64,000 bases of DNA, taken from contig JAITNN010000014.1 in assembly GCA_031290395.1 (NCBI GenBank), positions 1 to 64,000 of the forward strand. The letters run 5' to 3'. This document shows positions 1 to 64,000 of this stretch, piece after piece. The position numbers and the translations under genes were made by a program. A model generated the notes under the pieces. The model was not told where the DNA came from. It ran no database searches and was given only the letters and a program-made list of their open reading frames with translations. Position 1 is the stretch's first letter; every line of letters starts with the position of its first letter. The DNA comes from Mycoplasmataceae bacterium. Lineage in GTDB: Bacteria > Bacillota_I > Bacilli_A > Mycoplasmatales > Mycoplasmoidaceae.

Positions 1-57
1 CGACAACTGTCCAATTTGGCACTTTATCGCCAATTATGTATGTTTATTATCTAGGGG

Positions 58-111
58 TATAATGTGGATAAAATACCGAAAATGCATAACGGAAATACCG
101 AATTTGCATAA
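58..111 (+). promoter_or_regulatory. candidate promoter with paired repeat upstream of the ATPase gene
   Basis: A TATAAT box lies at 58-63. Two 19-bp direct repeats follow at 71-89 and 93-111 and differ at two positions (core AAATACCGAA then TGCATAA). Repeats just downstream of a -10 box are a usual place for a repressor to bind. No clear -35 box was seen. The rest of 1-179 shows no gene. Confidence 0.35.
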
Positions 112-179
112 ATAAAATATGTTCAATAAGTCTATTTATTTAACAACTCCTAATTTTTTCTATTTTAGCAATTTTTAGG

Positions 180-1403
180 ATGTATAATGATTGCATGGAA
201 ATAATAAGAAAAGAATATTTAGATAAGTTAGAAGATTTAAAAGATAAACATTTTATAAAGGTTTTAACAGGGATACGAAGATCGGGAAAATCTACTATTC
301 TTTGCCAATTTCAAGAATTGTTGAAAAATAAATACAAAGTAAGTCAAAAACAAATTCAGTATTTTGATTTCAATAACAAATTGTTAACAGAAATAACCTG
401 AAAAGATTTAACTAATGATATTTTAAGTAAATCTTCTAACAGCATAACAAACTATATTTTTTTAGATGAAATACAAGAAATCAAAGAATTTGAAAAAGTC
501 GTTATTACATTATTTGAATACAAAAAAATTAAATTCGATGTGTATATTACTGGTTCAAATTCTCAAATGTTCTCTACTAAATTAGCAACACTATTTACGG
601 GGAGAAACGCTCCAATCCATGTACTGCCAATTTCATTTGATGTTATTTTTAAAAATTTACATAAAGAAAAAAATAAAAATAATGCATTTAATGAGTATCT
701 TGCTTATGGAGGATTGGGAATAATTGTTCCTAACTTTACTAATAAAGTTTTGTTAAAAGAAACTTTGTCGTGAGTATTGAGTGATACTATAAATAAAGAT
801 GTAAAAGCTAGACATAAAATTAAAAAATCGGAAAGCCTTGATAAGCTAACAAAATTTGTCTTTTCAAACATCGGACATATTATTTCTGCAAATAAAATTG
901 AGAAATATTTAAAATCATCAAAAGAAACAAAACTAACAGGCAAGACGATTATTAAACAACTTGAATGACTTTGTGAGGCATTAGTGTTGTTTAAAGTTAA
1001 ATATTATGATATTAAAGGCAAATCTATTTTAAAAACAAAAGCCAAATATTATGCTGGTGATCTTGGAATTCTTAGTTCTACTACTTCATATGATGTTAAT
1101 AAAGAAATAGGGTTCCGTTTAGAAAACTTAGTTTATTTAGAATTACTAAATAGAGACTATAAAGTTTATACATACGCTGATAAATATGATAGAGAAATAG
1201 ATTTTGTTTGCGAGAAAAATAATAAAATTTCATATTGACAAGTAACTAGAACTTTGAGCGACAAAAACTTAGAAAGAGAAACTAATAGCCTATTATCTGT
1301 TAAAGATAATTATCCAAAAACCATTATCACATTAGAAGATGATTCTAAACATACAAACAATGGTATTGATGTATTCAACATTGTTGATTGATTGCTAGAA
1401 TAA
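180..1403 (+). CDS. AAA ATPase, DUF4143-type
   Basis: This is an ATP-binding protein of the archaeal/bacterial AAA family with a C-terminal DUF4143-like domain; the cellular role of this family is poorly known. The Walker A motif GIRRSGKST is near residue 31, Walker B (IFLDEIQEI) near residue 96 and the sensor-like YITGSNS motif near residue 122. The C-terminus has the restriction-nuclease-like segment with DREIDFVCEK. Six in-frame TGA codons are read as Trp, so the reading frame is intact at about 407 residues. An in-frame ATG at 195 gives the start MEIIRK, which fits the family better; an AGGA at 177-180 is only a weak ribosome site for it. A second family member lies at 53936-55201. Confidence 0.8.
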
Positions 1404-1423
1404 GATGCAAAATTTCAGAATTA

Positions 1424-1857
1424 ACCATTAATTAAGAATCTTTTTGGTTTCATCATATATAGCAAAAGTAGGTCGTTGGTCAATAGTCATTCAATTTGGA
1501 TTAACAAACATGTTGCTGGATTTTAAGATTTTGCCTCACATAAATGCAGAAGCAATCTCACAAGCGTCGAAATTTCTTCGGCTAGACAAAATATAGTGCT
1601 GTTGTACAACACGTGGAGCATTGCCCAAGACCATAGCAATAGTATCTAAATCAATTCCTCCTTCATACATGATGGTAGCTAACGTTCTACGACAAACATG
1701 AGTAGTTAAACGAAAGGGTAGATGAGATCATTTGTTAAACGTGCGAAAATCATAGTCAATGGTAGTGCAACGATTTTTAAGACAGATTTTGAAAAATTCA
1801 AAGCTTTCTTTAGGAATAAATACTTCACGGTTCTTTTTAGTCTTTTCGGTGTTGATA
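1424..1857 (-). pseudogene. truncated second copy of the tyrosine recombinase (C-terminal part)
   Basis: The segment matches the 3' half of the recombinase gene at 4483-5442 at high nucleotide identity, from ATTAATTAAGAA up to the TTGATAA before which the copies diverge. It still encodes the HxxR box (HVCRRT) and the QQHYI box with the catalytic Tyr, but lacks the N-terminal core-binding domain, the first catalytic Arg and a start codon. The extreme C-terminus differs from the full copy. The two copies are in the same orientation and flank the segment 1.86-4.48 kb, which could be a duplication or insertion scar. Confidence 0.8.
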
Positions 1858-1887
1858 AAATTAATTGTAAATTATGAGTTTAATTGT

Positions 1888-2814
1888 TTATTTAGTTTTA
1901 AATGATTTGATAAAAGGAGCGATTATTTGCTTATATGACAATATGCGTTTGATGATTTCGTTAAATGTTGATTCGTTATTTTCTATATTTAGAGATGATG
2001 CTTGTAAAACGGAATATAACCTACAAGCTTTTGAATTTTCTGGTTGGTTTCAATCAATTTCAAAACCAACCTTACTATTTATTTTGTCTTTGTAGCTAGA
2101 TAAATATTCAAAGAAATTTTTATTTTTACAGTCTAAATTAACCTTTATAGATTCATCATCATATGTCACAACAGTAATTTTGCATAGAGTTGTGTTCATT
2201 CTGATAGTTATATATTTTGAATAAAGCAATGGTTTTGCTTTAATATTGTTGTTCGATAGGATCCCTTCAAAATATTTTCAAAATATTTCTAGTTTTTTTC
2301 GATAGGGTGTAGATGGTCGGTTGCTTAAAGATTTTATGTTTCGATCAAAATAATTTGGTTCTTCTATTATTTCAAAATCTAAGGCAATTGGAGAATTTTC
2401 TATTTTTCTTAAACGAAGTTTAAGCAATCAAAAAGATAGTGAATCATCTGTAAATTTATTCAATCATTGAATTGCCGAAATATGATCTTCGCTGACATCT
2501 CCTCCGACTATCCAAATTGCCTTTTTAGCATTTTTGCCACTCATGTAAGTGATTAATTTTCCTAAATGATCGTGATTTGATTTTCCAAATTGATTTTCAA
2601 TAATTACAATGTCATCATTATCATCTCGGCAAACAATATCACAAATTTTGTCCACTAATCTTTCTTCAGGTTTTGGATCAGTCAGAGTAACATCAATTGT
2701 GTTGCTTAATTTTTCTAAATTATCATCTTCACACAATCATTGAGTAAATTCGGTCTCTTTTTGTCAACCGTGTTCTTTGATATCAACATCATGTATTTCT
2801 TTAAATTTTTTCAT
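1888..2814 (-). CDS. DUF4268-type protein, PD-(D/E)XK-like nuclease fold
   Basis: The product is about 308 residues. The N-terminal half matches the pattern of DUF4268 proteins: FTQWL near residue 28, a region with DIV and IIENQ (nuclease-like acidic and ENQ residues) near residues 65-80, then DHLGKLITY and IWIVGGDVSEDHISAIQWL. The family is predicted to be a restriction-endonuclease-like fold and is common in accessory DNA; its substrate is unknown. The start MKKFKEI was chosen because it aligns with family starts. The same frame stays open upstream without an ATG through an unusually GC-rich stretch (2820-2900). It sits between the two recombinase copies, which suggests mobile cargo. Confidence 0.7.
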
Positions 2815-3172
2815 AATTTGGTCGATCGTGCCGGAGTTTTCCCCGATTACCACGTTCGTTTTGGTGGGTTTGCGAGGAGTCGGAAACCTTACAGCAACAA
2901 TTATACAAGAATATAGACATTTCTATATTTGGAAAACAACCCCGACACTCTTCTTAAACCAACCGAAGAGTTGCTTGAAGTGATGACAAGCAGAAAGGCA
3001 AGGCATCCTCTAAAAACGAGTTAGCGTAATTAACTAATTTGGTCTAATTTGGTTTTAAAGAGTAATGAAACAAAAAAGTGAGATTTTCATCCCACTCTCT
3101 TTTGTAATTGCTTCTTAAACCAAACCGAAGATTTATATTATAGCATATTTTAATTTTACGCGACTTGAAATT
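2815..3172. other. gene-poor spacer with a GC-rich patch and two similar hairpins
   Basis: I see no convincing gene here. Positions 2820-2900 are clearly richer in G+C than the surroundings. Two short hairpins share the motif CTTCTTAAACC(A)AACCGAAG at 2948-2970 (stem CTCTTC/GAAGAG) and 3111-3130 (stem CTTC/GAAG). On the minus strand a TATAAT box near 3140 could drive transcription through both hairpins towards the DUF4268 gene. Confidence 0.4.
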
Positions 3173-3500
3173 TTAGAGAAAGCCTGGCGGAATAATGCTC
3201 CGACGATATGAAACGGCGTTTTGCGAATCAACCATAGCCAAATAAAACCAGATAGGAGGTTGATCGGTGTCCTGACATTGACATATACTTTTACAAAGTT
3301 TCATACTGGGTCAATCTAAATAGAAAAAGTATTTAGAGGCTAACAATTTAATATCTTTTGCTGGTAATGGATGATGTAATCATTCTATCTTCTTAGTAAG
3401 TTGTTGCAGAAATTCAAGCTGTTAAATTTGAAAAAAGTCGTTAGAAATAACACATAGTTTTTGTATTTTTGATTAATGAAATAGAGTATTTTGCGAAGTA
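3173..3500 (-). pseudogene. decayed coding remnant, family unknown
   Basis: On the minus strand two overlapping frames join by one frameshift near 3420 into about 105 residues rich in aromatic and basic residues (fragments YKNYVLFLTTFF, KKIEWLHHPL, KYFFYLDWPSMK, PPIWFYLAMVDSQNAVSYRR), ending with TAA at 3173. The low-complexity-free composition looks like real protein, but no start was found. I do not recognise the family; it is probably the C-terminal remnant of a lost gene. Confidence 0.35.
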
Positions 3501-3607
3501 AATTTAAGAAAGAACCAAAGAATATATATTAAAGACATTTTATACTTTTATGCTTATCTATCTACTTCTAACTATTACATACATACAAGCGATTTGACGA
3601 AGAAAAA

Positions 3608-3730
3608 ATGAAAGAGAAAGGAATTAATCGAAATGATGAAAAATTTGCGAAATTGAGCGTGTATGTGATTTATAGAGAGTTAATTAGCTTATCAAATCTT
3701 CCTACATTGATTTCATGCCCATGTCAGTAG
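3608..3730 (+). CDS. possible small protein or gene fragment (40 residues)
   Basis: A short open frame begins MKEKGINRNDEKFAK and ends at a TAG. It is basic, partly helical in composition, and open for a further 10 codons upstream of the ATG. There is no ribosome site. It may be a real small gene or a fragment of one. The stretch 3731-3841 shows nothing else. Confidence 0.2.
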   Translation: MKEKGINRNDEKFAKLSVYVIYRELISLSNLPTLISCPCQ

Positions 3731-3841
3731 AGCATAAGTTCTTTACCTATTCACGCATACCGATGCTCGGTTCTGAGGGATTTGCAATTAAACATTCCCT
3801 TAATTAAATAACAAAGAAATGCTTAAGCGTCAGAGAAATAA

Positions 3842-4408
3842 TTAAGGTATGTATTTATCCCAATCATAAGATATGCTAAAATTTGCCATCTTATATTCTA
3901 AATTTTGGTTAAAAACAATAGAAAAATCTATGAAATCTGAACTTAGTACTAAATTAATAAAATTCTTAATTTTTTGATCAACTGTAAGTATAAAAGTTTT
4001 ACAATCATCACTCAAACCAATGCATTGATCAGTCATAACTCAACTAGAAGTATAAACATCTTTATTTTCGTGTTGGGCATCTGTATAAAAACCAAACTCA
4101 AAATTTACTAAAGGATCAAATCCTAAATTGGCAATAGGTTTGGTAGGCTTTTCTGATGGATTATCAAAAACAAAAGTAAAAGTATTTAAGGTGATTGCCA
4201 AAGCAGGCGGAAGATTGGCTACAACTAAAGGAATGGAATAATCATTATTTATTTTTTTAACCAACTGTATATTGTCTCCAGTAGCTGGATTTTCGGTGGC
4301 ACTTAGTACTGTCTTTACTGTAAAATATGTTCCACATGAAGTTAGAACACTAACAGTTGATGTGCATAATGCTGCAAAGGTTATTGGAAACAATATTTTT
4401 TTATTCAT
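3842..4408 (-). CDS. small predicted lipoprotein
   Basis: About 188 residues. The N-terminus MNKKILFPITFAALC...VLTSC is a lipoprotein signal peptide with Cys in the lipobox, so the mature protein should be anchored on the outer face of the cell membrane. The start at 4408 is preferred over an upstream in-frame TTG because GAAAG lies just upstream of the ATG. No domain is recognised. It lies between the recombinase and the DUF4268 gene, inside the mobile region, so it may be a cargo surface antigen. Confidence 0.7.
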
Positions 4409-4482
4409 ATTTTCTTTCAACGATTAATATATTAGATTATAGCCCTCTCTGATAATTTAGTCAGAAGGTTCTATCTTAAACA

Positions 4483-5442
4483 TTAATTAAGAAGTTTGTT
4501 TTGTTGAGGCGTTGGAATGACATCACTTTGATTAACGGACATTCAATTTGGATTAACAAACATGTTGCTGGATTTTAAGATTTTACCTCGCATAAATGCA
4601 GAAGCAATCTCACAAGCGTCGAAATTTCTTCGACTAGATAAAATATAGTGCTGTTGTACGACACGTGGAGTATTCCCCAAGACCATAGCAATAGTATCTA
4701 AATCAATTCCTCCTTCGTGCATGATGGTAGCTAACGTTCTGCGACAAACATGAGGAGTTAAACGAAAAGGTAGATGAGATCATTTGTTAAACATACGAAA
4801 ATCATAGCCAATGGTAGTGTAACGATTTTTAGGACAGGCTTTGAAGAATTCAAAGCTTTCCTTTGGAATAAACACTTCACGGTTCTTTTTAGTCTTTTCG
4901 GTATTGATAACGATTTCGTAGAAAACTGAATTAGAAAAGTTTGATTTAATTTCGCGCTTAATTGATTGTTTAGTAAAGTCAATAGCGGTGAATTCGCCAA
5001 GTCGCATACCAGTAGAAACGAGAATATTAAAAGTATGAAGAAGTTTCATGCGGCTAAACTTAGTGATTCTACGGATGGCATTGTTGTTTTTTATTTCATC
5101 AGCATTTTGAATGTAGTCATTTAATCAAAAATAAATGTTTTGAATTTGATGAATATCTAGGCGAGTAGTGAATTTTGAAATAGCAGCTGTTCTTTGGTGA
5201 AGAAATTTACGGTTGAAGTTAATACCATAGAATTGATCGAAAGATCAGCGAAATACAGATACGACACCATGAGCAGTATTGCTATTAATGATTTTGTCAA
5301 TAACATTATTGGCGCAAGCAATATCGGTATCATAATTACCTGTAAAAGCGTTCTTGTAATGCCTAATAGTGTATCAATAGTGCAAACCACTACGCTTTTT
5401 GGCGAGTTTTAAAAGTTCATTAAAAGAAATAATGTTTTTCAT
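4483..5442 (-). CDS. tyrosine recombinase / integrase
   Basis: A 319-residue site-specific recombinase of the phage-integrase (XerC/D-like) family, which cuts and rejoins DNA through a phosphotyrosine. The first catalytic Arg lies in TGMRLGE near residue 146, the HxxR box in HVCRRTLAT near residue 230, and the nucleophile Tyr in QQHYI near residue 266. The N-terminal half (residues 1-130) fits a SAM-like core-binding domain. Four TGA-Trp codons are read through. It is the best candidate enzyme for integration and excision of the conjugative element that continues to 23 kb. A 3' copy lies at 1424-1857. Confidence 0.9.
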
Positions 5443-5522
5443 AGTTTAAGTATATATGTGAGTATTTATAAAAAGTATTTGGTAAAAATTACAAAGTAAG
5501 AAAAGTTAATAAAAGGGATAAG

Positions 5523-5867
5523 TTAATGTGAATTTGCTTTATTAGTATCTTTTAATGATCTGTTAAATTGTTGTACAGCCTCTGACATATTGTTACTAAA
5601 TAAAAATTTAATAAGGTACCTATACACTTGTATTGCAAGCCGTTGATTTTTCTTTTTCATTTGTTTTCCGTTAAAAACATAACTTTCATGATTGGAAAAA
5701 CGTACTTTTTTATCATTAATTGTTAGATATGCTGAAGTTGAACTTTTGGAAAATTGTAGTTTTGCTTTATAACCTTGTTTATTTAAGAATTCCAATATTA
5801 AAAAAACATAAGTTTTTTGCAAACTATCTTTTTCTTCATAAAATGTTGTTTTTGTATCAAAGGACAT
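5523..5867 (-). CDS. hypothetical protein, element-borne
   Basis: 114 residues, basic and alpha-helical in character, no signal peptide or membrane segment, no recognised domain. The first 60 residues contain a strand-rich stretch (SAYLTINDKKVRF) and the last 40 a helical stretch. It is the last gene of a short minus-strand run with 5870-6049, 6030-6215 and 6217-6636, with tiny gaps or overlaps, so it is probably co-transcribed with the RHH regulator. Confidence 0.55.
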   Translation of the reverse strand: MSFDTKTTFYEEKDSLQKTYVFLILEFLNKQGYKAKLQFSKSSTSAYLTINDKKVRFSNHESYVFNGKQMKKKNQRLAIQVYRYLIKFLFSNNMSEAVQQFNRSLKDTNKANSH

Positions 5868-5869
5868 AT

Positions 5870-6049
5870 TTAATTTAAATTTTCTTTCCTTGTGAGTTCG
5901 TAAGATTTAGCAACACGTTCCATTCAGTTTATTAGTTCTTGATCAGATTTGACAGATTGGAGCGATTGCATAAAACCAATGACAATGTCATGATAGTCTT
6001 GGGAAAGGATACGAATCTCCTTAGTTGTTTTATTCTGTTGAATTTTCAT
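5870..6049 (-). CDS. small hypothetical protein (59 residues)
   Basis: It begins MKIQQNKTTKEIRILSQD and contains one TGA-Trp. It overlaps the 3' end of the gene at 6030-6215 by about 20 bases in another frame and is separated from the next gene by a few bases, which is typical of a compact operon. Its start lies inside one copy of the 41-bp repeat described at 6048-6088. No domain is recognised. Confidence 0.5.
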
Positions 6050-6215
6050 TGATAACTTTATCGTTATTTTTCACAATACTTGTATTAGTGTGATGTTTTT
6101 TGATTTGTTTTGCGGTAAATTTACCAGTTTTGTAAATGGCTTTGCAGCTTAATTTAGTAACGACATAAGTTGCTTTGACACCAAGTTTAAATGCATCGTA
6201 GATAATGTTAAACAT
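6030..6215 (-). CDS. small hypothetical protein carrying the NTSIVKNNDKVIN tail
   Basis: 61 residues. The first 40 are mostly hydrophobic/basic (FKLGVKATYVVTKLSCKAIYK) and could associate with the membrane. The last 20 contain NTSIVKNNDKVIN, which is also present in the middle of the neighbouring RHH protein because both genes share a 41-bp DNA repeat. An AGGA lies upstream of the ATG inside the end of the preceding gene. Function unknown. Confidence 0.55.
   Translation of the reverse strand: MFNIIYDAFKLGVKATYVVTKLSCKAIYKTGKFTAKQIKKHHTNTSIVKNNDKVINENSTE
6048..6088. repeat. 41-bp repeat, copy 1
   Basis: It is identical to 6430-6470 over 41 bp and ends in CAATACTTGTATTAG. A diverged third copy lies at about 6675-6735 in the promoter region. 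It is translated as NTSIVKNNDKVIN in two different genes. Confidence 0.9.
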
Positions 6216-6216
6216 A

Positions 6217-6636
6217 TTATTCGTTTGTCCTTAATACAAGATCCACGAGACGTTTCATCATAGAGCTAACGGTGGTATTTTGGCGTTTAGCGATAGTTTC
6301 AATTTTCTTGTAGTCAGATACTTTAATACTACAACCGATAGTGCGATATTTTTCGCGGTTAGGACGAGGAACGAAGATTTGTTTAACGGCTTTAGCAAGT
6401 TCAGGATTAATACATGTATTAATATTTTTATTGATAACTTTATCGTTATTTTTCACAATACTTGTATTAGGTTGAGATTTAAGAATAACATAACGTTCAA
6501 TTTCAATAAAGTCACGTTTGACATTGACTTGGCCAGTTTTACGGTTTTCAATATACTGGACTTTGCCATCACTAAGTTCAGTGAGCTGGCGGCCAGTCAA
6601 TTGTTGGTATTTTTGGATGATTTGTTGTTTGGTCAT
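6217..6636 (-). CDS. ribbon-helix-helix-like DNA-binding protein
   Basis: 139 residues. The C-terminal 45 residues (TIGCSIKVSDYKKIETIAK followed by NTTVSSMMKRLVDLVL) fit a ribbon-helix-helix (MetJ/Arc, CopG-type) fold: one strand and two helices. The N-terminal half is unlike known domains. AGAAGG upstream of the ATG is a good ribosome site. Palindromes AATACATGTATT (6659-6670, in the promoter) and an 18-bp version inside the gene (6406-6423) are natural candidates for its operators, so it probably represses its own operon and may have a partition- or transfer-control role. Confidence 0.65.
   Translation of the reverse strand: MTKQQIIQKYQQLTGRQLTELSDGKVQYIENRKTGQVNVKRDFIEIERYVILKSQPNTSIVKNNDKVINKNINTCINPELAKAVKQIFVPRPNREKYRTIGCSIKVSDYKKIETIAKRQNTTVSSMMKRLVDLVLRTNE
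6406..6423. promoter_or_regulatory. perfect 18-bp palindrome inside the RHH gene
   Basis: ATTAATACATGTATTAAT is a perfect palindrome containing the same 12-bp core as the promoter palindrome at 6659-6670. It directly precedes the second 41-bp repeat. Confidence 0.6.
6430..6470. repeat. 41-bp repeat, copy 2
   Basis: It is identical to 6048-6088 and lies inside the RHH gene in the same orientation, 382 bp away. Recombination between the copies would fuse the RHH gene to the downstream gene in frame with the shared peptide. Confidence 0.9.
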
Positions 6637-6658
6637 ATAACCTTCTAATAACCATTAT

Positions 6659-6735
6659 AATACATGTATTAAGATTTTTAACAATAATTTTATTGTTAAT
6701 TTTCACATTAATTTTAACAATACATTGTATTAAGG
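6659..6735 (-). promoter_or_regulatory. promoter and operator region of the RHH operon
   Basis: On the minus strand a TATAAT box (complement of 6653-6658) lies next to the perfect palindrome AATACATGTATT (6659-6670). A near-palindrome AATACATTGTATT lies at about 6719-6731. The segment repeats, in diverged form, the palindrome-plus-repeat arrangement seen at 6406-6470. The stretch 6736-6890 shows no gene. Confidence 0.5.
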
Positions 6736-6895
6736 CGGCATAAAAACGGAAAAACCGAGAGGTGTTTAATTATTGTTTGCTAATGTTCGATGTGGCGTAG
6801 GCCAAATTTACTGATTAACAATTTTAATAAATCCTTACTCGGAAACGATAAAGTTTTTTAAGAAAATAGTTATTCTACTAAGTGAAAGGGAGTGT

Positions 6896-7104
6896 TCTTA
6901 CTCAGTTTTCAAGTTATTAAGCTTGATGACTGTTTCTAATCGGTTCTCGATTGCCTCAACCCTTTTAACTAATGGGTCAAACTTTGTTTCAACAAAATTT
7001 GTAAATCATTTCGGTGCTGCCATATCATTGATTATAGCATACTCGAAAATGACGCCCACAAGCTTAGGATCTGATGACTTGACGATTTTGTATTGCTTGG
7101 CCAT
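6896..7104 (-). CDS. small coiled-coil protein, W-F motif family
   Basis: About 68 residues starting MAKQYKIVKSSDP. It contains APKWFTNFVETKFDPLVKR followed by a heptad-like IENRLETVIKLNN and ends LKTE. The same plan (PxWF motif then coiled coil with RLxx(I/V)) occurs at 42100-42555, and the WF motif occurs twice at 9385-9684. One TGA-Trp lies in the WF motif. It is immediately downstream of the SSB gene in the same direction. Function unknown; the coiled coil suggests oligomerisation. Confidence 0.65.
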
Positions 7105-7107
7105 AGA

Positions 7108-7386
7108 TTAAAACACCTGCAATCTTTCGCAAATGACTTGAAGAGAGGATTTCTCTTTCTTATCAAACGATAGACGCCCCTTAACCCCGATAATGGCACC
7201 TTGAGTCAATTGCTTGATCTCGGTGTTGAATATCGTCTTATCGACTAAGACAGGGATTAAATCGTACCATTCTTCTTCTGATGTTTCCAAATAAGGTTTT
7301 TCGACCTTAAATGTAACAAGAGCGAATTCTGGTGAGTGATTCAACTGAACGGTTTCAGTAATTCCAATTTGAGCAACAAAGTTCAT
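7108..7386 (-). CDS. single-stranded DNA-binding protein-like (OB fold)
   Basis: 92 residues, shorter than the usual 150-170 of SSB and lacking an acidic tail. The pattern VTFKVEKPYLETSEEEWYDLIPVL, IKQLTQGAIIGVKGRLSF and SLQVICERLQVF fits an OB-fold SSB of mycoplasma or plasmid type. It should coat single-stranded DNA during transfer or replication of the element. It follows the RuvA-like gene by 2 bp and precedes the small coiled-coil gene by 3 bp, so the three form one operon. Confidence 0.65.
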   Translation of the reverse strand: MNFVAQIGITETVQLNHSPEFALVTFKVEKPYLETSEEEWYDLIPVLVDKTIFNTEIKQLTQGAIIGVKGRLSFDKKEKSSLQVICERLQVF

Positions 7387-7388
7387 AA

Positions 7389-7928
7389 TTAACGAACCTC
7401 CGTTCCCATAGCAATGTGCCTAATGGCTTGGCTGATAAGATCAGACAATTCCACATCGTTGCACACGTTGTCTGGATTTAACAAAGTTAAATCAGCAGCA
7501 TACTCGATTTCGCTAGAATTGTAGCCTAAGCTTTTAAGGGCTTTGACTAAATCTGCGCTTTTCGATGCTAAGTCTGGGCTTGATTTCGCTACTTTAGTAA
7601 AACGATACCCATTGCTAATGAAAGCTTCTTTTTCTTCGATTGAAGCAAAACCATAAATGGTTTCATTCAAGAAGTTATTACGAATCTTTCCGATTTTCAA
7701 GACATAAAGTTTTTTGACTTTATTGATCTCGAAGGCGTTGGGATTAGCTACGTGGATAATGTAACCAAGGTAGTTATTTTCAAACACAATGCTGGTTTGA
7801 AGAACTGACACAACTTTACCGACAATGTAGTTTAAACATCCGTATTCACATTTCAAAGAACTATCGCTGCTTCCGTCCATTTTGTCATAGGTTTGGTTTC
7901 CTGTTGTTTGCTGATTTCTTTCAGTCAT
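7389..7928 (-). CDS. RuvA-like protein lacking the helix-hairpin-helix domain
   Basis: 179 residues. Residues about 32-100 match the RuvA domain I OB fold (YIVGKVVSVL, GYIIHV, then TIYGFASIEEKEAF, the conserved YGF..xxEkxxF signature). Residues about 125-145 resemble RuvA domain III (DLVKALKSLGYNSSEI). The middle tetramer/junction domain with its HhH motifs is missing. RuvA normally binds Holliday junctions with RuvB; without HhH this copy may bind single strands or RuvB, or regulate recombination of the element. It is co-transcribed with the SSB gene. Confidence is good for homology and low for function. Confidence 0.6.
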   Translation of the reverse strand: MTERNQQTTGNQTYDKMDGSSDSSLKCEYGCLNYIVGKVVSVLQTSIVFENNYLGYIIHVANPNAFEINKVKKLYVLKIGKIRNNFLNETIYGFASIEEKEAFISNGYRFTKVAKSSPDLASKSADLVKALKSLGYNSSEIEYAADLTLLNPDNVCNDVELSDLISQAIRHIAMGTEVR

Positions 7929-8045
7929 AATATCTCTAAGTGTTTTATAGTGGGTTCGAGAAGAGCCACTGACTTAACAATGTCGTCGTCTATCCACTAT
8001 GACTTTCTTCCTTAGCTTTACACTGGAAGTCCTCGGTCAAACTAA

Positions 8046-8096
8046 CAAAAAAACCATGCCTACGCAAGGTTCGTTAGATCTGTTAGCTTTGTCCGC
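8046..8096 (-). ncRNA. predicted short RNA, leftward, with terminator
   Basis: A promoter (TTGTAA at 8127-8132, TATACT at 8103-8108, 18-bp spacer, minus strand) predicts a start near 8096. A hairpin at 8054-8070 (ACCTTGC/GCATGGT, one mismatch, loop GTAG) runs into seven T residues, an intrinsic terminator about 50 nt downstream. The RNA would contain the complement of the 20-nt repeat 8073-8092. Read-through would enter the RuvA-like/SSB operon, so it may also act as a leader attenuator. Confidence 0.45.
8073..8092 (+). repeat. 20-bp direct repeat, copy 1
   Basis: Identical to 8161-8180 (GTTAGATCTGTTAGCTTTGT). It lies in the first 25 nt of the predicted leftward transcript. Confidence 0.9.
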
Positions 8097-8102
8097 ATCA
8101 TT

Positions 8103-8132
8103 AGTATAACTAATTTTTAAAAATTGTTACAA
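8103..8132 (-). promoter_or_regulatory. leftward promoter
   Basis: Minus-strand boxes TTGTAA (8127-8132) and TATACT (8103-8108) with an 18-bp spacer. It would serve the short RNA and/or the RuvA-like operon. Confidence 0.5.
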
Positions 8133-8160
8133 AAACTTAAATTTCGTGTAAGATATTACT

Positions 8161-8226
8161 GTTAGATCTGTTAGCTTTGTTAAAAAGGTAATAAGGAAAG
8201 CGACTAGAGGAATCTGGTCGCTTTTT
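8161..8226 (+). ncRNA. predicted short RNA, rightward, with terminator
   Basis: A -10-like TAAGAT at 8149-8154 (possible -35 TTGTTA at 8124-8129) predicts a start near 8161, exactly at the second copy of the 20-bp repeat. The transcript would end at a 12-bp hairpin (AAAGCGACTAGA at 8197-8208, TCTGGTCGCTTT at 8213-8224, loop GGAA) followed by T residues. Its 5' 20 nt are perfectly complementary to the predicted leftward RNA. No open frame fits in it. Confidence 0.5.
8197..8226 (+). terminator. intrinsic terminator
   Basis: A 12-bp stem with one T-G pair, a GGAA tetraloop (GNRA type) and a TTTTT tail. Confidence 0.75.
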
Positions 8227-8238
8227 CTATTAAATGTG

Positions 8239-8451
8239 CCGAAAAATTCGGCGCCGCCGCCAGTTTAAGATTTTGGCGGCGAATCACCCCTTTTATATTT
8301 TGTGATAGCGGGTAAAAGGTTTTAAGATGTAAAACCTTTTGTGCCAGTTTTGGATTGTGTAATTATTAAGTGATTGCGTGTTTTTTCACACAATAGCAAA
8401 AGAAAAAACTAAGCAATCACGGCACAACCCGCTACCATCATTTATGATGGT
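8239..8451. other. nested multi-stem structure, candidate origin of transfer/replication or structured RNA
   Basis: Inverted repeats in order: CCGAA/TTCGG (8239-8251); CGCCGCCA/TGGCGGCG (8255-8281); TAGCGGGT (8306-8313) with ACCCGCTA (8427-8434); AAAAGGTTTT/AAAACCTTTT (8314-8340); TGTGCC (8340-8345) with GGCACA (8421-8426); GTGATTGC (8370-8377) with GCAATCAC (8413-8420); ACCATCAT/ATGATGGT (8434-8451). The 22 nt at 8413-8434 are contiguous and every base pairs with three separate upstream segments. No gene was seen on either strand. Confidence 0.7.
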
Positions 8452-8466
8452 TTTAATTTATTAAAA

Positions 8467-8518
8467 GGGGTTAGGGTAGTTAGTAGCGACTTCAGGCGCT
8501 ACTAACTACCCTAACCCC
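8467..8518. repeat. perfect 22-bp inverted repeat with 8-nt loop
   Basis: The arm at 8467-8488 (GGGGTTAGGGTAG then TTAGTAGCG) and the arm at 8497-8518 are exactly complementary, and the loop is ACTTCAGG. It is much richer in G+C than its surroundings and has no T-run, so a terminator is unlikely. It lies 95 bp upstream of the replication-relaxation gene. Confidence 0.9.
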
Positions 8519-8572
8519 CAGCGGTGTTGTGCCGTTTTGCTCTCATAAATCGTTAAATTTTGGCAAAATTCG

Positions 8573-8606
8573 TATAATTTGTAATATGTCAATATAGTTT
8601 GACATA
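8573..8606 (+). promoter_or_regulatory. promoter and operator of the replication-relaxation gene
   Basis: TATAAT at 8573-8578 is followed at the expected transcript start by a perfect inverted repeat TATGTCAA-6 nt-TTGACATA (8585-8606). Such placement suits autorepression by the N-terminal helix-turn-helix of the product. Confidence 0.55.
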
Positions 8607-8613
8607 ATTTTAG

Positions 8614-9381
8614 ATGAAAAAAACAGAGCAAATTAAGAGTATTTTAAAGAGCGAAGAGATAGAAAATACTTTAAGGTTGATTTCTAAGTGAGGCAACCTA
8701 ACTTTGAAGCAAATAGCTATGCTGTTAGGCTGTTCAGAAAGGCAAGCTTGGCGAAATGTTTTAAAGCTTGAACCTTATGAATACTTAACTGAAAATAAAG
8801 GACTTGGGTTGATTTGTTATAAGAAATTCCCTCATAGTGCTGCAAAATTGTTTTGTGCAACTGGTTTAGGGCTTAGAGCATTAGGTTATTTGAAAGAAAT
8901 CAAGAAAGAAAAAGGGCGTATTGTTAAGACCCCTAGATGACAAACAAAGTTTAACTTTTATGAAGATGAGCATACCACTTGGTGTATTAAAGCTTTGAAT
9001 AAGCATTTGGGCAAAGGGTTTAGTCAGAAGGCTTACATAACTCCAAGGAATATGACTTTTAGTTGAAGCGATATCTACAGCAACATTAAAGAGATTTGAA
9101 GCAGCACAATTGAGGCGAGAAGACCAGATTTGGTGGTTCAGAAAGATAAGGATAAAGTCTGTATTGAGGTTGAATATATGCCGAAGTCTGACATGAGGAT
9201 GCGAATTATTTTGAGAAGTTTAATGGCATTAGGCGACTATGCGAAACGTTTTAACAAAACGATTATTTATGCGAATGATAAGAATAAGACTTACACAAGG
9301 TGATGTAGATTAGTACCTTATGTTGAAGACAACCATAAGCCAAAGATTTTAGAGATTAGAAAATTAAGTGAATTAGACTAA
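8614..9381 (+). CDS. replication-relaxation family protein (MobT-like, wHTH plus nuclease-like domain)
   Basis: 255 residues. Residues 15-60 form a winged-helix-like segment (LTLKQIAMLLGCSERQAWRNV). Residues 160-215 carry RPDLVVQ, VCIEVEYMPKSDMRMRIILRSL and TIIYANDK. This matches the Replic_Relax pattern (RPD, then EvE followed by KS..R), a PD-(D/E)XK-like fold found in proteins needed for plasmid relaxation, replication or transfer. Five TGA-Trp codons are read. It is the only rightward gene in the region and sits next to the structured segment, which is probably its target. Confidence 0.65.
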
Positions 9382-9384
9382 ATG

Positions 9385-9684
9385 TTATTTGGGTTTCTTA
9401 AGAACACCAGATTGAACATTATATTCAATGGTTTGCTTTAATGGCTCAAATTGGGTTTCAGATCAAGCTTTAAACCAAGCTGGTTGCTGATTCTGATAAA
9501 CGGTTTCAGATCAAGCTTTGAATCATTCAGGCGCACCTTTTGGTTTTGATGTTGTAGGCCTCTTTGATTTTTTAACACCAGATCCACCTCTGCCACCAGA
9601 ATTAGCTAATTGTCTAAATGTTTCTTCAACACCAACCCTATTTTTTTGGGTACTTTTGATGATTTCGACTTTTGTTTCTTTCAT
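9385..9684 (-). CDS. small protein with duplicated WFKAWSE motif
   Basis: 99 residues. The N-terminal 50 are charged, with a Gly/Lys/Pro-rich linker. Residues about 58-85 contain APEWFKAWSETVYQNQ and QPAWFKAWSETQFEPL, two tandem copies of one motif. The closest relative in this window is the protein at 42100-42555, which shares the motif almost base for base but continues into a long coiled coil that is missing here. It converges with the replication-relaxation gene, and its stop is 4 bp from that gene's stop. Function unknown. Confidence 0.65.
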
Positions 9685-9725
9685 ACCATACATTATACAT
9701 TAGTGAAAAAACGTGAGTTAAAGAA

Positions 9726-10613
9726 CTATTTTTTAATGATTTTCAATTTGGCAAAAATATTTTCCGGAATGCCTTGAGTGGATTCTCATATTTTTTTCAT
9801 TTGTTCTTTGGGTAATGAACACATAAATCATCACACAAATTCCATTATTTTTCCCACTACTTCAATCATTTCTTTAATTTCTAACATTAAAGAATCAGTT
9901 GAAACCTTGCTATTACAATCAAATTCGATGTGAGAAATTTGTTTATTTCGTGAAATAAAAACATTTTTAAATGTTTTTGTATAAATGTTTTCAGGGCATT
10001 CCTCCAAAACTTTTATATTTTCATCTATAAGGCTACGAAGCGAATCTCTAAATTTGCTATTAACATTCCTACATCTTTTAACATTGTTGTAACAATCTGA
10101 TTCATCTTTCCGATGAATTATTGCATTATTAATATTCCCGCTAGCAGATAAGATAATTTTAAAATCTAATTGATCATTATCTATAAACGATTTCTTAATA
10201 AACTTTAATAAATGCAAAAAACTCGAAATAGTTTTGTGCCTATTTAGATCTGAACGATCAAAAAATAAGCACAAATTATTTATTAATAATTTTTGAATAG
10301 TTTTAAAGATAAAAACTGATTCGAAATAATTACTAAATGTAGAAATTTCTTCAAATCTAACTTTATTTAAATCATCATATTGTAAAAAATATAATTTTGA
10401 AAGTTTATGAATATCTTGATATATTTTTTCAAATTCGTTGCATATTTTATCATGTGTCAATCTTTCTACTTTACATCCATTTAATTGAGCGATAAAATTT
10501 CTCATATTGCAATAAAATTGAATGCTGTCTCCATCTACAAATTTATAATTTTTGGTAAATTCTATTAGTTTATCTAATTCAATAAATTTATTCATTATTA
10601 AATAATTTATCAT
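9726..10613 (-). CDS. HEPN-domain protein, AbiU2-like (tentative)
   Basis: About 295 residues, all alpha in appearance, with no membrane segment. The segment YFESVFIFKTIQKLLINN...LFFDRSD and, near residue 225, FISRNKQISHIE resemble AbiU2-like HEPN proteins; RNKQISH fits the R-x(4-6)-H ribonuclease motif. HEPN nucleases act in phage defence and toxin-antitoxin systems. Consecutive TGA-TGA gives WW near residue 261. The start overlaps the end of the restriction enzyme gene, so the three-gene operon methyltransferase-endonuclease-HEPN looks like one defence cassette. An alternative start is the ATG at 10595. Confidence 0.5.
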
Positions 10614-11220
10614 TTTTAAGCATATCTCTAAGCTTGTGAGGATAGCCTAATGTCTTTTTATCCCAACTTTTTAGATAGATGTTTAAAATATATTTCATAG
10701 ATTCTACTTCGCTCCGCTGTGAAAAGATAGTGTTCGTAGCCCAATTGCATTGAAATGGTAAATTGTTCCCATTAGGAACTAAAACATTAATCCTTTTCAA
10801 GGAAGTTCAATAAGTATTAATAAGTTTCCCTTTGTCTAATACCAAAAAGAAATAATCACACCCTATCTTTAAATTGTCGGCTAACATATCGTTAAATTTT
10901 TCTCAAGCGATTGGCATATTTTTTATTCCAGTTAACGCATAACCCATGCCGAGTTTTGATGAAATATTATCAGCCGCCCCATTTGAAAAATCCGATATTT
11001 TTATGTTGACAAATATTTCTTGATCACCAGATGAAATTTTTATATCATATCAACATCTAATTGATGGAACTTGAATGTATCTTCCGAATTCTCTTTTTAA
11101 CAATTCTACAATCAACATCTCACTGTTAATAGAATTGACGCGACCATCATCGTTGCGAGAATCAAAATGTATTTTGCTCTTTTGCAAGAATGTTACGATA
11201 TTATCTAAAATTTTTTTCAT
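10588..11220 (-). CDS. type II restriction endonuclease (predicted)
   Basis: 210 residues. The core CWYDIKISSGDQEIFVNIKIS followed by DFSNGAADNISSKLGMGYALTG is typical of type II restriction enzymes whose catalytic Lys lies in V-N-I-K, then a stretch around ADN. The N-terminus MKKILDNIVTFLQKSKIHF and C-terminal LRDML are helical. Its start overlaps the last 20 bases of the methyltransferase gene, the usual coupling of a restriction-modification pair. The recognition site cannot be read from the sequence. Confidence 0.65.
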
Positions 11221-12418
11221 CTATTAAAGACTCCTTTAAAGATTTTTGTGAAAAAATGTATCGCCCACCAGCAACAAAACCCATTTCTTGTCAATTCAAT
11301 GAATTTAAAACATGACATATTGCGTTTGCATCCATATTAAATTTTGGGAATAGAGCAAGAACTGAACCATCTCACATTTTGCAATTGCTCGTAAAGAACG
11401 GATTTGTATTTCGTGTTTTGCAATTGACATAAATGCGTGGTTTATCAGAATAAAACTTTACAGCACGTCCTCATGACCATCAATTTTTTTCATCAAATTT
11501 TTTTATTTTTCTGTTTATTAATACTGTTTTATATTTGTCCAATTCTCTATCGTATCTTTCATAAATCATTTTCTTTAAATTCCCTGTCTTTGCAGTTGAA
11601 GAGCAAACGAATTCTTCTCCTTTATCGTTTGCAAAAATTTTATCATTGCCACTTACCGCACCGACCTTAACATCAAAAAAAATACCTAACGGAACAAGAT
11701 CTTTGCTATCCTTAGAGCTACTAAAGGAAATAATCCCATTTTGAATTAAAAAATTTTTTTCTCCAAAAAAAGTCTTCGTTCTCCTAGAAAAATTATTTTT
11801 TTCATAGCGAAATACGCACACATCAGCACAAGCTTCGTCGAACAATTTTTTATCAGCAAAGTCATAATAATGAGTAATGGTACCGTTTTTTCACAGCATT
11901 TCATTTACATATTTTGCAGAAGTTAATTTAATAAATTCTCTAGGAACAATGAAAATCAATTCACCGTTTTCACTCAAATGATGAAAACTTTTTTCAATGA
12001 AATATAAATAAAGATTAGCTTTAACTTTAATATCTGTTTTATGCTTTACTACAAAACATTCATTGTCCACATACGGTGGATTGCCAATTATTACATCAAA
12101 TTTATTGGATGTTGGAAAATCAAAAAAATCAATATTCAAAACTTTATTGCTTGTAATAACGCTTTTGTCTATTTCAATAAATGTAGATTTATCGGACATG
12201 CACTTATAAAATGCCCCATTGCCACAAGATGGCTCAAGCAAATATCCGTTTTTATTTTTAATTAGTAAAATACAAAAATCGACCAAATATTGAGGTGTAA
12301 AAAATTGTCCTAAATTCCGTTTAAGACCATTTTTTGTATATAGTTGCTCAAAACCAACAGCTAAACTAGTTTGTGTCTGTGTGTGTGTGTGGATTAGATT
12401 AACTTGCTTATGATTCAT
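11201..12418 (-). CDS. N6-adenine DNA methyltransferase with phase-variable N-terminus
   Basis: 405 residues. GQFFTP is at 37-42, the SAM-binding motif I EPSCGNGAFY at about 62-71, and the catalytic NPPY at 113-116, as in gamma-type N6-adenine methyltransferases (TaqI/type IIG-like). The C-terminal half is the likely target-recognition region. Residues 10-17 (HTHTQTQT) are encoded by a TG/CA dinucleotide tract at 12373-12391, currently in frame. Slippage there would truncate the protein after a few residues and switch off methylation. It is the first gene of the operon with the endonuclease and the HEPN-like gene. Confidence 0.85.
12378..12391. repeat. dinucleotide tract (TG)7 in the methyltransferase start
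   Basis: Seven TG units on the plus strand, extended upstream by an interrupted TGTGT. The tract lies about 9 codons into the gene and the frame is ON in this sequence. Confidence 0.9.
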
Positions 12419-12469
12419 TATTGTCTAAATTATGGTATATATTTTATCACTAAAAATATATAAAATGAA

Positions 12470-12516
12470 AAAACGGAGGTAGGGATAGTCAAAGACTATA
12501 TACCCCCCGTTTTAAG
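12470..12516. terminator. strong bidirectional terminator
   Basis: AAAACGGAGGTAGGGATAGTC pairs imperfectly with GACTATATACCCCCCGTTTT around the loop AAA. A T-run follows on both strands. It ends the leftward transfer operon before the methyltransferase gene. The stretch 12517-12628 contains no gene that I can see. Confidence 0.7.
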
Positions 12517-12628
12517 CTAACAGCAACGAACTTGTGTTCAGAATAAGCTGTTGGTCAGGTGTTTGCGGACGACCTTTTGTGGTATGGATAAAGATCGGGA
12601 GACCAAACCAGATCACCACAGATGACAT

Positions 12629-14794
12629 TTATGTTGTTTTAAGCGTTGTAATGGCCTCTTCTTTAGTTTTTAGGAAGTCAATAGGGATTTCCTTGGTTGG
12701 CTCATTTTTCTTTTGACAGAGGGTGTTTCATTGCATTTTACGATAAACTTGGAATTGTTCGTCGGTCATTGCATAAATTTTATTAATAAGCTCATTGTTA
12801 GGAGTTTTAGGATTCTTATATGCTTTAAGCTTTTCAAATTCAGTGATGGTGTCAGCGATGTTATCGACTTTTAGTGGTGACATAACAACATCGGCTTGTT
12901 CGATTGAGTATTCAGGTCAGTTGTTTTTAACAACATTAGCCAATGTAGAAAACATAACTTCACCAGCCATTAACCCTCTAATTGTGTTTGGGTGCCAAAC
13001 AAATTCTTCATCGACACGTAGCGAGCCTGCACCAGAATGTTGTAAGTTACCTTTTTCGTCAGTAACGGTTTGAATTGTTGGCATAATATGTTTACGTGTA
13101 CCATAGATTCCTGCAACGGCTTCAAGTGTCGGTTGGTCGCGAAGACGAGAAATAAAGAAAGTAGTTGTGTTATTAATTAAACTTTCTAGCAATCCTTGTT
13201 TGCCACCTTTTTCTAGTCCAGCTTTTTCTTGGAAGCCAACTGCTAAACATATTTGTTTAGAGCGAAATTGCTGTCACATATTGGTGGCTTGCTCTTGATC
13301 TTGAAAGACAGACGCAGCTTCATCAATAATCAAAAGTGTTTTTTTATGGTCGATGGCTCGTTGCTCTTCATTGAAATCGGCTAGACAAGTGAAATCGTAA
13401 AGTAAAATCTTTTCAATAGAACGGTTAGTAATGTTGGTAGTAAATTGGAATAAAAGACATTGGCCGGTATAGGTGCTTTTCATAAATCGTTTGATAGATA
13501 CACCATTGGGATCAATAACAGATTTAGTATTAATATAAAGCTCATCGAAGTCATTGTGCAAGATATTAATTTGATGCTTATTTACTGACATTAAATTAAT
13601 AAATTTACGATAGAGTTCGCCAGCTTGATTATTTTTATAATGAATGTGAGTTCTAGATTTTTTTGTATTTTCCTCGTTATCTTCGAATTTGTCAGTAGAT
13701 TCTTCCATTTCTTTAGTTTCGTAGCTACCAGCAGATTTGAGATAGCCTTCTAATCTTTCGCGAATAGTGAAATTACGGAGATTTTCAAAAGTAACACCAC
13801 CGAGATTTTGGAAGGTTAAAAGAAAATCGACTAAAAGTGTAATTCATTGACGTGTTTCACCAGCATAGATATTAGTGTCGGCACGTTTCTTTTTTAAAGA
13901 ATAATCAAAGATTTCCGAAATCATGTCAATTAACTCAATACGTGTTTTTTCAGCAAAAGGGTTATATTTAGCTTTTTGTGGATCTTTGAGATTTCAAATA
14001 TTCAATGGAACATTGAAGAGCGAACAAATACGTTTTAGATGAGCTTCGAATCTGGGATCAGCTTTACCATCAATTGCACAAACATAGAATTTATTGTAAA
14101 GTGCAGAAAAACAAAGCTTTAAGATGTTATAAGATTTACCAAAGCCAGAAGATCCAGCAAACATAAAATGCATGTTTCAGACATCAATGGGCACCATAAC
14201 ACCTTGTTGTTTATTAACAACGATACCTTGCTTTCAACTAACGGGATTAGCCTCGGCGATCTTTTGGTTAAAAAGTTCGTCTTCAGTCTTAGCTCAAGCG
14301 GTGTAACTAGTGCAACGCGCAATGAAATCCTTAGCAGGATGGCTTGGGTTTGGAAGAATATTTTGAGATTCTAAAGCTTTTAAATAATCATTTTGTTCTT
14401 TAATTTTAAGATAGTGATATTGACGATTTAATTTATTACCAAACACAATAATCACAATGAATGGAAGACATAAACCGATAAACAAGTAAAACAATAACCA
14501 GAGGAGCCAAAAGCTGACGACGGCAGCGATAATAATTCAGATAATTAAAAATATGCCAGCAATAGCGCCACAAGAGAATTTGGTAATTAATGTTTTAGAT
14601 TGGATTTGTTTTGTTGTAAGAATTGATCGATGAAGAATTCTTTGCAAATAGATAAGAATAGGTCGAGCAATTAAAATAGCTAGAATGCCTAACGGAAACA
14701 GAACAATCAATGAAATTTTGATGATTAACTCATAGTTAAAGATTGGGCGGTAGCCTGAATAGCTTTGATTAACTTGATTATTGTTTGTTTCCAT
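12629..14794 (-). CDS. conjugative coupling protein, VirD4/TraG-like ATPase
   Basis: 721 residues. Two to three membrane segments lie in the first 120 residues. Walker A (GSSGFGKSY) is near residue 215, Walker B (LLIIDEA) near residue 490, followed by WQQFRSKQICLAVGFQEKAG, the TraM-recognition region of type IV coupling proteins. It should sit in the membrane and hand single-stranded DNA to the secretion channel. The start overlaps the end of the RHH gene by 17 bp. It is the last gene of the transfer operon. Confidence 0.85.
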
Positions 14795-14966
14795 TTTCTT
14801 GGTTCACTTTTTCTAAATGGTCAACGAGAAGTGTCCGCATAACTTCACTTGTCCTTAAATGGTTGTTCTTACACCAAGTACGAAATTTAAGTTTTAACCG
14901 TTTTGGTAGTTGGAATGTAATGTGTGTTTCTGATAGTTTTTCTTTTTGAAATTTTTTGATATCCAT
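14778..14966 (-). CDS. small ribbon-helix-helix protein (CopG-like)
   Basis: 62 residues: ETHITFQLPKRLKLKFRTWC followed by NNHLRTSEVMRTLLVDHLEKV, a strand-helix-helix plan typical of RHH proteins that bind oriT as relaxosome accessories or act as repressors. It lies between the VirB4-like and VirD4-like genes and overlaps the latter, so a role in guiding DNA to the coupling protein is plausible. The strong ribosome site AAAGGA lies upstream of the ATG. Confidence 0.65.
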   Translation of the reverse strand: MDIKKFQKEKLSETHITFQLPKRLKLKFRTWCKNNHLRTSEVMRTLLVDHLEKVNQENGNKQ

Positions 14967-14978
14967 AATTTATCCTTT

Positions 14979-17762
14979 CTAAATATTGGCCTCGCTACGT
15001 GTTTGCTTGAAAAAGTCCATTCAATAAGACACATCATTGCTAAGCCGATAACGATCTCAAGCAGAGCAAACAGTAAGACATTCGCCTTGCTTAGCTCGGG
15101 CAATGAAACGATGTTCTACTTGACTAAGTGGACGACCAGAGTTGGACATCATTTCTTCGATTTTATTAATGTCGTTTTCTGACGAATTGAAAAAGAATGA
15201 ATATTGAGTAAGTTCAAAGATTTCTTTATAAAGTCGATTGGCTTCGCCAGAAACCACACCTAAACCTTGATCAATAATACAAACAGCTCCATTGTGGCTT
15301 CGACTTAAACGCACGAAAGTGTTAATAGAAGATAAAACACCTTGAATATGACGCACACGGTGGAATTCATCTAAATATAAGACGAAACGACGTTTAGCGT
15401 ATTTATTCATAAACATAATCTCAAGAGCTACACGCATTAAATAAATAATTCAGGCGCCGAAAACATTTTCGCGCGTATTAGCGATCGCAGAAATATCAAG
15501 ATTAAAGAGTTGATTATCGTTTCAATCAACATTGCTATAAGTATTGAACAAATAACCATAAGTGGAATTTTTATTGTATTGTTCTAAAAGTGTAGCTAAT
15601 TTACTCATAGCAACATAACCAATGTCTTGTTTATTTTTGGAGAACTGCAAAGCAGTTTTATAAAAATCATCCATAATTGGCATGCGAGATTTAACCACTT
15701 TATTAAAGTCTGTGTTAAATGCAAACTTACATTTACCGTTAGGAGATTCATAGACATATTTCTGAACTTTATTTCAACTTGCCATAAGCTCTTCTTCGTC
15801 TGGCCGACCAGATAAATTTAATAGTGCTGTAATAACGGCATCATTTTTAATATAGGTTTGTTCAAGCGGTGAAAGAATAATTTCTTCGCCTGTTTCATCT
15901 ACATCGACACCAACATTTAAAACATCTCAAATATTAAGATATTTGCCAGATTTAGATTGCTCTTGTTTTTTACCTAACAGGAAATTGTGCCCAGCAATTT
16001 CTTCAACCATTTTTCCATAATCTCGTTTAGGGTCAATGATTAATACATAATTATTATCAAAATAATCGTGCATCATATCCCGCTTAGCTGTTCAAGTTTT
16101 ACCACCACCCATATGAGCTAAATAAACCCTAATAAAAGAGTGATAGTTTTCATTCACTTTTCAATAGTTTTCAAAAATCGGTTTAGAAATTTTGTTTATA
16201 CCGGAATAATCAATCATTTTGCCTTTATACCAAGTGTCTTGATTTCCAATACTAATAGAGTTAGAGAATGGGAAGCCAATAGCTAGTGATGAATTTAAAA
16301 CATGGAAAGCGTTATCTCTAATGATTTCCATAGGTAATGTACGTGTGGTTGTTCTTTTGGAACGAAAAGCGTTTTTGAAAGATTCAAAGAATGATTTGCG
16401 AAATTGTAAAGATGGCAATTCATACATGCGAGTGTTAGTAAAAGCGTCCATTTGGAAATAGTCCAGATTATTAATGACAAAGTTTTTTTCGTAATCATAA
16501 AGCTTTTTATCAAATAGATCCATTTTAGAGTTAATTTCTTTTTTAGTAGTGCCTTTAAAAATAACATACATGCATAGCTCACGTAATTCATAAATATGCG
16601 ACTCACGAGCGATTTGTTCAGAAATAATGGTAATTTCTTCCTCGACTTTTTTAATTTGTAGCCGTTGAAGGTCAGTGGCGCGTCGTTCATATCACTTACC
16701 CGAAATAATGCGTGATATAGAAGATTGAAGATTTCTTAATATACCATTGGCGGATGTATTATCAAGATATTTAGTAGATGTATATAAAGTGTAGTTAGTA
16801 TCGTTAAAGATGTTTTTTAAATAGTTAGTAGTAGCGATATCAGGCAAACAGTTAATCATTTTAAAGCCCATAAGTTCGAAAGTTCCGTCTTGGTGGTAAA
16901 GTTTGAGATAGTTCTTATATGCCTTAATGTGTTTTAAACTGATGCTGTTGGCATTTTTTGGATTGAAAGAGAATTCTGGTCATAGTTGGTTGCAAATTTG
17001 CGAAATTTCGCTTGTATTCGCTTCAGATAAAATTATTTTAGATTCACGAATGAGACGATTAAGAACCTCAAAGCGTTCTTGGTTTTGCTCAACTGTATCA
17101 CCGTTTAATATTAGGAAATAGGCGCATTGTTTATTAGTAATATCTTTATTCATCTTATTGATAAAATCGTTATATTGTGTTTGTAGGCGTTTGATTTCAT
17201 CGTTGGATTTTTTGAGCTTAAAAACTTTATTTTCGACTTGATATTGAACTCCTAAGCTAATAATGTCAAAGTCAGAGCGGTGACCTCAAAATTGGGCGAG
17301 ATCATCGATAATTTGATTTTTAACAGCATTCTCTGAAAGAGAAATGTCATAACCACTAATACGATAAATAGAAATGACACCGTCACGCTCTTCGTTTTTA
17401 TAAAACAAATGGTTATTTTCAAGTTTTTTAAATCGATAGAATGCTTTGATTTCTTGTTCGGTTCAATTTTTTTTGCCAAAAATTTGTTTGACAACTCAGC
17501 GACGAAATCGGACGCGAAGTTTCCCTTTAGAGTGACTATTTATAAAACAAAAAATTGCACAAATGCCGGTATAAGCAGCAAAGATTAAGCCCATGGTCAA
17601 GTCTCATCCAATAATAAAAGCAATAATTAGTAATGGTGCAATAAGAATGCCAAAAATAATAACATCAGCAAAATCGAAGCCAAGTTTTTTAATTTCTCTT
17701 TGAGGAAGTAAATTAATTTCCTGTTTTTCTTCTCGTCCATTGTTTGCGACAATATAAGACAT
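14979..17762 (-). CDS. conjugative transfer ATPase, VirB4/TraE-like
   Basis: 927 residues. Two membrane helices lie near residues 33-70. Walker A HMGGGKTW is near residue 552 and Walker B LYLDEFHR near residue 796, then a conserved helicase-like region (SRSHNGAVCIIDQG). It powers assembly of the conjugation channel. The membrane-anchored N-terminus resembles gram-positive and mycoplasma ICE TraE. GGAGG upstream of the ATG is a strong ribosome site, and the start overlaps the stop of the VirB6-like gene (TAATG). Many TGA-Trp codons are read. Confidence 0.88.
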
Positions 17763-19459
17763 TAAGTTTTTCCTCCTGTGGTTGCTTTGGCACCTTGATT
17801 AGCCGGCGTGTTCCATCATTTAGTGATACTTTTGCCTGTATCGACGGCAGTACTAACACCGCCTTGAATTTTATCGGTAGCTTGACCAGTATTAGTTTTT
17901 TTAGCATAGTAATCGATGCCGTCAGAAACGCCAAAAAGCATAGCACTTCGTCTAGCTTGCATTAGAGCGACGGCCATAGCTGCATCAATAAATAATAACG
18001 ATGCACCTTTACCAACAATACCCGCAGCATCAATTGGTGCAGTGATGTAAGGCATGACGATAACAGCTAATTCAAAAAATAAATAAGTAAAAAATAGTTC
18101 AATTCAAATGGTGAACATTTCACCAACGTGGACTTTTAAGTCGCCCTCGTTACCACGAGCGATAACAGGAATAGCACCAAATCATTTGGCAAAAATAATA
18201 ATTCAACATTGGGCGACACGTCATGCAGCACCAAACATAATAAGATCGGCGACGGCCGTGATTATAAAGCCAATGACAATATTGACAATGCCTGTGTTGC
18301 CTCATCCATCGAAAAGTGTGGAACTTCATTGGTTGGCTGGTCTTCCTGTAATAAAATTAAAGATTTTGCCGACAAGATCAAAATCAACCATGCCAGTTAA
18401 ACGCATTTGCAAAGAAACTAATCCAATTTGGTTTTTATCCCCATTGATGATAAAGTTTAATAATCCGTGTTGGGAATCTAAATATCAGCCTAGGAAAGTG
18501 CTATCGGAAAAATTACCGAGACTGGATTTAATGGCATCAAAGTAACTAAAAATGTCTGCATTGCGAGAATTTCAACTAATGATTAACTGCTTGAGATCAG
18601 AAGAAGAAAATAAAGAATAATCCTTCATGATGTCACTAAATAAAACATTAATTTGATTTAATCGAGAGGCAATTTCATTGATTTTATTAGAAACATCAAA
18701 ATCAATTTGTCCAACTGACAGTCCATTAATTATGTTTGTCAGATCGGAAATATCAGAATTCATTTGACCACTTTGAAAGTAAGCTAATAAGTTTTGAACA
18801 TCAGTAAGAGTTTTTTGGAGATTGTTAGCTATATCACTACGGCCTTGAGAATTAGCATCAGTAATAGCATTGTTTAACGATGTAATCATTGTCTGCAAAG
18901 ATTGACTGATTGAAAATAGCGAGCCATTAACATCAATCTTGACATTAGTAATGTTTGATAATTGTTGAAGCTCTTGATTCAGATAAGTTTTTAAACCTGT
19001 GACTTCGTCAGCTGTCAATGATTGGTTTTGGTTTTTATTAAAAATAGAAATAAGAATAGTTAATAGTGTAGAGAAAACCATCATGATGAATGGAGAAATA
19101 ACTATGAATAAGGCGAAGCCTAATCCATAGCGAAGATGCGTAGAAACTTCACCTCCATTGCCCAAGCGTCTGCGAGCATTTTGGCGTGCAACTTTCATTA
19201 ATAAATAGAAAAGTCATAAAACTACACAGATTAATATTAGACACATAACAATCGTAAGAACTTGTCCGCCTCAATTGAACTGTCAAATTAGTTTGCCATT
19301 AATAATGGTGGTGTGAAAAATAGCTGAACTAAACCCAGAACCTACTAGTTTGAAGATGTTATAGAAAATATTAAGAACTCAAAGTGGGATATAGACAAGG
19401 ATAAAATAAGCGAGGCCGCCAATAACATGACCAAAAATCGAAAACAGTCAACCGAACAT
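17762..19459 (-). CDS. polytopic conjugation channel protein, VirB6/TrbL-like
   Basis: 565 residues. Hydrophobic segments occur at about residues 1-25, 65-88, 103-128 and four or more between 385 and 500. A 200-residue extracellular, helical, Asn/Ser/Asp-rich stretch (LTADEVTGLK...DLKQLIIS) separates the two membrane blocks. The tail is Gly/Thr-rich. This layout and the position just upstream of the VirB4 gene fit VirB6/TrbL channel proteins. The start follows the surface-protein gene directly (TAAATG) and the stop overlaps the VirB4 start. Confidence 0.7.
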
Positions 19460-22400
19460 TTATTCCCCAATTGCCGCTAAATCTTCTTGACTAGTTGTTT
19501 CAGTTTTAGGAACTTCAACTCTTTGTTTTTTCTTAAAAAGAGATTTTAATTTAGAAGGCTTTTTGTTAGCTTTTTCTTTTGCTTTAATATCTTGCATTTC
19601 AGTTTTAGTGTAATGAGTGGAAGAGGACACAGCAGATTTATTCTCAATAAATTCTTTACCTGATTTTTTTGCTTCGAGTTTACGCTGATTCAGCTCTTCT
19701 TCAGCTTCTTCATCATAATTAGTATTGTATTTTTTGCCACGACGTTTGATTAAGATTGGTGTAGCAACAATACCACCAGTGCCAACTATTCCTAAAATAA
19801 TTCATAGAGCTAATAGATTGGTGCCGTGGCTTGGCTTTAGAGGAATAAAATCATTATCAATAATCTCAAATGTTGTTAAGCTAGGTGTAGGCATACCTGT
19901 TTCATTTACGTTGTAGACAAGTGAACGAATTGAAAATATGACATCGAGTTTACCATTATCGTCGTCTTGGACTTTAAAAGTAATGCCTTGCAAGGCTTGA
20001 ACGAATTCAGTCTTATTTAGATTGGTTTCAAATAAATATGGATCGTCATCATCTGCGTGAGTAGTAGGTGTTGAGCTATATTTAATAAGATTGTCAATAA
20101 TATATTGTTGATTAATTTGTGATGGTTCGATTTTAATAGGAGTTGTTCGAACATGCTTTCAAATGTTTGTTTGTTTAGCAAATAGTCCAATATCTAATGT
20201 TTGTGGTTGGTCACCAGATGATTCGTCTTTGAAGTGAATTGTTAAAATTAAATGCCCAGTAGCATCGTTTGGTGTGTAATCAACATGATCGACGATATCA
20301 TCTATGTTAAATTCGCCAGTGAAAGTATCTTTAACTTTAATAAAACATGTTTTAGTAAAAGTAACATCATTCCCAATCCCACTATCAGTTGCAGGAACTT
20401 TACCAGCGTCGATAAAAGTTTTGATTTGACTTGGTGTGTGAGAATAGAGAGATTTAGTAAAGCTATCTCATGCAGCTGGATTAGTATCTAATCCTGTCGC
20501 CCCAAAATATAAATCAGAATCATCGGCACCTTGATGAGGCTTACCATCTATTTTGTCAAGAGCATGCGATAAAACAAATTTTGGTGGTTGAAATCTAAAA
20601 TAATTACTATCTTGTCCATCAAGTGAATAAACTTTTGGATGTCCATCTACTAAATTCTCGGTGTCACAAACACCTAATGTATCAGATGAACCTATCGTTC
20701 CAAATGCTCCACTGTTAGTAACACAACTTTGCAGTTGAAATCATGTTGCAGATTCGGTTGGGTAGCTAAACGATAAATCGATTTCGCCGCCAACTAAATC
20801 AGTTAAATTAAATGTTTTAGTATGTTGGCCATCGGCCGCACCGTCAATGTAAGTTAATGTATAAGATAAATTTTGAGTTAATAAATGGGTGACAATATCT
20901 GAAAAATTATCAAACTGTAAAGCGGAAGCAATATCAATTGCAAAAAAATCATAGTCAGTTTTTCACTTGAGTGTTGGAAGATTAGAAATTGCTGTTTCTA
21001 ACGTTGATTGATCATCGTGCGCGTGAGAAATTAAAAAATTCATTAATGAAAAAGAGGATTCTGTGTTGGCGTATCATTCCATTGGCTTATTTGTAGTATT
21101 TGGAATTGTTCAATCAAAAATATCTGTTAAACACCCAGTGTCAATTAGTTTTCCGTTGATGATAGCATTTGATAAATCATCTAAAGCATATTGTGGCAAT
21201 GTTTTGGCAAATTGAGCAATATCAGGTTCTTTAATTCAATTTGAATTATCATAATGTCCGTCTGAACTTTTTGCCCCAGAAACTTGATTGAGATTACAAT
21301 CTCACGCCATTAATGATGCGTCAACATAATCATCGTTATATTTAAGCACCATGAAACTTGTGTTGGAATCATAATATGATTGGTCGTGGTCAAGCAAGGA
21401 TAATTTATTTTTATTAAAAGCAGTTTGGTCTATATCAACAGCTGGATTTGTTTCAGGTGTTGGTATGTTAAATGAACCCGCTGGGTTATTGATAGTATTG
21501 TCGTAGTGTTGGGTTCCACCAGTGAGCCACATATGTGTTTGAATAGGGTCTCATGTCAATTTTAAGATGGATGATGAGTCATTAACACATGGTTCAAAAT
21601 AAATAGAATCAAATAGGTCATGAATATAAATATGTAATGTCTCTTCCAAACTACTCCCTTTTCATTCGTAATTAAAGTCACCTGTTGTTGTATTTAAATC
21701 AAGGTTTTGTGTTGCAAAGGAATCGCCACTTCTAGCATCCAACTGCATGTGCAACTGAACGTTGCTTATTCCGATTTGTGCTGCATTTAACAAAGATATT
21801 TTTGAAAAATTATAAAAAGCAGTTTGATTTGTATAGCACATGTCAAAAGAAATACTTTGTTGGGATGGAGTGCCGTTTTCATTAAATCAGTAATAGTAAT
21901 ATTGATCATCTCAACCTCATTGATGAAAGTCACCTGGAAAATAAGGAAAAGTAAAGGCAAAATGTCTATTGGTATAACCTAATGAGCGAGATTCTATTGG
22001 TTGATCGTTTGTGGATTCATAATAGCTCTTTTCATAGTCTGGGACAATTAATTTGTTTTTGTCAAATGAAACGGTATCTAATCAATTAGGTAAAGATGGA
22101 GATAATGATACATTGTCGGCGTTAAAATTAATTACATTTACATCTGTTGTCCAATTGGCTCCCATGCCTGTGTATTTAAATTCGGCAGGACTATTATTAG
22201 TGTGAAAAGAGTAAGTTCCATTTGAATAAGTTAAATAAATGTTCGTTGAACAAAAAATGTTACTGTTTATTCCTGCATATTCTGTGTATGTTTGACCTGC
22301 AATTGTCCAAGAATGTGAGTAAGTTTTATCCATTTCTGGTATAGATACTTTTTTACCATCTCATTCGCCTTCATATCATCCACTAATAGAGTTAACTTTT

Positions 22401-22639
22401 GTCACATAACAATTTAAATGACCATCAGCAGGCGGAACAAATCAAATACTTTGAGTATATTTTAAATCGATAGAAAAATTTGTTATGTGAATTCGAGAAT
22501 AAGATCAGTCGCCATTACCTTGGATAGAAAATGTGTAGTCATTATTATCTGCAATTTGTGTTTTTGAATTAGTTGCAAAAAATGGTGTAGCACACACTAA
22601 AGGTGCCGATAAACAAAAAGATAAAAGTCCTAATTTCAT
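19460..22639 (-). CDS. large surface protein of the conjugative element
   Basis: 1059 residues. It has an N-terminal signal peptide (MKLGLLSFCLSAPLVC), a roughly 920-residue extracellular part rich in Asn, Asp, Ser, Thr, Tyr and Trp with a beta-rich look, one membrane helix near residues 943-966 (LLALWIILGIVGTGGIV), then a lysine-rich cytoplasmic tail of about 90 residues. No catalytic motif was seen. Its position between the pilin-like gene and the VirB6-like gene suggests a mating-contact adhesin or a structural part of the transfer apparatus. Confidence 0.65.
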
Positions 22640-22640
22640 A

Positions 22641-22976
22641 TTACACCCCCATGAATTTGTTTAAGAAGAAGCAAACGGAAGAGAAACCAATGGCGCCAAT
22701 AACAATGACAACAGCGATAATGATAATGCCGGAACGCATACGATCTTTAGCTTCTTCGCGAATGCGAATATCTTTATGGTTACGATCGTGAGCTGCTCCC
22801 ATAATGCGAACAACTTGTCAAATACATAAACCGATGGTTAACGCATAAATAAAAATCATTAAAATGTACTGGACGACAGCTGCATTATCAGATCCAATGA
22901 GATTTGATAATCAAACTCACACCCAACTTGGGACATTGCCACCGCTAGCTCCTAACATTTGTGAAAATAATTCCAT
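22641..22976 (-). CDS. pilin-like small membrane protein (VirB2/TrbC-like position)
   Basis: 111 residues with two membrane helices (about 31-55, YILMIFIYALTIGLCIWQVV, and 80-102, IIIIAVVIVIGAIGF) separated by a charged loop (HDRNHKDIRIREEAKDRMR). Two-helix small proteins at this place in transfer operons are often VirB2-type pilins, but no diagnostic motif is visible. The start overlaps the upstream stop (TAATG) and the stop lies one base from the surface-protein start. Confidence 0.6.
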
Positions 22977-23185
22977 TATTTTTTCTCCTTAATTGATTTC
23001 TTTTTTAAGAGAAAGACAATGTCTGAAATTAAAACGCCAGAACCAAGCCCTAATATAATGCCAAGAATAACATGAACACCATCGGATTCATTTTTAAAGT
23101 CGCACATCATGATAATTGATGCGATCAAAATTAAAACAACACCGATAATTGCGAGGGTAATTTGTTTGATAAAATTTGTTTTCAT
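22976..23185 (-). CDS. small two-helix membrane protein
   Basis: 69 residues starting MKTNFIKQITLAIIGVVLIL, with a second helix GVHVILGIILGLGSGVLISD and a basic tail. AAGGAG lies just before the ATG. It is the first gene of the transfer operon and overlaps the next start by one base. It could be a second pilin-like or assembly subunit. No family is recognised. Confidence 0.6.
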   Translation of the reverse strand: MKTNFIKQITLAIIGVVLILIASIIMMCDFKNESDGVHVILGIILGLGSGVLISDIVFLLKKKSIKEKK

Positions 23186-23286
23186 TATTTTCTCCTTTTC
23201 GAGAAGATCTGAAAGCAATTTTTTAAAACCTACAAATTTTTGTATAATTGGAACGTTGTTTTAATTGAGTTGTAGGAAATGAAAAA

Positions 23287-23313
23287 AGCCTTACAGAAAA
23301 TCTCTGTAAGGCT
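23287..23313. terminator. terminator between tRNA genes and transfer operon
   Basis: GCCTTACAGAGATTTTCTGTAAGGC on the minus strand, followed by TTTTTTC, so it ends the leftward tRNA transcript. Confidence 0.75.
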
Positions 23314-23355
23314 TCCGGCAACCAAGCGAATTTACCAATTCTAACTTAGTTATAA

Positions 23356-23431
23356 TGGTGGAGTGTGAGGGGCTCGAACCCCCGACCCTCTGCTTGTAAG
23401 GCAGACGCTCTCCCGGCTGAGCTAACACTCC
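23356..23431 (-). tRNA. tRNA-Val (anticodon TAC)
   Basis: The minus strand gives a full cloverleaf starting GGAGTGTTAGCTCAG with anticodon stem-loop CTGCCTTACAAGCAG and T-loop GGTTCGAGCC. The 3' CCA is encoded. The neighbouring tRNAs point the same way. Confidence 0.93.
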
Positions 23432-23436
23432 TTAAT

Positions 23437-23513
23437 TGGTGACCAGTATGGGATTCAAACCCATGAATGCCGCCGTGAAAGGGCGGTGTGTTAAGTCGCT
23501 TCACCAACTGGCC
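23437..23513 (-). tRNA. tRNA-Glu (anticodon TTC)
   Basis: Starts GGCCAGTTGGTGAAG; anticodon stem-loop CCGCCCTTTCACGGCGG; T-loop GGTTTGAATCC; CCA encoded. It lies 5 bp from tRNA-Val. Confidence 0.92.
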
Positions 23514-23518
23514 ATAAA

Positions 23519-23593
23519 TGGCGGCCACAGTAGGGATCGAACCTACGACCAACCGGTTAACAGCCGGTTGCTCTACCGCTGAGCTATGTGGCC
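23519..23593 (-). tRNA. tRNA-Asn (anticodon GTT)
   Basis: Acceptor stem GGCCACA/TGTGGCC; anticodon stem-loop CCGGCTGTTAACCGG; T-loop GGTTCGATCC; CCA encoded. It is the first gene of the three-tRNA unit. Confidence 0.92.
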
Positions 23594-23692
23594 ACAAGAC
23601 GGTAAATAATAATAACATATAAGAATATTTAAATGATAAAAATGTAAATTATGATATTTATGGAATGGGTTTAAGTTAAAGATAGGCTATTT

Positions 23693-24160
23693 TTATATTT
23701 GAGAATTAGAACTAGTATCTTGAATACCTAGGTGTTTTGTAATAAGACCTAATTGTTTAAAGATTAGTTCAAGTTTACCTTCAATTAGCTCAAACTTTTC
23801 ATCCATTGTATCGAGTCTAGTCTCAATCGCATCAAGTCTTCTATCTACTATCTCAAATTTAGCATTTATTCTTGTTTCAAATGAGTTGAGTTCTGCACGA
23901 AGTTCACTTCGGCGAATATACGGATCTGTATCTACAATGACTTCTTTCATATCAATCTTACTTAGTTCTACAACTTTACCTATCGCTATAGAATCTATAT
24001 TAACAAATTTTGTCTTAATTTCACCAAGTGTCTTTTTAAATGATTTATCATTTAGTAAAAAAGTGCCGCAATCGTTTATGGCACCGTTTGACTTGAGAAT
24101 GTTAATAATTTCATTAGCCATTTCTTTTGATAGGTTATTTGATATCTTGATATATTTCAT
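23693..24160 (-). CDS. coiled-coil protein, mycoplasma-type
   Basis: 155 residues. Residues 1-60 are a mixed alpha/beta N-domain (MKYIKISNNLSKEMANEI). Residues 85-150 form repeated heptads (RLDAIETRLDTMDEKFELIEGKLELIFKQLG split over several turns), a long coiled coil of the type seen in many Mollicute hypothetical proteins. It stands alone between the tRNAs and the suf operon with its own direction shared with both. It probably oligomerises; function unknown. Confidence 0.65.
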   Translation of the reverse strand: MKYIKISNNLSKEMANEIINILKSNGAINDCGTFLLNDKSFKKTLGEIKTKFVNIDSIAIGKVVELSKIDMKEVIVDTDPYIRRSELRAELNSFETRINAKFEIVDRRLDAIETRLDTMDEKFELIEGKLELIFKQLGLITKHLGIQDTSSNSQI

Positions 24161-24239
24161 AATAGTTTTCCCCCTAATATGGAAAACAATTATAAAATTG
24201 AGATAACAAAAACTTTTTCGGATATTTTTCTAAAATTTT

Positions 24240-25628
24240 TTACTTATTTTCAAGATCAATTTTAAGTAAACGATTTAACTCAACAGCATATTCCATTGGT
24301 AATTCTTCTACAAATGGTTCCACAAATCCCAATACAAGTAAATGCTTCGCTGTGGTTTTATCAATGGCTCGAGAATTCAAATAAAACATTTTCTCTTTAT
24401 CTAGATCCGTTACTTTAGCTTCGTGTTTTAAGAAAGAAGTATGATTCCCAATAATTTCCGTGGGAATCGTATCTGTCTTACTTAAACCATCTAATATTAA
24501 AGTATCGCATTGAACTTCAGCGTAACTATTAGTAGCGGTTTTGGTAATATTGACCAATCCACGGTATGTTGCATTGCCACCATTATGAGCAATGGATTTG
24601 GAAATGATTTGGCTTCTAGTGTTTTTACCAATGTGGACCATTTTAGCACCAGCATCTTGAATTACATCTTTATGAGCGATAGCAATAGAAATGCATTTAG
24701 CGGAAGCATTGTCTCCTTTAAGAATGGTGGCTGGATACTTCATATTTAATTTACTACCTAAATTACCATCAATTCATTCCATGGTTGCATTTTCTTCGCA
24801 TAGACAACGTTTTGTCACTAAATTTAAAACGTTGTCTGATCAGTTTTGAATAGTGGAATAACGGGCTTTGGCATTTTTTAAGATGTAGACTTCCACTACG
24901 GCGGCATGTAAGTTATTTTTATCATAGATTGGAGCTGTGCAACCTTCGGTATAGTGAACTTTTGCTCCTTCATCGACAATAATTAAAGTTCTTTCAAATT
25001 GACCAACAGATTTTGTGTTAATCCGAAAATAAGCCTGCAGTGGTTTGGATAGTTGCACACCCTTGGGTACATAAATAAAAGAACCACCGGATCAAACCGC
25101 AGTATTAAGAGCAGCATATTTATTATCCGTATAAGGTACTAATTTACCAAAGTATTTCTTAACTAACTCTGGATGCTCTTTAATTGCGGTTTCAATGTTA
25201 GTAAAGATAACCTTCTTATCTTTCAATTCTTGAATAACTTGATGATAGATCGATTCGGAGTCATATTGATTATTCGCTCCAGATAAAAACTTAGCATCTG
25301 CTTCACCAACATTTAATTTTTTAAAAGTATCTTTAACCTGATCTGGGATTTCTTCTCATTTCGGGTTAGTTTTAACTGGTGAAGCATAATAAATGTAATC
25401 ATTAAAATTAATAAAATCTAACTTGGGTCCCCATTTAGGATTTTTTAATTTTAAAAATGTTCGATATGCTTGAAGGCGAATTTCTAACATTCATTTTGGT
25501 TCGTCTTTAATTTGTGAGATTTTTTTAATCACATCAATTGATAAACCTTTTTTTAGTGATACCTTGTTGGTATTGGTATCACTAAAACCATATAAATATT
25601 CTTGTTTTTCAACAATCTTATTCTTCAT
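24240..25628 (-). CDS. sufB: SufB, Fe-S cluster assembly scaffold
   Basis: 462 residues, normal length for SufB. It carries the family blocks [55 protein letters not shown] and the C-terminal [15 protein letters not shown]...[11 protein letters not shown]. SufB with SufC and SufD forms the scaffold on which Fe-S clusters are built. It is last in the operon, downstream of the flavodoxin gene whose end overlaps its start. This is unusual, since sufB is often the last gene but not usually preceded by a flavodoxin. Confidence 0.95.
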
Positions 25629-26190
25629 GTCGTCTTCCTAATAATTTAATAATCCAATCACTTGCAGATTTACAATCAGTTTCATCTGGTTTACCTTTAT
25701 TAAAACCACCAGTTTTCTTAAATAATGTAAAGAAGACATCTCAGCCCATACAATGTCATGAACCAATCACTGTTCGTCCTTTGGATTGCAAAAGACGAGA
25801 AAATTTATCTCTAGCTCTATCAACTACTTGAGCACCACTTGTATAGAAAATAAATGCTTCTTGTTTTTTTGGAGGAAGATTCTGAACATATTTAATTAGT
25901 TGTTTACCAAGATGTCTCATATAAACACCTGAACCAAATCCCACAATGTCATAGTCATTAATGTTTATTTCTTCCACCCTATCAATTGGCATCAAATCTG
26001 CTTTAATGGCTAATGCCATATGTTCAGCGATCTTCTTAGTGTTTTGTGTTTCTTTTCTAGATTGATATAAAATTAAACATTTCACTGGTGTTCTTTCTTG
26101 AAAGTCTCCTGTCGCTAAATTCATAACTTTTGTTTTAGTGTCTTCAGATGCGACACTAGTTCAAAGTTTTCTTGTATTTGCTTTACTCAT
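25618..26190 (-). CDS. flavodoxin-domain protein in the suf operon
   Basis: 190 residues. After a 35-residue N-terminal extension comes a flavodoxin-like fold: CLILYQSRKETQNTKKIAEHM (P-loop type FMN phosphate region), DYDIVGFGSGVYMRHLGKQL and EAFIFYTSGAQV. It resembles long-chain flavodoxin-like or protoporphyrinogen-oxidase-type proteins. FMN binding would make it an electron carrier. Sitting between sufU and sufB with overlap into sufB, it probably supplies electrons for Fe-S assembly. An FNR at 48986-49933 could reduce it. Confidence 0.75.
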
Positions 26191-26195
26191 AATGA

Positions 26196-26639
26196 TTATC
26201 CTTCATATTCCTTTAAGGCTGTTTGAATTGCCTCAATCCCAACTTTGCCACATTTAATACGGTTTAGTTGTTTATTAAGGTTTTCAAAGACATAAAGTTC
26301 ATCTAATAATTTGCGATCGTACTTCTTTCCATCAAGCATGGCTAAATAGTTAGTGATTAACTTCTCGGCTTGGACAATAGATTTATTTTTAATTAAGTTA
26401 GCCATAATATCAGTGGAAGAAGTAGCAATCGCACAACCGATGCCAGAAAACTTGACATCACTAACTTTATTTTTGTTAACCTTTACATAGGCTGTTAAAT
26501 TATCAATACAAGATGGCGAATCACGGTTGGCGCTTTTATAAGTTGCTGGTAATTTAACATCCTCAGTAATTCTAGCTGTGGGGTTTTCATAATGGTCGAG
26601 AATGATCTCGCGCCTAATATCTAAAGCTTTAGATAACAT
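26196..26639 (-). CDS. sufU: SufU, Fe-S scaffold / sulfur transfer protein
   Basis: 147 residues. The three conserved Cys of the IscU/SufU family are present in SPSCIDN, GIGCAIATSS and NRIKCGKV, with the Asp two after the first Cys kept (usual motif CGD, here CID). In firmicutes SufU takes sulfur from SufS with a bound zinc. The ATG at 26639 overlaps the end of sufS by 11 bp. Confidence 0.9.
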   Translation of the reverse strand: MLSKALDIRREIILDHYENPTARITEDVKLPATYKSANRDSPSCIDNLTAYVKVNKNKVSDVKFSGIGCAIATSSTDIMANLIKNKSIVQAEKLITNYLAMLDGKKYDRKLLDELYVFENLNKQLNRIKCGKVGIEAIQTALKEYEG

Positions 26640-27852
26640 GGTTAACAATATCTCCTTTTTTAAATGATTTCAAGGCTTTTACTAATACATCTACATCATG
26701 TTTGTCGTTGTACAAATAAAAGGAAGCACGAACCACCGCTGGTTCTTTAATGATGTGGTGGGCTAATTTGGCACATGATAGCCCACCACGAACAATAATC
26801 TTTTTATTACCAAGGTAGTTTGCTAAATCTTGGGAATGAATTCCTTTAATGTTAAAAGCCACAATCGGATATTTACCTTGGGGGTTAATATAGTCTAAGT
26901 TAGGAATCTTAGCAAATTCCTTATTAATATAGTCTTTTAACATTGCTTCATGGTTTGCGAGTTTATCTCAACCATAAGCATTTAAATAATCTATGGCTGC
27001 ACCTCAACTAACAATACCCGCTGAGTGTGGTGAACCACCTTCAAACTTATCAGGAGATGATGCAAAAGTATAATCTTGGCATGACACATTGTTGTTCATC
27101 CCACCACCAAAACGGATTGGTTTAATTTTAGAAAGATATTTGTCTTTCATATAAACCATACCAATACCAGTACCAGCGCACATTTTGTGAGCACTACATA
27201 CTAAAAAGTCCAAATCTGTTTTTTTCACATCAATCCTTTTGTGGGGGATGGCTTGTGTGGCATCACAAATAATATAAATGCCTTTGTTAAGGTTTCTAGC
27301 AGCTTTGGTAATCTTGGCAGCATCTAACTCATAACCGATTAAATTAGTGATGTTAGCAAAGGCAATAACTTTAGTCTTTTTATTAATGGCTTTAATAATC
27401 GTTTGCTCAGTTGGAACTTCATTGTCTTTGCCAACAACCACTAATTTGCATCCCTTAGATTTAGTTAACTCCATTCAAGGTAAAAGATTACTTGTGTGTT
27501 CTCCATAAGTCACGATGATTTCATCGCCCTTATTAATAAAGGGAGATAAACCATTAGCAATTAAGCTAAGGCTTTCAGTCGCGCCACTTGTAAAAATCAC
27601 TTCTTGTTTGTTAGCATTAATTAATTTGGCTAACTTACCACGTGATTCATCAATCATTTCTAGAACGTGATAAGTTAAACTAGAATCGCTATTATGGGGA
27701 TTAGAAGATCACTTTTCATAGAAGTTCACAATGCTATTAATAACGTATTGTGGTTTCAATGATGTGGCAGAATTGTCAAGATAGGTTCACCCTGGGTTAT
27801 GTTTAAATCAAGGGAAATCACTCTTGATGTTCTTGGCAATGCTGACTTTCAT
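26629..27852 (-). CDS. sufS: SufS cysteine desulfurase
   Basis: 407 residues. PLP Lys in CSAHKMCAGTGIG, FTSGATESLSLIA in the N-terminal part, the catalytic Cys loop RGGLSCAKLAHH near residue 350, and RASFYLYN. It releases sulfur from cysteine and passes it to SufU. The start is 2 bp downstream of the sufD stop. Confidence 0.95.
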
Positions 27853-27853
27853 A

Positions 27854-28474
27854 TTATTTCTTTACCATCTTACTTAATGTAAGAGAGATATTATTATATA
27901 TATCTTGAGCTTTTTTATCATTGTCTCGCTTAATACCACCAAACATTCCATCTAATATTAACATTGTCGCTTTCACTTTATCAATCCCTCTCGCCATTAA
28001 GTAAAAGAGTTGATCTGGATTAACATTACCAATATTAACGGAATGCGAAGCTTTAATAACGTTCGTGTCAATTAGCATTGATGGTGTTACATTAATTTGG
28101 GCAGAATTGTCAAAAATCACGCCATCAATGCTTTGATTAGTTTCTAGATTAACTACATTCTTATTGGCTACACTAACTAAGTCAATTTGGGTTTTTGCAT
28201 TAGATGATGCTAGAGCTTTAATAATAGTATTTGAAACACTTTTTGATTCATGACTAATTTTAACTTTAATGTTCTTTTTAAATCCAGCATTTAAAGTGTA
28301 AATATAAATGGTAAATTGCACATCTTCACAAATGTGAAAATTCAAATTAATATTCGTATCATTCTTTGCAGTGTCGATAAAGAAAATTTGTGCTTTATCA
28401 TTAGTTTTATCGATGGTAAGTGATAAATTTAAAGCCGATTTAATTTCAGTATATTTTATTATTTTCGATGACAT
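27854..28474 (-). CDS. sufD: SufD-like Fe-S assembly protein, short form
   Basis: 206 residues, about half the usual SufD length. The retained part is the C-terminal beta-helix core: DLVSVANKNVVNLETNQSIDG, DTNVIKASHSVNIGNVNPDQLFYLMARGID, matching the SufB/SufD core signature (KA.HS...G..d..qlfYL.sRGi). The N-terminal helical domain of bacterial SufD is missing. It pairs with SufB and SufC. It overlaps the end of sufC by 16 bp. Confidence 0.85.
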   Translation of the reverse strand: MSSKIIKYTEIKSALNLSLTIDKTNDKAQIFFIDTAKNDTNINLNFHICEDVQFTIYIYTLNAGFKKNIKVKISHESKSVSNTIIKALASSNAKTQIDLVSVANKNVVNLETNQSIDGVIFDNSAQINVTPSMLIDTNVIKASHSVNIGNVNPDQLFYLMARGIDKVKATMLILDGMFGGIKRDNDKKAQDIYNNISLTLSKMVKK

Positions 28475-29250
28475 GCTAAATATGGGTCAGTAATCTCAAA
28501 ATCTGGTTGATTTTTCTGTTTAGGAATAAATTGTTTGTAGCCATTTTTTTCAATCTTTTTCACTAAAGAAAGGTCGCCAATTTTGGCAATAGAACCATCA
28601 ATTAAAACTAACACTTTATTCGGTTTTAATGAATACAAGAAGTCCAAGTGGTGTGAGACAATAATGGTGATACGATCTTTGCGATTTTTATTAATAAAAT
28701 CAGCAATAATCTGAATCGCATCAATGTCTAATCCTGAATCAATTTCATCTAATAAAAGTAGACTTGGATTAAATAATTGTGCTTGTAAAATTTCATGCTT
28801 TTTCTTTTGACCACCAGAGAACCCAACATTGACATTCCTTGTTAATATTTCTTGTGGTAAATCAAGACTTTTCATTAAATCGTTTATTCTAGAATAAAGT
28901 TGGTAAAAACCAACTTTATCTTTTGATGTTTCATTCACAATAATCTTTAGAAATTCTAATGTTTGAATACCTTCTAACTCTGTGGGGTTTTGGGTGGCAT
29001 AAAAAACTCCAAACTTAGCAATTTTGTCAGTTGCTAAATTTTTAATATTCTTACCATTGAAAGTAATGGAACCGTTAGTAATGTGGACATTGAAATGGTT
29101 CATAATACTTTTTAGCAAAGTAGACTTACCAGTTCCATTAGGTCCAACAATGGCAAATACATCACCCTTGATGGCAGAAAACGATATTTTATTTAAAACT
29201 TTTTTAGTGCCTATCTTTACTGATAAATTAGTTACTTTAATCTCTGTCAT
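28459..29250 (-). CDS. sufC: SufC, Fe-S assembly ATPase
   Basis: 263 residues. Walker A GPNGTGKST near residue 37, ABC signature FSGGQKKKHEILQ, Walker B LLLLDEIDSGLD, and the H-loop SHHLDFL. It is the first gene of the suf operon, transcribed leftwards from a short divergent promoter region (29251-29318) shared with the large lipoprotein gene. Confidence 0.95.
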   Translation of the reverse strand: MTEIKVTNLSVKIGTKKVLNKISFSAIKGDVFAIVGPNGTGKSTLLKSIMNHFNVHITNGSITFNGKNIKNLATDKIAKFGVFYATQNPTELEGIQTLEFLKIIVNETSKDKVGFYQLYSRINDLMKSLDLPQEILTRNVNVGFSGGQKKKHEILQAQLFNPSLLLLDEIDSGLDIDAIQIIADFINKNRKDRITIIVSHHLDFLYSLKPNKVLVLIDGSIAKIGDLSLVKKIEKNGYKQFIPKQKNQPDFEITDPYLACHRK

Positions 29251-29318
29251 AATTTTTAATTATTAATAATTAGATTACATTATATAATATGTCTCCATTT
29301 TAATTAGAAACAAGCCTT

Positions 29319-32300
29319 ATGAAAAAACGTAAAATATTATTATCAATGCTAACAGTTGCTGCCACTGGTGCTGTTGTAGCAACAACTGTAACATCTTGTG
29401 GGGTCAGTTCTGACATCCTAAACAATATGGTTGATCGTGGTGGTGGTGATAAGTTCAGTACCAATGTTACTTTTGACCAAGCAATTAAAACAGCGTTAAC
29501 AAACAAAGATGCTACAGATGCTTTTAAGAAATCTGTCGTAAATAAAATCTTTTTTAATTGATTTAAGAAACTTAGTGACCGTACCGATACTGACAAATGA
29601 AGCAAATTATGAAAACAATACCAAACAGCTATTGATGATAGTTGAGATAGTCAAGTGCAATCTTATAAAGATAACCACTCAACTAACTGACAATATTATT
29701 TCCAAAACGAAGTGTTAAATCCAGTTGGTGGTTTTAAAGGTAAAACCGATGGAACAACCGATAACTCTTGATATCAATCTCAATGAGAGGATAAAGCTCG
29801 TACTTATTTTACTGGCGAAATGACAAAGTACGACTATTTGGCCGTACCAACATTAACACAAACTGATCCTAGCTTATTCCAAACTAATCCCACATACCAA
29901 TTTCCTGAAACAAATTTAGATCTAGATGTTGCTACTTCTATCAATACTGCTTCTGGTTATCTAGGAACTGGTCCGTTATACGATAGTGCACCTGTAGACG
30001 CCCACTTATTAAATCCTGATTGATGACCTGCTATTAACTTTTATGCAACTGCCAATCCAAGCTATGATAAAGGCAGTAAATTTTACCAAGATAGGTCATA
30101 TGCTTTACTTCAAAGAGAAGCTTTTGAAAGTTATACAGATACTAATCGGCCAATGTCTACGGGAATGTTATTATGAAAATATACATTGCCTAAAGGTAAA
30201 ACAGATTTAAAAAGTATTTACAATGAAGAGGTTGTCAATGGCAAAGATGGTGATAGTGGTTTATTAGACAAGGCAAGTTATTCTTTCCCATATTTTGGAG
30301 AAACTGGAACTGAAAATTGAGGACCAAATGAAGAGTTTGCCAAATTTACTACAAATTTTAAAGATGAATCTAATAATTTCTTTTTAAATAACCGTGGGGA
30401 TGTTACTAATGATACTCCAGCTGCATACGATTTTCAAAGTGGCAAAGTCGCTCCTGGATCTGTCGGTTTAATCAACATCCCTATAAATGACCAATATGGT
30501 GATGATTCTAGTGATGTTTTTTTGTTAAAACAATCTACAAGCATTAATGATGCATTTGAAACATTTGCTGGACCAGTATTTGATTTATATCATGCTGGAA
30601 ATGGAACCGTAAAAGTTGATGGAAATGATGAAATTATGCCAGATCGTTCTACATTAAGTTATGCGAGTGTATCTGAAAGTCGCGAACACATGTTTGATAA
30701 TGATAGTAACATTTTGAGTAATTTCCTATACGCACCAGCAGGTTCTGCTATTGCTGATCTCAATGTTTTAAAACCATTGCCATATGCAAATACTGATAAT
30801 GGTGTTAAAGATTTAGCAGCAACATTCGGTACTAAGTACGAGTCATTGTTCAATGATAAATCAGACTTTTATCACGATGAAGCTCAATACATTGTAAACG
30901 GAGTCCGTTTGGGGATTCCTGCTACTACAGCTGGTTCTATCGATGGTGTTCAATTACCATACATTATGATCCGAAACGATTCTGGTGTCCATATTGAAGG
31001 TATTGATGGTGCTGGATATTTACAACAATTAGGATCTTCTGCAGATCCAACAACTTCTAAATGAAGACCAGGTGATCCTTGATCTCAAGAAAGAGAAAAT
31101 CAGATTCTTAAATTCCGTACCATTTACGAAACAAAAGCTACCCCAGCTATTTCAGGAACTGGAATTGGATTAATTTCGCAAGGTGCCGATGCAGCCACTG
31201 GTGAATTAATTACATACCTTACAAGCAACACCGATAGTCTTGTGTTGGATGCAGTAAATGACGTATTAAACCCGCTTACAACAGATGGCTTACCAAATCC
31301 TTTTTACGATGCAACTTATAAAAGTAATGATTTATTTGGTTTAGCAGATTTTAACGATATAAGTACTAACAAAGATTGAAACATTAAATTAAATGATTTA
31401 ATTCAATCTTTTGACCTTCTGAACCAATTCCAAACCATTGTTACTAATTACGACACAAATAATAAAAAATTATTAGCTTGAAGTGATAAATACATTGCTA
31501 ACTCTTTGTATAACCCTAGTGATACTAATATTGACGCAAAATATAACAATGGTTTGGCAATGACTTTACCATTAGAAGTAATTGGTGGCCAAGCAGCCGA
31601 CTTAACAGGTGTTGGTAAGTTTGATGCTCGTGCTAAAACTCACTTTCAAGTAGCAGCTGATTGTGTAACCGATCTTTTTAAAACGCTTGAAAAAGAGTAT
31701 CCATCATTTGACAAAGCTAGTAGCACTTTACCTAGTATGGTAGCAAATGTGAATACAAATTACGATGCTTGAGTATCTTCAATTCCTAGTACTTCAAAAC
31801 CGTCTAGAGAAGGCAAAGGTAATTTAAAAGGTGAATACAAAGATGGTAAGTATAGTGAAAATATTCTGTCATACAACCCACATGTCAATGCTTTATTAAA
31901 TGCATTTGGTTCTTCATCTTCATTTAGCAACTCTGAAAAAACCGCTGCTTTGAATAATTATATTTATGATGTTAATCCTATTGACTATTCAAGTTATCAA
32001 TCAGCCATTGCTTCATTGTTCTTAACAAAACAACTATTAGCATCTACATCTATTAGTTCTCTATTAAATTCTGATGCAGCTGGTACGGCGTTACCTGAAT
32101 TTACTGATTACCAAACAGCTTTAACTAACGAATGAAAATACCAATTGGGAATGACGATGGGATCGTTCGGTACAGGTGTAACTAACGGATATTCTGATCA
32201 ATTAATTAGTTACGATATGTTATTAGCTTCTATAAAATATCTATCAGGTGGTGACAATCCTTTTGATAATTTCCTTGCTGAAATGAAAAATAAGATTACT

Positions 32301-33410
32301 GCTCCAGATTCAACATCGTGGAATAATAATGCTTACATTGTGTGATTAACAAAAAACAGTCCCAATGGCGACCCAGATTTTGCTAAAGGTGATTGATCGG
32401 ATGCTAATGTTGATTTGGATGTAAACACAAATACCGCAATCAATGGTGCCGAAGCGTTATATGGTTGGAAAAGTAATTATGACAATATTTTTAGTCAAGA
32501 ATATTCACAACCTAACGCTATTACAACAGGTGACATTGGTGTTTCATCCTCATACAAAGCATTTGACGAATATAGTCAATTCGCTGGTATGCCTATAAGC
32601 GGTGCAACTGATTTAGATTTTAGTTTTTTTGATGCAATGGGGTATTTAGGGTTGCAAACTAGCAGTTCACTTAATAGCACAATTAAAGATGCTTTGGAAA
32701 CACAATACCCAAGTAGTTCTACTAAAGATGAACATGAATTGCTACGAGGTTCTTTGTACAACTTCACAGTTAAAGATGGCTTGGGCGCAACAGATAAATT
32801 AGGTTCAATCACGGCTATGCAAAACATTGTTGATGGTCTTCGTTCATCAAGTCAAATAATGAGCTTTGCTGCATATTTAAATACTCGTACAAATGACTTT
32901 GCTGATGTAATTAGTCAATTGACATATATGACCGATACTACCTTACAAAAAACAACATTAAAAGAAGCTATTGAAGATAAAATCAATGCTAGTCCACAAT
33001 GATTAGATGGCTACAATGTTAAACAAGCAAGAAAATCTTCAGGTGCTTATACACCAACTTTAGAATTGAGAAATCCAACTTCTGCTGATTCACCAATTTT
33101 TAGAGATACTTCCACTTCAGATCCAGCTGGATATAGAGCACGTATTATGCAATTAAACTCAACAGACTTTGCCAGTGTAGGTGCATTAAAAGATGCTCTC
33201 GGTGATTCATCTACTGATCTATTTAATTCTTTAGTAGTGCAAACCGCTCTTGAATGACAAAATACTGGTTCTCTATATAACAATGTTATGAAAGCGGTAT
33301 TAACGGCTGTAGCTGCATACGGAAGCGATGGCAAAGCCACTGTATTTGATCGTAGATTTAATGATCAACTAGGTAGTTCTTGAGTGAAAGACTATAAATC
33401 TAAAAACTAA
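29319..33410 (+). CDS. very large lipoprotein (1363 residues)
   Basis: The N-terminus MKKRKILLSMLTVAATGAVV...TSC is a lipoprotein signal with lipobox TTVTSC. The mature chain is rich in Asp, Ser, Asn, Thr and Tyr, has no further membrane helix and shows no repeats that I can define. Many TGA-Trp codons are read and the frame is open throughout. Very long lipoproteins in Mollicutes are often surface antigens or parts of processing machinery. The genomic partner 3 bp downstream is a HAD phosphatase gene. Confidence 0.85.
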
Positions 33411-33412
33411 TA

Positions 33413-34288
33413 ATGAACAAGAAATTAATATTTACTGATTTAGATGGCACTTTTTTAAATTCTGATAAGAAAATTACAAAAGAAAGTGAAAAAATCATTA
33501 AAGCCTTAGTCGCTCAAGGTCATTACTTTTGTTTTTGTACAGGTCGTTCCATCAATGATGTCTTACCGTATTACAAACAACTCGGTCTCACTACCTTGTG
33601 TATTTGTAATAATGGTGCTGCAATCCATAACCCTTCTGACACACACTTTGATGATATTTATTTTCCAATCAACAACCATGTTTTCTTTAAACTATGAGAT
33701 GATCCTGAAATCCAAGACTTACTAGATTATTTTGTCATTAAAACAAAACACAATACTTTTGTCAACAAAATTCCAACGGAAACCAAAATTAAAGAAAAAA
33801 TGAATACTTTATTTCATATTGATTTTTCACAAGTCAAGAATGAAAAAAAAGAAGCATTAATATATCATAAGAAAGATCGTAAGACTGACATCTTATCAAT
33901 CATTTTAATATTAAAACATGGTGTTGATCCACACAAACTATATTACCTAATTAAGAGTGTCACAAATAACCTATTAATTGCTCATTGATCAATAGACAAC
34001 CGTGGTTTTGAGCACACTGGCCAAGTTATATTAGAATTGAACCATAACTTTGCCAATAAATTAAACTCCTTAAAATTTGCTCAAAGTTATTATGACATTC
34101 TTTGAGCTGATACATATGTCTTCGGCGATGGTGAAAATGATGTTGCTATGCTCCATAAAACAGACAACTCATGATCAATGAAAAATTCTGGACCGCATGC
34201 TATTACCGTTGGTCATAGTATCACTCGTGAAGATAATAACCACGATGGTGTCGCTAAAACACTTGCTGAACTATTAATGCCTAAATAA
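33413..34288 (+). CDS. HAD-superfamily phosphatase, Cof type
   Basis: 291 residues. HAD motif I FTDLDGTFLNS at the N-terminus, motif II CTGRS, a cap domain in the middle and motif IV FGDGENDVAML. Cof-type enzymes dephosphorylate small phosphates such as sugar phosphates or flavin nucleotides; the substrate is not clear. It follows the large lipoprotein gene closely and overlaps the 3' end of coaX by 15 bp on the other strand. Confidence 0.9.
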
Positions 34289-35008
34289 TTGGTTATATCC
34301 TAACAGTACAGCATTATCTATTGTTGCAACATTAGACATATTATTTACAAAATGTAAATAATATGATTTACCACCAGAGATATAAACGTTTTTAATATTG
34401 TAATTATCAGAAGCATATTTCTGAATACTTTCAATAAAACCTTTGGCCATGTGTGAAGCACCACTTGCCAATGATTGATTGGTATTCTTACCAAACGATA
34501 ATTGGTTTTTAATTTGTCCAAAGCTTTTCGTTTTAATTAGCGATGTTGTTTCGTTTAACTGATGAATGCCAAGTTGAATCGATGGTGCTATCACTACACC
34601 TTTAATTGTTTTATTATTGACTGCAACTGCAAATGTCGCTGTTCCAAAACTAATACCAATACCACTCTTATATTTATTCTTAATAAATAAAGCAAAAGCT
34701 AATATATCTAACCCAATTTCTTTTTTATTAAATTGCGATAAATTGAAACTTGATTCAAAGTCACGAATGTTAATTATTTTTGCTTTTATTTTAGAAATAG
34801 CATAAATATCTTTGGCGATACGTAACTCAATGTTTTTAACAACTGAGCCAATATAAACAGAGGTTATTTTATTACTTTTAAAGATCGTTTTTAAATCTGT
34901 AGGACGATATTGTGGCGTAGATAAAATCTTTACTTTAGATAAAACATTGTCTTTAAATAAACCAAACTTGATATTGGTATTGCCAATATCCACAATTAAT
35001 CTAAGCAC
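34274..35008 (-). CDS. coaX: type III pantothenate kinase
   Basis: 244 residues. The N-terminal DIGNTNIKFGLF is the phosphate-binding DxGNT motif of CoaX; GLDILAF corresponds to the G-x-DR-like region, GISFGTATFAVAV to the usual DxGTAxT motif and YISGGKSYYLH to the C-terminal block. The normal Asp/Arg in two of these motifs appear replaced (GLDILA for G.DR.A, SFGTA for D.GTA), so activity may be altered. The start is GTG and overlaps coaD. It phosphorylates pantothenate in coenzyme A synthesis. Confidence 0.85.
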   Translation of the reverse strand: MLRLIVDIGNTNIKFGLFKDNVLSKVKILSTPQYRPTDLKTIFKSNKITSVYIGSVVKNIELRIAKDIYAISKIKAKIINIRDFESSFNLSQFNKKEIGLDILAFALFIKNKYKSGIGISFGTATFAVAVNNKTIKGVVIAPSIQLGIHQLNETTSLIKTKSFGQIKNQLSFGKNTNQSLASGASHMAKGFIESIQKYASDNYNIKNVYISGGKSYYLHFVNNMSNVATIDNAVLLGYNQLFRH

Positions 35009-35459
35009 ACTTTTGTCCTTTTATTGACTGTCTTTGTCTTATTAATTCTTTTCTATTGGTAGATGAAATGTCTTTTAATTTAGAGTCAGCCACAAAAAAG
35101 ATGGTCTCAATTTTATGATTTAATAAATTATTGTTTTGTGCCATGCTGATTTCATAGCCAATATCTTTAGAACTTCTAATGGAACGAACAATATATTGGC
35201 AATGAAGTTTCTTGACTAAATCAACTGTCAAACCATCATTACTAACTACGGATACATTTTTAAGACTCAACTTGTTTACAGCCTTTGTAACGGTCAACAA
35301 TCGTTGTTTAAGCTTATATTCATATTTCTTATCAATGTTTTGTGAAACAACAACATAGAGATAATCAAAAAGATTTGCCGCACGTTTAATGATGTTAATA
35401 TGGCCAGAGTGAATGGGGTTAAATGATCCAGGGAATACCGCTCTACGTAGTTGTTTCAT
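35001..35459 (-). CDS. coaD: phosphopantetheine adenylyltransferase
   Basis: 152 residues. PGSFNPIHSGHINII carries the T/HxGH nucleotidyl-transferase motif, YIVRSIRSSKDIGYEISMAQNN is a family block and ISSTNRKELI is the C-terminal signature. It makes dephospho-CoA. It overlaps coaX by 8 bp, so two steps of coenzyme A synthesis are co-transcribed. Confidence 0.93.
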   Translation of the reverse strand: MKQLRRAVFPGSFNPIHSGHINIIKRAANLFDYLYVVVSQNIDKKYEYKLKQRLLTVTKAVNKLSLKNVSVVSNDGLTVDLVKKLHCQYIVRSIRSSKDIGYEISMAQNNNLLNHKIETIFFVADSKLKDISSTNRKELIRQRQSIKGQKCA

Positions 35460-35491
35460 AAAGTGGGTATTATTATAAAGAATAAGCCGAT

Positions 35492-35926
35492 TTATTTTTC
35501 TTTGTTCTTTATGTAGTCAATAACTTCACGATTTGTTTTAAAGACTTTACCTTGGTCTTTAGTGGCTATTAATAAGTAATTTTTGTCTTTTGTTTTGGAA
35601 ATCCCAATAATAGACTTCTCGCAAATGTTAAACTTGTCTAATTGTTTCACAGCATCCTTATGACCACTACGGTTTAACATTTTACGAATATAGTTGATGG
35701 TTCAAGCAACTCCAAACTCGTATGTGTTTATTTCATTAACACTATCTAAATCCACAATCACATAGTCGCTGTTTAACAACTTAGAATTATTTGCTCAATA
35801 AATTTCCTCGGCATGTTTGATATCGTTTTTAGATTGATATCATTGAATGTCAATGTCATCTTTTAATTCATCAACAATATCTAAAAAGTCATTGCCAATT
35901 AAATAACCATGTTTTAGTTTATACAT
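35492..35926 (-). CDS. nucleoside 2-deoxyribosyltransferase-like protein (tentative)
   Basis: 144 residues. YKLKHGYLIGNDF at the start and, near residue 53, SDYVIVDLDSVNEINTYEFGVAWT resemble the ADvvvA.LdG...D.GT..EiG.A block of nucleoside deoxyribosyltransferases, with Glu as the nucleophile candidate. Two TGA-Trp codons precede it. It is upstream of coaD in the same direction with a 32-bp gap. The assignment rests on one motif only. Confidence 0.4.
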
Positions 35927-36039
35927 TTGTATTAGCCTCTTAAATTAATAATATCAAATAAACTAACTAATGTAATTCTAAATATAATTGCTTTATTTTC
36001 AATTACTTAATAATTCGCAACATTTGACAAATTACTAGT

Positions 36040-38484
36040 TTACAATACGACGTTACGACGTTGTATTCGTTTTTGTGTTGCAGCCGCTCGAACATTATCA
36101 CGTCTAGTCTCTATATTGGTAAGTCTAGCATTTTTCTCAAAAATTGCCTGAGCGCGGATGCAAAATTCATCTCTGATTTGTCCCGCTTGTAAATCTAACT
36201 GACGAATTTGCATTTTTTCATCACACAATTCCAATATTTTTGGCGATGTTTTATTACGATCAACTCGTCCAAATCTATCATAAACAATTTTTGCGGGAAT
36301 GGCGACTTCATAACCATGTTCATCAACTCCACATACCCCTTCTTCCATAGTGCTATCCAAATATGTTTTGGATAATCCACCATCTGATAATAAACGAATA
36401 CGAATTTTTTCTCCTTTAGTGTTTTTATAATCGAATGCCATTGGATCATCTGTACAACTATGAGCTTCTAACTTTGTAAGTTTTCCTAAACAATACTGTA
36501 GAACACCATCCGTAAACTGTTGTGAATTTGTAAATCACGGTTTTACTTGCTTTTGGATTTGTAAAATATCTGCAAATAAAATTTTGTTGTCTATATGTTC
36601 TTTATTTCAATATTTAAGTATTAATACTTGACAATTGAAATTTTCATCACATTTTTGTTGAGAACACTCAACATTAAAACGAGAACCACCCACATCGTAC
36701 ATATTGTTAGTTTGCTTTTGAATTTTTTTGAACAAATCAATGACATCATTCCGATTACCAATTATGTCCAATCGAATAATTCTATCGTTAATTTTATTTT
36801 TTGTTTCAAATTTAGTTTGCGGATTAAAATAAACTTTTAATAGGTCTAATAGTGTCGCTTCTTTTTCACTAACATTGTAATAGCCACCAAACCACGTGTT
36901 GCCAAATTGCGCCACTCGGTTAGAAGATAATTCGGTATCACCGCGATAAACTGTTTTAGTGTGCCCGTTCAAAAATGCTTCACGTTTCAAGACAACTCTG
37001 CGTCCATATTTATCTAAATATTCTCACTGTTCTTCGGATGCATTTTTCATTTCATTTGCATGCTTGTCAAGTTTTGTGTAAAGATTAGAATATGTCACAT
37101 CCTCCGCTATTAATTGAACGCGCACTTTTTCTTCGGCAGACAAACGGCCAAACGGTTTGTGCTTGTCGTGTTTGATTATTGTTTGTGTAGCATCCAATTC
37201 CTTAACTTGCTGTCATGAACCGTCTACCATCCATATTTCCTTCAAATAGATATCATGACCTTCAGCTGTTTTACCACGTGCAATAATTCTCTTTAATTGC
37301 CCCTTATTATTTATGTATTGTATTTCTTCGTGACCAGCTTCAGCAGAAATAACATTTGCCTCTCTTTTTGTTCTTTTCCTATTTATATATTCAGGTAAGG
37401 TAGCGACGTGCGTTTCAGCTAATTTATCTTCTTCTAAAGCAAATGCTATAGATGTATCCAAACCTTTATCTTGGGTTTGAGTTTTTTGAGGAGTACTCGG
37501 TTTGCCTGTTGCGGTATGTGTTCCATTATCATTTCGTTGAATCACAGTATCCCTCACAGTTCTGCCAACTGCAATACTACGATGAATGGCCGTCTCGCCA
37601 TCCTGGGTAATAATTTCATGGGTGTGTCCATCAAAAAATGCACATATACATGGTTCTACAAGCAATCCCGATATTCTTCCACACAATTCTAATCTATTTC
37701 TTCGCATTTCTGAATCCGGCATTTGATTAACAACATCCACAATTCTTTGGATGTTACGAATCAAGTCAACCCCCCTAGATCCATCATACGGTTGCCCTAG
37801 ACGAGTTATTTGTGGTTCTCTAGTTATCGGAAAGTGTGTACCAATAATTAACTTTTTTCCATTTTCTCGACTTGAAATAATGGCTTGTTCTAATTGCGCT
37901 AGTGAATCAAAAAAAATGTCGTGTTGAGAATTGATGTCAACCTCTGGCGAAAAACCTAGTTCTCATTTATATTGCGATTCAGGACCTCACATAACCGCAC
38001 CAAAAAAATCAAATCTTTCATTTAAATGTATACTTCGTTGCTCAACAACAGTAATTTTATCAGAAATGACAGTAGCCACGGCTGTACAGAAATCAATAAA
38101 GTTCTTATAGGATGTAAAATCTTCAGCATGTTCATTTGGCTCAGCCGTGATTTCCTTTTTAAATTGATGATTGCCTAAAACATATGTGATTTTACAATTC
38201 GGAAAATTTCTTGCAGCTCAGCGCATCCCTTCTATAACGCCATTCATTTGGTCACCTAACAAAATAACATGAGAATTATCTGGTAATTGTGGAATCCTAA
38301 AAGAAGCCTCTACTCTTGAAGTATTAGAGGCATATCCAATTCCAGTATCTACATCTGCTTGATAGGCAGCATTCCTAGCAATAATGGGTCCCGCACAATG
38401 ATGTATTGTTTCGTATAATGATTCTAAATGTAAATCTGACAATGAAATCATTAAAGTACTTGTTTGTTGTATATCTTGTGGCAT
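36040..38484 (-). CDS. large metallophosphoesterase-domain protein
   Basis: 814 residues. Calcineurin-like metal-binding motifs are in order: SDLHLES (D17, H19), LLGDQMNG (near 77), LGNHQF (near 104), GTHFPIT (near 195) and FFDGHTHE (near 258). The remaining 540 residues are not recognised and include a Thr/Gln-rich linker and a basic C-terminus (RDNVRAAATQKRIQRRN). There is no signal peptide. A cytoplasmic phosphodiesterase or nuclease acting on DNA, RNA or nucleotides is possible. It stands alone on the minus strand. Confidence 0.7.
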
Positions 38485-38492
38485 ATTATTTT

Positions 38493-38708
38493 CTACCTTC
38501 CTAATCTAAATAAACTATATCCCCAAAAAAAATAATGAGTAGCTACTTTTGTATTAACTATGTTATACGCTATGTAATACATAATCATATACGAAAGAAT
38601 AAAATGTAAATACGAGTCAAAGTCAAATTGCTTTATGCCTAAGACATGATCCAAAAAATGAATTAGGTTCAAATAAAAATAACGAAAATCATATTTTTCT
38701 AAAAACAT
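38493..38708 (-). CDS. possible small membrane protein
   Basis: 71 residues, aromatic and hydrophobic (ILSYMIMYYIAYNIV as a likely membrane helix). No ribosome site before the ATG. It ends 9 bp before the metallophosphoesterase start, in the same direction. It may be a leader ORF or spurious. Confidence 0.3.
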   Translation of the reverse strand: MFLEKYDFRYFYLNLIHFLDHVLGIKQFDFDSYLHFILSYMIMYYIAYNIVNTKVATHYFFWGYSLFRLGR

Positions 38709-38709
38709 A

Positions 38710-38867
38710 ATTGTACAAAAGATTCATACATTAAACCAGACTGTATTCACACAGCGTCAAGATGATTATTGCCATTCAAACAACGTTCTCATGACAACAC
38801 ACTACTATCAGATGAAATTAAAGAAAAAATCATTAAATATATTAATAGCATAGTAAATGAAAAATAG
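38710..38867 (+). pseudogene. possible C-terminal coding remnant
   Basis: The frame ends SRWLLPFKQRSHDNTLLSDE followed by a basic helical tail ending in NEK and TAG at 38865. It has no start codon and a stop shortly upstream. It looks like the last 50 residues of a lost gene. Family unknown. Confidence 0.25.
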
Positions 38868-38892
38868 AATGTGTAAACATTCTATTTTTCAC
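38863..38892. terminator. intrinsic terminator
   Basis: AAAATAGAATG/CATTCTATTTT with a 6-nt loop and a T-run. Two more small hairpins, GCCAGGC/GCCTGGC and ACAAGG/CCTTGT, follow at 38899-38937. The group separates cinA from the metallophosphoesterase region. Confidence 0.7.
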
Positions 38893-38972
38893 TCTTAACC
38901 GCCAGGCAAGCCTGGCAAACAAGGAAACCTTGTCTTTGTTATTATAAGTCAAAATTAAATTGTGTCAAGTCG

Positions 38973-39452
38973 CTAGCTAACGCGCTTCAATAAATCTAAT
39001 AATAAAGACAATGCTTTAAATGTAAAATCAATTCTAATTTGGTTACGCTCAGTTTCTTTAGAATGTATTTCATATGTGTAAGTTTTATCAATCACACAAA
39101 TACAAACATAAGCCATACCTACTTGTTTATTTTCGTCAGAGATTGGTCCAGCATTACCAGTAATTGAAATTGCAACATCCGATTTAAATTTGCCAATAAC
39201 ACCGACAGCCATTTCTAAAGCAGTTTCTTTAGAAATAGCTCCAAATTTATCTAGCGTTTTGGGAACAACATTAGCTAATTTTATTTTAGATTCATTACTG
39301 TATGTGATAATGCCACCTAAATAGACTTTAGAAACGCCAGAAACATTAACGATATGAGAACCAATCATTCCACCTGTAACCGATTCACAAGTAGATAAAG
39401 TTAGATGTTTATTTTTTAAAATCTCAACAATTTCTTGAACAAAAGTACTCAT
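38973..39452 (-). CDS. cinA: CinA-type nicotinamide-nucleotide amidohydrolase
   Basis: 159 residues, only the C-terminal CinA domain (PncC). TCESVTGGMIGSHI, GGIITYSNESKI and AISITGNAGP are its conserved blocks. It deamidates NMN in NAD recycling and is often found near recA and pgsA. Here it follows pgsA with a TAATG overlap. Confidence 0.9.
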   Translation of the reverse strand: MSTFVQEIVEILKNKHLTLSTCESVTGGMIGSHIVNVSGVSKVYLGGIITYSNESKIKLANVVPKTLDKFGAISKETALEMAVGVIGKFKSDVAISITGNAGPISDENKQVGMAYVCICVIDKTYTYEIHSKETERNQIRIDFTFKALSLLLDLLKRVS

Positions 39453-40156
39453 TATTGTGTCTTAGTTTTTTTAGGTTTATAAAAACGATAAACGTAAATT
39501 ACACCAGATATTATTGAAAAAGCCGTTGCGACTAACATCATTATATTTTGAATTAGATAATATCATAGGTAAAAATCACGTGGAAACCAATATGCAGCAT
39601 AATCAGTTTGCGGTACATTAAAAAGGAAAAATATAATTAAAATTGCAATCATTTGGGTGATAGTTTTCAATTTACCTCAAATATTTGCCGGTATTAACAC
39701 CCCTTTCTTTATAGCTTGAATACGTGTCCCCTCAACAACGGTGTCTCTAATTATCATAATTATTGGAATTCATATTGGTATTAAAGGACCATATTGGGCA
39801 AATGACGCATTACCTTTATTAGGTTGAAATAGAAAACAAATAAGTATTGAATTAATTAATATTTTATCTGCGATTGGATCTCATAATTTACCAAAATCGC
39901 TGACTCAATTATTGCGCCTTGCCAAAAAACCATCGAGTCAATCAGTTATACAAGCAAGTGTAAATAAGCACCCAGCAAGTGTAAAGTTTAAATGAAAATA
40001 TGTATCGAAATCGGCACTGTCAAATCAAAAATACAAAGAAATTCCATAATATCCAATTTGTAATGGCGGTATTAATAATAGAACAATAATCGCTGGCACA
40101 AGTGCCATTCTAAAAATTGTTAGTATATTTGGTATATGTTTTGGTTGTAATTTCAT
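39452..40156 (-). CDS. pgsA: CDP-diacylglycerol-glycerol-3-phosphate 3-phosphatidyltransferase
   Basis: 234 residues with several membrane helices. The CDP-alcohol phosphotransferase motif is TDWLDGFLARRNN...DFGKLWDPIADK. This makes phosphatidylglycerol phosphate. Five or more TGA-Trp codons are read. It starts 2 bp after the asnS stop and overlaps cinA. Confidence 0.93.
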
Positions 40157-40158
40157 TA

Positions 40159-41514
40159 TTAAAATTTAAGAACTCCCTCCACTCGTGGGAAAGGAATGGC
40201 ATCTTTAATGTTTTCAAGGTCAAGGATATACATGATAAGTCTTTCAAAGCCCAAACCAAATCCAGCAGAAGAGAAATATCCATATTTTCTTAAATCTAAA
40301 TATCATTGGATACTAGAAATATCAATTTTAAGTTCTTTGCAACGCTCCATGAGTTTGTCGTAATCGTCTTCTCTCTGGCTACCACCAACAATTTCACCAA
40401 CGCCTGGGACTAATAAATCGCAAGCTGCGACTGTTTCTCCATCAGCGTTTGCTTTCATATAGAAGGCTTTAATTTTCTTTGGATAGTTATATAAAAACAC
40501 TGGCGCATTGAATTCTACTTCACAGATGTATCTTTCATGCTCACTAGCTAAATCCATACCAAAGTGAATGTTATTATCTTCAAACTTATGACCTTTGGCT
40601 ACGGCTTTTTGTAATAATTCAATTGCTTGACGATATTCTAATTTTTCAAATTTATTTTTGACTAAAGTATTTAATCTAGTCTCTAACTCAGGTTTGTTTT
40701 TCTTAAAGAAAGCAAATGAATCTTCGCATTCTTTTATCGTAGATTTCACAACGGTTTTAACAAAAGCCTCAATAACTAACATTAATTGTTTTAAATCAAT
40801 AAAAGCTATTTCTGGCTCAATCATTCAAAACTCTGACATATGTCTATTAGTATGACTACGTTCTGCCCTAAATGTCGGTCCAAAGGTATACACTTGTCTA
40901 AATGCTTGGGCATAAGCCTCAGCATTTAGTTGACCAGAAACCGTTAATTTACCAGCTTTATCAAAAAATGGTTTTTCAAGATTGTGAACTAGATCAAAGT
41001 TTTCACCAGCACCTTCAGCATCGTTAGAAGTAATAATTGGTGTGGCAACTCATAAAAACCCATTCTCTTGGAAGAATTTATGAATAGCAAAAGCCAACTT
41101 ACTACGAACATTCATAATCGCAGCAAAAGTAGTGGTTCTAGCTCTTAGGTGAGCATTATCACGCAAGAATTCAAGGGAGTGTTGTTTTTTCTGCAATGGG
41201 TAGTCCTCGTGTGCTTGCTTTAGTAATTTCACTTCATCAGCCACAACCTCATATTTTTGTTCAGACTTTTCATTGAACTTTACTTTACCAATTGCTAGTA
41301 CAGAACTACCAGTACGCGCAGCTTTGACCTCATCAAAGCCTTTTGTAGATTGCTTTTTATAGACAACTTGAACATTATTAATACTTGATCCATCGTTAAT
41401 TTCTAAAAAAGCAATCTTACCACTATCACGATTGGATTTCACTCATCCTCTAATCGTAACTTCATCTAACTTTGTACCGTTAGTTAATATTTCTTTAATC
41501 TCTACAATTTCCAT
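40159..41514 (-). CDS. asnS: asparaginyl-tRNA synthetase
   Basis: 451 residues, normal length. OB-fold N-domain ([24 protein letters not shown]), class II motif 2 [22 protein letters not shown] and motif 3 [13 protein letters not shown]. It charges tRNA-Asn; the matching tRNA gene is at 23519. It heads an asnS-pgsA-cinA operon. Confidence 0.95.
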
Positions 41515-41599
41515 AAGTTCACTAATTATATATGTGGGTTTGTAATGTCTCTATATCTTTTATTATGAAATTTATAGAAATATTAACTAACATATAAAT

Positions 41600-42103
41600 A
41601 TGTTAAACATTGTATTAGTTGAACCAGAGATTCCCGAAAACACTGGTAATATCGCTAGAATGTGTGTCGGATTAAATGCAAGATTACATTTAATCAGACC
41701 ATATGGATTTTTCTTGAATGACAAAAAAGTTAAAAGGAGTGGATTAGATTATTGAGAACACTTACAATTAGTAGAGCATGATTCATATGAAGATTTTATA
41801 AACACTCTTGAATCTAAACCTTTGCTTTATTATGTAACGAGATACGGAACTAAAACACCAGATCAACTCTCCTTGCACACAAATACACCTATTTACTTTA
41901 TTTTTGGGAAGGAATCCTCTGGTTTACCTAAGAAAATTCTAGAAGAGAACAAAGCACATACGATACGTATACCGGCAAGTAAAAATGTCCGAAGCTTAAA
42001 TTTGTCAAATTGTGTGGCTATTTTAGGATACGAATATACAAAACAAAACGGTTACGAGTCTTTAGCGATTAAAGAACCTCATAAACCGTTATTTTATGAT
42101 TAA
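41600..42103 (+). CDS. trmL: tRNA (cytidine(34)-2'-O)-methyltransferase
   Basis: 167 residues. SPOUT fold: [17 protein letters not shown] at the N-terminus, [16 protein letters not shown] and [22 protein letters not shown]. It methylates the wobble base of leucine tRNAs. It converges with the coiled-coil gene, and the two stops overlap by 4 bp. Confidence 0.92.
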
Positions 42104-42555
42104 GATTTCAAGTTATTCAGTGTAATGACTCGGTCAAGTTTTTGACCAAGTTTACCAATCGTTTCACCGTGATCTTTTAGAGTGACTTCAATTCTTTCGA
42201 ATCGCTTGTCGTGTTCTTCCAACTTAACTTCCACGTTTGTCATTCTATTTTCAAGATTGACAAGACGAGAGTCAATGGTATCAAGGCGAGAGCCAAGGAT
42301 AGTTTGATCTTTCTGGTATACACCTTCAGATCAAACCTTAAATCAAGCTGGTTGTTGATTTTGATAAACAGTTTCAGATCAAGCTTTGAATCACTTAGGC
42401 ATACCGATTGGTTTCGGAGGTTTTGGTTTTGAAGGAACTATTGGCTTTGGACTTTTCTTAGTCAGAACAGAAACTTTTATTTCGTGTCCCTCTCTTTTTG
42501 GATCCTTCTCGTATTGTTCAATCTTTATCATTTTCTCTTTCTTATTATAACTCAT
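42100..42555 (-). CDS. coiled-coil protein with duplicated WFKAWSE motif
   Basis: 151 residues. A Lys/Pro-rich N-terminus (KPKPPKPIG) leads to two tandem motifs MPKWFKAWSETVYQNQ and QPAWFKVWSEGVYQKD, followed by a long coiled coil (RLDTIDSRLVNLENRM, KLEEHDKRFERIEV and [17 protein letters not shown]). The motif region is nearly identical in DNA to 9450-9530 inside the conjugative element. The last residues [10 protein letters not shown] resemble the end of the protein at 6896-7104. Function unknown; it is a mobile or element-derived family. Confidence 0.7.
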
Positions 42556-42631
42556 GGCATATTACCATCCCTTCAAGTAGTAATATGCCGAAAAAAATAA
42601 AATTTGCCAAAAGTTGCAAAATTGCATGTTT

Positions 42632-42657
42632 AACATATGTATATATACATATGTTAG
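42632..42657. promoter_or_regulatory. perfect 26-bp palindrome upstream of the ABC-F gene
   Basis: The core is AACATATGTATA followed by its exact complement. It lies 72 bp upstream of the ABC-F start and 77 bp upstream of the coiled-coil gene on the other strand. It could be an operator or a simple AT-rich cruciform. No clear -35/-10 pair was seen. Confidence 0.6.
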
Positions 42658-42728
42658 AAATTTAAATGATTTTCTAAAATATTGAAAATAAAGAAACCAA
42701 ATTTTTAATTTCTAACTATTATTATTTA

Positions 42729-44264
42729 ATGAGTTTGCTAGAAGTTAAAAATCTTTCTCATACCATAAATGGTAAAGTTTTGTATAAAAACTGTAGTTTT
42801 GAATTATTAAAAAATGAACATATGGGTCTGGTCGGACAAAACGGTACTGGTAAAACCACTTTAATGAATATCATCAATGATCGAGTTTCACCAGATGCTT
42901 GTGAGATTCAATGACAAAGAGGCTTAAAAATTGGTTATTTAGATCAGCATGCAGAAATTGAAAAAGACATTAGTATTTTCAATTTCTTAAAAAAAGCCTT
43001 CAGTCATTTATATGAAGTTGAGCAGAAACTTAATACACTCTACGGTGAAATGAGTGACTCTATTAGTGATGATGTCGCTGATAAAATTGAAAGATACCAG
43101 AACCAACTCATGTATAGTGGCTTTTATGATTTAGAAGCCACCATCCTAAAAATTGCTAGTGGTTTGGGGATCGTTGCTATTGGTGTTGATAAAAAATTAT
43201 CGGAAATTAGTGGTGGACAAAGAGCCAAGGTTATTTTGGCTAAACTACTATTAGAGGATCCAGATGTATTGTTGTTGGATGAACCAACCAACTTCCTAGA
43301 TAAAGAACATATTTCTTGATTGAAAGATTTTCTAAAAGAATACCATGGTGCGTTTATTGTTATTTCTCATGATTTTGATTTCTTGAATCAAGTGACTAAT
43401 TGCATCATTGATATAGAATTTTCACAGATTAAAAAATACACTGGTAACTTTGATCAATTCATGCAATTAAAAATGCAAAATCGCGAGACATATCAACAGA
43501 CATATAGTTCTCAGCAAAGAACAATTGCCAAATTAGAAGACTATATTTCTCGCAATAGTGCTCGTGCATCCACTGCGAGAATGGCTCAAAGTCGACAAAA
43601 ACAATTAGACCGAATTGATGTTTTGCCACCGGCGCAAACTTTACCAAAACCACATTTTAACTTGGTGTCCACAAACCCACCTAATGGTACGGTCTTAGTA
43701 ATCAGTAAATTACTCATTGGTTATGACTCACCATTATTACCTGAGTTTAATTTAAAAATTGAGGCTGGGGAGAAAATTGTAATTTCAGGTTTCAATGGAA
43801 TTGGTAAATCAACATTGATGAAAACAATTGTTGGTCAAATTCCACAGCTGGGTGGTTCATATGAATGAGGTAATAAAACGCAAATTGCTTATTTTGAACA
43901 AGATTTAAATTGAGAAGACAATACTTGAACACCTTTTAAAATTATTTCCAAAGCCTTTCCAGAATATGATGATGGTACTATTAGAAAGTTTTTAGCTCAA
44001 TGTGGTATTAAAGGTAAATTAGCGATGAAAAGCATTAGTTTACTTAGCGGTGGTGAGCAAACAAGAGTGAAGATATGCATCTTAATGCTTACAAAAGCTA
44101 ATTTTCTAATACTAGATGAACCTACCAACCATCTAGATGCTGATTCAAAACAAGTATTGAAACAGCAACTAATCAATTGACAAGGATGCATCATTCTTGT
44201 GTCTCATGAAGAAAAATTTTATGAAGGTATCGTTGATAAAATCGTAAGAGCATCAAAGAAATAA
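42729..44264 (+). CDS. ABC-F family ATPase
   Basis: 511 residues with two ABC domains and no membrane part. Walker A1 GQNGTGKTT near 37, signature 1 [11 protein letters not shown], Walker B1 [11 protein letters not shown]. The inter-domain linker (residues 230-310) is basic. Walker A2 GFNGIGKST, signature 2 [11 protein letters not shown] and Walker B2 [15 protein letters not shown] proteins act on ribosomes in translation control or antibiotic protection. The family is clear; the subgroup (EttA, Uup or resistance type) is not. Confidence 0.9.
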
Positions 44265-44597
44265 TGGTTGTTAGTAGATCGATTTTTATAATCATTTCTA
44301 CAAAATCGGCACTTAATTTTCTACAAAATAGACAAAAATACATATAAATGGCTAAATGTAGGTCTTTCAACATCATAACCAGCGAAAGTGAAATCTATCC
44401 CCATTCACATGTGGAAAACAACCCAACGATAAAAAAAGGTGTCAACATCGATTTTTATCGTTGGGTTGTTAAATCAGGATGGAGGCCGAAAACCAACGCT
44501 TCATTAGTTTGTGCTATCAACCTTTGGAATTTCATAAATGAACATGCTTGAATATGTTTTATCTTTTTCAGATGTAATAAGTTAAAATTATGACATT
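44265..44597. other. spacer with a 19-bp inverted repeat
   Basis: The arms at 44417-44435 (AACAACCCAACGATAAAAA) and 44452-44470 are exact complements with a 16-nt loop. It could be the terminator of the ABC-F gene working in either direction, or a mobile-element end. An open frame from 44348 runs across it, but I do not think it is a gene. Confidence 0.5.
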
Positions 44598-46302
44598 ATG
44601 TTAGAACTACAAAAGGCACAAGAATCTGCAAAAATCAAAATAAAAGATGCAATGAGAACTCATTTATTACATGGCATTGTAAACGACGCTGACTTAACTG
44701 CAGAAGATACTGAAGCAAAAGTTATTTTTTCATTGATCGATAGATGTAAAACACCAGAAGAAATAGATGACTTATTACATATTCTTTGAAACAAAATTAA
44801 ATTAGGATTTACTTTTGATGAACAACCCATTATTAAAACTAAAGAAATTTTTGTTTTAGAAAAGGATGAAAAATTATCGTTTAAAAATACTCCACACACA
44901 CACACACACAAGGCAATCACCTCACAAGTTAATCCTTGGCGATAACTATGATGCTCTTAATAATCTTCTAATTAGTTATGAAAATAAAATTGATGTAATC
45001 TATATTGATCCACCTTACAATACTGGTGGATCTGATTTAGGATACAAAGATAGATTTGGTAAAAATGTTTGATTAAACTTTATGAAAGCAAGAATGCAAC
45101 TTGCTAGGAAATTATTAAAAAATGGTGGGAGTGTTTTTGTATCTGTTGATGATAATATGCAAGCGTATTTAAAAATATTAATGGATGAAATATTTGGCGA
45201 AGAAAATTTTATTGCAAATATCCCTAGGAAAACGGTTGCTGGGGGCAAACAAGATGAAGAAAAAATAATAACAAGCCATGACTATGTAGTTATTTATTCA
45301 ATGCAAAAGAAGATGAATAAGAATTCAAATTTTAATTCTTCTAACTATAGATTTAAGGATGAAAGAGGGTGTTGAGCTCTTTCTACACAGTTAGATAAAA
45401 AAGGATTGAGTTATCAAAAATCTATGGATTTCCCAATAGATTTTGATGGGAAAATATTTTATCCTGGTGAAAAAATTGGTTTGTTAGGGAAAGTCAGTTG
45501 GAGATGATCAAAAGATTTAGTTGAATTTGGTTTAAAAAACAATCTTATTGTAAACAAAGATGGACGTTTGTATACAAAAACCTATCTAGAGTGAGAAATA
45601 GTAAATACAAATGATAAACAAAAATTTACTTTTAGCAAAAAAGAAAAAGGCACACCATATAAAACAAATATGTTTTGAGATGATAACGGTGAAATTAATT
45701 TATTTAATGAACATAAATATAGCAATGAAACCGCTACTAAAATGTTTAAATCATTTTTCAGTCATTTAGATACTTCTAATCCAACTTTTGCTGAATTAAT
45801 TAAAAAAATGTATACAAAACCTATTGAATTAATGAAAGACTTAATTAAATTAATACCAAATAATAATGAGTTTGTTATATTAGATTTTTTTGCAGGAACT
45901 GGTTCAACGGGGCATTCTGTCCTTAAGTTAAACGAAGAGGATGGCGGCAAACGGCAATTTATTCTTTGCACATTAGAAAATGATGATGAAACAAATATTG
46001 GAATAGATTTGTGTTATGAAAGACTTACAAGAATTATGCAAGGAAAAAATGCAAACGGAAAAGATGTCAAGGATAGTATAGATTATTTTACAAAACACAC
46101 TAGCAACAAACCATTTGGAGGGTCTTTAGATGTTTACCGATTGAAATCGCTCGACTGTTCTTTGTTAACAAAATCAAAGATCTATGATGAAATAAACGAA
46201 GAAAATTATGAAATGAAATTTAAAAATAAACAAGAAAAAATTAATTGAATAGATACAAGGTTTCAAAATTTATTAAATCATTTAGATAAAGGAATCAAAT
46301 AA
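44598..46302 (+). CDS. mod: type III methyltransferase subunit (Mod), frameshifted at a CA tract
   Basis: The N-terminal part (MLELQKAQESAKIKIKDAMR, then EIDDLLHILWNKIKLGFTFD) is in one frame up to the (CA)9 tract at 44893-44910. The rest is in the next frame: DPPYNTGG near 45010 (catalytic motif), then DFFAGTGSTGHSV (SAM motif I) near 45885, the motif order of beta-class type III N6-adenine methyltransferases. In the present sequence translation from the true start would stop at a TAA just after the tract. A unit count of 7, 10 or 13 would restore the frame. An ATG at 44866 in the second frame could give a shorter protein. It is joined to the small membrane protein gene (TAAATG). Confidence 0.88.
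44893..44910. repeat. dinucleotide tract (CA)9 in mod
   Basis: Nine CA units, about 98 codons into the gene. The downstream frame is shifted relative to the upstream frame, so the gene is OFF here. Confidence 0.92.
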
Positions 46303-46554
46303 ATGGAATTGCCAACGAGAGAAGAAATTAGAAAATGAAATGATGAGCAGTTACATGAATCTCTTCATCTAAATGAAAAAGGATATGCAGGTTCAGGAAA
46401 TGCTATTAAACTTGTATCTATGATAAAAAGTGAATTAGCAAGAAGAGACAGATTTTATAAATCAAGATGAAATATTGTTTCTGTCGTTTTATCTATAATA
46501 GCTATTGCTTGTTCAATAGTTATCCCAATATTGGTGGTGTATTTAGGTAAATAA
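46303..46554 (+). CDS. small membrane protein between mod and res
   Basis: 83 residues. A charged helical N-terminal 55 residues (LPTREEIRKW; VSMIKSELARRDRFYKSRW) is followed by one C-terminal membrane helix (NIVSVVLSIIAIACSIVIPI). It starts immediately after the mod stop and ends 2 bp before the res start, so it is translated as part of the operon. A membrane subunit inside a type III restriction locus is unusual. Three TGA-Trp codons are read. Confidence 0.7.
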
Positions 46555-46556
46555 TT

Positions 46557-48911
46557 ATGCAAAATGTATTATTGGATATTCAAAAAGAAAAAGTTGATTT
46601 ACTATACAAACTCTTGAAAGAAAAAGACATTGTGAGTTTCCAAGCGCCAACGGGAGCAGGGAAAACTATGATGTTGGCTTATTTAATAAATAAGATCAAA
46701 ATCAATAATCCTAAAGCTATTTTCTTTGTCGTTAGTTTATCAACAGGAGATATTGCTAAACAAAATTATGAAAAGTTTGTTCAATATACAAAAGATTACG
46801 GATTAAGTTTTGCAAGTCATCATATCGAATCAGTAAGTAAGAATAAAGTTCAAACCAACAAGGATATTGAATATGTCATCCCCGAGGGGTTTGATGTTTA
46901 TACAATGGGTAGTGGTTCTTTTGACTCTGGCACTCTTTTATACTCGAGAGGTTATTTACAAAGCTTTATTTGTGAACAAAGGAACTTAGATAAAGAAATT
47001 TATTTCATTAGAGACGAAGCACAAATTGGAGCATTATCTGAAGAAAAAATGAATAAATTAAAGCAAGAGGTTTCGTTAGTCGATTTATTAGATGAAAAAA
47101 TAGATAAAGAAAAAACTAAAGCTATTAAACAAGTAATTAATTTAAGACAACTTTATCCGTTTTTTAAAAAGAAGCTATATCTCTCTGCCACTTTATCAGA
47201 CAAAATTTTAGTAGATTGTGAAATGTCTGAAGACGAAGCGAGAAAAGAACATTTGATAAAAAGTAAAGTTGAATATTTACCAGTTGTTGAAGAGTGAACA
47301 GATAAAAAAGTTTTACAAAAAGCTATCGATGATTTTAAACAAATTAAAAAAAGATATATAGAAAACTTTTCTAAATATGAGCCTATTCACCCTGCGATTT
47401 TAATTCAAATAGGTTTATCCGATACCGGGGATGAACAATTAACATGAATAAAGAAAATGCTCAAAGATAATAATTTGCACTGATTTATTTGATTATCTAA
47501 TGAAAAAGAAGCTGATTCAGACACAATTATTTCTGGAAAAAGTAAAACATTAATGAAAAATAAGATCAGTGAAAATAATAGTCTCATTGATGTAGTCATC
47601 TTTAAGCAAGCTATTGCCGTAGGCTGAGACATTCCTAGAGCATGTATGTTAGTTCAATTCAGAGATATTGCTTCACCAGATTTATCAATTCAAACAATTG
47701 GTAGGGTCAAAAGAAATGCTTTGTTAAAATACGGGTGAAATAGTCTGAATGCTACTCAGCAAGATTTAGTTTCAACTTATTGGTTATATTCAATCCACAA
47801 AAGTGCTGATAGATTTATTTTCAATAAGGTTGTAAAAAAAGATAAGTTCATTGATAAACAAATAAAAATTTCTACAACTAGATTTGACATCAATGAAATT
47901 TCTAATCCAAAAAAAAGAAACTTCATCACTACAATTAAAAAGGAATTGAACGAGAAATTAAGACAGCTATATCAAAAAGACTTTATAGACGAAACATTAG
48001 AACAGATTAAATCCAATGGTGGTAAATTAGAGACGAAACAAAAAGTAGAAAGTAATGGTAGAAATTACGAAGTGATCCAAATTTCATTGAATAATATTTT
48101 TGAAGTTAAATCGCTTTGGAATGAAGCACTCAAAGACGACAAATTAATTTCACTGATAGATGACATTATTGAGGAGTTTGCTGAAAAGAAGCACACAACA
48201 ACCTGGGCAATCAAAGCTGTTTTACTCTCTGAAAAGAATTTACAAACCGTTAATGAATTAAAGGAAATATGAATAGTTCAAAATTTAGAAATTCATCCAA
48301 TTATTAAAGGTGAAGATGTTCCATTGCCTGATTGAAGTTTTGATAAAGGCAAAGAAAAATATCAAATCAAAATTAATGATAAGTCTTGAGATGCTTGAAT
48401 ATATCAGCATGAGAAAAATGCTAACGATCGCACATTCTTATGTGAATCTAATGCTGAAAAAGAAGTTTTGAAAGAAATGAGAAACTATTTTAACAACATT
48501 GAAGAATCGTGTGAATTATTTACAAAAAATTTTTTAGAAAATTCAGAAATTAAGTATTCATATTATAAAAGAAATTTTATTGAAGGTCTTTATGACGATG
48601 GTATTTGAAATTCCAATGAAATTGGCTTTGGCAATTCCTACCCGGATATCTTATTGAAATTCAAAAACAAAATATACATCATTGAAATAAAAGGACTTGA
48701 TCACGGTTCTCAAACATCAGTTAATGACAAGGAATATGAGAAAAAAAATAAATCATTAGCTATCGGTTACGAGCAAAACTCTAAAATTTTGACCGACTAC
48801 ATTTTTGCTCTTGTGCTTTACAAGGACAACAAATATTCATTTCATAAATTTTTAAATGGTAAAAAATCTTTTATAGAAACACAAGATAATCTGGATAAAC
48901 TATTTGAATAA
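46557..48911 (+). CDS. res: type III restriction subunit (Res), helicase-nuclease
   Basis: 784 residues. Walker A APTGAGKTMM at 30-40, the DEAH-like motif II RDEAQ near 153, helicase motif III LSATLSD, and helicase motif VI IQTIGRVKRN. The C-terminal nuclease is PD-(D/E)XK type: YPDILLKFKN then IIEIKGLDHG near 694-712. Type III Res cuts DNA only with Mod; if Mod is off by phase variation, cleavage should be off as well. The frame is intact. Confidence 0.9.
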
Positions 48912-48985
48912 AGATCGAGATATAGCATTTAACATAATGGTTTTCATGTGTCTTAAATCCTTTGAATTAATTTATACTTATAAGC

Positions 48986-49933
48986 ATGAAAACATATGAT
49001 CTTGTAATCATTGGTGGTGGACCAGCTGGTATCTTCGCAGCAAGTGTTGCCCATATTAAAGGTTTGAAACCTTTATTAATTGAGGCTAATGACTATTTAG
49101 GTGGTCAACCACTAATGGTTTATAGTCAAAAGATTGTAGAAGATTATCCAGGATATACAAGCATCAAAGCTTATCAATTAATTGATAATTTAATCAATCA
49201 ACTTAAACATACTAAAGTCCCAGTATGTTTAAAAACCAAAGTTATTAAATGTATTAAGAACAGGAATGACTTCCAATTAACTTTATGTAATAAAGAAGTT
49301 ATTAATACTAAAGCTGTAGTCATTGCCACTGGTCCTGGAATGTTCACACCAAACCGTTTAGATATTAAGGGTGCTACCCAAAACAACGTTCAATACAACG
49401 TTTGTGATTTAAGTACATATAAAAACAAACATTTAGTCATCCTTGGTGGTGGTGATTCTGCAGTTGACTGGGCCAATGAATTAAGCAAAGTAGCTAAATC
49501 AGTAACACTTGTCCACCGTCGTGACGAGTTTAGAGCTAATGGCAGCAATGTCAATGCTCTAAAGAAAAATGCGGTTAAGATTTATCTTGATTCTTTACCA
49601 CAAGAAATAAAAAAGAATCAACTTGTTATTACAAATAACACAACAAATAAGAACACAATATTGTCATTTGACTATCTCATTGTACAATATGGTCAAAGTA
49701 TTGATACTTCTGGTTTAAATATTTTTAATCAATTAAAACTAAATGAACAAAAACGAATTCCAGTTAATGCTAGTCAAATGACTAATATTGATGGTATCTA
49801 TGCTGTTGGCAATATTTGTATCTATGATGGCAAACCAAGTAGTATTATTTGTGCTCATGGAGAAGCAGCAGTTGCTATTAGACATATATTAAATACGTTA
49901 CGCCCATATGACAAAAAAATCATTAGTAAGTAA
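48986..49933 (+). CDS. ferredoxin/flavodoxin-NADP reductase (TrxR-like)
   Basis: 315 residues. FAD-binding GGGPAGIFAASVA at the N-terminus, NADP-binding GGGDSAVDWANEL near residue 152 and the C-terminal GNICIYDGKPSSIICAHGEAA. The CxxC redox motif of thioredoxin reductase is absent; the place where it would lie reads NVCDLSTYKNKH. This fits the YumC-type FNR of firmicutes. It would reduce a flavodoxin or ferredoxin. The only candidate partner in the window is the flavodoxin inside the suf operon. It overlaps miaA by 26 bp. Confidence 0.8.
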   Translation: MKTYDLVIIGGGPAGIFAASVAHIKGLKPLLIEANDYLGGQPLMVYSQKIVEDYPGYTSIKAYQLIDNLINQLKHTKVPVCLKTKVIKCIKNRNDFQLTLCNKEVINTKAVVIATGPGMFTPNRLDIKGATQNNVQYNVCDLSTYKNKHLVILGGGDSAVDWANELSKVAKSVTLVHRRDEFRANGSNVNALKKNAVKIYLDSLPQEIKKNQLVITNNTTNKNTILSFDYLIVQYGQSIDTSGLNIFNQLKLNEQKRIPVNASQMTNIDGIYAVGNICIYDGKPSSIICAHGEAAVAIRHILNTLRPYDKKIISK

Positions 49934-50804
49934 AAAAGTTATTGTGGTTGTTGGCCCAACTGCTACTAATAAAACAAATGTTGCCATCACTTTAGCCAAA
50001 GAGTTGAATGGTGAAATTATTAATGCTGATGCTTTCCAAGTTTATCAAGAACTTAATATCGGCGTGAACAAACCCACCACTCAAGAATTAACCATGGCAA
50101 AGTTTCATCTTGTCGGTACTATTTCTATTAATCAAAAGTGAGACATTAAACGATTCCAAGATGAAGCTAACACCATCATTCAAGATATTTGTGCGCGTGG
50201 TAAATTACCAATCATTGTTGGTGGTTCTCACTTATATGTAGATGCACTAATTAATAATTATGACTTAACTAATACTAATGAGCGTGATCATAAATTCGAA
50301 GATTTATCTAATCACGAATTATTTATAGAACTTTCCAAATTAGATAATTCATTAGCCAACAAGATCGGTGAAAACAATCATCAAAGATTATTACGTGCAT
50401 TACAAGTAGTTAGTTCTGGTAAATCATTACACCAAACAAACCAACCACTCCATGATCCTCTATATGTACTATGTACTAAACCACGTGACATCTTATATGA
50501 AGATATTAATAAACGTGTAGACTTAATGATTCGACAAGGTTGGTTTGAAGAGGTACATAAAGTTATTGGACAATGTCCAAACTTCATTAACTTAAATGCT
50601 GCCAAAGCAATTGGGTATATTCCAATTGCTAATGGTTTATTAAATCCAACATTAGGGATTGATATTAATAAAATTAAACAACAAACTAGACAATATGCCA
50701 AAAGACAGCTGACTTGGATTCACCACCACTACAAAAACGTGACCGAGTACACACAGGATAATATAAAACAAGTAATTAATTACGCGCGAAAATGAGTAAA
50801 GTAA
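49908..50804 (+). CDS. miaA: tRNA dimethylallyltransferase
   Basis: 298 residues. P-loop GPTATNKTNVAI (Ser/Thr-rich version of GPTASGKT), INADAFQVYQELNIGVNKP (normally DS.Q.Y), LPIIVGGSHLYVDAL, and QTRQYAKRQLTWIHHH. It prenylates A37 of tRNAs reading U-starting codons. The reading frame extends past the hemW start by one TGA-Trp and two codons, so it overlaps hemW by 13 bp. Confidence 0.92.
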
Positions 50805-51841
50805 TTAAACATCTGTATGTGCATATCCCTTTTTGTAAATCAATATGTACATATTGTGACTTTGTTCGGTTTGTCAAAGACCCTCAATGTGTAGAATCAT
50901 ATATTAAAAAATTGATTAAACAAATTCAACTACAATACAAACCAAAGCAATTTCAAACCATTTATGTTGGTGGTGGTGCTCCTAATTATTTAAGTAATAA
51001 ATTATTAAACATGCTCCTACGCACATTAAATAAATATCTTGACAAACATTATGAGTTCACAATCGAGTGTAATCCTGAACTATTAACATATGAACAAGCT
51101 CAAGTTATGAAGTCAAATGGCGTGAATAGAGGGTCAATTGGCGTCCAAACGGTCAACAACACCATTTTAAAGAAATTTCACCGCCAGCATACTTTAAATG
51201 ATGTTAAAACCGCAATTGCGAACCTCCGCAAAGTTGGAATTACCAACATTAGTATTGACTTGATCTATGGATTTAATGAACAAACAAATAAGGATATATT
51301 AGATGCGATTAAGTTTATTAAGATGCAACACATCCCACACGTATCATGGTATGCATTAGAAGTAAAAGATGGTTCTATATTAAGCAAACAAAAATATCAA
51401 CTTAATGATGAACACGTTGAACAACATCTTGCATTAATAATTAAACACATGCATGCGATTAATTACAATCGTTATGAAGTAAGCAGTTGGTCTATTGATA
51501 AACCTTTTGAATCCCAACACAACAAAGCTTATTGACTAACAAAAGATTGATCGGCAGTTGGCTTAGGCGCATGTGGATTTGAAAATAGAAATTACTATTC
51601 ATATGTAGGCACAATTGATAATTACAAAAAGCAAGTAACTAAATATTTATTAAGTGATTACTATTTTCAAATTATGTTAATGGGGTTCCGTTTAAAAGAA
51701 GGTCTTGATCTATCCAATCCTATCTACAAAGGTGCATACGAATATTTCAAAGATAAATTAAAAGATGTGTCTATTAATAATAATCATTTAACTGCAAATA
51801 ACCTTAATCTAATCGACAATATATTAATAGAATTAATATAG
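50792..51841 (+). CDS. hemW: HemW-like radical SAM protein
   Basis: 349 residues. The radical-SAM cluster motif CKSICTYC is at residues 15-22, YVGGGAPNYL is the GGGTP-type motif, then SIGVQTVNN and DLIYGF. HemW/CPO-like proteins bind heme and an Fe4S4 cluster; a heme chaperone role is uncertain in an organism without visible heme synthesis. Its Fe-S cluster makes it a client of the suf system. Confidence 0.88.
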
Positions 51842-51842
51842 T

Positions 51843-52559
51843 ATGAAAAAATGATTATTACCCTTGCTTGGAATTAGCACAAGTTGTCTAATGATTATTC
51901 CATTTATGACAAGTTGTGCTCAACCCAAATCTGAAACTGATGTAATGATGGATTTATATAAAAAAAATCAGACAAATGATCCAATTGATAAAAGCACGGC
52001 TAGTGATTATTTTCAAAGTTGAATGGATTTGGATAATGATAATTCCAAAACTGAAGGCATTAATGATATCAACTGGTGTCTTGAGTATTCACTATTTTCA
52101 TATTTTATGCTTTGTAAAGGCGTTGAATTTACTACAGGAATATCTCTTAAAGAAGTTGACAATGTTTATCAACATATTCCTGCTGACATAACGCCCATTT
52201 TCAAAACTACTAGTGAAAACATCATTCATCCAAGTAATGACAAACTAACCTTGTCCTATTCTGGCTATCTCCAATTAAATATTTTGAACACAATAGAATT
52301 GACTAATGGTTCTTTAAGCGCTGGGGACTCTATCCAAATCATTTACACATTTACAAATTCCGATTTTACCATTAGTAACATTCAACCAACTACGACGTCT
52401 AGTGAGTTTTGGGGTGAGAAAATTGATGCTCCAACTTTCGGCGATGACACCCTATTGGTAGAAGTAAAGCAAAATAATAATTTTCACATGTTGGCTTATG
52501 ATACATCACAATCTAGCCCCAAAATACCCAATTATTTTAACGAGCAATATATTTCATAA
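51843..52559 (+). CDS. predicted lipoprotein
   Basis: 238 residues. The signal MKKWLLPLLGISTSC...TSC has lipobox FMTSC. The mature part is acidic and Asn/Ser/Thr-rich with a beta-like look (LSYSGYLQLNIL, TLLVEVKQ). It begins one base after the hemW stop. No family is recognised. Confidence 0.7.
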
Positions 52560-52577
52560 ATATAATAGAGATAGTTT

Positions 52578-53885
52578 ATGGTAGACATTCAACAGCAAGC
52601 AATTAATAAGAAAAAACATTTAACCATTGGTACATTTAAATTTATTGATACAGCCTCAATTATTAAATTAATTTTTTGAATCATTCTTTGTCTAGCAATG
52701 ATTGCATTTACCATTATTTTCATCAATGAAAGAGCAACCGTTAATAATATTGTAATTCCTGGTGTTGCAAGTGCCACAAATCCTTTTGGTGGGTACACAA
52801 TTTCTGAAATAAAAACCGGTATTAATGATGGCACTATCACAACAATTGATAGCAACGGCGACGGCAAAACATTGATCAACGCCTACATTGCTTTATATGC
52901 CAATGCTCAATATAAATTCATTGACTTTTCACTAATGACATTTGTTAATTCTGCTTTTGCTCAACCAAAAACAGATCCCGCTACTGCATGAACTGTGCGT
53001 TCTAACTCAGTGGATTTAGCATATTCATATATGTTTATTACTTCGTTAATTGCTTTGGTAGCTTTAGGAATGCAAATATATACTAATGGAAAAATGATTT
53101 ACGAAAATCACCGTATTAAGAAATATGGTTTAAGCACTAAGTTTCCAACTAGTACTGCTCACTTCAGTTTATTTAGAACTACAATGTATGTTGATTTCAT
53201 TACTAATTTAGCACTTGTCTTTGCCTTCTTTAACTTCTTATCGACATTAATTGTTGTGTGCTACTGAATCTTTATTTATGCTATCACTTGGATTGTAACA
53301 AAAATTGAAAAGAAACATACTCTACAAAACGATAGTTTTGCGCAACATAAGTCTGATTTGATGTACTTAATCTTTGTCATGATTTTTCAAACCGTGTATA
53401 CGGTTGTCAAAGCGATCTTCTTAAGTGAATGGGGTGTAAACCTAGACTTAATCTTCTCCATCATCTTACCAATCGGTACGATTACAGTAATCGTTGGTCT
53501 GTTTATTAAGAACATGTTAACTTCCAAAGTTAACTCCGTATTAACAGCGATCAAAGGTATTGGTGGTAATATTGCAACACTTCGAACTTTCTACTATGCC
53601 AATGGTATGGATTCAATTGACGATTTCAACTTTGTCGCTATACTACCACCAATGATTAAGACTCCTTTAGGCACTGGCAAGATTACAAAACAACAAGCCA
53701 ACGATTTAATGATTCAATTGAACGATACATTAAAATTTGTGGAAGAACATTATGCAAGCAAACCAAAAGAACTAAACTTTATGCTTTATAACGTAATGAA
53801 TAATATTACAACCATTGAACAAATTTCAGAATTTAAAGATAATGTTCTAAAACTTGAAGCAGCCAATGTTAAGAAAAAGAAATAA
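52578..53885 (+). CDS. multi-pass membrane protein, mycoplasma type
   Basis: 435 residues. About five hydrophobic segments (near 30-50, 155-172, 213-250, 262-281, 292-315). The C-terminal 110 residues are soluble and helical (KEL, NNITTIEQISEF). The topology and composition resemble the MSC_0882-type membrane proteins of Mollicutes, but this is by appearance only. It follows the lipoprotein gene by 18 bp. Confidence 0.65.
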
Positions 53886-53935
53886 TTAGCTTGGCCGCTA
53901 ATCCACTAGATGCCAACGTTAATAGAGATGACATC

Positions 53936-55201
53936 TTATATCGTTTTAAGAGGTATAAGCATATTTTTAGAATCTTTAAATTTTAATTCATTTGTCATAC
54001 AGATAATCCCACCTTCAGCTACTTCTTTTTTAGATCGGGAAAGTATTGGAAAATATTGCATAGAATTCTTGGATTCTGGTGAAATATTTTTCTTTATTTC
54101 AATAGGATATAGCTTATTGTTAATGTCAATTATGAAATCAATTTCCTCTCTACTATTATTTCGAAACCAATAAAAATACATTGAGGTATTCTTCCCATCA
54201 TTTGCATACGATTTGATTATTTCATTAACAACAAATGTTTCAAAAAACTGGCCACTAAATGAACTAAGTTCTAATGTTTGTTCGCTATTAATTTTTGATA
54301 AATAACAAGCTAAACCAGTGTCAAGAAAATACATTTTTGGTCTTTTAGTTAATTTTTTAAAATTAGAATCATAATATGGGTTCAATAAATAGACAAGTTT
54401 GCTAGTTTGGAGTATTGAAAATCATTTAATGGCAGTATTCGTACTAATTTCGTTATCTTTGGCTAACTCTAAATAAATTAACTCTTGTCCCGTTCTAATA
54501 GCCACGCTTTCAAGAAACCTTCTAAATTTCAATAAATCTGTAACACCGACAATATTTCTCACATCTCTTTCTATATAAGTTTGTATGTAACTCTCGTAAT
54601 AAACACTGCTTGATAATTTTGGATTATTGTAAAGTTCAGGATATTGGCCTTTGAAGATTATTTCAAATATTTTTTTATTATCTAATTTCAAATCATTATT
54701 TCGTTTTGTTAAGACTTTCGCATTGGGTAAAAATGGAATAGAAGAATAATTAAATATTTCTGAATTAGATAAAGGCAATAATTCAACAATACCAGTTCTA
54801 CCAGCCAATGATTCGGTAACCCCCTTCATAAGTGAATAGGAATGCGAACCGGTTAAATAAAACATACCATAAGATTGCTGTTTATTTATTTGCCTTTGTT
54901 TTTCTACTATTACTTTTATGTAAGAAAATAAATTAGGTGCATATTGAATTTCATCAATTAAAATCGGTCATTTATATTTATCTAAAAAAACTTCAGGGTT
55001 ATTATTTGCTAGTTCCCTGTCTAAAAAATTGTCCAATGTAACAAAACTAGTAACCTTTATTTTATTGGTTTTGACTAAATGTTGCAAAAGTGTAGACTTT
55101 CCCACTTGTCTAGCACCTGTTAAAATAACCACAGGGAATGTTTGAGATGTTCTAATTATTGATTGTTCTATAGCTCTTTTAATGTATACGTTATGACTCA
55201 T
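53936..55201 (-). CDS. AAA ATPase, DUF4143-type
   Basis: 421 residues. Walker A GARQVGKST near 30, Walker B ILIDEIQY near 81, sensor FYLTGSHSYSLMKG near 113, SESLAGRTGIVELLPLSN and the C-terminal nuclease-like GQFFETFVVNEI...SREEIDFIIDINNKL with the NIEIKK-like stretch PIEIKKN. This is a standard full-length member; the gene at 180-1403 is a more distant one. The role of the family is unclear. Confidence 0.85.
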
Positions 55202-55261
55202 AAGTTACATTATATGTGAAAAATTTCATAGCACTGAAAATTCCCACAACCATTCAAGGAT

Positions 55262-55518
55262 ATGGCTAATAGTAAGACGACTTTTTATTGACAGCCGAGA
55301 AAAAATGTGACGATAAAATTCTAACTATTCTCAAAGATTGCGGCTGAGTCATTACGGATTCTTGTGCATTTTATCAAAGGCTACAAAAAACATGCCACCA
55401 TGCAATATGCAATGTTCATATTGATCGGTATTTAAAATTACTAATTGATCGTTGATCGGGGGGGGAGTCATTATTACGTCAACAGTTAATTAAAAAGTTT
55501 TATCAACATACTATATAA
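55262..55518 (+). pseudogene. IS66-like transposase remnant
   Basis: Two frames join: MANSKTTFYWQPRKN, then after a shift ILKDCGWVITDSCAFYQRL and CHHAICNVHIDRYLKLLIDR. The second block matches the catalytic region of IS66-type transposases, where a D-G-Y-like site is followed by CNAHxxRxLK. It ends in the metK leader at 55516-55518. A run of eight G residues (55458-55465) lies inside it. No terminal inverted repeats were found. Confidence 0.5.
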
Positions 55519-55660
55519 TACTCCCAAACCATAAAGAGTGTGATAGAGACAAGCTCGACGATCACACACCAACCTGTAATACAAGGTGGTAAAACTTGCA
55601 TGATGGTACTGATAATTTATCACTACTTTCATACATAACTTATGGGAGTAGTTTTCTTTT
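55514..55660 (+). promoter_or_regulatory. structured leader of metK, candidate SAM-sensing riboswitch with terminator
   Basis: A TATAAT box (55514-55519) is followed by possible P1 GTGATA/TATCAC (55540-55545 with 55618-55623), a hairpin GAG/CTC, then ACCAACC-10 nt-GGTGGTAA, which echoes the SAM-I riboswitch P4 region (GCAACC then GGTGCTAA). A strong terminator follows: CTACTTTCATA (55623-55633) with TATGGGAGTAG (55641-55651) and TTTTCTTTT. The competing helix GTGTGAT/ATCACAC could swap with P1. The position before metK fits control by S-adenosylmethionine. It is not a standard SAM-I consensus: the P2-P3 arm is too short. Confidence 0.5.
55623..55660 (+). terminator. intrinsic terminator in the metK leader
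   Basis: An 11-bp stem with two G-T pairs, a 7-nt loop and a T-rich tail, ending 12 bp before the metK ribosome site. It implies attenuation rather than simple termination of an upstream gene. Confidence 0.8.
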
Positions 55661-55672
55661 ATAAGGAGTATT

Positions 55673-56803
55673 ATGAACAAATTAGAACTATACACAAGTG
55701 AATCCGTAGGAAAGGGACATCCAGATAAAATCTGTGACCAAATTGCTGATGCAGTTTTAGATGATTGCTTAAGACAAGATAAGCATAGCCGTGTGGCTTG
55801 CGAAGTATTGGCTAGCAATCGTCTCATTGTCATCGGTGGTGAAATTAAAACAGCTGCCTATGTCGATGTGGTAAAAGTCGCATGAAGTATTCTAAAACCA
55901 TTAGGATATGATGAAAACGATTTCACAATTCTTAGCAACATCAATAAACAATCTAGTGACATTAATAAATTAGTGGATAAAAAAGACAAACATACTTTAG
56001 GCGCTGGTGATCAAGGTATTGTTTATGGTTATGCTACTAATAAAACAAAAACTTTTATGCCACTGTCAACTGTATTAGCACACGAATTAGTTAAAACTGC
56101 CACTCATTTGATTGAAACGCATCAATTCAAAGGAGCGAAATATGATATGAAATCTCAAGTCACTATTGATTGAAGCAATAAGACACCAAGAATTGACAAT
56201 ATGTTAATGTCAATTCAACACGAAGCTACTATTGATCGTAAAGTTTTTCATAATTTTGTAGTTAATAAAATCATGATCCCCTTGGCCAAAAAATATGATT
56301 TAAACACCAATTTTCAGACTCGTGTCAATGCTGCTGGAGACTTCATAATCGGCGGCCCAATCGGCGATACAGGCCTCACTGGAAGAAAAATTGTTGTAGA
56401 TAATTATGGAGCAGTTGCGCATATTGGTGGTGGTGCTTTTAGTGGAAAAGATTACACAAAAGTAGACCGAACTGGAGCATATTTTGCACGTTGAATTGCC
56501 AAAAACATTGTGGCTGCAAAATTAGCTGAACGTTGTGAAGTAGAATTAGCATTTGCAATTGGCGAACCAAAACCAATTTCATTTAGAATAGACACTTTCA
56601 ATACTAACGTAGTTAGTATTGAGAAAATTTATAATGCAGTTGAAAAAACTTTCAATATGGATTTAGCAACCATTGTAAAAGAATTAAAACTTGACTCGCC
56701 AATCTACCAAAAAACCGCCACTTTTGGCCATTTTGGTCGTGATGATTTACAACTCCCTTGAGAAAAAATTAATCAAGTTGAAAAATTACTTAAAAATATC
56801 TAA
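55673..56803 (+). CDS. metK: S-adenosylmethionine synthetase
   Basis: 376 residues. [36 protein letters not shown], the glycine-rich [20 protein letters not shown] and [18 protein letters not shown] are all present. It makes SAM from methionine and ATP, the methyl donor for the DNA and tRNA methyltransferases seen in this window. AAGGAG precedes the ATG. Three TGA-Trp codons are read. Confidence 0.95.
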
Positions 56804-56888
56804 AAAAAATTAAAAAAAATTCAAAACAAAAAAATTTATTTATAAATTTAAAATTTTTGGTGTATTAATATATGAAAGGAGGTGTATT

Positions 56889-57218
56889 ATGAGAAGAGAT
56901 CAAAATAAACGTTTCGGGTCAGTCCGAAGTCGTGTTGATGAAATATGTGAAAGATACCGTATTTGCAAAATGAAGTTAGATAACCTCAACAACCAAATAT
57001 TGAATCCAGAGATGGATGCAGAAAGAATCGCTCACTATCGTAATTACATTAACACAATCGAGTTGATTTTAAAATGTTTAGACCCAGAAGATGCCGCTTT
57101 AATAAGGAACATTGGATTCCATAAAGTGCCAACTGCTGAACTTGGCTACTCAGCCACAACTTATTATTCACACTATCGCAAAGCAGCAACTACATTCTTA
57201 AAATACTTAACGGCATAA
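56889..57218 (+). CDS. MG284/MPN403-type protein
   Basis: 109 residues. Helical, with VDEICERYRICKMKLDNLNNQI and a terminal GYSATTYYSHYRKAATTFLKYL, a plan recalling the MG284/MPN403 family of mycoplasmas. The family's function is unknown. The ribosome site GAAAGGAGG is strong. It is the first of three tightly linked genes (stops and starts touch). Confidence 0.65.
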   Translation: MRRDQNKRFGSVRSRVDEICERYRICKMKLDNLNNQILNPEMDAERIAHYRNYINTIELILKCLDPEDAALIRNIGFHKVPTAELGYSATTYYSHYRKAATTFLKYLTA

Positions 57219-58259
57219 ATGAGTGCTACAACTTATTACATTAATGAGTTGTCGCAGAACTTGGTAAATGCAAATCACTATGTTTACATAAATAGCGTGG
57301 ATGGTAATCTCGATATCAAAAATAACAAGTGATTCTTCGATTTGAATTTTTACATGATTATGGATACATCGTTACCCATGAATATGTTAAACACTTCAAT
57401 CAGCTTGCCATTTGCTTCTGTGGATAATGTTTCCATTAATCATAATCCCTATGCCGATATTCCTTTGTTTGTAAGGCAAAGGAATGATTGTCAAGTCTAT
57501 CAAGCTTCGCTTAATGTGGATATTAGTGATTCCAAATTTTTTACTCAATGTCTAACCAATTATGATATGTATGCTTCATTTAGTTTTGACTATGATGCTG
57601 ACGTTATTAATAAAACATCATTCACTACACAATCTTCTAATACTAATAATTTTCTTAGTGAATTAAATTTAGTCAAACAAAATGTTCAGTTCAAATTTAC
57701 TAACTATTTAAAGGTAGATGAAGAAAAAGGTTGATTTGACAATAGCAATTCCTACTATTTGAATAGTAATGGTAATTCTTATGAAAAACAATCCATTGTC
57801 TATTATCAAATGAATAGTGACTGTGAAGACTTAAGAAAACCAATTATTGATTTGTTAAACATTCAAGTCACAAACCCGACTACCATCATCAGTGTGAAAA
57901 CTAATTTTTATTATTCGGTCGGTGATGATCCTAAAATATTGGAATACAAATATGAGGATAACACCACCGAATACGTAGTTGGTAAATATAACATTAGCTT
58001 CAGCGCCCATACTTCGTATGACACTAGTACAAAACAAATCACCACATCTTTAAATGGTGAAACAGGGTTTATGATTCCTGAAACTAGCATTGGTTATTTT
58101 GAAGTAGAGGTAAAATTAAGCGAACAAAATAACATCAAACTATATTCATTTCACAAATCATTTAACTTTATTGGTGACAGCTATGAAAATAAATATGTTC
58201 ATATCAAACAAATATTTATTAATGACATTACTCAAAATTTTAAAAGGATGGTATTTTAA
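57219..58259 (+). CDS. hypothetical protein, beta-rich (346 residues)
   Basis: No signal peptide. It is rich in Asn, Ser, Asp, Tyr and Phe with alternating hydrophobic strands (FSFDYDADVI, FYYSVGDDPK, YFEVEVKLSE). Its start is adjacent to the upstream stop (TAAATG) and its stop overlaps the next start (TAATG). It may be an exported or structural protein whose partner is the membrane-anchored neighbour. Family not recognised. Confidence 0.65.
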
Positions 58260-58705
58260 TGAAATCAAAGCAAAAGCTCATCGCACTTGGCTGTGCCACA
58301 TTGGCGATCGTAATTATTGTTGCTACAGCAATGGCCGCATTGGCTATTAGTCATCATAGTAGTGATAGTGATTCCAAAGAAAAGAAACCAACTGGTCGTC
58401 AAGATTACGATCATGAATTAATAGGTTCATTATTAAGTAAAGATACAATAGTAAGCAAATGTGTTGACTATAAAAATAATGATTTAACAATTAATGAACA
58501 AAAGTTTCGTAGCAATATTGAATATATCATTAGAGGAGCATTAAAAAAAGTAAACAAATTTGAAAGTAATGCTGATAGCTATTCTATTGACTTAAATTAT
58601 CAATACACCACTCCCAAAACAATAGCTACTGATGTGGTTTGATATTTGCCTGGAAGCAAACCACATAAATACTACGATCAATTCGAGATCGCTTTATCAC
58701 TATAA
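58259..58705 (+). CDS. membrane-anchored small protein
   Basis: 148 residues. One N-terminal membrane helix (LIALGCATLAIVIIVATAMA, residues 6-27), then a Ser/Asp/Lys linker and a soluble domain of about 100 residues (ELIGSLLSKDTIV, YIIRGALKKVNKF). It is coupled to the upstream gene by TAATG. No domain is recognised. Confidence 0.65.
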
Positions 58706-58712
58706 TTATGTT

Positions 58713-59417
58713 ATGAGTAAACTCATTGCCCACCGTGGTTTAAGTAGCCGCGCATTCGAAAATACCGAAGAAGCTTTTTTGCTTGCCGCCGATCATTCAG
58801 CTGTCTTCGGTATTGAAACAGATGTTTGATTAACCAAGGATAATATTTTAGTTTGCTCACACGAACCAACACCTTTTGCCGAACCAAATAGCGTGTTGGA
58901 AATTAAAGATTCTTACTATGACAGGATTTCTAAATTACCTCTAAACTATAAAATATGTAAATATAAATTTAAAGTGCCACATTTTATATGCACTTTTGAT
59001 CGCTATTTAGAAATTTGTAAGGAATTTAATAAAGTTGCAGTTATTGAAATTAAACAAGCTGGTTTAGACGAGACAGCATTGACTTTATTAGTTGACAAAG
59101 TTAAAAAAGCTAATATGTTAAATAAAACACATTTCATTAGTTTTGATTGGGAATCGCTAAAAAAAGTCCAATTGATTGAAACTAAGAGTACTGTTTTCGC
59201 ATTAGCAGACACAGAACAGAAAATACAAAGTGCTTTGGATTTTGGTTTTAACATTAGTATTAGAGGCAATTTGATTAATAAGAAAATTATGAAGACCGTG
59301 CATGAAAAACATTTATTAATTAGTGTGTGAACAGTAAATAGTAAATTCTTATCATCTTTACTCCAGAAGTTTTACAAAGTTGATTTTATTACTAGTAATA
59401 GAATTGTTTTAAAGTAA
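58713..59417 (+). CDS. glycerophosphodiester phosphodiesterase
   Basis: 234 residues. AHRGLSSRAFENTEEAFLLA and FGIETDVWLTKDNILVCSHE hold the catalytic HR, E and D/H residues of the GDPD family; VIEIK supplies another acidic site. It hydrolyses glycerophosphodiesters to glycerol 3-phosphate and an alcohol. In mycoplasmas this route feeds hydrogen peroxide production. It starts 7 bp after the previous stop. Confidence 0.9.
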
Positions 59418-59437
59418 ATAGTATAATTGGAAGCACT

Positions 59438-60661
59438 ATGAAAATATTAATCCTTGGAGCCGGTGTACAAGGCTCTACAGTTGCTAAAAAAGCAAGCGAA
59501 GAGAAAAAAGTTGAAAAGATTTATATAGCTGACTGAGACATTGCTAGCGTCGATGAAATAATAAAATATTCAAGCAAAATATCTGGTTTTAAACTTGATG
59601 CAAGTAAGTATGAAAATATTATAGATTTGTGCAAAAAGATTGATCCTATTGATCTAATCATTAACGCTTTGCCTTTGCATTTTGCTAAAAATGTTTTAGA
59701 TTCAGCCGTGGCTCTTAAAATTAATTATCAAGATTTTGCTGCTGGTGAAGGCATAAAAGATGATTGGTTTGAAGGATTAAAATATTTATTAACAGAATAC
59801 GACACTAAATTTAAAAACAATAATAAATTGGCCATCATCGGTACAGGATCTGCTCCAGGATTATTGTGTTTAGCTACGAGAATCGCTGTAAAGGAATTAG
59901 ACACTTGTGATACGATTTACAATTTAGTATGAGAAGGTGTAAAAACTAAAAGATTCATTCCGTTTTGATTTTCTCCAACATCAGCGTTATGAGATATGTC
60001 TGAACCAGCCATTGCTTGAATTAACAATAAAATTGTAAGAACCGATGCTTTTAGTTTACCAGTAGTCCGGAAATATGATTATTTGGATACGCCAATTACA
60101 TTTGTTGAACATTCGCATGACGAGCCAGCGTATTATGGCATTCATGCTCAAGAATTTTACAAAGGGGTAAAGAATGCATATTTCAAATATGCAGGGCTAG
60201 GAATTGACTTTGCTAAAGGACTGTTTGAATCAGGCAAATTGTCGCATAAAAAACAAATGATTGATGGCCAGATGATCTCTCCGTATGAATTAACACTAAA
60301 ATCCATCCCAACGCCGCCAAAACATCCAAGCGAAATCAAAGCCATTATTGATGAAGGTTTAATTTCTGATTCTGGATGTATGGTCGCTGAGGCAATTGGG
60401 TTAAAAAATGGCAAAGAAGCGAAAGTAGAAGTGCATATATTGGCTCCAGGCTTGCGAGATTCATTTGAAAAGGCCAAGATGACTGCCGAAGCGTTCGTCA
60501 CAGGACAAAGTGGTTTTCTATATACAAAACTCTTCATAGATGATGTCATAAAAACTCATGGTCTAATTAGTTCAGACATGTTGAGCTACGAAGAAATTGA
60601 TATATACATGAACAATGCCAAAAAACTTGACATAACTACACAAACTAAAATAATTTGATAA
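59438..60661 (+). CDS. saccharopine dehydrogenase-like NAD(P) oxidoreductase
   Basis: 407 residues. The N-terminal Rossmann motif is GAGVQGSTVAKKA, then LIINALPLHFAKNVLDSAV, AGEGIKDDWF and GTGSAPGLLCLATRI (the conserved GxxPG). This is the saccharopine dehydrogenase/carboxynorspermidine synthase fold. No lysine-pathway gene is near. A potCD spermidine/putrescine transporter lies 1 kb downstream on the other strand, so a role in polyamine metabolism is possible but unproved. Such enzymes are rarely reported from Mollicutes. Confidence 0.75.
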
Positions 60662-60722
60662 ATACAAAATGGAACATTAGAGAAAATCTGACATTACAGT
60701 CACAGAACTAGACTAAATAAAA

Positions 60723-61667
60723 TTACAAAGTTGTTAAATAAGAGTACATTGCAATCATAGCGGCATTATCACTAGTGTATTTAGTCTCGGCTAATTTAAT
60801 TGGCAACCCTAGGTTGGAAAGTTTGTGTCTCAATAATTTATTAGCGCTAACACCACCACCTATGGCAACAAATTTTACTTGTGGATATTTTGTTATGTAA
60901 TACTCTAATTTGATTCTAGCTTCCTCAGTGGCTCATTCAAGTAATGATGATGCAATCAGTGTCTTATCAAAGTTATGATTTTTCATCTTTGATTGGTTAA
61001 CATAATTAAAAACATGCGTCTTGATGCCAGAAAAGCTAAAATTGTCGGTTGGTTTAAAATGACGAATCATTTTTCAGCTAGTTTTTGTTTTATCGTAAAT
61101 TTTATCAATGCTAATACCACCTGGATATGGTAGTTTTAAGATACGTCCACATTTGTCTAGCATTTCGCCCATTGCATCATCATTAGTTTGATTTAAAATA
61201 TAATATTCTTTAATGTTGATCATTAAATAAATGGCAGTATGTCCACCTGACGCAATAAAGGCTAAAAATGGATACTGAATTAACTTTTCGTTATTAATAG
61301 CAAAAGAGTAAATATGACCCATCATATGATCGGTAGGAATCAACGAAGCATTTAATAGCGATGCAATTGATTTAGCAAATGCTTTACCAACATGTAATGA
61401 TCCAGGTAACCCAGGGCTATTGGTATAAGCAATTTGCGTAATGTCTGCTTGACAAATTTTAGCATGCTTAATAGCTCTTTTATAACAAATGCTTAAATCG
61501 GCTTCATGACCTCTTGCTGCAATTTCGGGAACAATTCCTCCATATTGACGATGTGATTTCATCGTAGTTAAAGTTATGTTAGATAAAATTTTATCATTGC
61601 AAGAAATAGCGATACTAGTATCATCACATGAAGTTTCTATGGCTAGAATATATTTTTTCTTTGTCAT
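60723..61667 (-). CDS. tsaD: tRNA threonylcarbamoyladenosine synthesis protein TsaD
   Basis: 314 residues. ETSCDDTSIAI, SHRQYGGIVPEIAARGHE, TNSPGLPGSLHVGKAFAK, metal-binding HMMGHIYS (usual form HxEGH), FIASGGHTAIYL and GGGVSANKLLR. It forms t6A on tRNAs reading ANN codons. It lies 2 bp downstream of the potD-like gene and probably shares its transcript. Confidence 0.93.
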
Positions 61668-61669
61668 TT

Positions 61670-63331
61670 TTACATTTTCTCTTTATGCTGCATATACTCA
61701 AAACTCATATTTGACTTTGTTAATACTGATAATGGTAATTCTAATAATAGATCATCAGATTCAAAGTTCACATTATTGATTTCGGCCAATAATTCAGCTT
61801 TGTTTTCGTCGCCTTCATATTTAATATCAAAATAACTATTAGTTGGATTTGGATATTCACTGTTCCGTGACACAAATTCTTTAGTAACTCAAAGAGTTGG
61901 CTCATAATATGTATACTCAAAATTAATAATAGTATTGTAAAGTGGATTATTTGTGTCCTCGTCTTCGGTCACACCTTTACCAATCCATGAGTCTGCATCA
62001 TCGTCACTTGTTGGAGCGGCAGCAGCCCCATCTAATATGCAACTTTTGAGTAAATCATATACAGGTTGACTGTTTTGATCACGTTTATTAACGACTACCA
62101 TATCAAGAGCCACCATTGTATAACGTGGCTTTACGATATGAATATTCCCATCTACAAGATCAGAGTTTGATCCAAGTGGTGCACAATTTCATACACTAGT
62201 TCAATCGTCGTTGCCACCGCCCATTGCCGCATAAGCGACATCACCACTATATGAAATAATACCATTCGCTTGCGCCTCAGTAGCATCATCAGGATTTCCC
62301 ATCGGATCAGCAAAACTATACAATATTTGCTGGCTGTCGCTATTTATAAAAAAAGTATTTGGATTAAATTTGCCCGTTACGCTTTCATAGGTGTCACCGA
62401 TTTTCTGCATGGTTTGTTCATCATCACTAGGGTTAACATCGTTAGTATTAGTAGAAGCCAAATGACATAAATCATAAAAGCTTCTTGAATCATCTACTAG
62501 AGCCATATGTTGTTTATTGCTGGGCTTAAATCTATCATCCAAATTACTATTTTTATTTGGTGAAATGGCGTCAGTAATTTTATCTCATGTCGCATCTTTG
62601 CTATATCATAAATTATTCGTTTCGTCATATGATGGTGCAGTTAAATCATATGCACCACCATCATTATTTGTTGCATCTCCTATGTAGTCACCATGATAAG
62701 CAAACATTAAATCCTCATCAAAATATGGCAATGAATAATTTAACAACGTTTCATCATCTCCATATATATGTTCATCTAATGCGTGAACATAATCATCAAC
62801 TGAAAATACGATGTTAATCACGGTGTCGCTAAATAGAGTCAATGCATTATGAGGGTCGTTGCGGGCCTCGTTTTGTCTTTCGACTCTAGTACCACTATAT
62901 TTTGAAGAAGTATAAGGGGCAGCATATTGAATTAAGTAAGAACCATCTCAATCGCTAGGCATATATTCTTCTTCTCATGGTTTATATGTATTAGAATTCA
63001 ATGGATTGCCATCATTTGAAAACATCGATCAATTAATGTTGGCTAAGTCATCTTCTTTAATTAATTCCAAAACTGTATATGTGGAAGGAACGGCAATATC
63101 ATAAGATCGTTTGAATTTTGCTTGAATGTCTTCGTTCGTCGAATAACTAACATATCTCACCTGTTGTCCATCAATTGTTCTATTCTTCGCAATTAAATCA
63201 GGAGACATATAACTTTCATAATTGGCAAACACAATTCCGCCAATGGAACATGAGCTTAATATCAACGGTAATACACTACACGACCCTATTGCAATGAAGG
63301 AAATACATTTTAATGTTATGTTTTTCTTCAT
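61670..63331 (-). CDS. potD: spermidine/putrescine ABC transporter binding lipoprotein (PotD-like)
   Basis: 553 residues. Signal MKKNITLKCISFIAIGSCSV...SSC with lipobox LILSSC. IYGDDETLLNYSLPYFDEDLMFAYHGDYIGDA, split over the chain, and KRSYDIAVPSTYTVLELIKEDDL follow the PotD/PotF plan; the sequence is longer than the standard 350, with mycoplasma-type insertions. It captures polyamines outside the cell. The start overlaps the potC stop (TAATG). Confidence 0.75.
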
Positions 63332-64000
63332 TATGATTCTCCCTTTGTTGATGAGATCATCGCACTTTTTTTATTTTCTTTTTTAATTTTGAAATATTTA
63401 CGGATGCCGATGATCACAATCACCACAATGGTAATAATAACGACAAAGGCACCAAAGGTGACTACCCATGCTTTAATACCTTTGCGTGTTGAATAAATTA
63501 ATGTTCCAATGGTTTGAAATGAACCATTGACCAAGTTCGTAATGATAAAGTCGTCCAATGACATGGATAATACAATCGCTACAGCCGATAGAATTGCTGG
63601 CATCAAATATGGAACGGTAATTTTCCAGAATGTATCCATCTTAGAGTGACCTAAATCATAACTTGCTCATAATTGATTTTGATTCATTTTAGCCATTCTT
63701 GGATAAATGGCCACGATTGCATATGGTGTACAAAATGAAATGTGTGCTAAAACAACCGTAAAGAAGCCTAAATTAAATCCCATAGCAACTCATGTGGAAG
63801 AAAATAATAATGCTAAACTAATACCAGTAATGGCTTCAGGGTTTACAATAGTTAATTGTGTAGTGAAGTTCACAGCCTTTCTTTGAAATGGTTGTGCTCT
63901 TCACATCCCGAAGCAAGTTATGATTGCTAGTAAAACTGAAATTGGTACGACTATTACCGATAAAAGTAACGAATTAAATAAGCCATTGAGAAATTCATCG
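63331..64000 (-). CDS. potC: spermidine/putrescine ABC permease (PotC-like), partial at the window edge
   Basis: The last 222 codons are inside the window; the start lies to the right of position 64000. Membrane helices and the EAA-loop-like segment SYDLGHSKMDTFWKITVPYLMPAILSA mark the inner-membrane permease family. The sequence EAITGISLALLF and DDFIITNLVNG are typical of PotC. It overlaps potD by one base. Confidence 0.85.

Follow-up and report, generated by a model that had tools for sequence, protein, structure and literature searches.

A candidate anti-leader RNA opposite the ruvA-like/ssb operon of a mycoplasma conjugative element

The region at positions 8046-8226 of the window, the 64-kb stretch of DNA analysed here, probably encodes a dedicated anti-leader RNA, an antisense device capable of acting in trans that would open the first stem of the leader of a ruvA-like/ssb operon and thereby control expression of this operon. 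The DNA comes from a draft genome of ~1.0 Mb that reads UGA as Trp, and the window covers the first 64 kb of its contig C3. The genus holds 35 other species, and all genomes compared are draft MAGs; the source of this mycoplasma lineage is presumably the termite gut. The region lies in a conjugative element. Among the proteins it encodes are a tyrosine integrase (gene at 4483-5442) and two that resemble those of mycoplasma ICEs, one TraG/TraD-like and the other a VirB4-like ATPase. Both RNAs, and their pairing in the cell, are predicted from the DNA. The features are as follows.

7108-7386, minus strand: ssb-like gene of the operon (weak OB-fold match)
7389-7928, minus strand: RuvA-like first gene of the operon (RuvA_C domain)
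7845-7865, minus strand: boxA, GATAGTTCTTTGAAA followed by TGTGAA, at +232 of the predicted transcript and inside the first ORF
7929-8096, minus strand: leader of the ruvA-like/ssb operon, predicted start ~8096, with the 5' end GCGGACAAAGC matching GCAGGCAAACC of relatives in register
8039-8049, minus strand: 3' arm of leader stem P1, UUUGUUAGUUU, pairing with leader nt 8-18 (8079-8089)
8051-8072, minus strand: attenuator-like hairpin P2 of the leader, with a U-run (8047-8053) that overlaps its 3' side and continues past it
8073-8092, minus strand: repeat copy A, leader nt 5-24, which is the P1 5' arm and linker up to the base of P2
8103-8132, minus strand: promoter of the ssb-operon leader, TTGTAA-18-TATACT (-10 at 8103-8108), from the promoter scan, with a 6-nt gap to the RNA
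8126-8154, plus strand: weak divergent promoter, GTTACA-17-TAAGAT (-10 at 8149-8154), counted manually with 8/12 matches
8161-8180, plus strand: repeat copy B, the 5' end of the plus RNA and complement of the leader 5' arm
8161-8226, plus strand: predicted anti-leader RNA of ~65 nt, composed of a 20-nt anti-arm, an A-rich linker and a terminator hairpin
8195-8226, plus strand: intrinsic terminator-like hairpin of the plus RNA (strong predicted fold)
8418-8540, no strand assigned: branched, oriT/origin-like structure 5' of the rep-like gene, outside the RNA pair

The two copies of GTTAGATCTGTTAGCTTTGT are identical at 20/20 positions and lie 88 bp apart from start to start, one at the predicted 5' end of each divergent transcript, which confirms the arrangement given in the preliminary description of this DNA. 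Within the window, this is the sole exact direct repeat of 20 nt at a spacing of 20-200 bp; the next longest at such spacing has 18 nt and is inside an ORF, and none of 200 shuffles equalled the 20/20 match. GTTAGATCTGTTAGCTTTGT occurs only twice across 317 genomes of the order, both times at this locus, and further copies were absent from the viral contigs, phages and plasmids searched. The borders of the repeat match RNA features, as it begins right after GCGG and stops at the base of P2. Since copy B, the predicted first 20 nt of the plus RNA, is transcribed in the direction opposite to copy A, it forms the exact complement of the leader 5' arm.

The predicted starts at ~8096 (minus) and ~8161 (plus) agree with those described earlier. 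The minus promoter was recovered by the promoter scan, and its 6-nt gap between the -10 element and the RNA is common to most relatives. On the plus strand, the -10 TAAGAT proposed before is present, while the promoter as a whole is weak and absent from the output of the scan. Its -35 element overlaps the minus -35, and because of this common -35 region the use of the two promoters is probably mutually exclusive.

The plus RNA contains no start of an ORF of at least 20 aa on the plus strand within 8161-8226, and its whole length folds with -25.3 kcal/mol (z -5.6 to -6). With the leader it forms a predicted duplex of ~21 bp (-34.2 kcal/mol), in support of an RNA pair with complementary 5' ends. 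In this window pair, GUUAGAU at the 5' end of the plus RNA and AUCUAAC in the leader linker are both predicted to be unpaired. Intrinsic terminators had been proposed on both RNAs. The plus hairpin has a strong predicted fold; the minus hairpin contains an internal mismatch, folds more weakly (z -2.4) and is a poor terminator alone. A terminator scan flagged neither 8195-8226 nor 8051-8072.

The minus RNA had been read as a free small RNA. Instead, it appears to be an operon leader of a conserved kind with a boxA: its predicted start lies ~168 nt ahead of the ruvA-like gene, with ssb coming next. Leaders of relatives were located through searches for the ssb and VirB4 genes and comparison of the upstream regions. 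A conserved leader was found in G021 (two loci), G028 and G025, and G005 has two copies of a related one; two further leaders are in G006 and one is elsewhere in the window's own genome (G000:C18). The two leaders in each of G005 and G006 are near-identical. The RNAs of relatives begin with GCAGGCAAACC or a variant of it, 6-7 nt past a TATA-type -10, and the window counterpart is TATACT, 6 nt and then GCGGACAAAGC. Comparison of TGCGGACAAAG with TGCAGGCAAAC gives 8/11 identities in register, a match reached at ~0.1% of positions.

In the predicted folds of the first 75 nt of most leaders, the 5' arm pairs across an inner hairpin and U-run. For P1, several relatives have the arms AAACC/GGUUU, the window has AAGCUAACAGA/UUUGUUAGUUU and G006 has AAUUAGU/AUUAGUU, and the leader of G035 has the same layout of P1, P2 and U-run with the unrelated letters UUGCUUAAG/CUUAAGCAA. 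A P1-like helix of at least 5 bp arises in ~38% of shuffles of any single leader and is thus not significant singly, so the case for P1 is its in-register recurrence together with G035 and G005. The R2 covariance model, built on the leaders of four relatives, misses the window leader (4 bits), and the body of the window leader has therefore diverged. Judged by sequence, the window leader is homologous to those of the relatives on the basis of its 5' end, promoter gap, boxA and layout. A nearly invariant core of the leader RNA, GGTTTCTAGAAAAAGCTAGCGGTAACGTTTAGCTAA, with a GNRA-type hairpin, was seen at L046 8594-8722 (minus), L049 1535-1652, L100 979-1096 (minus) and L099 2367-2502 (minus). Rfam gave no match for the region of the RNA pair, the leaders or the origin structure. 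A leader peptide, MMRTKLTDLTNLA at ~8100, was considered and rejected, since its start codons are at or upstream of the predicted RNA start; the relatives have no equivalent.

The 15-mer GATAGTTCTTTGAAA early in the operon is identical to the boxA of the rRNA operons of the genus, which we take to match the Gram-positive rRNA boxA. The longer GATAGTTCTTTGAAATGTGAA of the window is 21/21 identical to that of G005 and nearly identical to those of most other leaders, and the position of the box ranges from +173 to +232 over the ten leaders in which it was measured. Exact copies of GATAGTTCTTTGAAA number 14 in 36 genomes of the genus, with nine in ssb-type leaders (window, G028:C30, G025:C63, G005:C48 with two, G006:C4 with two, G000:C18 and G035:C4) and five in rRNA operons, where four are immediately ahead of 16S rRNA and one is in the spacer after it. 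The chance expectation is ~0.0006 copies per 64 kb, and the reversed sequence has no copy in the same 36 genomes. Since GATAGTTCTTTGAAA is confined to ssb-type leaders and rRNA operons, we read it as the boxA of the genus.

BoxA is the site of NusB/S10-dependent antitermination (PMC12691694, PMC5725501). Control by boxA is known mainly for rRNA, for lambdoid phages and for some genes, suhB among them. The ssb operon of the window resembles the rRNA type in carrying an identical 15-nt box early in the transcript (PMC12691694, PMC5725501), whereas here the box is inside the first ORF of an operon of a mobile element. From this sequence match we infer that the ssb operon may undergo antitermination through boxA. 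It is conceivable, if rather doubtful, that the element family borrows the host rRNA boxA for its ssb operon and that the anti-leader RNA of some members gates the passage of polymerase past the attenuator to boxA. With an rRNA boxA in an operon of an ICE, the host machinery for rRNA antitermination would, if this is true, be put to a new use.

The preliminary description had expected paired changes in both repeat copies among related elements, and these were found in G025, whose VirB4 is 56% identical to that of the window. For the window and ten leaders of relatives, the 250 bp upstream of each leader was searched with its own first 40 nt. In G025, nt 6-23 of the leader, CAAACCAGAATATTGTTA, recur upstream with 18/18 identity at a spacing of 80 bp, a match reached in none of 200 shuffles. 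Reading away from the leader, GATATAAATATGGG comes before the upstream copy, and TAAAAATCAACATCATAAG and a hairpin with six Ts at its end come after it; a divergent -10, TATAAA, lies ~6 nt before the copy, and an A-rich linker follows it. The predicted plus RNA of ~60-64 nt (z -5.0) is laid out like that of the window. Between the two elements, only 9/18 arm positions agree and the other nine differ, whereas the copies are identical inside each element. Cognate pairing is the strongest in both (-34.2 vs -18 to -27 kcal/mol for the window, -26.9 vs -12 to -20 kcal/mol for G025), and the predicted co-folds of both elements open P1 and keep P2. If the anti-leader RNA did gate passage to boxA as considered above, its match to its own leader would make its action specific to the element, and co-resident elements would then be regulated separately, each by its own RNA. 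Repeats that are matched within, yet different between, two elements make the co-evolution of RNA specificity directly testable here.

G025 is the only one of the ten relative leaders with a second repeat copy; no such copy was present within 250 bp upstream in G005, G006, G000:C18 and G035. In G021 and G028, a small RelE/YafQ-like toxin-like ORF, recognized by eye, is directly upstream of the ssb leader (L046 8761-9072, L100 1132-1410), occupying the place that the anti-leader RNA has in the window and G025. One leader of G021 has a weak 11-nt match 230 bp upstream, inside the toxin-like ORF, at a level reached by 1 of 200 shuffles among 11 tests.

We consider that the leader 5' arm would fold over P2 and the U-run and pair with the sequence past the U-run to form P1. 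The free 5' GUUAGAU of the plus RNA may first bind the unpaired AUCUAAC linker of the leader, and strand exchange would then displace P1, resulting in a 5'-terminal duplex of ~21 bp with P2 and the U-run intact. The outcome may be lowered ruvA-like/ssb expression, either via early termination at P2/U-run before boxA or via cleavage of the 5' duplex. That the effect is repressive is a guess, to which we lean only slightly.

The repeats could also be operators located downstream of each promoter for a protein such as the rep-like protein or an element repressor, with the short RNAs incidental. Each copy contains GTTAG-N4-GTTAG, which elsewhere in the window is seen only in the arms of the origin hairpin (8470 and 8502), giving four matches vs 0.07 expected; RTTAG half-sites are dense around the operator candidates (7 vs ~1), and an ATTAG..CTAAT palindrome overlaps the minus -10. 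However, when the repeat and the hairpin region were compared without bias, the score was no better than that of shuffles, the identity spans all 20 and all 18 positions and so extends beyond contact positions, and the repeat ends coincide with RNA structure. The G025 repeat, moreover, lacks GTTAG and still keeps the orientation, a similar spacing, the -10 gap and the terminator. We regard operators as an unlikely explanation. G025 also bears on whether the repeats are recent, functionless local duplications and the promoters and terminators chance features of AT-rich DNA, as the absence of a second copy in most relatives and the weak plus promoter of the window might suggest. Although their repeat sequences differ, these two elements, with VirB4 proteins as distant as noted above, share one layout, keeping orientation, the 80/88 bp spacing, -10 gap, linker and terminator. 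Two independent neutral copies of exactly the P1 arm are improbable, and we give neutral duplication still less weight than operators.

Finally, the RNA pair had been proposed to set the choice between the replication/transfer module and its neighbour in the manner of antisense copy control, and the plus RNA is indeed flanked by the ssb operon on one side and by the origin-like structure and the rep-like gene on the other. Nevertheless, the plus RNA ends ~390 nt short of the rep-like gene, which has promoter-like sites of its own, the G025 pair lies between the ssb operon and a TraG-like gene on a contig without a rep gene, and the ssb operon is convergent with the rep-like gene in the relatives having one. 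Because of the early end of the plus RNA and the G025 contig without a rep gene, copy control is unsupported, and we consider a countertranscript of this type very improbable.

The anti-leader RNA has likenesses to several known systems. The plasmids ColE1, R1 (CopA) and pT181 make a short antisense RNA from the target's own DNA that controls a primer or rep. The RNA proposed here is similarly a short antisense RNA on the leader of an element gene; unlike in those systems, a second repeat copy provides the complementarity and the target is a ruvA-like/ssb operon. In the pAD1 par locus, regulatory complementarity arises from direct repeats that are transcribed in opposite directions (PMC7472228). 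The repeats of the window and G025 are likewise read in opposite directions in their predicted transcripts, a likeness to this type I toxin-antitoxin of the Fst/Ldr group. The pAD1 locus, on the other hand, has convergent promoters and one shared bidirectional terminator, and its RNA I encodes the Fst toxin, whereas here the promoters are divergent, the two RNAs have separate hairpins and the ssb-operon leader, which lacks a toxin ORF, is the target. The absent toxin ORF and the divergent promoters rule out a par/Fst locus.

For Gram-positive conjugation operons, processive antitermination of the pLS20 type has been named conAn and depends on an element-encoded protein and its own RNA; RfaH is given as the sole such system known for conjugation operons of Gram-negative bacteria (PMC8955417). 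Compared by description, the ssb operon resembles conAn in having an antitermination signal near the start of an operon of a conjugative element (PMC8955417), but here the signal has the look of a host rRNA boxA, in an ssb/ruvA-like operon instead of the transfer operon. In the part of the literature covered, we found no description of antisense-RNA control or antitermination in Mollicute conjugative elements.

The gene at 8614-9381, here called rep-like, had been taken for a replication-relaxation gene, an assignment that finds no support: PF13814 (Replic_Relax) was not among its Pfam matches at E<=1. The protein shows weak, sub-threshold matches to HTH and AHJR-like restriction endonuclease domains and conserved PD..EVE..K residues, and its structure model (pLDDT 48) was too poor for its fold to be interpreted. 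The 335 nt at 8226-8560 fold with -142.7 kcal/mol (z -12.4). Counterparts of the branched structure therein are present at L011 1275-1398 and L012 1272-1392, in the two relatives with an intact rep-like gene, and 20 of 48 pairs are changed on both sides among the three sequences; a model of the structure had a confident match in no other genome of the genus. PD-(D/E)XK-like domains are carried by MOBC relaxases (PMC5714925). From sequence and predicted fold, the structure is likely an oriT or origin of the MOBC type beside a possible HTH/PD-(D/E)XK-like protein. The promoter-like sites of the rep-like gene are spanned by an 8-bp inverted repeat, TATGTCAA..TTGACATA (8585-8606), which is likely an operator.

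Elsewhere in the window, a search for an attachment site at the tRNA cluster gave no repeat of at least 13 nt. A second, truncated copy of the 3' part of the integrase gene is present near the contig end (1428-1850 vs 4480-4900) and seems to be a relic of another element. At 55526-55609 on the plus strand, a SAM (S box) riboswitch scored barely over the Rfam threshold.
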